Made by a program: the position numbers and the translations under genes. From Spirochaetales bacterium (GTDB lineage: Bacteria > Spirochaetota > Spirochaetia > Treponematales > Treponemataceae), in the NCBI GenBank assembly GCA_030540405.1, contig JAUNWH010000025.1, positions 1 through 38,238 of the forward strand: DNA of 38,238 nucleotides, written 5' to 3'. The notes under the pieces were generated by a model. The model was not told where the DNA came from. It did no database searches and saw only the letters and a program-made list of their open reading frames with translations. Within the stretch, counting starts at the first letter, position 1. The number at the start of each line of letters is the position of its first letter. Below, one piece after another: positions 1 through 38,238 of the stretch.

Positions 1-102
1 TTTCACACTTTCTGTAATTTTATCAGAAAGAGTTTTTACATGCGTTTGCCCTGTTATAAAACTGATTAACACTTGCATATTTACAAAATCTTTTGCTAGA
101 CT
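1..102. other. Left-edge stretch, no gene assigned
   Basis: No reading frame here can be tied to a known protein. An inverted repeat, CTTTCTG at 8-14 with CAGAAAG at 24-30, is followed by a short T stretch at 33-37 and could be a weak plus-strand terminator for a gene lying off the left edge. TTGCAT at 73-78 and TAGACT at 97-102 (18-nt spacing) form a weak promoter-like pair, but it would place the hairpin at 103-128 in the transcript leader, so I do not call it. Confidence 0.3.
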
Positions 103-134
103 AAGACCGTCATTTTTGTGGCGGTCTTTTTTAT
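103..134 (+). terminator. Rho-independent terminator upstream of nudC
   Basis: AAGACCG (103-109) pairs perfectly with CGGTCTT (122-128). A 12-nt loop separates the arms, and a T-run through 132 follows. It probably ends a plus-strand transcript that enters from the left of the window and insulates nudC. Confidence 0.65.
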
Positions 135-168
135 TGCTGCCATTCTTAAAATTGACTGGAGAACTTTT

Positions 169-957
169 ATGCCGATTATTACAAAGCCGAATTCCTTTGA
201 CGCAGATTATTTTTTTGTTTGCAAAGGAAATGAAATTCTAGTAAAGGACGATTCTCTAATTTCAAAAGAAGAATTTGAGTTTTTTGCAAATGAAACTTTT
301 TCAGATGACTGGTATGCAGAAACAAATCTTTCATACAGCGCAGCCTTGGCAAAAGAAAATTGTTCACTTCCTGAAAACTGCAAATTTATTTCCGTCCGGC
401 AATTTTGCTTTGAGCATAAAGAAACCGCATTCCTCGCTTCAAGAGCCGCAAGCATTTTAAAGCAAAGAAGCACATTTAAATTCTGCCCTTCATGCAAAGG
501 AAAATTAATTGATGACGAAACTGAATCCGCAAGAAAATGCCCGGACTGCAAAACAAAATTTTTTCCGCGGATAGAGCCTGCCACAATAACACTCGTTTCC
601 AAGAAAGATGAAATTCTTCTTGTAAAAAACAAAAATTCCGCATACAAAAATTACGCCTGCGTTTCAGGTTTTGTTGAACAAGGCGAAACTCTTGAGCAAT
701 GCGTTGCACGGGAAATAAAGGAAGAAACAAACATTGAAGTTAAAAATATAAAATACTGCGGAAGCCAAGCATGGCCGTTTCCTGACCAACTAATGCTAGC
801 GTTCACGGCGGAATACAAAAGCGGCGAAATAAAAATTCAAGAGTCTGAAATTCTTGAAGCGCACTGGTTCAAAAGAAATGAACTTCCTCCAGAATCACAG
901 TTGCCGCGGACAGGTTCTGTAGCATGGAATTTGATAAATGGAATTTTTAAAAGCTAA
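169..957 (+). CDS. nudC: NADH pyrophosphatase / NAD-RNA decapping Nudix hydrolase
   Basis: This 262-aa protein matches NudC (E. coli 257 aa), which hydrolyses NAD(H) to NMN(H) and AMP and removes NAD caps from RNA in the cytoplasm. Seen in the sequence: a four-cysteine zinc ribbon (CPSC and CPDC, about residues 111-131), a complete Nudix box (GFVEQGETLEQCVAREIKEET, read in two parts as GX5EX7RE and EET), and the NudC signature SQAWPFPDQLM just after it. The usual form is SQPWPFPxS, so proline is replaced by alanine. An upstream GTG at 118 would add 17 residues and overlap the terminator hairpin. ATG 169 has GGAG seven bases upstream and is preferred. The phosphohexomutase gene follows behind its own promoter. 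Confidence 0.93.
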   Translation: MPIITKPNSFDADYFFVCKGNEILVKDDSLISKEEFEFFANETFSDDWYAETNLSYSAALAKENCSLPENCKFISVRQFCFEHKETAFLASRAASILKQRSTFKFCPSCKGKLIDDETESARKCPDCKTKFFPRIEPATITLVSKKDEILLVKNKNSAYKNYACVSGFVEQGETLEQCVAREIKEETNIEVKNIKYCGSQAWPFPDQLMLAFTAEYKSGEIKIQESEILEAHWFKRNELPPESQLPRTGSVAWNLINGIFKS

Positions 958-968
958 AAAAGCAGAGT

Positions 969-997
969 TTGACCACAGCAAAAAAAACATATAAAAT
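969..997 (+). promoter_or_regulatory. Promoter for the phosphohexomutase gene
   Basis: TTGACC at 969-974, a 17-nt spacer, and TAAAAT at 992-997: a close match to sigma-70 consensus at ideal spacing. Transcription would begin near 1004, giving a leader of about 57 nt. Confidence 0.7.
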
Positions 998-1006
998 AAA
1001 GAAAAT

Positions 1007-1048
1007 TTTCTAATTTTAATTTTTAGAAATGATTTTTTGAAATTTCTA
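1007..1048 (+). promoter_or_regulatory. Mutually exclusive hairpins in the phosphohexomutase leader
   Basis: TTTCTAA (1007-1013) can pair with TTAGAAA (1023-1029). The same central bases, TAGAAAT (1024-1030), can instead pair with ATTTCTA (1042-1048), which ends three bases before the GAGG ribosome-binding site at 1051. The two hairpins compete for one strand. Both are AT-rich and only 7 bp, so this may be chance. Confidence 0.3.
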
Positions 1049-1060
1049 CAGAGGAAAAAT

Positions 1061-2575
1061 ATGTCTGAATTTAATTTGATGAAACTGCAAAACGGAAGCG
1101 ATGTGCGCGGAATTGCAATAGAAGGCGTTGAAGGAGAACACGTAAATCTTACAGACGAAGCCGAAAACTTAATAGGCCGGGCATTCGTTTTGTGGCTTGA
1201 AAAAAAATGCGGAAAAAAAGCAGCAGAGCTTAAAATTGGAATTGGACGAGATGCCCGCATCACGGGAGAAAAACTTGCGCTTGCAGCCGCGGAAGGAATT
1301 TCTTCAACTGGAGCAAAAGTTGTAAACTGCGGTCTTGCAACAACACCGGCAATGTTCATGTCAATTGTTTTTGACCAGACAAAGTTTGACGGCTCCCTTA
1401 TGATTACTGCAAGCCATTTGCCATTCAACAGAAACGGAATAAAATTTTTCAATGCTGACGGTGGACTTGAGCATGAGGACATTGAAGAAATTTTAAAGAC
1501 CGCGCAAAATTTAAATCCGCAAAAAACAAATTCTCCATTCGCTGAAAACTTTGACTTGCTTTCAGTTTATGCGGAATATTTAAAGCAGACAATTTGCAAA
1601 GAGCTGAATTCAACTGAATCAGAAAAGCCGCTTGCAGGATTAAAAATTGTTGTCGATGCAGGAAACGGAGACGCTGGATTCTTTGTAGACAAAATTCTAA
1701 TTCCGCTTGGAGCAAACACAGAAGGAAGCGAATTTCTTGAGCCGGACGGAATGTTCCCAAACCACATTCCAAATCCAGAAAACAAGCAGGCAATGCAGGC
1801 AATTCAAAAAGCCACAGTTCAGAACAACGCAGACCTTGGATTGATTTTTGACACAGACGTTGACAGAATGAGCGCGGTTTTTCACACAGGCGAAGAAGTT
1901 AACCGTGATTCTATAATCGCGCTTTTTTCAGCTATACTTGCACCGGATTTTCCGGGTAGCACTATTGTAACCGATTCAGTAACAAGCGACCGTTTAACAT
2001 TCTTCCTTGAAAAAAAACTTGGCTTAAAACATCTTCGCTATATGCGCGGATATAAAAATGTAATCGACAAATGCCGCGAACTTAATGAAAAGGGAATCGT
2101 TTCTCCGCTTGCAATGGAAACTTCCGGACATGGAGCGTTAAAAGACAACTATTATCTTGATGACGGTGCTTTCCTTGCTGTAAAACTTATTTCGTCACTT
2201 GCAAAAGCTTCAAGGCAAAATAAAAAAATTGAAAGCTTTATTTCAGAACTTCCGCCTGCTGGAATTGAAGCAGAATACAGATTTAAAATCAAGGCAGAAG
2301 ACTTCAAGCAATACGGAAAAAAAGTTCTTGAAGAATTCAAATCCCGTGCAACAAAAAACAAGCTCGACCTTCCTGAAAATTTTGAAGGCGTGAGAATTTC
2401 GTTCCATGACAAAAATGCAGAAGGCTGGCTTTTGCTGCGGCTTTCACTTCACGACCCTGTGATGCCGCTCAACATAGAAGGAAAAACTCAAAAAGACAAA
2501 GATGAAATTGTAAAAATAGCGAAAGAACTTCTTTCGGGCTTTGAATTGCTAGACACAAGCGCTTTAGACAGCTAA
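1061..2575 (+). CDS. Phosphoglucomutase/phosphomannomutase family protein
   Basis: A 504-aa alpha-D-phosphohexomutase, which interconverts hexose 1- and 6-phosphates through a phosphoserine enzyme to supply sugar nucleotides and glycogen or glycolysis precursors. Visible signatures: the active-site serine loop TASHLPFNRNG (about residue 120; usually TASHNP), the Mg-binding loop DTDVDRM (usually DGDADR or DxDxDR), and the sugar-binding segment METSGHGALKDNYYLDDGA (usually GExSGH). All four family domains are present. A TTG at 1037 lies in frame, but ATG 1061 follows GAGG at 1051-1054 and is the better start. Whether glucose or mannose phosphate is preferred cannot be told from the sequence. 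The gene has its own promoter at 969-997. Confidence 0.9.
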   Translation: MSEFNLMKLQNGSDVRGIAIEGVEGEHVNLTDEAENLIGRAFVLWLEKKCGKKAAELKIGIGRDARITGEKLALAAAEGISSTGAKVVNCGLATTPAMFMSIVFDQTKFDGSLMITASHLPFNRNGIKFFNADGGLEHEDIEEILKTAQNLNPQKTNSPFAENFDLLSVYAEYLKQTICKELNSTESEKPLAGLKIVVDAGNGDAGFFVDKILIPLGANTEGSEFLEPDGMFPNHIPNPENKQAMQAIQKATVQNNADLGLIFDTDVDRMSAVFHTGEEVNRDSIIALFSAILAPDFPGSTIVTDSVTSDRLTFFLEKKLGLKHLRYMRGYKNVIDKCRELNEKGIVSPLAMETSGHGALKDNYYLDDGAFLAVKLISSLAKASRQNKKIESFISELPPAGIEAEYRFKIKAEDFKQYGKKVLEEFKSRATKNKLDLPENFEGVRISFHDKNAEGWLLLRLSLHDPVMPLNIEGKTQKDKDEIVKIAKELLSGFELLDTSALDS

Positions 2576-2615
2576 AAAAAACAATGTGGAATTTGTGTAA
2601 AAAACAGATTCCGGA

Positions 2616-2644
2616 TTGACATAATTCATTTTTTTGTTCATAAT
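2616..2644 (+). promoter_or_regulatory. Strong rpsU promoter
   Basis: Perfect -35 TTGACA at 2616-2621, exactly 17 nt, then CATAAT at 2639-2644 (one mismatch to TATAAT). Transcription should start near 2651. This is among the closest matches to consensus in the window, as expected for a ribosomal protein gene. Confidence 0.8.
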
Positions 2645-2689
2645 TTAGTTCCCTGCGATATTTCGTTGGTGAGGATGGTGAACAAAGAC

Positions 2690-2902
2690 ATGGCAACAAT
2701 CAATGTTGATGAGAATGAGAACCTCGAAAAGGCAATCAAACGCTTCAAGAGAATGGTTGAAAAAGAAGGTATTATCCGTGAATACAAAAAGCGTGAATAT
2801 TATGAAAAGCCTTCTACAATCCTCAATCGCAAAAACAAATCATTGGCTCGTAAGCTTTTGAAAAAAAACCACAAGCCGCATGATTCTAAATCAGCTTACT
2901 AA
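2690..2902 (+). CDS. rpsU: 30S ribosomal protein S21
   Basis: The 70-aa product starts [19 protein letters not shown] and carries the basic S21 core ([13 protein letters not shown]) plus a Lys/Arg-rich tail. S21 binds the small subunit near the anti-Shine-Dalgarno region and assists initiation. In-frame upstream starts exist (TTG 2666, ATG 2675), but homologous S21 proteins begin at the MAT motif, which points to ATG 2690. GAGG at 2671-2674 then lies about 15 nt away, longer than normal, so start selection here may be unusual. The gene is transcribed alone, with its own promoter (2616-2644) and terminator (2913-2937). Confidence 0.95.
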
Positions 2903-2912
2903 TTGTGATTGG

Positions 2913-2937
2913 AACCCTGGAAATCTCCGGGGTTTTT
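2913..2937 (+). terminator. rpsU rho-independent terminator
   Basis: AACCCTGG (2913-2920) pairs with CCGGGGTT (2927-2934) in an 8-bp stem with one G-U pair and a 6-nt loop, running into T5 at 2933-2937. It begins 11 nt after the rpsU stop codon. Confidence 0.85.
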
Positions 2938-2987
2938 GCATTTTAAAACAAGCAAATAAAATTTCAGTTTTTCAAAAAGAGGAGCTT

Positions 2988-3695
2988 ATGAAAATTCAGG
3001 ACGACAATGAAAATTACAGGCAGCTTTGCTTTAAATGTATGCGGCCAGTTTCTTCATGCTACTGCAAATATACAGCTCCTATAAAATGCGGAATTAAATT
3101 TGTTTTTCTTATGCATCCAAAAGAAGCTAAAAAACAGCGGACAGGAACAGGGCGTTTAGCTTCTCTTTGTCTTCCCGAAAGTGAAATTCTTATGGGAATT
3201 GATTTTACAAAAAACAAGCGTCTTGAAGAACTTTTAAATGACCCGCAATATTATCCTGTTTTGCTCTACCCTTCACCAGATGCCTGGACTTGCAGCAAAG
3301 AAGGATTCAAAAAAACAATACAAGGAAAAAAACTGCTTGCAATAATCGTGGATTCAACTTGGTTCTGCTCAAAAAAAATTCTTCGATACAGCACAAATAT
3401 AAATTCTCTGCCGAAATTTTCATTCACGGGAAACTACAAAAGCATTTTCACTTTTAAACATGAACCGCAGGAATATTGCGTTTCAACAATTGAAACTTGC
3501 TACTATCTGATTAAAGAACTGCAGTCAACAGGAATCGTGGACAAAGAAATTTCGCCAGAGCCTCTTATGACAGTTTTTAAACAGATGATAAAGTTTCAGC
3601 TTCAAAAAGAAAACGACCGCATAGAAGGCAAAATTCCAAACAGCCATGCAAAAGACTGGAAATACACACGCAAAAAAGAAATTCCAAACTTCTAG
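2988..3695 (+). CDS. DTW-domain tRNA-uridine aminocarboxypropyltransferase
   Basis: This 235-aa protein belongs to the DTW family (TapT/YfiP), which transfers the 3-amino-3-carboxypropyl group of S-adenosylmethionine to uridine in tRNA (acp3U). Seen: an N-terminal CFKCMRP...CYCK cysteine cluster typical of the family (probable zinc site, residues about 13-26), the segment MHPKEAKKQRTGTGRL, and the signature VDSTWFCSKK, a variant of the D-(G/x)-T-W motif. Start ATG 2988 follows AGAGGAG and is chosen over an earlier in-frame ATG at 2880, which lies inside rpsU. The stop lies 14 bp from that of the convergent gene, with only a T-rich spacer between them. Confidence 0.85.
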   Translation: MKIQDDNENYRQLCFKCMRPVSSCYCKYTAPIKCGIKFVFLMHPKEAKKQRTGTGRLASLCLPESEILMGIDFTKNKRLEELLNDPQYYPVLLYPSPDAWTCSKEGFKKTIQGKKLLAIIVDSTWFCSKKILRYSTNINSLPKFSFTGNYKSIFTFKHEPQEYCVSTIETCYYLIKELQSTGIVDKEISPEPLMTVFKQMIKFQLQKENDRIEGKIPNSHAKDWKYTRKKEIPNF

Positions 3696-3709
3696 CAGCC
3701 GATTTTTTT

Positions 3710-4825
3710 TTATTTTTTCATATATGGAATATCTGAATTCTTATAGCCCGGAGTTGCAGTTTTAGCAACAATCCAACAGTCTTTTCCATTTACTATTGGC
3801 TGACCATTTTTATATGCCGCAATAGCTTCTTTTAAATTTTTGCGGGAAAGACTTTTTGTTGGTGAAACATTATCACAGCAAACCGCATTTTCAACAGAAA
3901 CTCCGTCTTGCCATACTCCGCTTTCAGAAATAATAGAAGCAAAATCAGAAATTCCTTTTTTCCATTCTGTGCAATCTGATTTTGCAAAAACAACTGCATC
4001 AAGAATTTCAGAAGTATTGGAATTTCTTAAAACAACTATGTCGCTAGCAGCAAACGGCTTTTTTGTGCATTCGCTCCACAAGTCCCTTGCTGTATCGCAA
4101 GAATCTTCATGCTTAGAAAGCTTTAAATTGTCTTCAAGTTCATTGTGCATTCCTTCACCGTCAAGGCCATCTGCAACAATTGTTCTCATGTGCAAGGTAA
4201 CATAGTCACCATTTTTTACTTCAACTGCAGGAAGAATAAATTTTGTCTTATCGCCATTCGCTGCGCTTACAACTTCAAGCCCAGAAAGATTTCCGCCTTT
4301 TAAAACATAAAGCTCAACGAATTCGCTGCGATGAACTTTTTCCTTCGTTTCTTTTATCGTTTTAGTTCCATAAGCATTTCTAAGTTCTGCAATTATAACT
4401 TTTGCAGGGTTGCTGTTAAATCCTTTAAACGGAACGCTGAACGTCAAGGAATTTCCCGCAGAATCAAAAGCCATTCCTTCAACTTTGTAATCAATTCCAA
4501 TCGCAGTTTCATTTTGAAATTCAAGCAAAACTGAATTTTCTTCATATTTACATTCTACATTTCCCAAACTTGAAACTTCATCTGACAAAAAAAGCTCCGT
4601 GTTTTTCAGCTCGACTTCCCTTGAAAAATCTATGCGTGCAGAATTAGAAGATGTGGCGAAAAACTTTGTTATCTTGGGAACAGAAAAATCCCCAGACAAA
4701 AGTTCAAGACTTTCCACAGAAGAGCGGCACGACATAGGACAAACTGAAAAAGTAACAGCAAACAAAAGCCCTGCGGAAATAAAAATCATCTGACCCATTT
4801 TTTTTACAAATTGATTTGAATTCAT
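3710..4825 (-). CDS. Exported protein with lamin-tail-like domain, probable lipoprotein
   Basis: A 371-aa exported protein. The N-terminus has a basic stretch, a hydrophobic segment (residues about 11-29) and two cysteines (VCPMSC). The second, after PMS, could serve as a relaxed spirochaetal lipobox. Residues about 45-130 look like an Ig-type beta domain. After that comes a region resembling lamin-tail domains: KVIIAELRN, EFVELYV, NLSGLEV, DYVTLHM, and a terminal DCWIVAKTATPGYKN, a common ending of bacterial lamin-tail modules (there often TPG). Function is unknown; bacterial lamin-tail proteins are often surface or matrix associated. Start ATG 4825 has AGGAG at 4831-4835. An upstream in-frame start at 4900 would bury the signal peptide. 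The assignment rests on motif resemblance only. Confidence 0.65.
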   Translation of the reverse strand: MNSNQFVKKMGQMIFISAGLLFAVTFSVCPMSCRSSVESLELLSGDFSVPKITKFFATSSNSARIDFSREVELKNTELFLSDEVSSLGNVECKYEENSVLLEFQNETAIGIDYKVEGMAFDSAGNSLTFSVPFKGFNSNPAKVIIAELRNAYGTKTIKETKEKVHRSEFVELYVLKGGNLSGLEVVSAANGDKTKFILPAVEVKNGDYVTLHMRTIVADGLDGEGMHNELEDNLKLSKHEDSCDTARDLWSECTKKPFAASDIVVLRNSNTSEILDAVVFAKSDCTEWKKGISDFASIISESGVWQDGVSVENAVCCDNVSPTKSLSRKNLKEAIAAYKNGQPIVNGKDCWIVAKTATPGYKNSDIPYMKK

Positions 4826-4940
4826 AAACGCTCCTATAATTTTTTTGATGCGACAAGCACTCTTGATATTTTTATTACTTGAAAATAAAAAAAAATGCAT
4901 TGTGATTCCATTTTTGCATAAAATTCATTAAACTTTTTTT
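4826..4940. other. Divergent intergenic region
   Basis: This AT-rich spacer separates the divergent exported-protein and thioesterase genes. Promoters for both must lie here, but no hexamer pair with good spacing stands out. TTGTGA at 4900-4905 and TAAAAT at 4919-4924 are only 13 nt apart. Confidence 0.4.
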
Positions 4941-5687
4941 ATGGAATACAAATCATTTTTTGAAGAAGATAAAAAAATTTTTCATGCTCAGTCAAATATT
5001 TATTTCAGCCAATGCAATGCTAACAAAGACCTAAGCTTGCATGAGCTTTTAAAAATAACTTCTGATATTGCAGTTGAAGATTACAGGCAACGCGGAATGT
5101 CGCGCGAAATTCTTAAAGACAACGGATTTGGAATTCTTGTTTCAAGATGTTCATACAGAATTCAACAATGGCCAAAAGAAAATCAATTTATAGAAGTTGA
5201 AACTTGGGAAGAAAAACCGCAGGCTCTTCAGTTTATGCGCAGCTATAGAATTCTTGATGAAAATAAAAATATCTTAGTTTCTGGAAAATCATCATGGCTT
5301 TTAGTCGATATAAATGAACGCCGAATTCTTCCGCTAAAAAAATTCACGCTAAGAACTCCACCAGAGTTTTGCATTGAACTTGACTGCGACAAGCCGGACA
5401 AAATTCTTCAGCCAGAAAAAAGCGAGCTGTGGGACACACGGACAATAAAGTTTTCAGACTTGGATGCAAACGGGCACACAAACAATGCAAGATACGCGGC
5501 ATTTGTTGAAGATGCGATTCCAGAAGAATTCCGCAGAAGAAAGCCAAAAGACTTCAAAATAAATTTCGCAAAGGAAGCAATGCTGAATGATAAAATAGAA
5601 ATTTTTGGCTTTAAAGATGAAAACAAAATAACTTTCCTTGGAAAAACTCCAGAATCAGTTTCCTTTGAAGCAATTATTTCATATTAA
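4941..5687 (+). CDS. Acyl-[acyl-carrier-protein] thioesterase
   Basis: The 248-aa product matches the bacterial FatA/FatB-like acyl-ACP thioesterases (Pfam Acyl-ACP_TE), double-hotdog enzymes that release free fatty acids from acyl-ACP. Seen: the N-terminal hotdog with LLKITSDIAVEDYRQRG and GFGILVSRCSYRI...VETWEE, and the second hotdog opening with KFSDLDANGHTNNARYAAF. The D-x-N-G-H-x-N-N motif carries the Asp/Asn/His residues implicated in catalysis. Length fits the family (about 240-260 aa). There is no Shine-Dalgarno sequence before ATG 4941, only a T-run. The stop lies 4 nt from the end of the convergent addA, so no independent terminator fits between them. Confidence 0.87.
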   Translation: MEYKSFFEEDKKIFHAQSNIYFSQCNANKDLSLHELLKITSDIAVEDYRQRGMSREILKDNGFGILVSRCSYRIQQWPKENQFIEVETWEEKPQALQFMRSYRILDENKNILVSGKSSWLLVDINERRILPLKKFTLRTPPEFCIELDCDKPDKILQPEKSELWDTRTIKFSDLDANGHTNNARYAAFVEDAIPEEFRRRKPKDFKINFAKEAMLNDKIEIFGFKDENKITFLGKTPESVSFEAIISY

Positions 5688-5691
5688 AAAA

Positions 5692-8600
5692 TCATACAGT
5701 ATAATCTGAAATATCAATTTCCTTGTCGTAACGAAGATAATAAAGAAAAGTTTTTATATCTTTTGTATCGACATGGAAAATTTCAGAAGCGGCTTTGCGA
5801 TAGCAAGAAAGCTGTTCGATATAAAGTTCTGGCTTTGCAACACGGTCTGTTTTGTAGTCAACAATAAAAAGTTTTTCGTCTGAATCTTGAAAAATCAAAT
5901 CCATTGAACCTGTAAAAATCGTATCGTTCATAAGAAATTTAAATTTGTTTTCAGCCTTGCAAAGACGGCTGCTTCTTTTTGCATCTGCAACTTTTTTTCC
6001 AAGATCACTTTGTTTAAAAGCTTCACACATAGACACAATAGTCTTTAAAAGAATCTCCTTAGCTTTTTGATTTTCAGAAAGTTTCTTTGCAACAATTCTG
6101 TCAACAAAGTTCTCAGCATTTAAAAGATTTCCAGTAAAAACAAAGCATTCAAGATAAGAATGCGCAAGTTTTCCAAAGTCAGCATAATTGAATTCAGCAG
6201 AAGCAGAATCCTCTTCATTATCTTCTAAAATATCAGAAGCTGGCTTTAAAACAAAATCAATAGAAGAGTATTCTTCATTTATTTTTAATGCGCTGTCAAT
6301 TTTTACAGTTGTTTTTGGAGGCAGTTTTTCAAGACCGCTTGGCGTTTGCGTTTTATCAAGAAATTCCTGAGGAAAATCAATGTCTTTTTCAAATGGAGCT
6401 TTATCATAAAAAGAAGAAAACAATTCTATCTTTTTCTGCCTAAGTTCATCTAAGCTCATTTTGTCATCTGCGCGGACTTTTGTAGAAACAGGATTTATTT
6501 TTATAAAATCAAACGGCGCGCCATTTTTATTAAACACAGGCTCATCGCAATACGATTTAAAAGAAAAATCATTGTCGATGTAAAGTTCCTTCTCATAATA
6601 AAAGCGGCAAAGTTTGTGCATCAAGGAAAGAGAGCCATCATATTTTTTTTCAGCATTATCAGATTCATCAAATTTCTTTAACTCCTTGCTTCTTGAAAGA
6701 GTTCCAACTAAATAAACATCTTCTTCTGCACGCGTAATGGCAACATAAATTTTACGCTTTTGCTCAGCAAGTTCTCTCAAAGCAGAATCTTCTTTTTGTC
6801 GTACAGAAAAATAATTTCCGCCTTCACCCAAAGCGCATAAAGAAACTCCAGTCGCATTATTCTCGTCAAATCCATCTTCATCAAAAAAGAAAGTTCCTGT
6901 TATCTGCGTCTTAGGATTTCCCCAGATTCCAATAACAAAGACATGTTTAAACTGCAAGCCTTTGCTCTGATGAATTGTCATGATTTTTACAGCGTCAGAC
7001 TTTTCAAGCGGATAAGAAATTTCTTTTAGATCAAGTTCAACGTTCTCATCATTCATATAAGATGAAATTTCTTTCTTTTTTGCAATTCCAAGCTGATCAA
7101 CAAACCAAGAAATGCTTTTTCCTTCGTTTTCAGCTTGACGCGCAGTTTCATAAAGCAAGTCAAACTGCTCTGAATAAAGCGAAAGGTTTCTATTTAAAAT
7201 TGTTTCAAAGTAATATCCAGTTTTATACCACAAAAGCTCAAGTGATTTTGTAAGACTTTGAGAAAGAATATCTTCCCGCAGTTCTTCATAAAAACTTTTT
7301 GCAGCCAAATATTTTTTCAAATCAGTTTCAGAAAGAGAAAGCTCATCATTTTCCTCAAATGCAGAAAAAATAATTTCAGAATTCTTTGTCTTTTTTACTG
7401 ATGCTGATAAAATATTTTGAACGCCTTGCATGCTTATTCCGGCAAATGGCGAAGAAAGAAAAGCTGCAAACGCATTTGAATCTGAAGGATAAACGCAAAA
7501 TCTTAAAAAACTGTAAAAGTCATTTACAATTCCTTCTGAAAAAACATTAGTCTGACGGTCAACCGTATAAGGAATGTTAAAAAGAGAAAGATACCTTTGC
7601 AAATAAAATCTTCCTAAACGAGAATTGTCAAGAATTGCATAATTGTTGAAGTTAGAATCTTTTTTTGAAAGCTCATAAATTTTTCTAGCTATAAAATATG
7701 CTTCTGTTTCTTTTTCGCTAAGACATTTTCCATAGTTTACAAAATTAGCAAAGTTGTTTCCGTCTTCATTTTCTCCTGTATTTAAAAGACATAAGTGAAT
7801 AGGAACATTGCTTGCATCAACAGAAGCCGGAATCTCGTTTTTTTTCAAAGCATTGTGTTTATATTCGGCTTCGTAGCTTTTTACATCTGCAATTCCATTT
7901 TCCTCTGAATAAAACAAAGAAGGAATTTCAGTTTCATTCAATGGCCGTTTGTCATCGCAGTTTCCAAACATCAGATTAAAAGAATAAAGCAAAGTAACAG
8001 AAGAGCGGTAATTGTTTGTCATATTCAAGTTAACATTTTCTTCTGAACCAGAATTATCCTTTAAAGATTTTTTTAACTGATTGAATACGCTTACATCTGC
8101 TCCGCGGAATTTATAAATAGACTGTTTTTCATCTCCAACGAAAAAAAGTTTTTCTGCAGAAATATTATTTTCAAGCCCAGCAAAAAATTCTGCTTCAGTT
8201 TTGTCTTCAATTAAAAGTTCTTTTCCATTATTTTCAGAAATAAGAAACAAAAGTTCCTTGTTTTTTTTGTTGTTATCCTGAAACTCATCTATCATTATTT
8301 TCTTTATAAGATTTTTTTGCTGCTTTCTAATATCCGGCTGTTCAATGAGAATCCTCAAAGCTAAGTCGCCAACATCCTTAAAAGAAAGATTACCTGAAAT
8401 ACGTTTGGTATTATTTACTTCTTCAAGAAATTCATCGAGAAGCTCAAACATTCTTTTTTGCGCGGAAAAGTTTTTTATAAAATTCACGACAGAAACAACA
8501 ATAGAAATACTTTCTCTTATTCTTTTTATAATTTCCTTTATATCTTTTACAGGTTCTTTGACTCCGCCTTTATTCATGCTTATTGAGCAAATGGAATTTA

Positions 8601-9489
8601 TATTTGAACAAAAATCCTGCGCAGTTATAGAAAAAGAATTCGCATTTCCTTCATCTAAAAAATCAAATGAAAAATTATTTCTGTTTTCTGTAAAATCATT
8701 TTTTTCAACTAATTCTTTTAATTCATTTACAAAAGCATTCTTTTCATCAGCGTCATTTAAAAGTAATTTTAAATTTTCAAACTGCGATTTTATAGAATTT
8801 TCATTTTCATCAAAAAAAGAATTCCAGGTTTCAAGTATCTGTTGCTTTTGTATTTGAAAATTATCCGAAAAAAAGTTTTTTCTTGTAGCAACAGAAGTAC
8901 ATTCCAAAACTGGAGCAGCAAAATAACTCGCAGCAAAATCTTCAATTTTTCCGGGCATATAATAAACGTTAAAGCATTCTTCTGTTCTATGCTTTAAAAC
9001 AAATGGAAGGGCAGCATCTTCAACAGCACGGTCGCAAGATGAAGAACCCGTTGTAAAATCAGGACGAATTCCATAGCGGCTAGCAGCAATTCTTACAAGA
9101 GAACCACTGTAAGCATCAAGAGTTTGAATCTTGGCATCTGCAAATTCATCTAATGCTCTTTTTGCAAGTTCTACCTGCTTTGGATATTTTTCCTTATCAA
9201 GAAATTTCACAAACGCATTAAGTTTCTTATATATTCGATCATAAATTTCAGAAGCAGCCTCTTTTGTAAAAGTAAGAGCCAGAATATTTTTTACATGTAT
9301 GTTTTCATCAGTCATAAGTAAAAAAGCATAACGCAAAGCAAGAACATCTGTTTTTCCAGAACCAGCTCCAGCGGAAACAACTGCATTATCTTTTTTTGTT
9401 ATTGCTTTAATCTGAAAAACATCAGGCGACTTTGAGTTAGCAGGATTTTCAGTTAAAGGCTCAGTTAAAAAATCATAATCAATGCTCAT
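5692..9489 (-). CDS. addA: AddA/RecB-type ATP-dependent helicase-nuclease
   Basis: A 1265-aa UvrD-family helicase fused to a RecB-type nuclease. It is the motor and 5'-strand nuclease subunit that processes double-strand breaks for RecA loading. Seen: Q motif (Q26), Walker A GAGSGKT (41-47), TFTKEAA, DEFQD (401-405), VGDEKQSIYKFRGAD (451-465), NYRS, TIHQSKGLQFKHV and VAITRAEEDVYLVG. The C-terminal PD-(D/E)xK site has D1197 (GSMD), D1211 and K1213 (VDYK). The start ATG overlaps the addB stop by 4 bp (ATGA), so translation is probably coupled. It is called AddA rather than RecB because the partner carries the AddB iron-sulfur cysteines. Confidence 0.9.
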   Translation of the reverse strand: MSIDYDFLTEPLTENPANSKSPDVFQIKAITKKDNAVVSAGAGSGKTDVLALRYAFLLMTDENIHVKNILALTFTKEAASEIYDRIYKKLNAFVKFLDKEKYPKQVELAKRALDEFADAKIQTLDAYSGSLVRIAASRYGIRPDFTTGSSSCDRAVEDAALPFVLKHRTEECFNVYYMPGKIEDFAASYFAAPVLECTSVATRKNFFSDNFQIQKQQILETWNSFFDENENSIKSQFENLKLLLNDADEKNAFVNELKELVEKNDFTENRNNFSFDFLDEGNANSFSITAQDFCSNINSICSISMNKGGVKEPVKDIKEIIKRIRESISIVVSVVNFIKNFSAQKRMFELLDEFLEEVNNTKRISGNLSFKDVGDLALRILIEQPDIRKQQKNLIKKIMIDEFQDNNKKNKELLFLISENNGKELLIEDKTEAEFFAGLENNISAEKLFFVGDEKQSIYKFRGADVSVFNQLKKSLKDNSGSEENVNLNMTNNYRSSVTLLYSFNLMFGNCDDKRPLNETEIPSLFYSEENGIADVKSYEAEYKHNALKKNEIPASVDASNVPIHLCLLNTGENEDGNNFANFVNYGKCLSEKETEAYFIARKIYELSKKDSNFNNYAILDNSRLGRFYLQRYLSLFNIPYTVDRQTNVFSEGIVNDFYSFLRFCVYPSDSNAFAAFLSSPFAGISMQGVQNILSASVKKTKNSEIIFSAFEENDELSLSETDLKKYLAAKSFYEELREDILSQSLTKSLELLWYKTGYYFETILNRNLSLYSEQFDLLYETARQAENEGKSISWFVDQLGIAKKKEISSYMNDENVELDLKEISYPLEKSDAVKIMTIHQSKGLQFKHVFVIGIWGNPKTQITGTFFFDEDGFDENNATGVSLCALGEGGNYFSVRQKEDSALRELAEQKRKIYVAITRAEEDVYLVGTLSRSKELKKFDESDNAEKKYDGSLSLMHKLCRFYYEKELYIDNDFSFKSYCDEPVFNKNGAPFDFIKINPVSTKVRADDKMSLDELRQKKIELFSSFYDKAPFEKDIDFPQEFLDKTQTPSGLEKLPPKTTVKIDSALKINEEYSSIDFVLKPASDILEDNEEDSASAEFNYADFGKLAHSYLECFVFTGNLLNAENFVDRIVAKKLSENQKAKEILLKTIVSMCEAFKQSDLGKKVADAKRSSRLCKAENKFKFLMNDTIFTGSMDLIFQDSDEKLFIVDYKTDRVAKPELYIEQLSCYRKAASEIFHVDTKDIKTFLYYLRYDKEIDISDYTV

Positions 9490-12365
9490 AAAATTTCCTT
9501 TTTTGCAATATTAAATGATGTTCTGCAAATTGAGTTAAGTCCGCACTTCATGCAGTCTTTGTAAACATTTACACCATGCTCTTTGTCAGCTTGAAAATTC
9601 TTAGGCTCAAAATCAAATTCAGCAGATTTTTCATAAAAATACTCTGCAAAAATTTCAAACTCAGTCAAAGTTTTTTCAAAGCCATCTCTGTCTGTGTTAC
9701 GGCTTCTTGCATTCGGCACTTTTGAAATAATCTGCACAACATCAAAGTTGTCTGCGGAATCCTTTTTTATCTTGTAAAACATAGCAGAACAAACTTTCAT
9801 TTCGTTGCTTTCCAAAAGCTTTACGTATGAAGCCATTTGAAAGTCCCCTAAAGACGGAATTGAATCAGCATTAAAAACACAGTCTTTTATAGAAGGCACA
9901 GAACCAGTTTTATAGTCAATTATAAACAGTTCGTCAGGCTCATCAGGATTTAAAAGCGCGCAGTCAATCTTTCCAAAGAAATCAAATTGTCCTGAACTGC
10001 ATGGAACTTCTTTTTCAATCTCAACCCCTTCAATAAAATATCCGCCAAAGTTCTTGCTTCCTTTTTTATCGGAATAATCTGGCAACGCACAAAACTGCTT
10101 GAAAAATAAAAATACATTTTTACAAATAAGTTCTTTCTGGCTTTCAATAATTTTAAGAGCAAGCGGACTTCTTGAAAACCCTGAACGAAGTTTAGCTTCA
10201 TCAAAGGAAGAATAAATCAGTTGCTCTATCTGCCCAGAAGTTTCTTCACTGAATACTGGAATCTTTCCTTTATAAATTCCATTTTTATCTTGAAAGTTTT
10301 TACATACAAGCTCAATTATTTTATGAATAAGAACGCCAGCCTCATAGTTTTTTATAAGGTCCACATCTAAAGAATCTTCTTTTAAACTTAAAACTTTTGT
10401 AAAAATAAATTTTCTTGGACAAGGAAAAAAACTTTTTAATTCTGTCTGAGAAATCTTTACTTTTTCAGGATTTGAATTTTTTCCTTTATCTCTTAGTTCG
10501 GCATTGATTTTATTTTTTAGTGAATCAGATATACAAGAAGAATTGCCGAAAGCAAAAACATTTTTCCAGTTATAAAAAGATTTCTGCTGCATTTCTGAAA
10601 AAACACGTTCCGAAACAACTCCATCTTTAAAATCGTTTTTTTCATTATTAATAAAATCAAATTGCTCAAGAGTTTTTTCATCTGCTTGCTCATAAGACTC
10701 AAGCGCAGTATGCATAATTGAAGAACCAGAAAATGACTTTTTTGACGCAGAAAAAAACACATGCTTATTTTTTAATGTTCTTTGTTGACTGCAATAGAGT
10801 TTTATAAAATCAACAGAAGCGTCTTTTTCGTTTAAATCAAGCAACGCACGCTTTTCAACATCATTTATAAACCCAAGTTTTCTAAAAGGAACTGAAATAT
10901 CTCTTTGGGTTGCATTTATTACAAACTGATATTCAAAATCCGCGCAAACAGAAAGTCTATAAGGGAAAATATTAACTCCATATTTCTTTTCATTAGGCGT
11001 ATAAGTCTTCTGGTTAATTTCATTTATAAAAAAATCAAAGGCAGAATTTAATTTGTAATTTATTTTTGAAAGATAATCATGCTCAATGGACACAAAATTA
11101 TTTAAATCAGTAATTATTCGTCCTAGGATTTTATCAGTTGTCTTGTAACGCTCTTCATTAAATTTTTTTTCATCGATAAATTTGCTTTTAAAATTGTCCC
11201 ATGCAAATTTCAGTTTTTGAAAACTAGATGCATTTTCAAATTGCAAAACAGAGTCTTTGATTTTTAAATAAAATTCTCTCTCTGTGCTTCCATCATCAAG
11301 TGAAGAAAGCCATATATTCTTGATAGATTCAACTTCTTCATAGCTGCATACACATCTTTTTTCATTTCCTGCTCTTACAAGACGCTCATTTAAATCAAAA
11401 TTTTTCCACGGAATGTATCCATCAAGCAAAAACGAACGCACGCTGTCATAAGAAAAGTTAGAAGAAGCGCAGTCTTTTATTTTTTGAAAAATATCTCCGC
11501 CGCAATTCTTTGTATATGGAACTCCAGCACGTACAGTGAACGGAACAGAATAAATTGACAGTTCTCTTTCCAAATAAGGCCTGATATTTTCCAAGTCAGG
11601 AACATTGACAGCCACTGTACGCAAGTCAATTTTTTCAAGATGCAACTGCCTAAGTCTAAGAGCAAGCATTCTAATTTCCTTTCGCGCATCATTATAAAAA
11701 ACACAATTGCCGCTCTGCGCATTCTTGGGAATACAAACCAATGTTACATTTTCTTCCGCACAAAGAATATTCTGAAATTCCGCAAAGTCTTCAAGAATCT
11801 CTGGATAAAAAATAAAAATTCGCTTTTCATTCTTCTTGAAATTTGAATCTAAATAAGAAGGCTCATAAAAACTGTTCTGCGTCAGAAATTCTTTGTAAAG
11901 CTCAAAAAGTTTTTTGTAGTCATTATCTTCATCATCAGGAATTTTTCCTGCGGCGCAATACTTTTCAAACTGCTCATTCCAAAGTTTTAATGAAGGAAGA
12001 ATCTTTGCAATCCAATCTGTAAAACTAAAAACATTATCCTTGAACTCTGGTGCAGAAGAAACAATTCTTTTAAAGAAATGCTTCTCATTGTTTTCTGAAA
12101 GGATTTTTTGAACAAAAACTTTTCGCACAACAGGAGGAATACAAATAAGATTTTCGTCAGCAGCCTTTAAATAATCAGATTTAAATTTATCCCATGCCGT
12201 AAACTGATCAAGATTAAAAGCCCGCACACCAGACTCATCCGGATTTTTTACAGTCCAATTTATCCAGCTTGTCTGAACAACATCAGTAGGAAAAACAAAA
12301 AGTGAATCTATATTCTTTATATTAGTCGCAATGACTTCTGAAATCTTTTCTTCACTAAAATTCAT
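9486..12365 (-). CDS. addB: AddB-like nuclease subunit with Fe-S cysteines
   Basis: This 959-aa protein is the partner of AddA. The C-terminal PD-(D/E)xK nuclease shows D801 (GKID), D817 and K819 (IDYK). It is framed by C649 (FFPCPRK) and C938, C941 and C947 (CxxCx5C), the exact arrangement that holds the 4Fe-4S cluster in AddB. In B. subtilis AddB this nuclease cuts one strand while AddA cuts the other. The N-terminal half should be an inactivated helicase fold. There is no Walker A; the equivalent region reads FVFPTDVVQTSW. No Shine-Dalgarno sequence precedes ATG 12365, and an extended -10 lies 8 nt upstream. The name rests on motifs and on the addA neighbour, since overall similarity is low in this family. 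Confidence 0.82.
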   Translation of the reverse strand: MNFSEEKISEVIATNIKNIDSLFVFPTDVVQTSWINWTVKNPDESGVRAFNLDQFTAWDKFKSDYLKAADENLICIPPVVRKVFVQKILSENNEKHFFKRIVSSAPEFKDNVFSFTDWIAKILPSLKLWNEQFEKYCAAGKIPDDEDNDYKKLFELYKEFLTQNSFYEPSYLDSNFKKNEKRIFIFYPEILEDFAEFQNILCAEENVTLVCIPKNAQSGNCVFYNDARKEIRMLALRLRQLHLEKIDLRTVAVNVPDLENIRPYLERELSIYSVPFTVRAGVPYTKNCGGDIFQKIKDCASSNFSYDSVRSFLLDGYIPWKNFDLNERLVRAGNEKRCVCSYEEVESIKNIWLSSLDDGSTEREFYLKIKDSVLQFENASSFQKLKFAWDNFKSKFIDEKKFNEERYKTTDKILGRIITDLNNFVSIEHDYLSKINYKLNSAFDFFINEINQKTYTPNEKKYGVNIFPYRLSVCADFEYQFVINATQRDISVPFRKLGFINDVEKRALLDLNEKDASVDFIKLYCSQQRTLKNKHVFFSASKKSFSGSSIMHTALESYEQADEKTLEQFDFINNEKNDFKDGVVSERVFSEMQQKSFYNWKNVFAFGNSSCISDSLKNKINAELRDKGKNSNPEKVKISQTELKSFFPCPRKFIFTKVLSLKEDSLDVDLIKNYEAGVLIHKIIELVCKNFQDKNGIYKGKIPVFSEETSGQIEQLIYSSFDEAKLRSGFSRSPLALKIIESQKELICKNVFLFFKQFCALPDYSDKKGSKNFGGYFIEGVEIEKEVPCSSGQFDFFGKIDCALLNPDEPDELFIIDYKTGSVPSIKDCVFNADSIPSLGDFQMASYVKLLESNEMKVCSAMFYKIKKDSADNFDVVQIISKVPNARSRNTDRDGFEKTLTEFEIFAEYFYEKSAEFDFEPKNFQADKEHGVNVYKDCMKCGLNSICRTSFNIAKKEIL

Positions 12366-12373
12366 AGACTAAT

Positions 12374-12382
12374 AATATAGCA
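12374..12382 (-). promoter_or_regulatory. Extended -10 element for addBA, probably leaderless
   Basis: Read on the minus strand: TGC followed by TATATT (12379-12374), then 8 nt to ATG 12365. A TGn-extended -10 can act without a good -35. TTGTCT lies 20 nt upstream of the hexamer. Transcription would begin at or within a base or two of the start codon. Confidence 0.45.
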
Positions 12383-12454
12383 CATAATTTCTTATTTTTA
12401 GACAAAAATTAGATTTTCGTAGAAGTTTTTTTCAATAAAGTGTTTTTTTTTTAC

Positions 12455-12601
12455 TAGCCCAAACTTCGAGTTTTGATAAGAACAGTAATTTAAGTGTCAT
12501 TCCCGTGCTACGACACGGGAATCTGTTGGAAATTTTCAATAGATTATCGGGTCAAGCCCGATAATGACATTAAATTATAAAACTCGAAATTAAGGTTACT
12601 A
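12455..12601. repeat. Dispersed palindromic repeat, copy A (147 bp)
   Basis: A terminal-inverted-repeat element. The left end is TAGCCCAAACTTCGAGTTTT. The right end, read inward on the minus strand, is TAGTAACCTTAATTTCGAG then TTTT. The core contains two hairpins: CATTCCCGTG with CACGGGAATC, and GATTATCGGG with CCCGATAATGAC. It has no coding capacity, which resembles a MITE or bacterial palindromic repeat. It matches copy B at 13569 in length, but with the core inverted. Confidence 0.85.
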
Positions 12602-12620
12602 AAAAAATAAATGCATTACA

Positions 12621-12665
12621 AAATAAAACAGACTGCCTAAAGGATTGTTCTAATTAGACAGTCTG
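12621..12665 (-). terminator. Terminator of the 103-aa gene operon
   Basis: On the minus strand a 12-bp stem (12654-12665 with 12629-12640, one G-U pair) is followed by TTTTATTT at 12628-12621. It starts 22 nt after the stop codon of the 103-aa gene and ends just before repeat copy A. Confidence 0.8.
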
Positions 12666-12686
12666 CTGCTTAGTTTTAAATAACCG

Positions 12687-12998
12687 CTATTTCTTGCCAG
12701 CTATTCCAAATTCCTGCCATCCCGTCTGTGGAATAGTCAGCTTTACACGCTTTCTTGCATCCCTGATACGTAAATCCAGTCTTCTAGTTTCTTCGGCAAT
12801 GTCCAAAGTACAAGTTTTTAGATCAGACTTAAGTTTTTCCTGCTTGCTGTCAAGATTCTGAAGATTTGCAACAATGCTATCAAGTTCCAAAGCATTCTCT
12901 TCTCCTAAGCTTACACTTGCAAGCTCCTCTTTGTGAGCCTTAATGCCAGCCGACATCAGCCGTGCGTCGCTCATTTTCTGTGCAAACGTATTGCCCAT
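12687..12998 (-). CDS. Unrecognised 103-aa coiled-coil protein
   Basis: I do not recognise this protein. It is short, charged and predicted almost fully helical. Residues about 20-85 show heptad-like leucine spacing (ENALELDSIVANLQNLDSK, EKLKSDLKT), consistent with a coiled coil. A conserved-looking tail reads KLTIPQTGWQEFGIAGKK. There is no signal peptide, membrane segment or cysteine pair beyond one Cys. ATG 12998 has AGGAGA at 13005-13010. A 33-codon ORF with an excellent ribosome-binding site lies 53 nt upstream on the same strand, and a strong terminator follows, so the two form a small operon. The whole unit sits between inverted repeat copies A and B. Confidence 0.75.
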   Translation of the reverse strand: MGNTFAQKMSDARLMSAGIKAHKEELASVSLGEENALELDSIVANLQNLDSKQEKLKSDLKTCTLDIAEETRRLDLRIRDARKRVKLTIPQTGWQEFGIAGKK

Positions 12999-13010
12999 TG
13001 TTCTTCTCCT

Positions 13011-13055
13011 TTAAAAAATTAAGACAAAGACCTCTCTTTAGAATTAATTTTTTAA
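13011..13055 (-). repeat. Perfect 12-bp inverted repeat between the two small genes
   Basis: TTAAAAAATTAA (13011-13022) and TTAATTTTTTAA (13044-13055) are exact reverse complements. The pair spans the stop codon of the 33-aa ORF and abuts the ribosome-binding site of the 103-aa gene. In mRNA the hairpin could gate access to that site or couple the two genes. It is AT-only, hence weak. Confidence 0.55.
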
Positions 13056-13153
13056 GCCGCTCCGAAAAATATTTTACGAAGCATAAGTTGATAAATAGTT
13101 TGCAACGCAAACTTCAAAGTATAAAAATCAACAGAAGTTCTGCCAATTTCCAT
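13052..13153 (-). CDS. Candidate small protein of 33 aa
   Basis: The ORF runs from ATG 13153 to TAA at 13052. It begins MEIGRTSVDFYTLKFALQ and ends with MLRKIFFGAA. AAGGAGAG (13157-13164) lies 5 nt before the ATG when counted from AGGAG, one of the best ribosome-binding sites in the window; this is the main support. The peptide is amphipathic with a hydrophobic, aromatic second half and might contact membrane. I recognise no family. It could instead be a leader peptide controlling the 103-aa gene through the inverted repeat at 13011-13055. Confidence 0.5.
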   Translation of the reverse strand: MEIGRTSVDFYTLKFALQTIYQLMLRKIFFGAA

Positions 13154-13359
13154 TTACTCTCCTTTTTTAGATTTCAACCTAGAAACCAATAATAAAAAGG
13201 TAAAAAAACTTTTAGGAATTTTCAAGGAAAAATCAAAATTTATTTAAAAAAGCAGTTAAAAATTGCAAAATAAAAAAATCTGCAATAAAAAAGCCAATTG
13301 CAGCTCAAACTAAAGAATAATTATCTGAATTTTCAAAAGAATTAACTATTTTAAAAGCC
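13154..13359. other. A-rich non-coding stretch
   Basis: No convincing gene. Long A- and T-runs dominate. A weak 6-bp hairpin, ATTGCA (13262-13267) with TGCAAT (13281-13286), is followed on the minus strand by a T-run and might end a minus-strand transcript coming from the array. Only an isolated -10-like TATTAT (minus, 13194-13189) precedes the small operon. A possible additional degenerate array unit lies at about 13339-13359. Confidence 0.4.
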
Positions 13360-13570
13360 AAAACACTTTGACCTTTATTAAAAACACTTGTTCCCAGCTC
13401 AAACTCATCTGTTTTTTAAAGAAAAATACTTATTTTTAGTGTAGAACTAGATGTCTTTTCTATAAAAACACATGAATTTCCTCAAAAAACATCTATTTTT
13501 AGAGCCAAAACACATATATTTAGTCATAAACTAGATGTTTTTTATACAGATACAAGTATTTTTTCTAATA
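13360..13570. repeat. Degenerate array of ten ~21-bp units with alternating A- and T-tracts
   Basis: Units begin at 13360, 13381, 13401, 13422, 13445, 13464, 13485, 13507, 13528 and 13549, so the spacing is 19-23 nt with a mean of 21. The approximate consensus is AAAACACATSTATTTTTAG. Recurring cores are ACATCTATTTTTAG, CTAGATGT (twice) and ACACATRTAT. In the better-preserved units (13401 on) A-tracts and T-tracts alternate about every 10-11 bp, in phase with the helix, which predicts intrinsic curvature. No open frame spans the array. It lies upstream of the 33/103-aa operon and runs straight into repeat copy B. Adjacent units share only part of the consensus, so a plain tandem-repeat finder could miss it. 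Confidence 0.65.
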
Positions 13571-13715
13571 GCCCAAACTTCGAGTTTTATGATTTTATGT
13601 CATTATCGGGCTTGACCCGATAATCTATTGAGAATTTCCAACAGATTTCCGTGTCGTAGCACTGTAATGACACTTTAATTACTGTTCTTATCAAAACTCA
13701 AAATTAATGGGCATA
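13569..13715. repeat. Dispersed palindromic repeat, copy B (147 bp, core inverted)
   Basis: The left 20 bp are identical to copy A (TAGCCCAAACTTCGAGTTTT). From there on the core is the reverse complement of copy A's core, including the arm GATAAGAACAGTAATT, which here lies at the right. The switch occurs at the CGAGTTTT terminal inverted repeats. One hairpin has decayed (TTTCCGTG with CACTGTAATG). Confidence 0.85.
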
Positions 13716-13723
13716 AATTACAA

Positions 13724-13757
13724 AAGCCGGAAAACAAACAATATCATTTTCCAGCTT
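13724..13757 (-). terminator. Terminator of the chemoreceptor gene
   Basis: On the minus strand AAGCTGGAAAA (13757-13747) pairs with TTTTCCGGCTT (13734-13724) in an 11-bp stem with one G-U pair. It is followed by TTGTAATTT, a modest U-tract. It begins 37 nt after the gene's stop codon. Confidence 0.65.
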
Positions 13758-13793
13758 AAGCAAATTATTCAGCAATAAAGTTTCTATATTTTT

Positions 13794-15854
13794 CTATACT
13801 TTGAACAAATCGACTTCATCACCAAGTTTCTTTATAGAGTGAGCCATAAGATTAGAAATTCCAGACAAAGCATTTCCAGTTTCATTTATTTTTCTTGCGC
13901 CGGCAGACATTTCACTCATTCCTTGTTTCATGCTCAATGTAGAATCTTGCAAAGTTTTTATCTCATTTAGAATAGCCTTGCCGCCCTCTGACATCTGTTT
14001 GGACGATTCTCTTACCTGCACAGTACTGTCATTCATCTGTGTAAGAGCAAGGGAAATTTGACGAGATCCTTCTCCTTGTTCCTGCATAGCATTTTTTATT
14101 TGTGATACAAGATTATTTGTTTCCACCATTTCATTTGAAACAGCAGAAAAAGTTTCGGATGCAATTTTTGAGGCGGAAACAATCTCTTCAATTCCATCAG
14201 TTATTTTTTTCAGCTGGTCTCCAATTGTCTTTGACTGTTCAGATGAAGTTTCAGAAAGCTTGCGGATTTCGTCTGCAACAACGCTAAAACCTTTTCCAGC
14301 TTCACCTGCGTGGGCGGCTTCAATTGCTGCATTCATGGCAAGAAGATTTGTCTGTTCCGCAATGCTTGAAATAACGGCATTTGCTTCCTGCAAAGACTGA
14401 GACTCGCTTGCAATGACAAGAATTCTTGAATTCACATCATCCTGCTTCTGCACGCCTTCAGAAGACTTCTGCTCAAGGCTTTCAAAAGAAGAAGCCATTT
14501 TTCCAACAGAAGAATTTACAGAATTTATGTTGCCAATCATCTGCTCAACAGCAGCGGACGCTTCTGTAACACAGGCAGACTGGCTTTCAATCATATTATT
14601 AAGATTGTCAATTCCAATAGAAATTTTATCAAGAACATTTGTTGTCTGATCCACACTTTCGGAATTGCTGTTTATGCCACTTTCAACATTCTTGATATTT
14701 GAAATTATCTGGCTTATAGAAGTAGCTGTATCCTGTGTTCCAGCATCCAAATCAGAACCTACTTTTAGAAGCTCGTCCTTCAGCTGTTTTATAACAAGAA
14801 TTATGTTTTGCAGTTTTTCCATAAAGGTATTGAAACTGATTATAATTCCACCTATTTCGTCATTGCTCTTTTTCTTAAGTTCAATTCGCTTGGTCAAATC
14901 AGCATTTCCTGAAGCAATTTTATTTATAGACTGCTCAAGAACAATAAGAGGCTGCGTCTTTCGGACTAAATTGACAATTACTCCAGAAATTACAGCAATT
15001 CCAATAACAAAGTTTGAAATAACTATAATGGAAACAATTTTCCTAAAAATGCTAAGAACTTCCGACTCGGAAATAACTATGCAGTTGCGCCAGCCAGTTC
15101 CTTCGACAATGGAATAAAAAAGATAATATCTTCCGTTAGCAGTATTTATAATACCGTTTCCATTTACACTTGAACTAGAAAGAATTTTCTTTGCATCTTC
15201 TGTTGAAAAAAGCTTATCAACCTCTTTTGAATCCCCGGAAGAAGCTATCATAAGCCCATTTCCAGAAACAAGTACAGAAACTCCAGTATTTCCAAGTTCC
15301 GTATTTTCTACAAAACGGCTTAAACGTTCCGAAGTTGTTACTCCAGAGAAAAATCCAATTGTCTTCCCGTTGAGGTTAACAGCACGGTTTATATGAATAA
15401 CTAATTTTCCAGAAACTTTAGAAGGGCTAGGATTATCTACAAATGAATCAGCTCCACTCTGCATTATCGCTTTAAAATAATCACGGTCTGTTACAACTGT
15501 GTGAGTTCCCATATCAGATTTAAAGTTTCCATCTTGATCAACAAAAGCTACATAATCAAACCAAGACCTTCTTAAATATGAATGGCTCTGCAGCCAAGAA
15601 ACTATTTCAGCAGGATTTTCAGTTTTGCAAACATCGGCATTGACATACACATCCATTCCGATCTTAGATTTTTCAAGAACTGAAGATATTTCAGAAGAAT
15701 AAGACCTTGCAAGCTCTGAATACTTAGAATAGGCATCTTCCAGCAAGTCTTTCCTTGTTAAATTTACAATAACAACAAGCTGAACGGCAACTAAAAACAT
15801 TATAATAAGAGATGTCTGAATTCCGATTGAAACTGAAAGTTTTCCTTTTTTCAT
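13794..15854 (-). CDS. Methyl-accepting chemotaxis protein with Cache sensor
   Basis: A 686-aa transmembrane chemoreceptor that would control CheA through CheW. Order: TM1 (about 12-32), a periplasmic double-Cache-like domain (about 35-265, with [17 protein letters not shown] and [10 protein letters not shown]), TM2 (about 272-297), HAMP (about 298-350), and a long signalling coiled coil. The hairpin tip reads [20 protein letters not shown] then [16 protein letters not shown]. Double-Cache domains commonly bind amino acids or other small molecules, but the ligand cannot be read from sequence. ATG 15854 has AGGTG upstream. The gene is monocistronic between its own promoter and terminator. No che genes are nearby, as is common for spirochaete receptors. 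Confidence 0.93.
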
Positions 15855-15888
15855 ATTTTCACCTATAAAATATTCCTATATGTTATAT

Positions 15889-15917
15889 ATTATAAACCTA
15901 TATCGGTAAAAAATCAA
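15889..15917 (-). promoter_or_regulatory. Chemoreceptor promoter
   Basis: On the minus strand TTGATT (15917-15912), 17 nt, then TATAAT (15894-15889). The predicted start near 15882 gives a leader of about 28 nt. Confidence 0.7.
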
Positions 15918-15957
15918 AAAATTCAATACCATGGAATGCTATTGTTTTTATTTGAAT

Positions 15958-15986
15958 TTGTCTTTTTATCTAAAATTTAGTATTAT
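15958..15986 (+). promoter_or_regulatory. Promoter of the CobW-type GTPase gene
   Basis: TTGTCT (15958-15963), 17 nt, then TATTAT (15981-15986). The predicted start near 15993 gives a long leader of about 170 nt that contains three hairpins. Confidence 0.6.
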
Positions 15987-16003
15987 CTTTTACACAAAGG
16001 AAG

Positions 16004-16138
16004 TTTCTAAAAACTTCAGTTTTTAGAAATAACTCTGAAAATGCGATGTTTTAATTCGTGCTATTATAACAAATTAAAACTCGCAGGCATCTCTAAAAAT
16101 AAACTGTAATGAACTATAAAGTGAGTTTTAGAGATGCC
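16004..16138 (+). promoter_or_regulatory. Hairpin-rich leader of the metallochaperone gene
   Basis: Three consecutive inverted repeats. First, TTTCTAAAAACT (16004-16015) with AGTTTTTAGAAA (16018-16029), perfect 12 bp with a 2-nt loop. Second, GCGA-T-GTTTTAATT (16043-16056) with AATTAAAACTCGC (16072-16084), 13 bp with one bulged base. Third, GGCATCTCTAAAA (16086-16098) with TTTTAGAGATGCC (16126-16138), perfect 13 bp. The first and third share a TTTTAGA core. This may be a regulatory leader, or an inserted palindromic repeat family different from copies A-F. Confidence 0.6.
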
Positions 16139-16162
16139 CAAAACATATTTATAGAGGCATTT

Positions 16163-17383
16163 ATGAAGAAATTAACACCTATAACACTCCTATGCGGTTA
16201 TCTTGGAGCAGGAAAAACAACTCTTCTAAACAAAGTTCTTTCGAATCAGGAAGGATATAAAGTCGCAGTTATTGTAAATGACATTGGCGAAGTGAATTTT
16301 GACGAAAAACTTATTGCTGACGGAGCAAAAATAACAGACACATCAAGCATAGTTCCTTTGACAAACGGCTGTATTTGCTGCACACTCAAAACTCAGCTTG
16401 CCCAGAACATAGAAAACCTCATAAAAAGCGGCAAATTTGACTATATTATGATTGAAGCAAGCGGCGTATGCGAGCCAATGCCTATTGTTCAGGAACTTGA
16501 AACAATAAAGAATGGCAAAGTTGACAATGTTGTAGGCGTTGTTGACGCAGCACGTCTTGTAGATGAATTTTCAGGTGGCGACAAGCTCTTGAAAAAGGAT
16601 TCTATTGAGGAAGAAGACGTAGAAAGCCTTCTTGTTCAGCAGATTGAGTTCTGTTCCACACTTGTAATTAACAAAAAGGACTTGGTTTCTGATGAAGAAT
16701 TCAAGAAAGTACGCAAAGTTATTGAAGTTCTTCACCCGGGCGTAAAAATAATTGAAACAAGCCATGGCGATGTAGACGTAAAAGAAATCATGGGAACAAA
16801 TTCCTTTGAATTTGACAGCGTTTATGCAAGCGCAGGCTGGTGCAAGCATCTTGAAGAAGACGAAATTGAGGATGAACATCACGAAGAGCACCACCACCAT
16901 GAAGAAGAGCATGATGAACACGAAGAACATCATCACCACGAACATGATGAGCACGACCATGAAGGACACGATCATCACCATCATCATGAGCACCGCCACG
17001 AAGGAGAAAGCGAAGACGAGTACGGAATAGGAACTTTCATCTATTATAGAAGAAAACCTTTTGACCGCCAGCTTTTAGACGAATATGCAAACACTTGGCC
17101 TCGCAATATTATTCGCTGCAAAGGTCTTATGTGGTTCGCAGATGAGCCAGAGATGGCTTGGGTATTTGAAACTTCAGGCAGACAGATTCAAGCAGGCTAT
17201 TCTGGACAGTGGGTTGCTGCCTGTTCACCTGCCGAGCAGAAAAAAATCCTTGAAGAAAACCCAAAGATAAAAGATGAATGGGATAAAGATGTAGGCGACA
17301 GAATGATTAAGCTATGTATAATAGGACAGAATCTGGACAAAGAAAAGATTTCTGCAGAACTTGATAAATGCCTTGCAAAATAA
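16163..17383 (+). CDS. COG0523 (CobW/ZNG1-type) metallochaperone GTPase with His-rich insert
   Basis: A 406-aa G3E-family GTPase. Proteins of this class insert or traffic metals, often zinc, using GTP. Seen: Walker A GYLGAGKTT (12-20), the metal-binding CxCC motif (C70, C72, C73), a Walker-B-like IEASG, NKKD (170-173) for guanine recognition, and a C-terminal CobW_C domain (about 287-406). Between the domains lies an insert with 23 His in about 41 residues (239-279), interspersed with Glu and Asp, a likely metal store. ATG 16163 has AGAGG at 16152-16156. An earlier in-frame ATG at 16109 lies inside the leader hairpin and is rejected. The metal is inferred to be zinc, cobalt or nickel; sequence alone cannot decide. 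Confidence 0.88.
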   Translation: MKKLTPITLLCGYLGAGKTTLLNKVLSNQEGYKVAVIVNDIGEVNFDEKLIADGAKITDTSSIVPLTNGCICCTLKTQLAQNIENLIKSGKFDYIMIEASGVCEPMPIVQELETIKNGKVDNVVGVVDAARLVDEFSGGDKLLKKDSIEEEDVESLLVQQIEFCSTLVINKKDLVSDEEFKKVRKVIEVLHPGVKIIETSHGDVDVKEIMGTNSFEFDSVYASAGWCKHLEEDEIEDEHHEEHHHHEEEHDEHEEHHHHEHDEHDHEGHDHHHHHEHRHEGESEDEYGIGTFIYYRRKPFDRQLLDEYANTWPRNIIRCKGLMWFADEPEMAWVFETSGRQIQAGYSGQWVAACSPAEQKKILEENPKIKDEWDKDVGDRMIKLCIIGQNLDKEKISAELDKCLAK

Positions 17384-17390
17384 AAGCACA

Positions 17391-17421
17391 TTCAGCAGTT
17401 TATTTTGTTTAAGCTGCTGAA
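17391..17421 (+). terminator. Hairpin between CobW-type and HD genes, no U-tract
   Basis: TTCAGCAG (17391-17398) pairs with CTGCTGAA (17414-17421). The following bases ACTACTTGG give no T-run, so this is more likely an mRNA-stabilising or partial-termination hairpin than a full terminator. Confidence 0.4.
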
Positions 17422-17439
17422 ACTACTTGGAATATATTT

Positions 17440-18480
17440 ATGAAAGAAGATTTTGCAGCTAAATACCACAGAATTTTATGCAAAAAAGCGCCGGATTTTC
17501 TAAGTAAATATATTTCATTGCCTATTTTAAAGCGTCTTGAAGGCGTTGGACTTTTATGCGGCACTGACTGGACGCCTCTTTTTCACAACAGTTTCTTTTA
17601 TTCACGGCTCGACCATTCAATAGGAACGGCTTTAATTGTCTGGAACTTTACAAAGGATAAAAAGCAGACAATCGCTGCTCTTCTTCATGATGTTTCAACA
17701 CCTGCATTCAGCCACGTTTCTGATTTTAAGAACGGAGATGCGCTTACACAAAGCAGCACTGAAAATCTAAATGCGCAGTTAATAGTAAATGATTCAGAAC
17801 TTCTTGAATTTCTAAAGCGTGACGGAATAAATGTTGCAGAAATAAACGACTATCACATTTATCCTGTTGCCGACAACGAAATTCCGGGCTTAAGCGCAGA
17901 CCGTTTGGAATATATGTATCCGAGCGGAGCGGCGTTGGATTCGATTTGGACTTTAAATGAAATAGAAAGCAGCTACAATCACATAAATATCTTGGAAAAT
18001 GAAAAAGGAATTCCAGAACTGGGCTTTTTAGAAGAAGATAAATGTTTGATTTATACAAAAAAATTCATTCAAACAAGCATGATTCTTCAGCAGAATGAAG
18101 ATAAAATCGCAATGCAGCTTATGGCGGACATACTTACACTTGCGGAAGAAAGCAAAATCATAAAGCCAGGTGAGCTTTTTGCATTTTCTGAAAAAGAACT
18201 TATAGAAATATTTTCAAAATCAGCAGAAGCAAATCCTTCTTGGGAATTTTCAAAATATTTCAGGACATTTCGTGGAATGAAAAAGATTTTCCGTTCTGAA
18301 AATAAAATGAAGGGCTTTTATTGTGTCGATTTGCAAGTAAAAAGACGTTACATAAATCCGCTCGTCAAAACAAAAAACGGCGCAAAAAGAATTTCTGAAA
18401 TAAATAAAGAAGCAAAAGAAATTATAGAGCAGTTTTTACACTTCAATGATACAAAATTTGGCTGTGTGGAGTTTCTATGA
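17440..18480 (+). CDS. HD-domain phosphohydrolase
   Basis: A 346-aa HD-superfamily protein. Metal-binding residues are visible in SRLDHSIGTA (first His, about residue 59) and ALLHDVSTPAFSHVSDF (HD, about 86-87), with a later downstream Asp in LSADRLEYMYPSG. The arrangement recalls dGTPase/SAMHD1-like and YpgQ-type hydrolases, which cleave nucleotides or nucleotide-like phosphates. The exact substrate is not deducible. ATG 17440 has a weak GGAA upstream. The stop overlaps the next start (ATGA), so it is translationally coupled to the AraC-type regulator, which suggests a shared regulatory task. Confidence 0.8.
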   Translation: MKEDFAAKYHRILCKKAPDFLSKYISLPILKRLEGVGLLCGTDWTPLFHNSFFYSRLDHSIGTALIVWNFTKDKKQTIAALLHDVSTPAFSHVSDFKNGDALTQSSTENLNAQLIVNDSELLEFLKRDGINVAEINDYHIYPVADNEIPGLSADRLEYMYPSGAALDSIWTLNEIESSYNHINILENEKGIPELGFLEEDKCLIYTKKFIQTSMILQQNEDKIAMQLMADILTLAEESKIIKPGELFAFSEKELIEIFSKSAEANPSWEFSKYFRTFRGMKKIFRSENKMKGFYCVDLQVKRRYINPLVKTKNGAKRISEINKEAKEIIEQFLHFNDTKFGCVEFL

Positions 18481-19193
18481 TTCAATGGAAGCCACGGAAA
18501 ATAATTTTTATAGGAAACCAGACACCTCTTTTAAAGATTCTTGCAAAAGAAAATGAAACAGAAGTAATTTCATCTGTTAGTTTTCTTTCTACTTTAGCCA
18601 CAAGATTTGTCCCGGATTTGATTGTTTTTGACAGCATACAGGATGCAGACATTCTTGAAGTGCGGAAAAATGAAAAACTAATCTTTGTTCCAGTTCTAAT
18701 TACAGAAGAAAACTTTAAAGAACTCAACAACCTAAATTCAATATCTGATTTTTCAAATGTAATTATATGCAACCAATCTGTTTCGCAATGCAGCCAATTT
18801 GTTGAACGATTGAAAAACCTTATGTCAAAAAAACAGCCAGTTCTTCCTTCAAGGACAGGTTCTATTGTAAAGTACGCAATTCTTTATATGAACAAAAATC
18901 TTTCTAAAAAAATCAGCAGAAATACGCTTGCAGACCAAGTTGGAGTTGATCCAGACTATCTTACACGTATTTTTCACAAGGAAATGGGAATAGGAATTTC
19001 TGCATATCTTAGTCTTTTTAGGCTAGAAGAAGGCCATAAGCTTCTTTCGCTTACGGGAATGAAAATTCAAGATATTGCAAAGGAATGCGGATTTTCAAAT
19101 CCGGCGTATTTTATAAATTCCTACCGCGCAAGATTTGGAATTTCTCCTGGCACAGTAAGAAAAGAAGGTCTTTTACCTGTAAATGCTTTTTAA
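18477..19193 (+). CDS. AraC-family regulator with degenerate receiver-like N-domain
   Basis: A 238-aa protein. Residues about 8-118 fold like a response-regulator receiver (KIIFIGNQ, PDLIVFDS, FVPVLITEEN). The acidic pair after strand 1 is absent and the usual Lys after strand 5 is replaced (IICNQS), so normal phosphorylation is doubtful although the VFD aspartate remains. Residues about 130-232 are a double helix-turn-helix AraC domain (TLADQVGVDPDYLTRIFHKE; IQDIAKECGFSNPAYFINSY). GGAG at 18468-18471 precedes ATG 18477, which overlaps the HD gene stop. Targets are unknown. No cognate kinase is adjacent. Confidence 0.85.
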   Translation: MIQWKPRKIIFIGNQTPLLKILAKENETEVISSVSFLSTLATRFVPDLIVFDSIQDADILEVRKNEKLIFVPVLITEENFKELNNLNSISDFSNVIICNQSVSQCSQFVERLKNLMSKKQPVLPSRTGSIVKYAILYMNKNLSKKISRNTLADQVGVDPDYLTRIFHKEMGIGISAYLSLFRLEEGHKLLSLTGMKIQDIAKECGFSNPAYFINSYRARFGISPGTVRKEGLLPVNAF

Positions 19194-19207
19194 CAATTTC
19201 ATTTTAA

Positions 19208-19352
19208 TAGGTCAAATGTCGAGTTTTAGAATTTCTTGAAATTCCTAGTCATTATAGGGCTTGACCCGATAATCTCTTGCAATTTTTTAAGCAAGATTGC
19301 CGTGTCAAGCACGGCAATGACAGTAAACTTACAAAACTCGAAATTGTACCTA
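19208..19352. repeat. Dispersed palindromic repeat, copy C (145 bp)
   Basis: Complete element with 20-bp imperfect terminal inverted repeats: TAGGTCAAATGTCGAGTTTT at left, and TAGGTACAATTTCGAGTTTT read inward from the right. The core is oriented as in copy B and has a clean GATTGCCGTG / CACGGCAATGAC hairpin. It fills the gap between the AraC-type gene and the pth promoter. Confidence 0.85.
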
Positions 19353-19394
19353 ATAAATAAAAAGCTCATTTTGCTTTCAAAAGTTTTCAGATTA

Positions 19395-19423
19395 TTGAAT
19401 TCAAAAGTTTTATAGCCTATAAT
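19395..19423 (+). promoter_or_regulatory. pth promoter, start codon at +1
   Basis: TTGAAT (19395-19400), 17 nt, then perfect TATAAT (19418-19423). Only six bases separate the -10 from ATG 19430, so the expected transcription start coincides with the start codon. There is no Shine-Dalgarno sequence, which points to a leaderless mRNA. Confidence 0.75.
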
Positions 19424-19429
19424 GCACAC

Positions 19430-20092
19430 ATGATTCAGCTAATTGCATTTTTAGGAAACTACGGAAAGGAATATTCAGGCACAAGACATAATGTTCCATG
19501 GATTTTTGAAGAACAGCTTCCGTTTGCATCAAAAATTTCTTGGCAGTCAAAGCATAAATCAGAGTTTTCTTGTATTGACTATGCAGACTTTTTAAATTGG
19601 CTAAAGGATTTTTCACTTATAAAACCAAGACAAGACGGCACTTTGCCCATAGCTTCAAATGCTCCAGACAAAATTTACTTTATGAAGCCTTTGACTTACA
19701 TGAATTTAAGCGGAGAAGCAGTTGGAGAAGCCGCCCGTTTCTTTAAAATAAAGCCAGAAAATATTCTTATTTTGCATGATGAAATTGAACTTCCGCTTGG
19801 AACACTCAGTTTAAAGTGGTCTGGAGGACTTGGAGGACACAACGGGCTTCGTTCAATAAAGGAACATCTTGGAACTGCGGATTTTTGGAGACTAAGATTC
19901 GGAGTTGGAAAGCCAGTCCACGGAAGTGTTGCTGATTTTGTGCTAGGTTCATTTTCAGAAGATGAAAAGATAATGCTTTCACAAGTTTTTTCACAGGCAA
20001 ATATTCTTTTTTCAAAAATTTTGACTTCATCACAGCCAGAAAAACTGATTCCTGAATGGGGTAAGAAAAAAGTTATTCCAGAAACAAAGTAA
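19430..20092 (+). CDS. pth: Peptidyl-tRNA hydrolase
   Basis: The 220-aa enzyme releases peptides from prematurely dropped peptidyl-tRNA. Seen: the catalytic His in SGTRHNV (residue 20), MKPLTYMNLSG (the Asn that orients substrate), HDEIELPLG (the catalytic Asp region), GGLGGHNGLRSI and FGVGKP. It is about 25 residues longer than E. coli Pth (194 aa), mainly through an insertion between RHN and MNLSG (about 48-70, rich in Lys, Asp and Pro). Two usually conserved spots differ: NPG reads NYG, and RHNxG reads RHNVP. It heads the run pth-mazG-clpP and appears leaderless. The catalytic residues are intact, so activity is expected. Confidence 0.93.
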   Translation: MIQLIAFLGNYGKEYSGTRHNVPWIFEEQLPFASKISWQSKHKSEFSCIDYADFLNWLKDFSLIKPRQDGTLPIASNAPDKIYFMKPLTYMNLSGEAVGEAARFFKIKPENILILHDEIELPLGTLSLKWSGGLGGHNGLRSIKEHLGTADFWRLRFGVGKPVHGSVADFVLGSFSEDEKIMLSQVFSQANILFSKILTSSQPEKLIPEWGKKKVIPETK

Positions 20093-20107
20093 AAGAAAAG
20101 TTATTTT

Positions 20108-20944
20108 ATGGAAGAATCAGAACTTACAAAGAAAATAGAAAATCTTTCACTGCCAGCCGCTTCATTCAACAGGCTTTTTGAACTTGCAAATATTCTGCGC
20201 AAAGAATGTCCTTGGGATAAAATTCAAACTCCGCAGACATTAAGAAGCACATTAATAGAAGAAACATTTGAAACTGTTGATGCGATAACAGAAAAAAGCC
20301 CAAGCCACGTGCGAGAAGAGCTAGGCGATGTATTTTTTAATCTTATTTTCATTGCAAAATGCTTTGAAGAAGAAAATGAATTTACAATCGATCAAGTTTT
20401 AAATGAAGTTTGCGAAAAACTTATCCGCAGGCATCCGCACATCTTTGAAATCACAAGCGAAACAAAGTCTTCAACCAAAATTCAAAGCGCATCAGATGTA
20501 AAAGCGCAGTGGGACAAAATAAAAGACAATGTGGAAGGCAGAAAACAGGAAAGCGCAATTGATTCTGTTCCAAAAGGATTTCCGCCGCTTTTAAAAGCAT
20601 TTAAAATTCTAAAGAAAGCTGCAAAAGAAGGCTTTGACTGGCGAGCAACAGAACAAGCTTATGATAAAGTAAAGGAAGAATTAACTGAAGTAAGAGAATC
20701 TTCGCCAGAAAACACGGAAGAAGAAGTTGGAGACTTGCTTTTATCATGTGTAAATTTAAGCCGCAAGCTCAATGTAGATCCGTCAGTTGCGCTTGAAAGA
20801 GCCATAAACAAGTTCAGCACAAGATTCAAGTTCGTTGAAAAAAGCATGAAAAAGGAAAATCTTGAAATGAAAGCCGAAAATGATAAAAAAATGATGGAAT
20901 TTTGGAAATCAGCAAAGATTATTGAAAATACAGCAGATTTATAG
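20108..20944 (+). CDS. mazG: Nucleoside triphosphate pyrophosphohydrolase MazG
   Basis: A 278-aa two-domain MazG (E. coli 263 aa), which hydrolyses NTPs and dNTPs to the monophosphate and PPi for pool cleansing. The N-domain shows ECPWDKIQTPQTLRSTLIEE with ETVDAI and EELGDVFFNLIF. The C-domain shows DWRATEQAYDKVKEELTEV and EEEVGDLLLSCVNLSRKL, the EExxE-12-28-ExxD metal arrangement. A variable linker (about 120-160) joins them. It starts 15 nt after the pth stop with only a weak AAGAAAAG ribosome-binding site. The clpP promoter is embedded in its last codons. Confidence 0.93.
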   Translation: MEESELTKKIENLSLPAASFNRLFELANILRKECPWDKIQTPQTLRSTLIEETFETVDAITEKSPSHVREELGDVFFNLIFIAKCFEEENEFTIDQVLNEVCEKLIRRHPHIFEITSETKSSTKIQSASDVKAQWDKIKDNVEGRKQESAIDSVPKGFPPLLKAFKILKKAAKEGFDWRATEQAYDKVKEELTEVRESSPENTEEEVGDLLLSCVNLSRKLNVDPSVALERAINKFSTRFKFVEKSMKKENLEMKAENDKKMMEFWKSAKIIENTADL

Positions 20945-20950
20945 TATATT
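20922..20950 (+). promoter_or_regulatory. clpP promoter inside mazG
   Basis: TTGAAA (20922-20927), 17 nt, then TATATT (20945-20950). Six bases later stands an in-frame ATG (20957). The predicted start of transcription falls on that ATG, while a second ATG at 20996 carries a Shine-Dalgarno sequence. Confidence 0.65.
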
Positions 20951-20995
20951 TTTAGCATGGCTGCTCCTTATATTGCAGTCTTTTTTGGAGTAAAA

Positions 20996-21607
20996 ATGAT
21001 CAAAAAAATTGATGGCATCGTTTTGGAAGATGAAAAAGAGGAAAAAAAAGCTGAAAACGCAGCGCCTGATCCTCTTGCAGAAAAGTTTTTAAAGACAAGG
21101 CAAATTCTTTTAAGCGGCGAAATCTGCGAAGAGCTTGCAGAAAAGATTATAAGGCAGCTTTTAATTCTTGAAGCAGACAACGATAAGCCTATTTACATTT
21201 ATGTTGACAGTCCTGGCGGAGATGTTTACGCAGGATTCGCAATTTTTGACACAATCCGCTTTATAAATGCGCCTGTTTATATAATTGGAACAGGACTTAT
21301 TGCAAGCGCGGCAGCATTGATTCTTCTTTCTGTGCCAAAAGAGCGCAGACTTGGACTTCCACATTCAAGTTATTTGATTCACCAGCCTTCAAGCGGAATG
21401 AAAGGCGTTGCGACAGACATTGAAATTCATGCAGCAGAGCTTGCAAAGACACGCACAAAGATAAATGAGATAATTTCGGAGCAGACAGGAACTTCATTAG
21501 AAAAAGTTTCAAAGGATACTGACCGCGACTATTGGCTTAATTCAGAAGAAGCAGTTCAATATGGACTTATCTGCAAAGTAATTACAAACCGCAAAGACTT
21601 AGGCTGA
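20996..21607 (+). CDS. clpP: ClpP-type serine protease subunit
   Basis: A 203-aa (from ATG 20996) ClpP-family peptidase, the proteolytic chamber used with Clp ATPases. Seen: YVDSPGGDVYAGFAIFDTI, catalytic Ser in GLIASAAALIL, catalytic His in YLIHQPSSGMKG, and the Asp segment DTDRDYWLNSEEAVQYGLI. The N-terminus is acidic and Lys-rich (DEKEEKKAENAA) rather than the usual short ClpP start, so this may be a ClpP paralogue. TTGGAG lies 5 nt before ATG 20996. The alternative ATG at 20957 (MAAPYIAVFFGVK added) sits at the predicted transcript start and could be used leaderlessly. Confidence 0.88.
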   Translation: MIKKIDGIVLEDEKEEKKAENAAPDPLAEKFLKTRQILLSGEICEELAEKIIRQLLILEADNDKPIYIYVDSPGGDVYAGFAIFDTIRFINAPVYIIGTGLIASAAALILLSVPKERRLGLPHSSYLIHQPSSGMKGVATDIEIHAAELAKTRTKINEIISEQTGTSLEKVSKDTDRDYWLNSEEAVQYGLICKVITNRKDLG

Positions 21608-21617
21608 TTTTTTCAAA

Positions 21618-22547
21618 ATGACTTTCGAGCTTACAGATTCCATTAAAAATGACATTATATTTGCTATGGAAGACCAAAATTCACAAAGCGTTTTCAATGC
21701 TGCGGAAAATAAGGTTGTAAGCGTTGTAAAGAACTTTGACAATCCGGCAGAAGACTTAAAAATAGATGAAAACAAAGTCTATTCTTTGCCAAACTGGACA
21801 AGTGATGACGGTTTTGATCTTATGGAAGCCTTTTCAGAAAACTGCCGTTCACCTTTAGCGAGGAATGAATTAAAAAGATGCTTGCAAAGCAGAAGGGGGG
21901 TGTTCAGAAATTTTAAGAATATTCTAAAAGCGTATCCAGATGTTGAAAAAAGATGGTTTGCATTCAAAACAAAGACAATGCTTTCTAAAATCAACGAATG
22001 GTACAATGACTTGCGCGAGACTTGGGGGCTTGAGTTTCTTGAAGAAGATTCCGCAGATGAAACTGAAGATCTTGTTCGGAATGATTTTGAGTTCAAGGAA
22101 TACGATTCCGACAGGGACAAGGAATGCGTTGATCGTGCAGTTGAAATAATGGCAGAAGAATATAAAAACAGCTTTGAAGGCGAGATTGGAATTTCCATTG
22201 CTGCGATGTGGCATTACCAGTCAGCTTTTTCTAAAAATAAGAATAAGTATGGTTTTGTTTGCTATTCCCAATTAAAAGAATTTTTGGGCTGTGTTTTATT
22301 TTCATCTTGTCCGTCCTCGGCAAAAAGAACAGCTGTAGTTACTGATTTTTTTGTCTTTCAGAATTACCGTGGCTTAGGCATAGGAAAAGAACTTTTCCAA
22401 AAATGTCTGGAAAAAGCAAAAAGCAGCGGAATTCAGTGGGTTTTATTTTCAAATACAATTATTCCGGAATCCATGGAGCATTTATTAAGCCAATTTTCTT
22501 TTGAAAAGCTAGGATCCGGCTATGTTGTAGATTTATTAAAAGATTAA
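21618..22547 (+). CDS. UPF0158-GNAT acetyltransferase fusion
   Basis: This 309-aa protein joins two modules. Residues about 55-145 match the UPF0158 family (SLPNWTSDDGFDLMEAF, LQSRRGVFRNFKNIL, RWFAFKTK, INEWYNDL), whose role is unknown. Residues about 155-309 form a GNAT N-acetyltransferase domain with the acetyl-CoA loop FQNYRGLGIGKELF and the following helix. The acetyl acceptor is not predictable. It begins 10 nt after the clpP stop without a good ribosome-binding site, so coupling to clpP is likely. ATG 21666 is a possible later start that removes 16 residues but keeps both domains. Confidence 0.8.
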   Translation: MTFELTDSIKNDIIFAMEDQNSQSVFNAAENKVVSVVKNFDNPAEDLKIDENKVYSLPNWTSDDGFDLMEAFSENCRSPLARNELKRCLQSRRGVFRNFKNILKAYPDVEKRWFAFKTKTMLSKINEWYNDLRETWGLEFLEEDSADETEDLVRNDFEFKEYDSDRDKECVDRAVEIMAEEYKNSFEGEIGISIAAMWHYQSAFSKNKNKYGFVCYSQLKEFLGCVLFSSCPSSAKRTAVVTDFFVFQNYRGLGIGKELFQKCLEKAKSSGIQWVLFSNTIIPESMEHLLSQFSFEKLGSGYVVDLLKD

Positions 22548-22617
22548 TTTTTTATTCTGAAAAGCCATGCAGCGGCAAATTCAGAAAAGAGCCTTAGTTA
22601 GTTACAGGAGTTTGATT

Positions 22618-23478
22618 ATGGCATACAACAATAACCGTGAAGGTTTTAAATTGAACGAAGAAAACATCGCATCATTTTTGTCAGATGCAGTAAACCGCGT
22701 GGAAAAAGCAAGCAATGCAGAAATTGAAACATTGAAGCAGATTAAAAAGCTTTTCAAAAAGAATGTTCCATTTTCACGCAGAAGTTATGTAGCAGCATTG
22801 CTTATTAAAAATGCAAATTCAGGATTCAAGAGCAACCGTTTCAACCGCACAGAAAAAGCAGAAAAGTTCGGACGCTCAGACAGAAATGAACGTTTTTCAA
22901 GAAATGAAAGCCGCCAGTCAGAAAGAAATTCAGAAGAACGCAAGGAACGCGCAGAAAAATCTCCACGTGTAACAATCGATCCTTCTGTTGCAGACACAAT
23001 TTTTATAAGTGTTGGAAGAAGCCGCGGAGTTTTCCCAAGAGATTTAGTTGGACTTCTCGTAAGCGTTGCAGGTCTTGAACGCTCACGCATTGGAGAAATC
23101 AGAGTTCTTTCAAACTATTCTTTTATAACTCTCTTTGCGGAAGACTGCGATAAGACGATCAAGGCATTGAACGAATATGAATACCGCGGAAGAAAATTAA
23201 GCGTAAGCTATTCGCGCAAAAAGGACGAAAATGAAGCTTCTGGAAATGCAGAACAGGCTTCAACAGAGCCTGCAATTTCAGAAGAAGCAATACCTGCAAA
23301 TGTTGTAAATGACGCGCACGCAGACACATCAGCAAATACAGAAGAAGCGAAGATTGCAGCAGAACAGAGCGCATTCGCAGCTTCAATGGACAATGCGCCA
23401 GTTGAAGACAAACCGTATTCAGAAACAACTGATGACGGCCAGGTAAAATCCCACTTTGGAAATGGTGAAGCATATTGA
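22618..23478 (+). CDS. Stand-alone DbpA-type RNA-binding domain protein
   Basis: A 286-aa protein with no helicase core. An N-terminal helical segment (about 10-65) is followed by an Arg/Glu/Ser-rich disordered stretch (about 70-118), then a DbpA/CsdA C-terminal RNA-recognition fold (about 125-205: TIFISVGRSRGVFPRDLVGL, IGEIRVLSNYSFITLF, YRGRKLSVSYSR), and an acidic Ala/Glu-rich tail. In DEAD-box proteins this domain targets the helicase to rRNA. Here it may act in trans or bind RNA alone. ATG 22618 has CAGGAG seven bases upstream, so the earlier in-frame start at 22567 is rejected. The stop overlaps the TTG start of the next gene. Confidence 0.8.
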   Translation: MAYNNNREGFKLNEENIASFLSDAVNRVEKASNAEIETLKQIKKLFKKNVPFSRRSYVAALLIKNANSGFKSNRFNRTEKAEKFGRSDRNERFSRNESRQSERNSEERKERAEKSPRVTIDPSVADTIFISVGRSRGVFPRDLVGLLVSVAGLERSRIGEIRVLSNYSFITLFAEDCDKTIKALNEYEYRGRKLSVSYSRKKDENEASGNAEQASTEPAISEEAIPANVVNDAHADTSANTEEAKIAAEQSAFAASMDNAPVEDKPYSETTDDGQVKSHFGNGEAY

Positions 23479-24140
23479 TTCATGCAATTCAAACAGGACC
23501 TTTCAGCGTTAATACTTACATTGTAAACTTGGAAGGTTCTGACGCATTAATTGTAGATCCAGCCTGCTGCAAATTCTCAAATGACGAGGACAAGCTTTTT
23601 TCTTATCTGAAGGAAAATGGTCTTGTTCCAAAAGTTATTTTTTTAACCCACGGACATTTTGACCATGTGGCAGGGCTGAATACAATAAAGCAGAAATTTC
23701 CCGATGTAAAAATCCTCATTCATTCAAACGACGCTCACTTTATAGGAAACGGAAGTGAAATTTTGCAAAGAATTTCGCTTGAGCCAATGAATTTTCTTGA
23801 GTTTTTGCCTTTTGTTTCAAATCTTCCAGAACCAGATTTTTTAATTTCTGACAACACAATTCTTTCTTCTTATGTAAAAAATGTTCCTCTTCTTGAAAAT
23901 TGGAAAATTCTGCATACGCCTGGACACACAAAAGGCTCTTGCTGCCTATACAATCAAAATGAAAACCTTCTTATAAGCGGCGACACTGTTTTTCACCGTT
24001 CCTGGGGGCGCACAGATCTTTTCAGCGGAAGCGATGCAGACATGAAACACAGCCTGAACAGAATTTACACAGAAATTCCAAACGAAACAAAAGTATTTCC
24101 AGGACACAATTATTACGGCTTTACGCTTGGAGAAAATTAA
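23475..24140 (+). CDS. Metallo-beta-lactamase-fold hydrolase (glyoxalase II-like)
   Basis: A 221-aa MBL-fold metallohydrolase. Zinc ligands are visible in THGHFDHVAG (HxHxDH), HTPGHTKGS, SGDTVFHRSWGR and the final FPGHNYYGF. The pattern is closest to GloC/YcbL-type hydroxyacylglutathione hydrolase-like enzymes. The true thioester substrate is uncertain, since many such proteins act on other substrates. The start is TTG at 23475, whose last two bases form part of the upstream TGA stop. GGTGA at 23464-23468 lies at good spacing, and no ATG or GTG occurs early enough to keep the first beta strand. It is the last gene of the plus-strand run. Confidence 0.85.
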   Translation: MIHAIQTGPFSVNTYIVNLEGSDALIVDPACCKFSNDEDKLFSYLKENGLVPKVIFLTHGHFDHVAGLNTIKQKFPDVKILIHSNDAHFIGNGSEILQRISLEPMNFLEFLPFVSNLPEPDFLISDNTILSSYVKNVPLLENWKILHTPGHTKGSCCLYNQNENLLISGDTVFHRSWGRTDLFSGSDADMKHSLNRIYTEIPNETKVFPGHNYYGFTLGEN

Positions 24141-24169
24141 GGAAAGCCAACTTTCTATTTAACTTTTCT

Positions 24170-24202
24170 AAAAAAAAAAGCCCTGGTAAATTACCAGAGC
24201 TT
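24170..24202 (-). terminator. ftsH terminator
   Basis: On the minus strand AAGCTCTGGTAA and TTACCAGGGCTT form a stem with one mismatch around CTGGT/ACCAG, followed by T10 (24179-24170). It begins 8 nt past the ftsH stop. On the plus strand, GAAAG (24142-24146) / CTTTC (24151-24155) is a weak candidate for ending the MBL gene transcript. Confidence 0.8.
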
Positions 24203-24209
24203 AATAAAA

Positions 24210-26273
24210 TCATTTTTCTTCAGTTGAGTCTTTTTTAGCACGAGGTTTTCTTGCGCGTTTCGGTTTTTCCTCCGAAGAATTTTTTACAGCTGTTGCTTCA
24301 AGCTCATTGCAATGATCTTCAGCCTTTATAATTTCTTGGAATTCCTTGCCTTCCATTGTTTCTTTTACAAGAAGACGCTGCGCAATGTATTCAAGAAGAT
24401 TTCCGTGTTTTTTCAAAGTTTTCAGAACAGACTGATAGCGTTCTTCCATAACACGGGCAATCTCTTCGTCCACATATTTCTGTGTGTCTTCTGAAAATTC
24501 GCGGACAAGCTCAGGCTCCTGAGTTCCATAGCCTCTTCCGCTTTTTCCAAGAGTAACGTTCTTGAATTTTTCACTCATGCCGTAATCTGTAATCATACGC
24601 TTGATAATGTCTGTTGCACGGCTAATGTCATTTGAAGCGCCTGTGCTTATTTCACCAAAAATTATCTGTTCAGCCGCACGTCCGCCCAAAAGAACATCAA
24701 CTTGCCCCATAAGCTCTTTTTTGCTGTACAAGAACTGGTCGTCCTCTGAACGCTGCAAAGTATAGCCCAAAGCGCCCATTCCGCGCGGAATAATTGTTAT
24801 CTTGTGAACAGGATCGCTTCCCGGAGTAAACGCCGCCACAAGAGCATGGCCAGTTTCATGGTAAGCCACAATCTTGCGTTCATTTTCTTTTACAACACGG
24901 GACTTCTTTTTAAGGCCAACCAAAGTTTTTTCTATGGCTTCGTCAAAATCATCCATAAGAACAACTTTTCTTCCAGCACGAACAGCAAGAAGAGCCGCCT
25001 CGTTTACAATGTTGGCCAAATCTGCGCCAGCAAATCCGCTTGTGGCATGAGCAACTGCGGAAAAATCAACGCTCTGGTCTATTTTTACATTCTTTGCATG
25101 AAGCCTAAGAATTTCTTCACGGCCTTTTACATCCGGCTTGTCCACTACAATCTGGCGGTCAAATCGTCCAGGGCGCAAAAGCGCAGGATCCAGAATATCA
25201 GGGCGATTTGTAGCAGCAAGAATTATAAGTCCCTTTTCATTGTCGAATCCGTCCATTTCAACCAAAAGCTGATTCAATGTCTGTTCACGCTCATCGTTTC
25301 CGCCAAGATTATTTACACGGCTCTTGCCTATAGCATCAAGCTCATCAATAAAAATAATACACGGAGCTTTTTCCCGGGCAGCACGGAACAAATCACGCAC
25401 ACGGCTTGCGCCAACGCCAACGAACATTTCAACAAAATCAGAACCAGAAATTCTAAAGAACGGAACACCAGCTTCACCCGCAACAGCACGCGCAAGCAAA
25501 GTTTTTCCAGTCCCCGGAGGTCCTACAAGCAAAGCGCCTTTTGGAATTTTTCCGCCTATATCTGTGTATTTTTTTGGCTGCTTCAAAAAATCAACAAGCT
25601 CCATCAATTCTTCTTTAGCTTCGTCAACGCCAGCCACATCCTGAAAACGAGTTTTTACCTTTCCTTCATCAACAGCCTTTGATCTTCCGCCGCCGCCAAG
25701 AATAGAGCCCATTCCACCAATTCCACCGCCCATCTTTCTGAAAATAAAGAAATACATTAAGAAAATAAAGCCAAACGGAATCACAAGATTAAGCAAAAGC
25801 TGAATAAGATAATTGTTTTGCCGCGTTACAAATTTGTAGTCCACGCCCTTTTCGTCAAGAAATTCAATAAAACCTTCCATAAGAACGCCAGAAGTCCGGT
25901 AGACACCGCCGCTTTCAGTTCCAAGAGGCATTCCCATAAAACCAAATCGTGAAGGCTGTGAAGCACCGGCAGAATGTGAAGTATAGCCTGTAAAATAATT
26001 TTCACCAAGTTCAACACGGACAATCTGCCCCTGATCTATAAGATTCCTAAATTCAGAAAAATCAATTAAATCAGTGGGCTTGGAAGAAAACATCATGTTC
26101 ACGGCTATAAGAACACCGGCAAGAACCAAAAGTATTGTCCAAAAAGGCGGACCTTTCTGCGGACCATTTCCAGAAGGCTTCTTATCCCCCTTCTCATTGT
26201 CTATAGAAAGCTTGAAAAAATCATAAGGATCATTTTCAGTCTGCTTTTTGTCATCATTTTTTTTGTCGTTCAT
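24210..26273 (-). CDS. ftsH: Membrane AAA+ zinc metalloprotease FtsH
   Basis: A 687-aa ATP-dependent protease for membrane and regulatory proteins, working as a membrane-anchored hexamer. Order: TM1 (about 44-62), extracytoplasmic segment, TM2 (about 154-178), glycine-rich linker, and the AAA+ module with Walker A GPPGTGKT (251-258), Walker [12 protein letters not shown] (306-316) and arginine fingers in RPGRFDR (about 367-373). The zinc protease site HETGH (472-476) has its third ligand near D549 (GASNDI). The C-terminus is Lys/Arg-rich and disordered. GAGGT precedes ATG 26273. The gene has its own promoter and terminator. Confidence 0.97.
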
Positions 26274-26307
26274 TTTTACCTCAAGTAGAAATTTTGCTAT
26301 ATCAGAT

Positions 26308-26336
26308 AATATACAATATATTCAGCAACTGGGCAA
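26308..26336 (-). promoter_or_regulatory. ftsH promoter
   Basis: On the minus strand TTGCCC (26336-26331), 17 nt, then TATATT (26313-26308). The predicted start is about 26301, giving a leader of roughly 28 nt. Confidence 0.6.
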
Positions 26337-26357
26337 TTAAGAATATGACTTTGGAAT

Positions 26358-26387
26358 AAAAAAAACCGGACTGCAAGTGCAATCCGG
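26358..26387 (-). terminator. Terminator of the sugar ABC operon
   Basis: On the minus strand CCGGATTGCA and TGCAGTCCGG form a 10-bp stem (one G-U) around a 2-nt loop, then T8 at 26365-26358. It lies about 24 nt after the last permease stop and just upstream of the ftsH promoter, so ftsH is insulated from the operon. Confidence 0.88.
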
Positions 26388-26410
26388 CATAAGTTTTGTA
26401 AATGAAAGCC

Positions 26411-27322
26411 CTACTCTTTTACACCACCAGCAGTTACACCGCCAATGATATATCTTGAAAGGAAGAAGTAAATCACAATCAAAGGAAGAATAGCAACAGT
26501 CATAAGTGTATAGTTAACACCCAAGTCAAACATCATGTAGTCAGCAGAACGGGCATTGGCAATAACAATCGGAACTGTCCAAAGTTTTTTATCGCTGATT
26601 ACGAGAGCTGGAATAAAGTAGTTGTTCCATGAAGTAACGAATGCAAAGATTGCCTGAACTGCAAACGCAGGTTTAAGCATAGGACAAACAATCGCATTGA
26701 ATGTATAGAACTCATTGCTTCCGTCTACGCGGGCAGCTTCAACAATTGAATAAGGCAAAGTTGCTTCCATTGACTGATACATATAGAAGAAAACAACTGG
26801 AGCCGCAATAGCAGGAATAACAAGCGGAATATAGGAATTCATAATTCCAAGCTTTGTAATCAACTGCAAGAATCCAAGTGTAGAAACCTGTGTTGGAACC
26901 ATCATAACAGCCATGATGAACTTAAATGCGCTCTTTTTGCCTTTGAAGTTGTACATATAAATTCCATAAGCTGTCATTGCGCTAAAGTAAGTTGTAAACG
27001 CAGCTGTAAAAAGAGCAACAAGGAAACTGTTTCCAAGACCGCGGAAAATAGGATAGCTTGTTCCGTAAACCTTGCGTTCAACCTGCTGACCTGCAACAAT
27101 GTCAAACCAGCGTTCACTCTTTAAAAACTGCTTAATATGAAGCCAAAGCTGAGTTCCAGGGATAGCAGAGAATCCACTTTGAATCTGCGGATGTGAGCGA
27201 GTTGCATTGATAACCATGATATAAAATGGAAACAATGAAAGAATCGCAAGAAGGACCAGAACTGCATAGCAGATAAATCTTCTGGTAGAAAGCATTTTTG
27301 CCTGACTTTTTAATTTCTCCAT
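26411..27322 (-). CDS. Carbohydrate ABC transporter permease (MalG type)
   Basis: A 303-aa inner-membrane permease with six predicted TM segments, beginning with a basic N-terminus and TM1 around 17-38. The cytoplasmic EAA loop that docks the ATPase reads VEAARVDGSNEFYTFNAIVC (about residues 203-222). It forms the membrane pore with the product of the upstream gene, whose stop lies 11 nt before this start. GGAGA precedes ATG 27322. The substrate is a sugar or oligosaccharide by family (CUT1) and is otherwise unspecified. No ATP-binding gene is in the window, so a shared MsmX/UgpC-like ATPase from elsewhere is likely. Confidence 0.92.
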   Translation of the reverse strand: MEKLKSQAKMLSTRRFICYAVLVLLAILSLFPFYIMVINATRSHPQIQSGFSAIPGTQLWLHIKQFLKSERWFDIVAGQQVERKVYGTSYPIFRGLGNSFLVALFTAAFTTYFSAMTAYGIYMYNFKGKKSAFKFIMAVMMVPTQVSTLGFLQLITKLGIMNSYIPLVIPAIAAPVVFFYMYQSMEATLPYSIVEAARVDGSNEFYTFNAIVCPMLKPAFAVQAIFAFVTSWNNYFIPALVISDKKLWTVPIVIANARSADYMMFDLGVNYTLMTVAILPLIVIYFFLSRYIIGGVTAGGVKE

Positions 27323-27333
27323 AAAATTATCTC

Positions 27334-28311
27334 CTATCTTTTATTCTGGTACTTGCTCATAGTAATCTTATAAACAAGTCCGCTTAAAATACCAGTAACT
27401 GCAAACAGAAGTACAGAAATAGCTCCTGCAGGTCCATAGTTTTTGCTCTGAAGATGATTGTTAAGTTTCATAATAATTGTCATTGTGGTTCTGTCTGGAG
27501 TACCGGCAGCATTTGTCAAAATCTGCGGAACATCGAACATCTGAATACCACCAATCAAAGAAGTAATGAAAACATAAACGAAAATCGGAAGAAGCAATGG
27601 CATTGTAACTTTGAAGAACACCTGAGAAGGAGAAGCTCCGTCTATGCGGGCTGCTTCAAAGAGGCTGTTGTCAATTCCCATAACACCAGCCATAAGCAAA
27701 ATTGTTGTGTTTCCATACCACATAAGGAAGTTCATTGCAGCAACCAAAGTTCTAGTCCAAGCCGTAGAAGAAAAGAAACGAATCGGCTCCATAGGTTTTT
27801 GGGTTCCTGCAATAATAGCAGCTTCATTTGTCTTATCAGCAATTGAACGAATCATGCCGTTTACAGGACCATTAGGCGAGAACAAAGTAAAGAACAGCAT
27901 TGCGAATGTCGCCGCCATAATCAAATTAGGCATATAAATAACTGTCTTAAAGAATCCCTGGCCTTTAAGGTTAAGTTCTGTGTTTGTAAACCAAACAGCA
28001 AGAAGCAAAGAAATTATAATCTGCGGAACAAATCCCATGACCCACATTATAAGTGTATTAAGGAAATATTTTCCCAAGCTGTCGCCAGCGGTAAATATCG
28101 CCTTGAAATTTTCCAAACCAATAAAAGTAGGTCCAACAGTAAGAAGTCCTACACGGTAATACTCAAACAAGCTGAAAATAAAAGTTGTCAAAAGCGGAAT
28201 GAGCGAAAATATAATATAAATTACAAAGAATGGCGCAATAAAAACATATCCCCAATTATCATACTGGATGGTATGCTTTCTATTTGCACTTTTTTTAACA
28301 TTATTTTTCAT
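27334..28311 (-). CDS. Carbohydrate ABC transporter permease (MalF type)
   Basis: The 325-aa partner permease has about six TM segments (first at about 23-46) and an EAA loop FEAARIDGASPSQVFFKVTM (about 218-237). Along with the MalG-type subunit it forms the translocation channel for the substrate delivered by the binding protein encoded upstream. AGAGGA lies just before ATG 28311. It is separated from the binding-protein gene by 162 bp containing two hairpins, a layout that lets the binding protein be made in excess over the permeases. Confidence 0.92.
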   Translation of the reverse strand: MKNNVKKSANRKHTIQYDNWGYVFIAPFFVIYIIFSLIPLLTTFIFSLFEYYRVGLLTVGPTFIGLENFKAIFTAGDSLGKYFLNTLIMWVMGFVPQIIISLLLAVWFTNTELNLKGQGFFKTVIYMPNLIMAATFAMLFFTLFSPNGPVNGMIRSIADKTNEAAIIAGTQKPMEPIRFFSSTAWTRTLVAAMNFLMWYGNTTILLMAGVMGIDNSLFEAARIDGASPSQVFFKVTMPLLLPIFVYVFITSLIGGIQMFDVPQILTNAAGTPDRTTMTIIMKLNNHLQSKNYGPAGAISVLLFAVTGILSGLVYKITMSKYQNKR

Positions 28312-28376
28312 TAAATCCTCTCAGAAATAATAGCAACACATCATAGAGGGAAGTATTTCTATTGAAAAAAACGGGT

Positions 28377-28407
28377 AAAAAAAATGCCACCTCAAAAAAA
28401 GGTGGCA
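28377..28407 (-). terminator. Intra-operon terminator/attenuator after the binding-protein gene
   Basis: On the minus strand TGCCACCT (28407-28400) pairs with AGGTGGCA (28392-28385), with a T-rich loop, followed by T8 (28384-28377). Partial readthrough would lower permease expression relative to the binding protein. Confidence 0.75.
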
Positions 28408-28429
28408 CTTTCTTTCTGCAACCTTGAGA

Positions 28430-28455
28430 CTGAAACCATGAATCCATGGTTTCAG
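28430..28455 (-). repeat. Perfect 11-bp inverted repeat after the binding-protein stop
   Basis: CTGAAACCATG (28430-28440) and CATGGTTTCAG (28445-28455) with a 4-nt loop, 18 nt past the stop codon and without a U-tract. It is probably an mRNA 3'-end stabilising hairpin for the binding-protein transcript. Confidence 0.65.
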
Positions 28456-28473
28456 TGATAAGAATTACATCAA

Positions 28474-29808
28474 TTATTTAGACAAGTTTGGATAAAGTTC
28501 GATAACAGAAGTATAGAAGTTGTTCCAAGCCTGATCCTGTGAAACTTTTCCGTTGTAGTAGTCAGCCATAGCAGCCATAAGTTTTTCTGTCATACCCTGA
28601 TCGTACATAGACATGCAGCTCTTGTCGATAGAATCAGCAGAATCGATGAATACTGCCATGTGGTTCTGTCCGCCCAAGAATGGGTTCTGGTAGTCAGATG
28701 CTGCAACTTCGCGCATAGCAGGAGCGTTGTTTGTGAAGTCGCCCATTTCTGTAGCAATGCGAACCATTGTGTCTTTTTCGCAAGTAAGTGTGAGCATGAT
28801 GTCTTTAATCAAGTCAACATTGTCTGAACCTGCTGCACCACAAATCCAAGTTCCACCCCATGAGAATCCCATAGGTCCTTTGCAGAATGCCCAGTCGCCA
28901 TAAGAACCGTTTCCAGCAACATTTCCCTTTGCAGGATCATCGAGAGTGTTAGGAGCAAGACAGAAGTCAATAAACCAAGCCGGTCCGAAGTATCCGAATA
29001 CTTTTCCGTCTTTCTTTGCACCCTGGAAGCTTTCTGCTGACCAAAGGTTAGCTTTGTTGTTGTATCCCTTGTCTGTGTATGTCTTTGTCATGTCAACCCA
29101 GCGCTGGATCATCGGATCAATTTTGATTTTGTTTCCTACAACCCACTTTGTCTTTACGTTGTCAGAGAATACACGGAATGCATCATCGAATCCAGAAAGC
29201 ATGAAGTATCCTTTTGCTTTTGCCTTTGCAGCAACTGAGTCAAATTTATCCCAGTTAGCAAGAGCTTCCTGTACTTTTGCTGGATCGTCTGTTCCAAGAA
29301 CAGCTTTTGCGATTGAGCGGCGATAGATAAATCCAGCCGGACAAGCCTGCCAAGAAACACCTTTGAGAACTCCTTTAGAGTCTGTCATGATGTCTTTTGT
29401 ATACTTGAACTGGTTGGCCAAATCAGCCTTTGTAAGACCGATGTCTTTAACTACATCGAGAGTATATGGAGTGTCAACATACTTCAATGCATAGTCAGCT
29501 TCAACAAGGAACATATCAATCTTTTCATCTGCTGCAACTGAGTTCTGTGCAAGAAGAGCTTCATCAAGCTTATTCTGATAAGCGTTTCCCTGGTTTGGAG
29601 TCTGGATAAAGTTTACTTTTACACCAGCTGGAACTTTTGATTTGTAGTATTTTTCGAAACGTGCTGGGAATTCATCGTTCCAAACAGCGATGTTCAATAC
29701 TTTTCCGCCAGTTGTCTTACCTTTAGCCTTCTTCTTTCCCCAAGGTGCTGATGTTGCTACTGACGCAACCAATGCTACTCCCAAAACTGTAGCTACTAAC
29801 TTTTTCAT
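28474..29808 (-). CDS. Extracellular sugar-binding protein of ABC transporter
   Basis: A 444-aa family-1 solute-binding protein. The signal peptide (MKKLVATVLGVALVASVATSA) ends at a plausible signal peptidase I site (TSA|PW). No lipobox cysteine is present, so it is probably free in the periplasm. The mature protein shows GGKVLNIAVWNDEFPARFEK, the hinge-and-lobe pattern of CUT1 binding proteins, and Trp-rich segments (WAFCKGPMGFSWGGTWICG) typical of sugar stacking. A strong GGAGG lies before ATG 29808. It is first in the operon, behind a good promoter and a LacI-like palindrome, and is followed by two hairpins before the permeases. The sugar is unknown. Confidence 0.92.
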   Translation of the reverse strand: MKKLVATVLGVALVASVATSAPWGKKKAKGKTTGGKVLNIAVWNDEFPARFEKYYKSKVPAGVKVNFIQTPNQGNAYQNKLDEALLAQNSVAADEKIDMFLVEADYALKYVDTPYTLDVVKDIGLTKADLANQFKYTKDIMTDSKGVLKGVSWQACPAGFIYRRSIAKAVLGTDDPAKVQEALANWDKFDSVAAKAKAKGYFMLSGFDDAFRVFSDNVKTKWVVGNKIKIDPMIQRWVDMTKTYTDKGYNNKANLWSAESFQGAKKDGKVFGYFGPAWFIDFCLAPNTLDDPAKGNVAGNGSYGDWAFCKGPMGFSWGGTWICGAAGSDNVDLIKDIMLTLTCEKDTMVRIATEMGDFTNNAPAMREVAASDYQNPFLGGQNHMAVFIDSADSIDKSCMSMYDQGMTEKLMAAMADYYNGKVSQDQAWNNFYTSVIELYPNLSK

Positions 29809-29865
29809 GCAATTGCCTCCTTCATTAGTAATGCATAAACCTTTTTTCTTTCTAAGGTGATTTTT

Positions 29866-29894
29866 ATTATAAATCAGAATTTTTGTTTTGCAAC
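29866..29894 (-). promoter_or_regulatory. Sugar ABC operon promoter
   Basis: On the minus strand TTGCAA (29894-29889), 17 nt, then TATAAT (29871-29866). Transcription would begin near 29859, about 50 nt before the binding-protein start. The -35 lies inside TTGTTTTGCAACAA (29884-29897), itself a small inverted repeat that could bind a regulator. Confidence 0.7.
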
Positions 29895-29926
29895 AAAAAA
29901 AAAGAAAAAAAAATCAATTTTTGTAG

Positions 29927-29936
29927 AAACGTTTCA
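29927..29936. promoter_or_regulatory. LacI/CcpA-like operator palindrome
   Basis: GAAACGTTTC is a perfect 10-bp palindrome with a central CG, the style of LacI-family sugar-repressor operators. Its centre is about 72 bp upstream of the predicted operon start. Which regulator binds is not known, and no lacI-type gene is in the window. Confidence 0.45.
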
Positions 29937-29970
29937 ATAATATTTATTGTTATCATTCATCCGCAATATT

Positions 29971-30070
29971 GTCATTCCCGTGCATTGACACGGGAATCTT
30001 TTGCAATGTTCCAACTGATTACCAATCGAGTTTCTTTCAGAAACATCGCAGGGTCAAGCCCGATAATGAC
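29971..30070. repeat. Dispersed palindromic repeat, copy D
   Basis: Core of the repeat family without recognisable terminal repeats. It begins GTCATTCCCGTGCATTGACA and ends TCAAGCCCGATAATGAC. The centre carries extra sequence containing CAATCGAGTTTCTTTCAGAA, and the second hairpin has lost its left arm. Confidence 0.75.
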
Positions 30071-30120
30071 AACAAAACTAAAAAATCCACCGCACACTTT
30101 TTATGCAGCATGAAATTCGC

Positions 30121-30126
30121 TATAAT
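30121..30126 (+). promoter_or_regulatory. -10 element for HAD gene, probably leaderless
   Basis: Perfect TATAAT, then six bases, then ATG 30133. The expected -35 position (30098-30103) reads TTTTTA, a poor match. There is no Shine-Dalgarno sequence. Confidence 0.5.
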
Positions 30127-30132
30127 ATAAAT

Positions 30133-30774
30133 ATGAAAAACAGCGGTTTTAACGGAATCATTCTAGACATAGACGGCACAATTTGGAACACAACTGGAAT
30201 TGTCGCGGTCGCCTGGAACAAGGCAATTGAAATGTCCGGACTAAAGGCAAAAAAAGTAAATGCGCAGATTCTTCAGCAAGAATTCGGAAAAACAATGGAT
30301 ACAATTGCAAGCGACTTATGGCCGGAACTAGACAAGGCGGAACAAAGCAAGCTAATGTCTTACTGCTGCACGGAAGAACAGATTGCAATCCGGGAAAATA
30401 CATTCGACATAACATATCCCGGCGTAATTGAAACAATAAAAGAACTTTCTTCCTCGAAAAATTTTTACATTGTAAGCAACTGCCAAAACGGATACATTGA
30501 GCTTACAATGGAAAAAACGGGACTTTCGCCTTTTATAAAGGACTACGAATGTTTCGGGCGCACAGGAAAATCCAAAGCGGAAAACATTCAGATTCTGATG
30601 GCAAGAAACGGAATGAGTTCCGCAGTTTACATTGGCGACACGCAAGGAGATGCGGATGCTTGCTTGCAGGCAGGAATTCCTTTTATCTGGGCTTCCTACG
30701 GATTCGGAAAAGCTTCAAAATACATAGAAAAACTTGAAAACTTTTGCGACTTAAAAAAAATATTTTCAGAATAA
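30133..30774 (+). CDS. HAD-superfamily phosphatase (phosphoglycolate phosphatase-like)
   Basis: The 213-aa protein has all four HAD motifs: nucleophile DIDGT near the N-terminus, VSNCQNGY (motif II), the motif III lysine in TGKSKAENI, and YIGDTQGDADACLQAG (motif IV). A helical cap lies between motifs I and II. It is like PGP/Gph or pyrimidine nucleotidases; the substrate is unknown. ATG 30133 is preferred over an in-frame ATG at 30103, which lies upstream of the TATAAT. The placement suggests leaderless translation. Confidence 0.83.
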   Translation: MKNSGFNGIILDIDGTIWNTTGIVAVAWNKAIEMSGLKAKKVNAQILQQEFGKTMDTIASDLWPELDKAEQSKLMSYCCTEEQIAIRENTFDITYPGVIETIKELSSSKNFYIVSNCQNGYIELTMEKTGLSPFIKDYECFGRTGKSKAENIQILMARNGMSSAVYIGDTQGDADACLQAGIPFIWASYGFGKASKYIEKLENFCDLKKIFSE

Positions 30775-30805
30775 AAGGGGCAATTTTCAACTTTTGTAAT
30801 TTTAT

Positions 30806-30833
30806 GTCATTATCGGGTCATAGCATGGGAATG
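30806..30833. repeat. Dispersed repeat remnant, copy E
   Basis: A short fusion of the two family ends: GTCATTATCGGGTCA joined directly to TAGCATGGGAATGAT, with the centre deleted. It lies in the gap before the second HAD gene. Confidence 0.55.
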
Positions 30834-30871
30834 ATATTTGACCTAAAATATATTTTTCATTTGGAGGAAAA

Positions 30872-31483
30872 ATGCTTTATATTTTCGACATGGGCGGAGT
30901 TGTAACAAATTCCGCGGTTTTAGATGACAAATTGTGCAAGGTTCTTGGAATTTCAGTTGAAGAATTTGAAAGAATCTGCGGAAAAAAAACAGACGGCGCA
31001 AACAAAGGCCAGCTTGAAAGCCTAGGATTGTTCAGTCTTTGCTCCGACGGAATAATCGACACAAACGAATTTTGGGCAGAATTTTCAAAGAGAAGCGGAA
31101 TTGCAGTAAAAACAGACTGGTTCAGGTGGCTTTTTCATCCTGTAAGAAATGAAAAAACTGTGGCAATTGTAAAAGCTTTGCGTTCAGAAGGAAACAGAGT
31201 TGTGTGCGGAACAAACACAGTTTCTGCGCATTACTTTAATCACCTTGAGCGCGGCGACTATGAAATTTTTGACCAGACTTACAGCTCATGCAACATGGGA
31301 GTTTCCAAGCCAGATACAAACTTCTGGAAAATAATCCTTGAGGCTGAAAACGTTCCTGCAAAAGACGCTGTGTTCATTGACGACAGAAAGGACAACTGCG
31401 AAGCCGCCGCTTCAATTGGAATACACGCAATCCAGTTTACAACAGCGGAAGAAGTCGCAGAGCTTTTAGGCGTAAAAATTTAA
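30872..31483 (+). CDS. HAD-superfamily hydrolase (YihX-like)
   Basis: The 203-aa protein begins LYIFDMGGVVTNS. The nucleophile Asp is kept, but the second Asp of the DxD motif is Gly (DMGGV), as is normal for the YihX / sugar-phosphatase subgroup with FDxGGV. Also seen: GTNTVSAHYF (motif II), SKPDTNFW (motif III Lys) and FIDDRKDNCEAAASIG (motif IV DD). YihX proteins dephosphorylate alpha-glucose 1-phosphate; that substrate here is inferred only. A strong GGAGG precedes ATG 30872. Its stop codon shares bases with the stop of the convergent lipoprotein gene. Confidence 0.83.
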   Translation: MLYIFDMGGVVTNSAVLDDKLCKVLGISVEEFERICGKKTDGANKGQLESLGLFSLCSDGIIDTNEFWAEFSKRSGIAVKTDWFRWLFHPVRNEKTVAIVKALRSEGNRVVCGTNTVSAHYFNHLERGDYEIFDQTYSSCNMGVSKPDTNFWKIILEAENVPAKDAVFIDDRKDNCEAAASIGIHAIQFTTAEEVAELLGVKI

Positions 31484-32310
31484 AGTGTGTTTTTCCAACA
31501 GTCTATAAATTCAAGCATGAACTGCTGAATTCCGCCGAACCACTTTTGTTGAAAACGGCAGGCATTTTTTCCTATGTAGCGGAAGTGCCAGCATTCCCAA
31601 CGGTAGCCAGTAACATCTTCATAGCCTTTTGGAAATGAAAGCGACCAGCCGTACTCCGCGGCATTTTTATAGACCCACTGCCCCATTTTAGTTTTGTCAA
31701 AGTCATCAGAAATTGAACCAAAGTCAACTGCAGTGCCAAGTTGATGCTGGCTTGTTCCTGGGCGCGCGCTTTCACGTTCAGCTTCTTCAAGTCCGTCAAC
31801 GCTTACCCAGTAGTTAAAAAGATTTTCCTGATAAGAATAAGAGCGGTAAACAGAACTCACCAAAAGCCTGATTCCGTCATTTAATGCGGCTTGCGCCATT
31901 TCTTTTAAAGCAGAATAAGCTTCCGGGCGGATTTTCATTCCGGCTTTGTTCAAGTCAAAAAGGCTGTTTTTTTCAAGAGAAATCAAATCTTTCGGCGCAT
32001 AAGATGAAGACGCGCTGTGCTTTTTATCAATTAAGAAGAAAAGGCTTTTATCATCCGAGCGGAATGTTTTTTCCTCTTCAAGAATCGCATAAAGGTCTTT
32101 TATAAATTCCGTCTTGTTTTCTTCTGTAACGCAAATAGCTTCTTTTGCTCTGCCAGACATTTTCTGAAAAACTCTGCCAAATTTTTCTTCTTCCGCAGAT
32201 GGAATTTTTACAACCGTCTTTGAAGACTGGGCATAAACTTTTTTAGCGCATCCAGCAAAGCAAAAAATTCCGGCAACTGCAAAAGCCGCCAAAAGCATTT
32301 TTTTAGTCAT
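31480..32310 (-). CDS. VanY-like D,D-carboxypeptidase lipoprotein
   Basis: A 276-aa exported lipoprotein. The signal sequence ends in FCFAGC, a lipobox with Cys at residue 21. The C-terminal half is an M15/LAS peptidase: SSVYRSYSYQENLF, the zinc motif TSQHQLGTAVDF (SxHxxGxAxD) and the second His in ECWHFRYIG. It should trim the terminal D-Ala of peptidoglycan stem peptides in the periplasm. Residues about 30-120 are helical and unassigned. It overlaps the STAS gene by 8 bp and is last in the phosphatase-STAS operon, which ties wall editing to that signalling unit. GAGGT precedes ATG 32310. Confidence 0.87.
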   Translation of the reverse strand: MTKKMLLAAFAVAGIFCFAGCAKKVYAQSSKTVVKIPSAEEEKFGRVFQKMSGRAKEAICVTEENKTEFIKDLYAILEEEKTFRSDDKSLFFLIDKKHSASSSYAPKDLISLEKNSLFDLNKAGMKIRPEAYSALKEMAQAALNDGIRLLVSSVYRSYSYQENLFNYWVSVDGLEEAERESARPGTSQHQLGTAVDFGSISDDFDKTKMGQWVYKNAAEYGWSLSFPKGYEDVTGYRWECWHFRYIGKNACRFQQKWFGGIQQFMLEFIDCWKNTL

Positions 32311-32635
32311 CAGAAACCTCAGTAACTGAATGAATTATATGGAACATATCAAAAAATCCAGTACGCTCCAAAGCACGTTTTATCGGCTCGGAAGGATTCA
32401 TTATAAAAAGCTTTGTTCCAAAACTTTCTGCGTCATTGTGTCCCGCAAGAATAACTCCAACGCCAGAAGAGTCAACTTGTGTAATCTGGCTTGAATCAAG
32501 CACAACATTCGTGTCAACAATATATTCAAAAAGCTTTTCCTGAAGCTCAGTAATCGTGTACGAATTCAAAGAGCCTGTAAGCTCAAGCAGCATATAGTTA
32601 ACACCAACTTTTTCTTTAAGCGCAAGCTGATCCAT
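32303..32635 (-). CDS. STAS-domain anti-sigma factor antagonist
   Basis: This 110-aa single-domain protein is typical of SpoIIAA/RsbV-type anti-anti-sigma factors. The phosphorylatable serine lies in VDSSGVGVILAG (S56 or S57). In such switches a kinase phosphorylates this serine and a SpoIIE-type PP2C phosphatase removes the phosphate. Two genes for such phosphatases lie immediately upstream in the same operon. No HPK/RsbW-type kinase or sigma factor gene is in the window, so the partners must be elsewhere. GAGGC precedes ATG 32635, 36 nt after the preceding stop. Confidence 0.9.
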   Translation of the reverse strand: MDQLALKEKVGVNYMLLELTGSLNSYTITELQEKLFEYIVDTNVVLDSSQITQVDSSGVGVILAGHNDAESFGTKLFIMNPSEPIKRALERTGFFDMFHIIHSVTEVSDD

Positions 32636-32670
32636 TTTTTGCCTCTTTTAAAAATCTTTTTATAAAAATC

Positions 32671-34926
32671 TTAAGCCTGAGCAGCCTGATTTCCCAAATA
32701 CTTCATAACAAGCATCGTAATGTCGTTTTCAAGCTCCTTTGAAGTAAATTCAACAAGAGCATCGTAAGTGAATTTCGCCATTTTTTCAGCAGGATAGCCA
32801 GAATTTTCCATAAGAGCAGTCTGTGTTCTTGTCTTTCCGAAAATGTCGCCGCGCAAAGACTTTGTGTCAATAATTCCGTCTGTTACAATCATGACAATGT
32901 CGCCTTCGGAAAGCTTGACTTTCTTTACTTTTATGTACGGAGCAACATCTTTTACGAATCCAAGAATATGACCTTCTCCCTGAACCTCAATAACATTGTT
33001 ATAGGCGCGGGTGTATACAAGCAACGCTGGAATTCCGCAGTTGATATAATACATTGTGTCTGTGTTGAAATCAAGAATTCCAAAAGTTCCGGCAAAGAAA
33101 GTTCCCTTTGGAAGATTTTCACGGATAAATGTATTTACTTTTGCAACAAGCAGCTTAAAGTCTGTAGTTTCAGAAAGGAAAGTTCTGATAATGGACTTCA
33201 AGATAACCATTCCCATTGAAGCCGCGATTCCTTTTCCGCTTAAAGCGCCGATTACAAAAATGTGCCGTGTGTCTGTAAGGCGAATCATGTCAACAAATTC
33301 ACCGCCGATGTTGTGAGCCGGAACCATAAGATAGCCAGCGTCAATTTTCTTGCTTTTTATTAAATCCATGTTTTCCTGAATGGAAGTAATAATCTGCCCG
33401 GACATTCTGATTTCGCGGTTTACAGTTCCAACTACGGCTTCGTTCATGATGTTCTTTACGTAATATCCTACAACAAAGAAATTTGAATAGAACTTGTTAA
33501 AGACTTCGTAATCGTATTCAGAATAAATGTTTCCGCTGATTTTTTTGCCAAGAAGAATCAAGCCGATAAACTGGCGGCCTTCGTTCAGCATAATCATTGC
33601 ATCTGAATTTGTGCTGTCCATTACTCCAAGAATTTTGCTTCTTACAGAGGCAACGGAATTGTTGGTCTGGGCAAATTCGCGGAAGACAATCTGATGATGG
33701 TTGTTCAAAAGAACATCAGCAACTGACTGGTCAATCGGAGTAGAAAAACTTTTGTCGCCGTCAGAAGAATAAATGCAGCTCATGTTTCCAACGCCGTCAT
33801 CAATAAGAATTCTCATTGAAGAAGAGCCGACATATTTTTTGAAAACATTGAAAACGCTTCCTGTAATTTCGTTCGCTTCAAGGCTGAAATCAATTGAAGT
33901 TATGTCGCGCTCGAAATCTTCCGAATACATTTTGTTCCTGAAAAGCTCGGAATTCTTGAACTTTCTGCGGAAAAGCATAAACACAAAGAAAACAAACGCA
34001 ATCGCAACATAAATCAAAAGCTCAAAAATATGAATGTTCACATTTGAAATCGGCAGAAGAATAATAAAGAACACTGCGGAAATAAGCATCGGCGCAATAA
34101 ATCCAATCAAAAGGCGGACAAAGCCCATCAAAAGAATTCTAGCGTCAACAATTTCGTCATTGTCATTTGAGCGGGCAAAAAAATACATTCCCGGAATAAA
34201 TCCAATTGGAGCAAAATTATTAAGAACAGGCTGAATTTCAGAGCAAAGATTCATGTACCAGAAAACTGCCCAGGAAAGCATGATTCCAAACACCATCTGA
34301 AGCATATTCTGCTGCTTAAGCTTTGAAGTTGTGTTTTCAGCGCGGACAATAACCATAACGCAAACAAATGCCGGAATCACAACTCTGTACAGAAAATTAT
34401 ACAAAGTAAGCCATGAAATATTGAATGCGCCGCTCAGTTTTCCTTTAAATACGATTCCAGAAGAAATGCGCAGGAAGTTTCCTTTTGCAAGCGTAACAGA
34501 AGTAAATGCGTTCGGAGCAAAGAAAACCATATAAACAGCAAGAATAAAAAGCAAAACCTGAAAAAATGTAACAGCCTTGTACTTTTTATAATCCGGGAAA
34601 ACAAGCATATAGCTGCAGGCGCACATAGAAAACCAGCCCATCATCAGGTAAGTGAATCTGCCTGAAAGCAAGGCAGCTGGAAATGAATTGCGCTGTTCAA
34701 CATGCAAAGACTGCGTTCCATCTGGATTGGAAAGCAAAGTATGTTGCACAGAGTTATGCAGGCAGAGCATAATTGTAACTGCCATAAAGAAAAATATAAC
34801 TCCCAGGAACAAAAACAAGTTTACAAGATTTGCGTTGGAAGAATTTCCCTTTACATTTTTATCAATGCTAAATGAAATATAAACAAGAACAGCGCAGATA
34901 ATAATATTTATAACAGCAAAAATCAT
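32671..34926 (-). CDS. Multi-TM protein with degenerate SpoIIE-type phosphatase domain
   Basis: The 751-aa protein has about nine N-terminal TM segments (residues 1-320), a GAF-like middle region (about 345-510) and a C-terminal PP2C/SpoIIE domain (about 520-745). Compared with the neighbouring gene, the first metal-binding Asp (SGD) is GGE (E543) and the second (GDVSGKG) is GALSGKG (A561). The later acids D683 (TDG) and D735 (NDIT) remain. Loss of the GD aspartate suggests weak or no phosphatase activity, perhaps a sensor or pseudophosphatase. AGAGG for ATG 34926 lies within the 3' end of the upstream gene, 3 nt away, so the two are tightly coupled. Confidence 0.85.
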   Translation of the reverse strand: MIFAVINIIICAVLVYISFSIDKNVKGNSSNANLVNLFLFLGVIFFFMAVTIMLCLHNSVQHTLLSNPDGTQSLHVEQRNSFPAALLSGRFTYLMMGWFSMCACSYMLVFPDYKKYKAVTFFQVLLFILAVYMVFFAPNAFTSVTLAKGNFLRISSGIVFKGKLSGAFNISWLTLYNFLYRVVIPAFVCVMVIVRAENTTSKLKQQNMLQMVFGIMLSWAVFWYMNLCSEIQPVLNNFAPIGFIPGMYFFARSNDNDEIVDARILLMGFVRLLIGFIAPMLISAVFFIILLPISNVNIHIFELLIYVAIAFVFFVFMLFRRKFKNSELFRNKMYSEDFERDITSIDFSLEANEITGSVFNVFKKYVGSSSMRILIDDGVGNMSCIYSSDGDKSFSTPIDQSVADVLLNNHHQIVFREFAQTNNSVASVRSKILGVMDSTNSDAMIMLNEGRQFIGLILLGKKISGNIYSEYDYEVFNKFYSNFFVVGYYVKNIMNEAVVGTVNREIRMSGQIITSIQENMDLIKSKKIDAGYLMVPAHNIGGEFVDMIRLTDTRHIFVIGALSGKGIAASMGMVILKSIIRTFLSETTDFKLLVAKVNTFIRENLPKGTFFAGTFGILDFNTDTMYYINCGIPALLVYTRAYNNVIEVQGEGHILGFVKDVAPYIKVKKVKLSEGDIVMIVTDGIIDTKSLRGDIFGKTRTQTALMENSGYPAEKMAKFTYDALVEFTSKELENDITMLVMKYLGNQAAQA

Positions 34927-34929
34927 TTT

Positions 34930-36330
34930 CTACCTCTCTACCTTGGCGACCATCATTGTAACGTCGTCTCTGAGTTTTTTTCCACCGTTGTAGTCCATAA
35001 TAAGATTTACAACATCATCAATGAATTCTTTTGGCGACTTAGCCGCGCTCTTTTTAATCGTCTTTTGATAAAGCTCTGTATCTCCAAGCTCCACGCCTTC
35101 GTCATTCATAACTTCAGAAACACCGTCGGAAGCCATAAGAATAACATCATCACGGAACAAACGCTGCTCATCAACCTGAACATCGTCAATGTCAATAATT
35201 CCAACGAGCGAGCAGTTAGAAGTCAAAGGCTTAATTCTATAGCCAGACGGAGAATTTGTGATAATCAGAGGGTCAGACATGGAAGCATTTACATAACGGA
35301 TTGTCATTTTTTCAGTGTCAACAATTCCAATAAAAAGAACTGTGTATTTATCCTGAAGCTTCATGCCTTTAATCGCCTTGTCAACAGCCTTGATCATGGC
35401 AGGAAGATTTTCCTTGTCTCCAAGAATTTTTACAGTGTTCATAACAAGTCCCATGACCAACGCGGCCGCAAGACCTTTTCCAGAAACGTCTCCAAGCATA
35501 AGAAGCGTTTTTGTCGGCGAAATCGGAAGAACAGAATAATAGTCTCCAGAAACATTTACAAGCGGACGGTAATATGCCGCAACTGAAAGTTTGTCAATCT
35601 TAGGCATATTCAGCGGCAAGAACGACTTTTGTGTGTCTGCAAGCTGTTTCCATTCCCTTGAAAGTGAAGAAATTTCAGACAGATTGCTGATTGTAAGCGC
35701 TCTAGCCTGAAAACGCACAAATTCATCGTAAAGAAGCTTGTAAATTTCAGAATCAAAAAGTTTTGTGTATCGGCAGAAAACGTAAAGATGCTTTTTATTA
35801 TTTGAAAGAATAAAACCGCGCGCCTGTCTCTGCTTTGTTACAATGCCGAATTCATTTCCCATAAAGAAATAGCCTTCGCCCCAAGTAACAGGATAATTAA
35901 GCCTGAGCGCATCCATTACAGATTCAGAGCAAGAAATTCTGTCCGGGCTGTTATAAAGAACATAGTCTTTTTCGCGGTCAATAAAAAGAACAGAACAGTC
36001 GCCTTTTACTTCAAGAACTGAAGAAATCGCCTCGTAAAAATCATCAAGCGAATAGCAGAAACGAATTTTATCAATGAATTCACTTAAAATGCCGGTTTCC
36101 TTTGTAAAAAGCGCCTTGTTTCGGATTATGTCAAGAATCCCGTTTTTTGCACGTGTAACAACAACATAAATAATTGAAAAAACAACAGAAGCTGTTATAA
36201 AAGCAAAGAATATAACATTTTCATGCGCATTTTTTACAGCAGGAGAAACGGCTGAAACTAAGAAAGCTAAAATTACAAGAAAAACGGCTCCCGTTGCAAT
36301 TAAAACGGCATGTCTTTTAGTCTTATACAT
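34930..36330 (-). CDS. Membrane SpoIIE/RsbU-type serine phosphatase
   Basis: A 466-aa protein with two TM segments (about 9-28 and 40-60), a GAF-like sensor region (about 85-220), a short helical linker, and a complete PP2C/SpoIIE domain (about 250-466). Metal-binding acids are all present: D263 (VSGDYY), D281 (LGDVSGKG), D402 (SDG) and D456 (DDVT). It should dephosphorylate a STAS-type anti-anti-sigma factor, most simply the one encoded in this operon, in response to a signal read by the membrane or GAF part. GAGGTG precedes ATG 36330. It is the first gene of the four-gene operon. Confidence 0.9.
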   Translation of the reverse strand: MYKTKRHAVLIATGAVFLVILAFLVSAVSPAVKNAHENVIFFAFITASVVFSIIYVVVTRAKNGILDIIRNKALFTKETGILSEFIDKIRFCYSLDDFYEAISSVLEVKGDCSVLFIDREKDYVLYNSPDRISCSESVMDALRLNYPVTWGEGYFFMGNEFGIVTKQRQARGFILSNNKKHLYVFCRYTKLFDSEIYKLLYDEFVRFQARALTISNLSEISSLSREWKQLADTQKSFLPLNMPKIDKLSVAAYYRPLVNVSGDYYSVLPISPTKTLLMLGDVSGKGLAAALVMGLVMNTVKILGDKENLPAMIKAVDKAIKGMKLQDKYTVLFIGIVDTEKMTIRYVNASMSDPLIITNSPSGYRIKPLTSNCSLVGIIDIDDVQVDEQRLFRDDVILMASDGVSEVMNDEGVELGDTELYQKTIKKSAAKSPKEFIDDVVNLIMDYNGGKKLRDDVTMMVAKVER

Positions 36331-36360
36331 TTCTGCACCTCGCTCTTGGGTTTATACAAC

Positions 36361-36389
36361 AGTATATCATACTATCGGCAGAAATTTAA
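36361..36389 (-). promoter_or_regulatory. Possible promoter of the phosphatase-STAS operon
   Basis: On the minus strand TTAAAT (36389-36384), 17 nt, then TATACT (36366-36361). The -10 is good and the -35 poor. A second TATAAT occurs farther upstream. Confidence 0.35.
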
Positions 36390-36424
36390 GAAAAAATTAT
36401 ATGAAACTTGGAAATGCGCTAGAA

Positions 36425-36453
36425 TAGATTCCCCGATCGAGTCGGGGAATGAC
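36425..36453. repeat. Dispersed repeat remnant, copy F
   Basis: A single hairpin of the family type: ATTCCCCGA (36428-36436) with TCGGGGAAT (36442-36450), followed by GAC. The perfect 9-bp stem is followed on the plus strand by a T-run, but no plus-strand gene precedes it. Confidence 0.6.
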
Positions 36454-36484
36454 GTTTTTTTAAGACAAAGAATGACAGTTTGTT

Positions 36485-37633
36485 TCAGCCTAAGGATTCT
36501 CTTGTCAAAAGGTCTGGCGAAGACGTTGGTTTTTCCAATGCGGCAAAGGATTCCATCGCGGCAATCTGCTGGCGGGAAAGTTTTGAAGGAATCTGAACCA
36601 TAATCTTTACATAAAGGTCACCTTTTCTTGAAGAGCCTTCAACTGGAACACCTTCGTCACGCACGCGGAGGAATTTTCCATGCTGAGTTCCCGCCGGAAC
36701 TTTTATAGACAAAGTTTTTCCGTCAAGATTCTTGATTTCTATAGTAGCACCCAAAATCGCCTGTGATATGCTTATTGGAACTGCACAATACAAATCATGT
36801 CCGTCGCGCTCAAAATATCTATCAGATCTTACATTTACAGCTATTATAAGATCTCCAGCGGCACCGCCATTTGTTCCGGCGTTTCCCATTCCGTGGATAG
36901 AAAGGCGTCTTCCGTTTTCTACGCCAGCAGGAATTTTTACGCTCATTGTTGTTGATTTTGCAAAAACTCCAGTCCCGTGGCAAGAAGCGCAAGGTTTGTC
37001 GATTACAGTTCCCTTTCCTCGGCAAGTGGGACAAGTCTGCTGAACAACAAAAAATCCTGAGTTTCTTCCAACCTGACCTCTTCCGCCGCAGCTTGGGCAA
37101 GTCTTTACAGAAGAACCTGCCGCTCCTCCAGTTCCATGGCACTCAGGACACTGTTCGTCCCGCCGAAAAGTTATATCTTTTTTGCAGCCATAAACTGCCT
37201 CTTTAAAATCAATATGTAAATCGTAACGCAAACTTGCGCCGTCATTGTTGCTTCTGCTTCTTCCGCCTGAACCGCCACCAAAACTGAAACCGCCGCCAAA
37301 TAGATTTTCAAAAATATCGCTGAAACCGCTAGAGCCGCCAAACAAATCACTAAAGTCGTGGAAAGCATGGCTATATCCACCGCCAGCTCCTCCGCCGCCC
37401 ATTCCTTCCAAACCAGCAAAACCATACTGGTCATAAATCGGACGTTTCTGATCATCGCTTAGAACTTCATAAGCTTCTGTCGCTTCCTTGAATTTTTCTT
37501 CCGCAGTCTTATCACCCGGATTGCGGTCTGGATGATACTGAATGGCAAGTTTTCTATAAGCTTTTTTTATAGCGTCCTTATCCGCGCTTTTATCAATGCC
37601 TAAAACTTCGTAATAATCACGTTTTGCAGACAT
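36485..37633 (-). CDS. dnaJ: Chaperone protein DnaJ
   Basis: A 382-aa class-A J-protein that stimulates DnaK ATPase and delivers unfolded clients. J domain (about 4-70) with HPD at 34-36; Gly/Phe-rich linker (about 75-128); four zinc-finger repeats ([32 protein letters not shown]) between about 145 and 220; then the two C-terminal substrate-binding domains. GGAAG precedes ATG 37633. It lies downstream of dnaK, separated by 78 bp with a hairpin, the usual heat-shock order. Confidence 0.97.
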
Positions 37634-37654
37634 AATGTCTTCCTATAAAATCAA

Positions 37655-37684
37655 GGTTGCCCCGAAATTTCTTTCAAGGCAACC
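37655..37684 (-). terminator. Hairpin between dnaK and dnaJ
   Basis: GGTTGCC (37655-37661) and GGCAACC (37678-37684) form a 7-bp stem. On the minus strand it is followed by TTGATTTTA, an imperfect U-tract. It probably reduces transcription into dnaJ or marks an mRNA processing point. Confidence 0.5.
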
Positions 37685-37711
37685 CCCTTTTCTCTTACTT
37701 TAGATTAGATT

Positions 37712-38238
37712 TTAGTTTTTTACTTCGTACTCAACATCATCAGCATTGTTTGCGCCTTTGAATCCAGAAGCATTTTCATCTTTTCCTTCATCAGGATTTG
37801 GATTTGAAGTGCTCTGTGCTCCTGCCGCTCCCTGCTGTTGCTGTGCAGCCTGCTGCTTGTAGACTTCCTCTGCAATCTTGTAAGAAGCCTGCTTCAAAGC
37901 CTCTGTCTTTGCCTTGATGTCGTCAGTGTTTCCGCCTTCAATCGCTTTCTTCAAGTCAGCAACAGCGTCCTCGACTTTCTGCTTTTCAGCTCCGTTTATT
38001 TTGTCGCCCAAATCTTTAAGGCTCTTTTCTGTCTGATAAACAAGGCTGTCAGCTTCATTCTTGGCATCGATTGCCTCGCGCTGCTTTTTGTCTTCATCAG
38101 CGTGAGCTTCAGCATCTTTTACCATGCGATCGATTTCGTCCTTGCTCAATCCTGAAGAAGAAGTAATCTGAATGTGCTGCTCTTTGCCTGTTCCCATATC
38201 CTTTGCAGAAACGTGAACAATGCCGTTCGCATCAATAT
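37712..38238 (-). CDS. dnaK: Chaperone protein DnaK, C-terminal part
   Basis: The gene runs off the right edge; only about 174 C-terminal codons are present. The first visible residues, [20 protein letters not shown], are the conserved end of the substrate-binding beta domain, followed by the helical lid ([20 protein letters not shown]). Then comes a low-complexity Gln/Ala/Asn-rich tail ending DDVEYEVKN in place of the common EEVD-like end. An internal ATG at 38197 is not the start. The ATPase domain lies outside the window. Confidence 0.97.

Follow-up and report, generated by a model that had tools for sequence, protein, structure and literature searches.

The window, the whole stretch of 38,238 nucleotides analysed here (contig JAUNWH010000025.1 of Spirochaetales bacterium assembly GCA_030540405.1), contains a run of 21-bp units upstream of a gene for a 103-aa protein. 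What does an array do whose period is kept while its letters vary, and does it belong with the gene? The features of the locus are as follows.

12687..12998, minus strand: gene (ORF) for the 103-aa helical protein, a member of array-linked family 1
12999..13314, minus strand: spacer that separates array from gene and evolves more slowly than the array (Fisher p 0.03)
13052..13153, minus strand: possible 33-aa ORF between array and gene (from translation; GGAG in front)
13315..13356, minus strand: two decayed units in the same register (TAGTTA at +21, CAGATA at +42)
13357..13566, minus strand: ten-unit 21-bp array (21-bp core register, autocorrelation at lags 21 and 42)
13794..15854, minus strand: methyl-accepting chemotaxis protein gene (Pfam MCPsignal, dCache_1, HAMP), the upstream neighbour, outside the array-gene pair

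The array is composed of ten 21-bp units with the approximate minus-strand consensus AAAAAxCANNTGxTTTTT plus a linker. Read on the minus strand from 13566 to 13357, the cores are spaced exactly 21 bp apart, and the units follow one another directly, joined by linkers of about 5 bp. The uneven steps of 19–23 bp given in the preliminary description do not hold; they arose from where the units had been anchored. The core is YANNTR in nine units and AAAGTG in the tenth; all ten have A at +1 and T at +4. Two types of unit, A (CAGATG, TAGATG, or CATCTA) and B (CAAGTG, TATGTG, or TAAGTA), tend to alternate. The interleaving of A- and T-tracts noticed at the outset is borne out, with A at three or more of four tract positions in eight of the ten units and T at three or more of four in nine. 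Self-comparison of 13360–13580 gives matching fractions of 0.53 at lag 21 (z 7.5, against a shuffle mean of 0.31) and 0.547 at lag 42 (z 6.8). The latter is the observed maximum, and none of 1000 dinucleotide shuffles reaches it at any lag from 5 to 60, confirming both the place of the array and its excess 21-bp periodicity over shuffled sequence. Tandem Repeats Finder, run at score 30, misses the array, and therefore the earlier epithet 'cryptic' is fair.

Other repeats also lie in the window. A dispersed element of about 150 bp with CCCAAACTTCGAGTTTT ends has inverted copies at 12449–12610 and 13563–13710, flanking the gene-array segment, and short matches on other contigs of the window genome; the sister Treponema genome (G180) has no copy at the end of the array. 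A CobW-family gene contains an internal repeat of 15/39 bp with His- and Glu-rich codons (16808–17005).

The window genome (G000) contains a second array of the same type, on contig C47 at approximately 54348–54599, between a mannose-6-phosphate-isomerase-like gene and a probable outer-membrane protein gene (named by eye from the sequence). Both array loci are syntenic in G180, so a related genome does carry similar arrays, contrary to the second ground for refutation named in the preliminary description. In a profile search of 200 genomes of the genus, G180 is the only other genome with clear arrays of this type; a single match in G116 is not a 21-bp array. The search proposed earlier thus finds the sister genome and reaches few others, because each locus has unit sequences of its own.

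At the window locus, 880 bp align with G180 without an indel, and the decayed units have none either. Differences between the two genomes fall at 15 of 210 array positions (7.1%) and at 9 of 316 positions (2.8%) elsewhere in the spacer (Fisher p 0.03); the gene has 4 in 312, all of them leaving the protein unchanged. The possible 33-aa ORF is kept, with amino-acid changes. At the second locus, the cores are 21 bp apart except in the last unit, which is one base off in both genomes, and the array is longer in G180 by three 42-bp pairs (18 units, against 12 in the window genome). Over the four same-type arrays, the A/T pair of the core is kept in 47 of the 48 units counted, decayed and shifted end units being left out. 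Of the two bases at the core centre, one is A/T and the other G/C, again in 47 of 48 units, where a fraction of about 0.38 is expected from composition.

The 103-aa protein has no Pfam family at E 0.001 and no Pfam or NCBIfam match above cut-off. AlphaFold2 predicts an all-helical structure (pLDDT 93) with helices at residues 5–21, 23–29, 33–88, and 91–97. No DNA-binding domain is recognised in it by Pfam, and comparison of the fold yields no confident match. At E up to 1, it matches four Pfam families, none of them Nop, and no Nop appears among the 25 of 101 families listed for other family members. The protein scores 16.6 bits with the PQLLE family model (NF052641), against a curated cut-off of 80 bits, and 15 of 15 A4 members match the model weakly (best E 1.9e-9). 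Judging from these sequence matches, family 1 may be a distant relative of the PQLLE family.

Family 1 loci were fetched by protein search, blind to any array. The family is present in 9 of 196 genomes of the genus (13 loci) and in 11 of 392 genomes of the phylum; 15 matches fall in eight genomes already matched, and 17 loci lie in named genomes. Four loci are on viral contigs, five are plasmid-collection records (four of them Riemerella), and relatives occur on a Treponema plasmid record. The loci span different phyla, including Capnocytophaga catalasegens and a Caldithrix MAG. The C. catalasegens genome (G757) carries seven copies; at E 1e-15 it is itself the only one of 395 genomes of its class with the family, indicating that the distribution is sporadic. 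The window genome has a second copy at G000:C54:81-389 (L088), with a 20-bp array of the AAGAATATTNNATATTC type.

After removal of duplicate places, 39 family 1 loci were examined, 33 of which score above 100 bits. These 33 are partly dependent, with four near-duplicates (three pairs at 99–100% protein identity and one at 96%), and many loci come from MAGs, in which repeats may have been collapsed or wrongly assembled. Among lags of 12–33, the best upstream lag is 21 in 26 of the 33 loci and 20 in five. Of these 31 loci, 30 beat all 100 shuffles; the array of L153 (Riemerella) is weak, its value being reached by 3 of 100 shuffles. The co-occurrence of gene and array, which the preliminary description proposed to check, is seen in 31 of 33 loci. 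L139 and L144 have best lags other than 20 or 21, L144 reaching 0.74 at lag 42. The mean best self-match over the 33 upstream regions is 0.64 at lag 21, 0.46 at lag 20, and 0.37–0.41 at the other lags of 12–33. On the downstream side, compared without shuffles for the 32 family 1 genes with sequence there, self-match stays at or below 0.56 for all lags of 12–33; L143 alone has its best lag at 20 or 21, with 0.39. Six of the seven Capnocytophaga copies have lags of 20, 21, or 42, and five pass the shuffle test.

Across the 26 arrays of period 21, the median number of units is nine and the median distance from array end to gene about 125 bp; the window array ends 358 bp upstream of its gene. Apart from the family gene, no gene cluster occurs in more than six of 26 loci in an all-against-all comparison. 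Among the six weaker relatives (below 100 bits), L130 carries its array upstream, L129 and L131 carry 21-bp arrays downstream of the gene (0.89 and 0.99), and L128 (which has an in-frame stop), L132, and L151 have no array. L129 and L131 form a diverged subfamily with FGIKPWK near the C-terminus.

The pairing is not confined to one gene family. L093, an order-level profile match, lies just upstream of an unrelated 239-aa gene. The corresponding family 2 (L093, L179–L208) is multi-copy, with proteins of about 220–240 aa that are predicted to fold into a helical bundle and a fibronectin-III-like domain; in Pfam and NCBIfam, models match at most one or two of 26 members, and those weakly. It is present in 51 of 118 genomes of another treponeme family, a single genome holding as many as 15 matches when fragments are counted, and was not found in the window genome. 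Upstream of 28 of 30 family 2 genes, there is a lag-21 array above all 60 shuffles, narrowly so at L204 (0.54 versus 0.51). The exceptions are L203, with 182 bases of upstream sequence, and L206, with a 7/14-bp repeat. Downstream, none of 27 genes has an array at lags 20–22. Nine later matches (from two more genomes, several being fragments) show a lag-21 stretch in four cases when the whole locus is searched. Taking the two families together, 59 of 63 loci have a best lag of 20 or 21.

The unit sequences are unrelated between many of these loci; what persists is the period, the position, and often dyad symmetry. The units have TTTAGGA-N-TCCTAA arms in T. saccharophilum, read GAATG-N4-CATTC in the L104 group and GAGCAACGTTTGCTCGACATT in L091, and are nearly identical to one another in L115. 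Dyad symmetry is significant in 22 of 32 family 1 arrays (at most 3 of 300 column permutations reach the observed value) and in 10 of 28 family 2 arrays; no significant dyad is present in the other 10 and 18, respectively. Indirect evidence on sequence-specific binding by the linked protein is mixed: across 31 arrays, similarity between arrays correlates weakly with identity between the proteins (rho 0.26), and strong exceptions occur both ways. L086 and L087 encode proteins of 52% identity beside similar arrays (6-mer cosine 0.84), whereas L090 and L091 encode proteins of 92% identity beside arrays that share almost no 6-mers (cosine 0.01). The latter pair of sequences argues against simple sequence reading by the encoded protein, which may thus not read the array.

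Arrays of this kind are scarce elsewhere in the stretches sampled, some of which lie around known loci. In 211 kb of the window genome (including the window), no lag-21 array at or above 0.54 was seen beyond the two already known. In 180 kb of the Capnocytophaga genome, all lag-21 arrays at or above 0.60 lie beside a family 1 copy, and there is one array each at lags 15 and 19. In 93 kb of G180, chosen to hold the known loci, the two known arrays are the only lag-21 arrays at or above 0.60, together with a 22-bp orphan.

Orphan arrays were observed as well. That in G180 (L097, 4430–4560) is AAAAACANAGTGTTTT-like, and a 22-bp array of GGGTTGTAACCC lies away from the gene copies in the Capnocytophaga genome (L173, around 163). 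The second-locus arrays in the window genome and G180 lie away from a family 1 gene. G287 and G462 contain intergenic-looking 21-bp arrays (L092, L095, and L096), and no family 1 gene was found in either genome.

We tentatively read the recurring pair, a locus-private array of two-turn period and one small-protein gene, as a docking track for protein dimers on one face of the helix, with a probability of roughly 45%. The encoded protein or a partner would bind the array, and binding would be cooperative and symmetric, on dyad units. The feature recognised would be helical spacing, not base sequence, and the resulting protein assembly could control or mark the adjacent locus. The 103-aa protein is a candidate rider of such a track; in the predicted model, its helix 33–88 is about 84 Å long, compared with about 71 Å for 21 bp. 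A period of 20–21 bp independent of sequence fits two turns of B-DNA with all units on one face, and the frequent dyads fit symmetric dimers. The letters at the window locus drift between the sister genomes without indels, which fits selection on spacing; the earlier suggestion that spacing rather than exact sequence is selected thus seems right. Among the functions first offered, an architectural or regulator-binding array remains the best reading, and no observation points specifically to a source of small RNAs.

Alternatively, the array could be transcribed and act as an RNA that binds or restrains the small protein, as a type III antitoxin or a guide array does. We regard this as unlikely, even though it is the strongest of the alternatives. 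The layout is the same, with repeats upstream of one small gene, and the minus-strand fold of the window array is better than 200 shuffles (z −3.8). The plus-strand fold is only weakly better (z −1.9), however, and any tandem palindrome should show some excess of folding. A period of 21 or 20 whatever the sequence and phylum suits two DNA turns rather than an RNA. A consensus scan of the window locus finds no terminator between array and gene, the only terminator-like site being upstream of the array (13757–13724), and the protein model is all-helical.

Two known systems bear on the RNA alternative. The sporadic, sometimes multi-copy distribution and locus-private repeats seen here speak for that alternative, and TIGR arrays are likewise conserved within a locus and vary across loci (PMC12045711). 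TIGR-Tas loci also place tandem units beside one effector gene and match their repeats to a symmetric dimer with a coiled coil, to which the present pair can be likened (PMC12045711). They have 36-nt RNAs, variable spacers, and a Nop-domain protein, whereas the present arrays have period 21, units that can be nearly identical, and no Nop domain by sequence. Assignment to TIGR-Tas was rejected, as the window protein has no Nop-domain match and the L115 units have no differing spacers; their lag-21 match of 1.0 leaves no guide-like diversity. Type III toxin-antitoxin loci (ToxIN) likewise have tandem repeats directly upstream of one gene, but in them the ToxI repeat measures about 36 nt and includes a pseudoknot, the toxin is an endoribonuclease, and its gene is preceded by a terminator (PMC8860590). 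The present arrays, in contrast, have 21-bp units, no terminator found, and a protein modelled as helical. Membership was rejected on the absence of a ToxN-type endoribonuclease match in Pfam, the all-helical model, and the lack of a terminator before the gene. A CRISPR array also fits poorly, since there are no unique spacers and the window units are contiguous.

It is more doubtful that the arrays are neutral or selfish satellites, made and remade by tandem duplication beside a gene without a role. The faster divergence of the window array than of the rest of its spacer, the sister length difference in whole pairs, the wholesale differences between paralogues, and the orphan arrays would all be expected of satellites. 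However, slippage should give many unit lengths, yet lags of 20 or 21 dominate both families; the arrays of full members lie upstream, not downstream, and the background is low away from the loci. Poly-A/T tracts should also gain indels, and there are none between the sisters at the window locus.

We likewise consider it improbable that the array is a centromere- or iteron-like site, on which a complex for partition or replication would be built by the small coiled-coil protein or by a host factor. Single-gene partition loci, such as those of StbA and pSK1 Par, have helically spaced repeats upstream of a small gene, a layout that the present loci resemble. Like iterons and centromere arrays (parC, stbDR, and tubC), the present arrays have one-face repeats upstream of a small gene and presumably cooperative binding. 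The relatives on the Treponema plasmid record and on viral contigs also point this way. In plasmid iterons and centromere arrays, however, the sequence is read by a cognate DNA-binding protein, whereas here near-identical paralogues face unrelated array sequences. Seven copies in one genome (G757) and a window protein without a recognised DNA-binding domain also argue against such a site. The label 'iteron-like' is an analogy only.

That phased A-tracts bend the region and tune a promoter is quite improbable. In a wedge-angle model, the predicted curvature of the window array is 166 degrees per 105 bp versus 71 ± 20 in shuffles, none of 60 reaching it, and its end-to-end/contour ratio is 0.13 versus 0.87. 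The intrinsic curvature foreseen in the preliminary description is strong in all four same-type arrays (0 of 60 shuffles) and does not extend to the family, as only 4 of 23 other arrays beat all 60 shuffles. A-tract bending is therefore unlikely as a general function; moreover, 358 bp lie between the end of the window array and its gene.

PARCEL elements share with these arrays tandem palindromic DNA and a punctate distribution suggesting horizontal transfer, but are 75-nt protein-coding repeats (PMC2996958), as opposed to non-coding 21-bp units. A PARCEL or coding heptad assignment was rejected because none of the four same-type arrays, the window array among them, is free of stops in any of its six frames. 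A profile match at L094 4659–5290 is due to coding heptad repeats (NQKTDIL) in a coiled-coil ORF, which imitate the array profile. Open frames are slightly above column-permuted expectation (mean 1.65 versus 1.37 in 26 family 1 arrays; 2.75 versus 2.38 in 28 family 2 arrays), with at least one in 19 of 26 and 27 of 28 arrays, respectively. A heptad-coding function (21 bp as seven codons) is nevertheless hardly credible, because of those stops and of five arrays whose period of 20 cannot keep frame, and chance open frames are expected in repeats of 21.

No description of such arrays was found in open-access literature. A broader proposal, for which we would offer somewhat less than even odds, is that they are a new class of bacterial element, in which helical geometry (two turns per unit) and not sequence is conserved and the repeats are private and replaceable as a whole, attached to at least two unrelated small-gene families and serving as assembly tracks or private addresses. 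Comparative genomics seeks conserved letters, whereas here spacing is conserved and letters are free; sequence searches therefore miss the class, and both BLAST and a sequence profile reached few of its members. The arrays also offer a way into two gene families for which no model in Pfam or NCBIfam matches above cut-off. If they are protein tracks, helical phase alone as a recognition code in bacteria would become testable.
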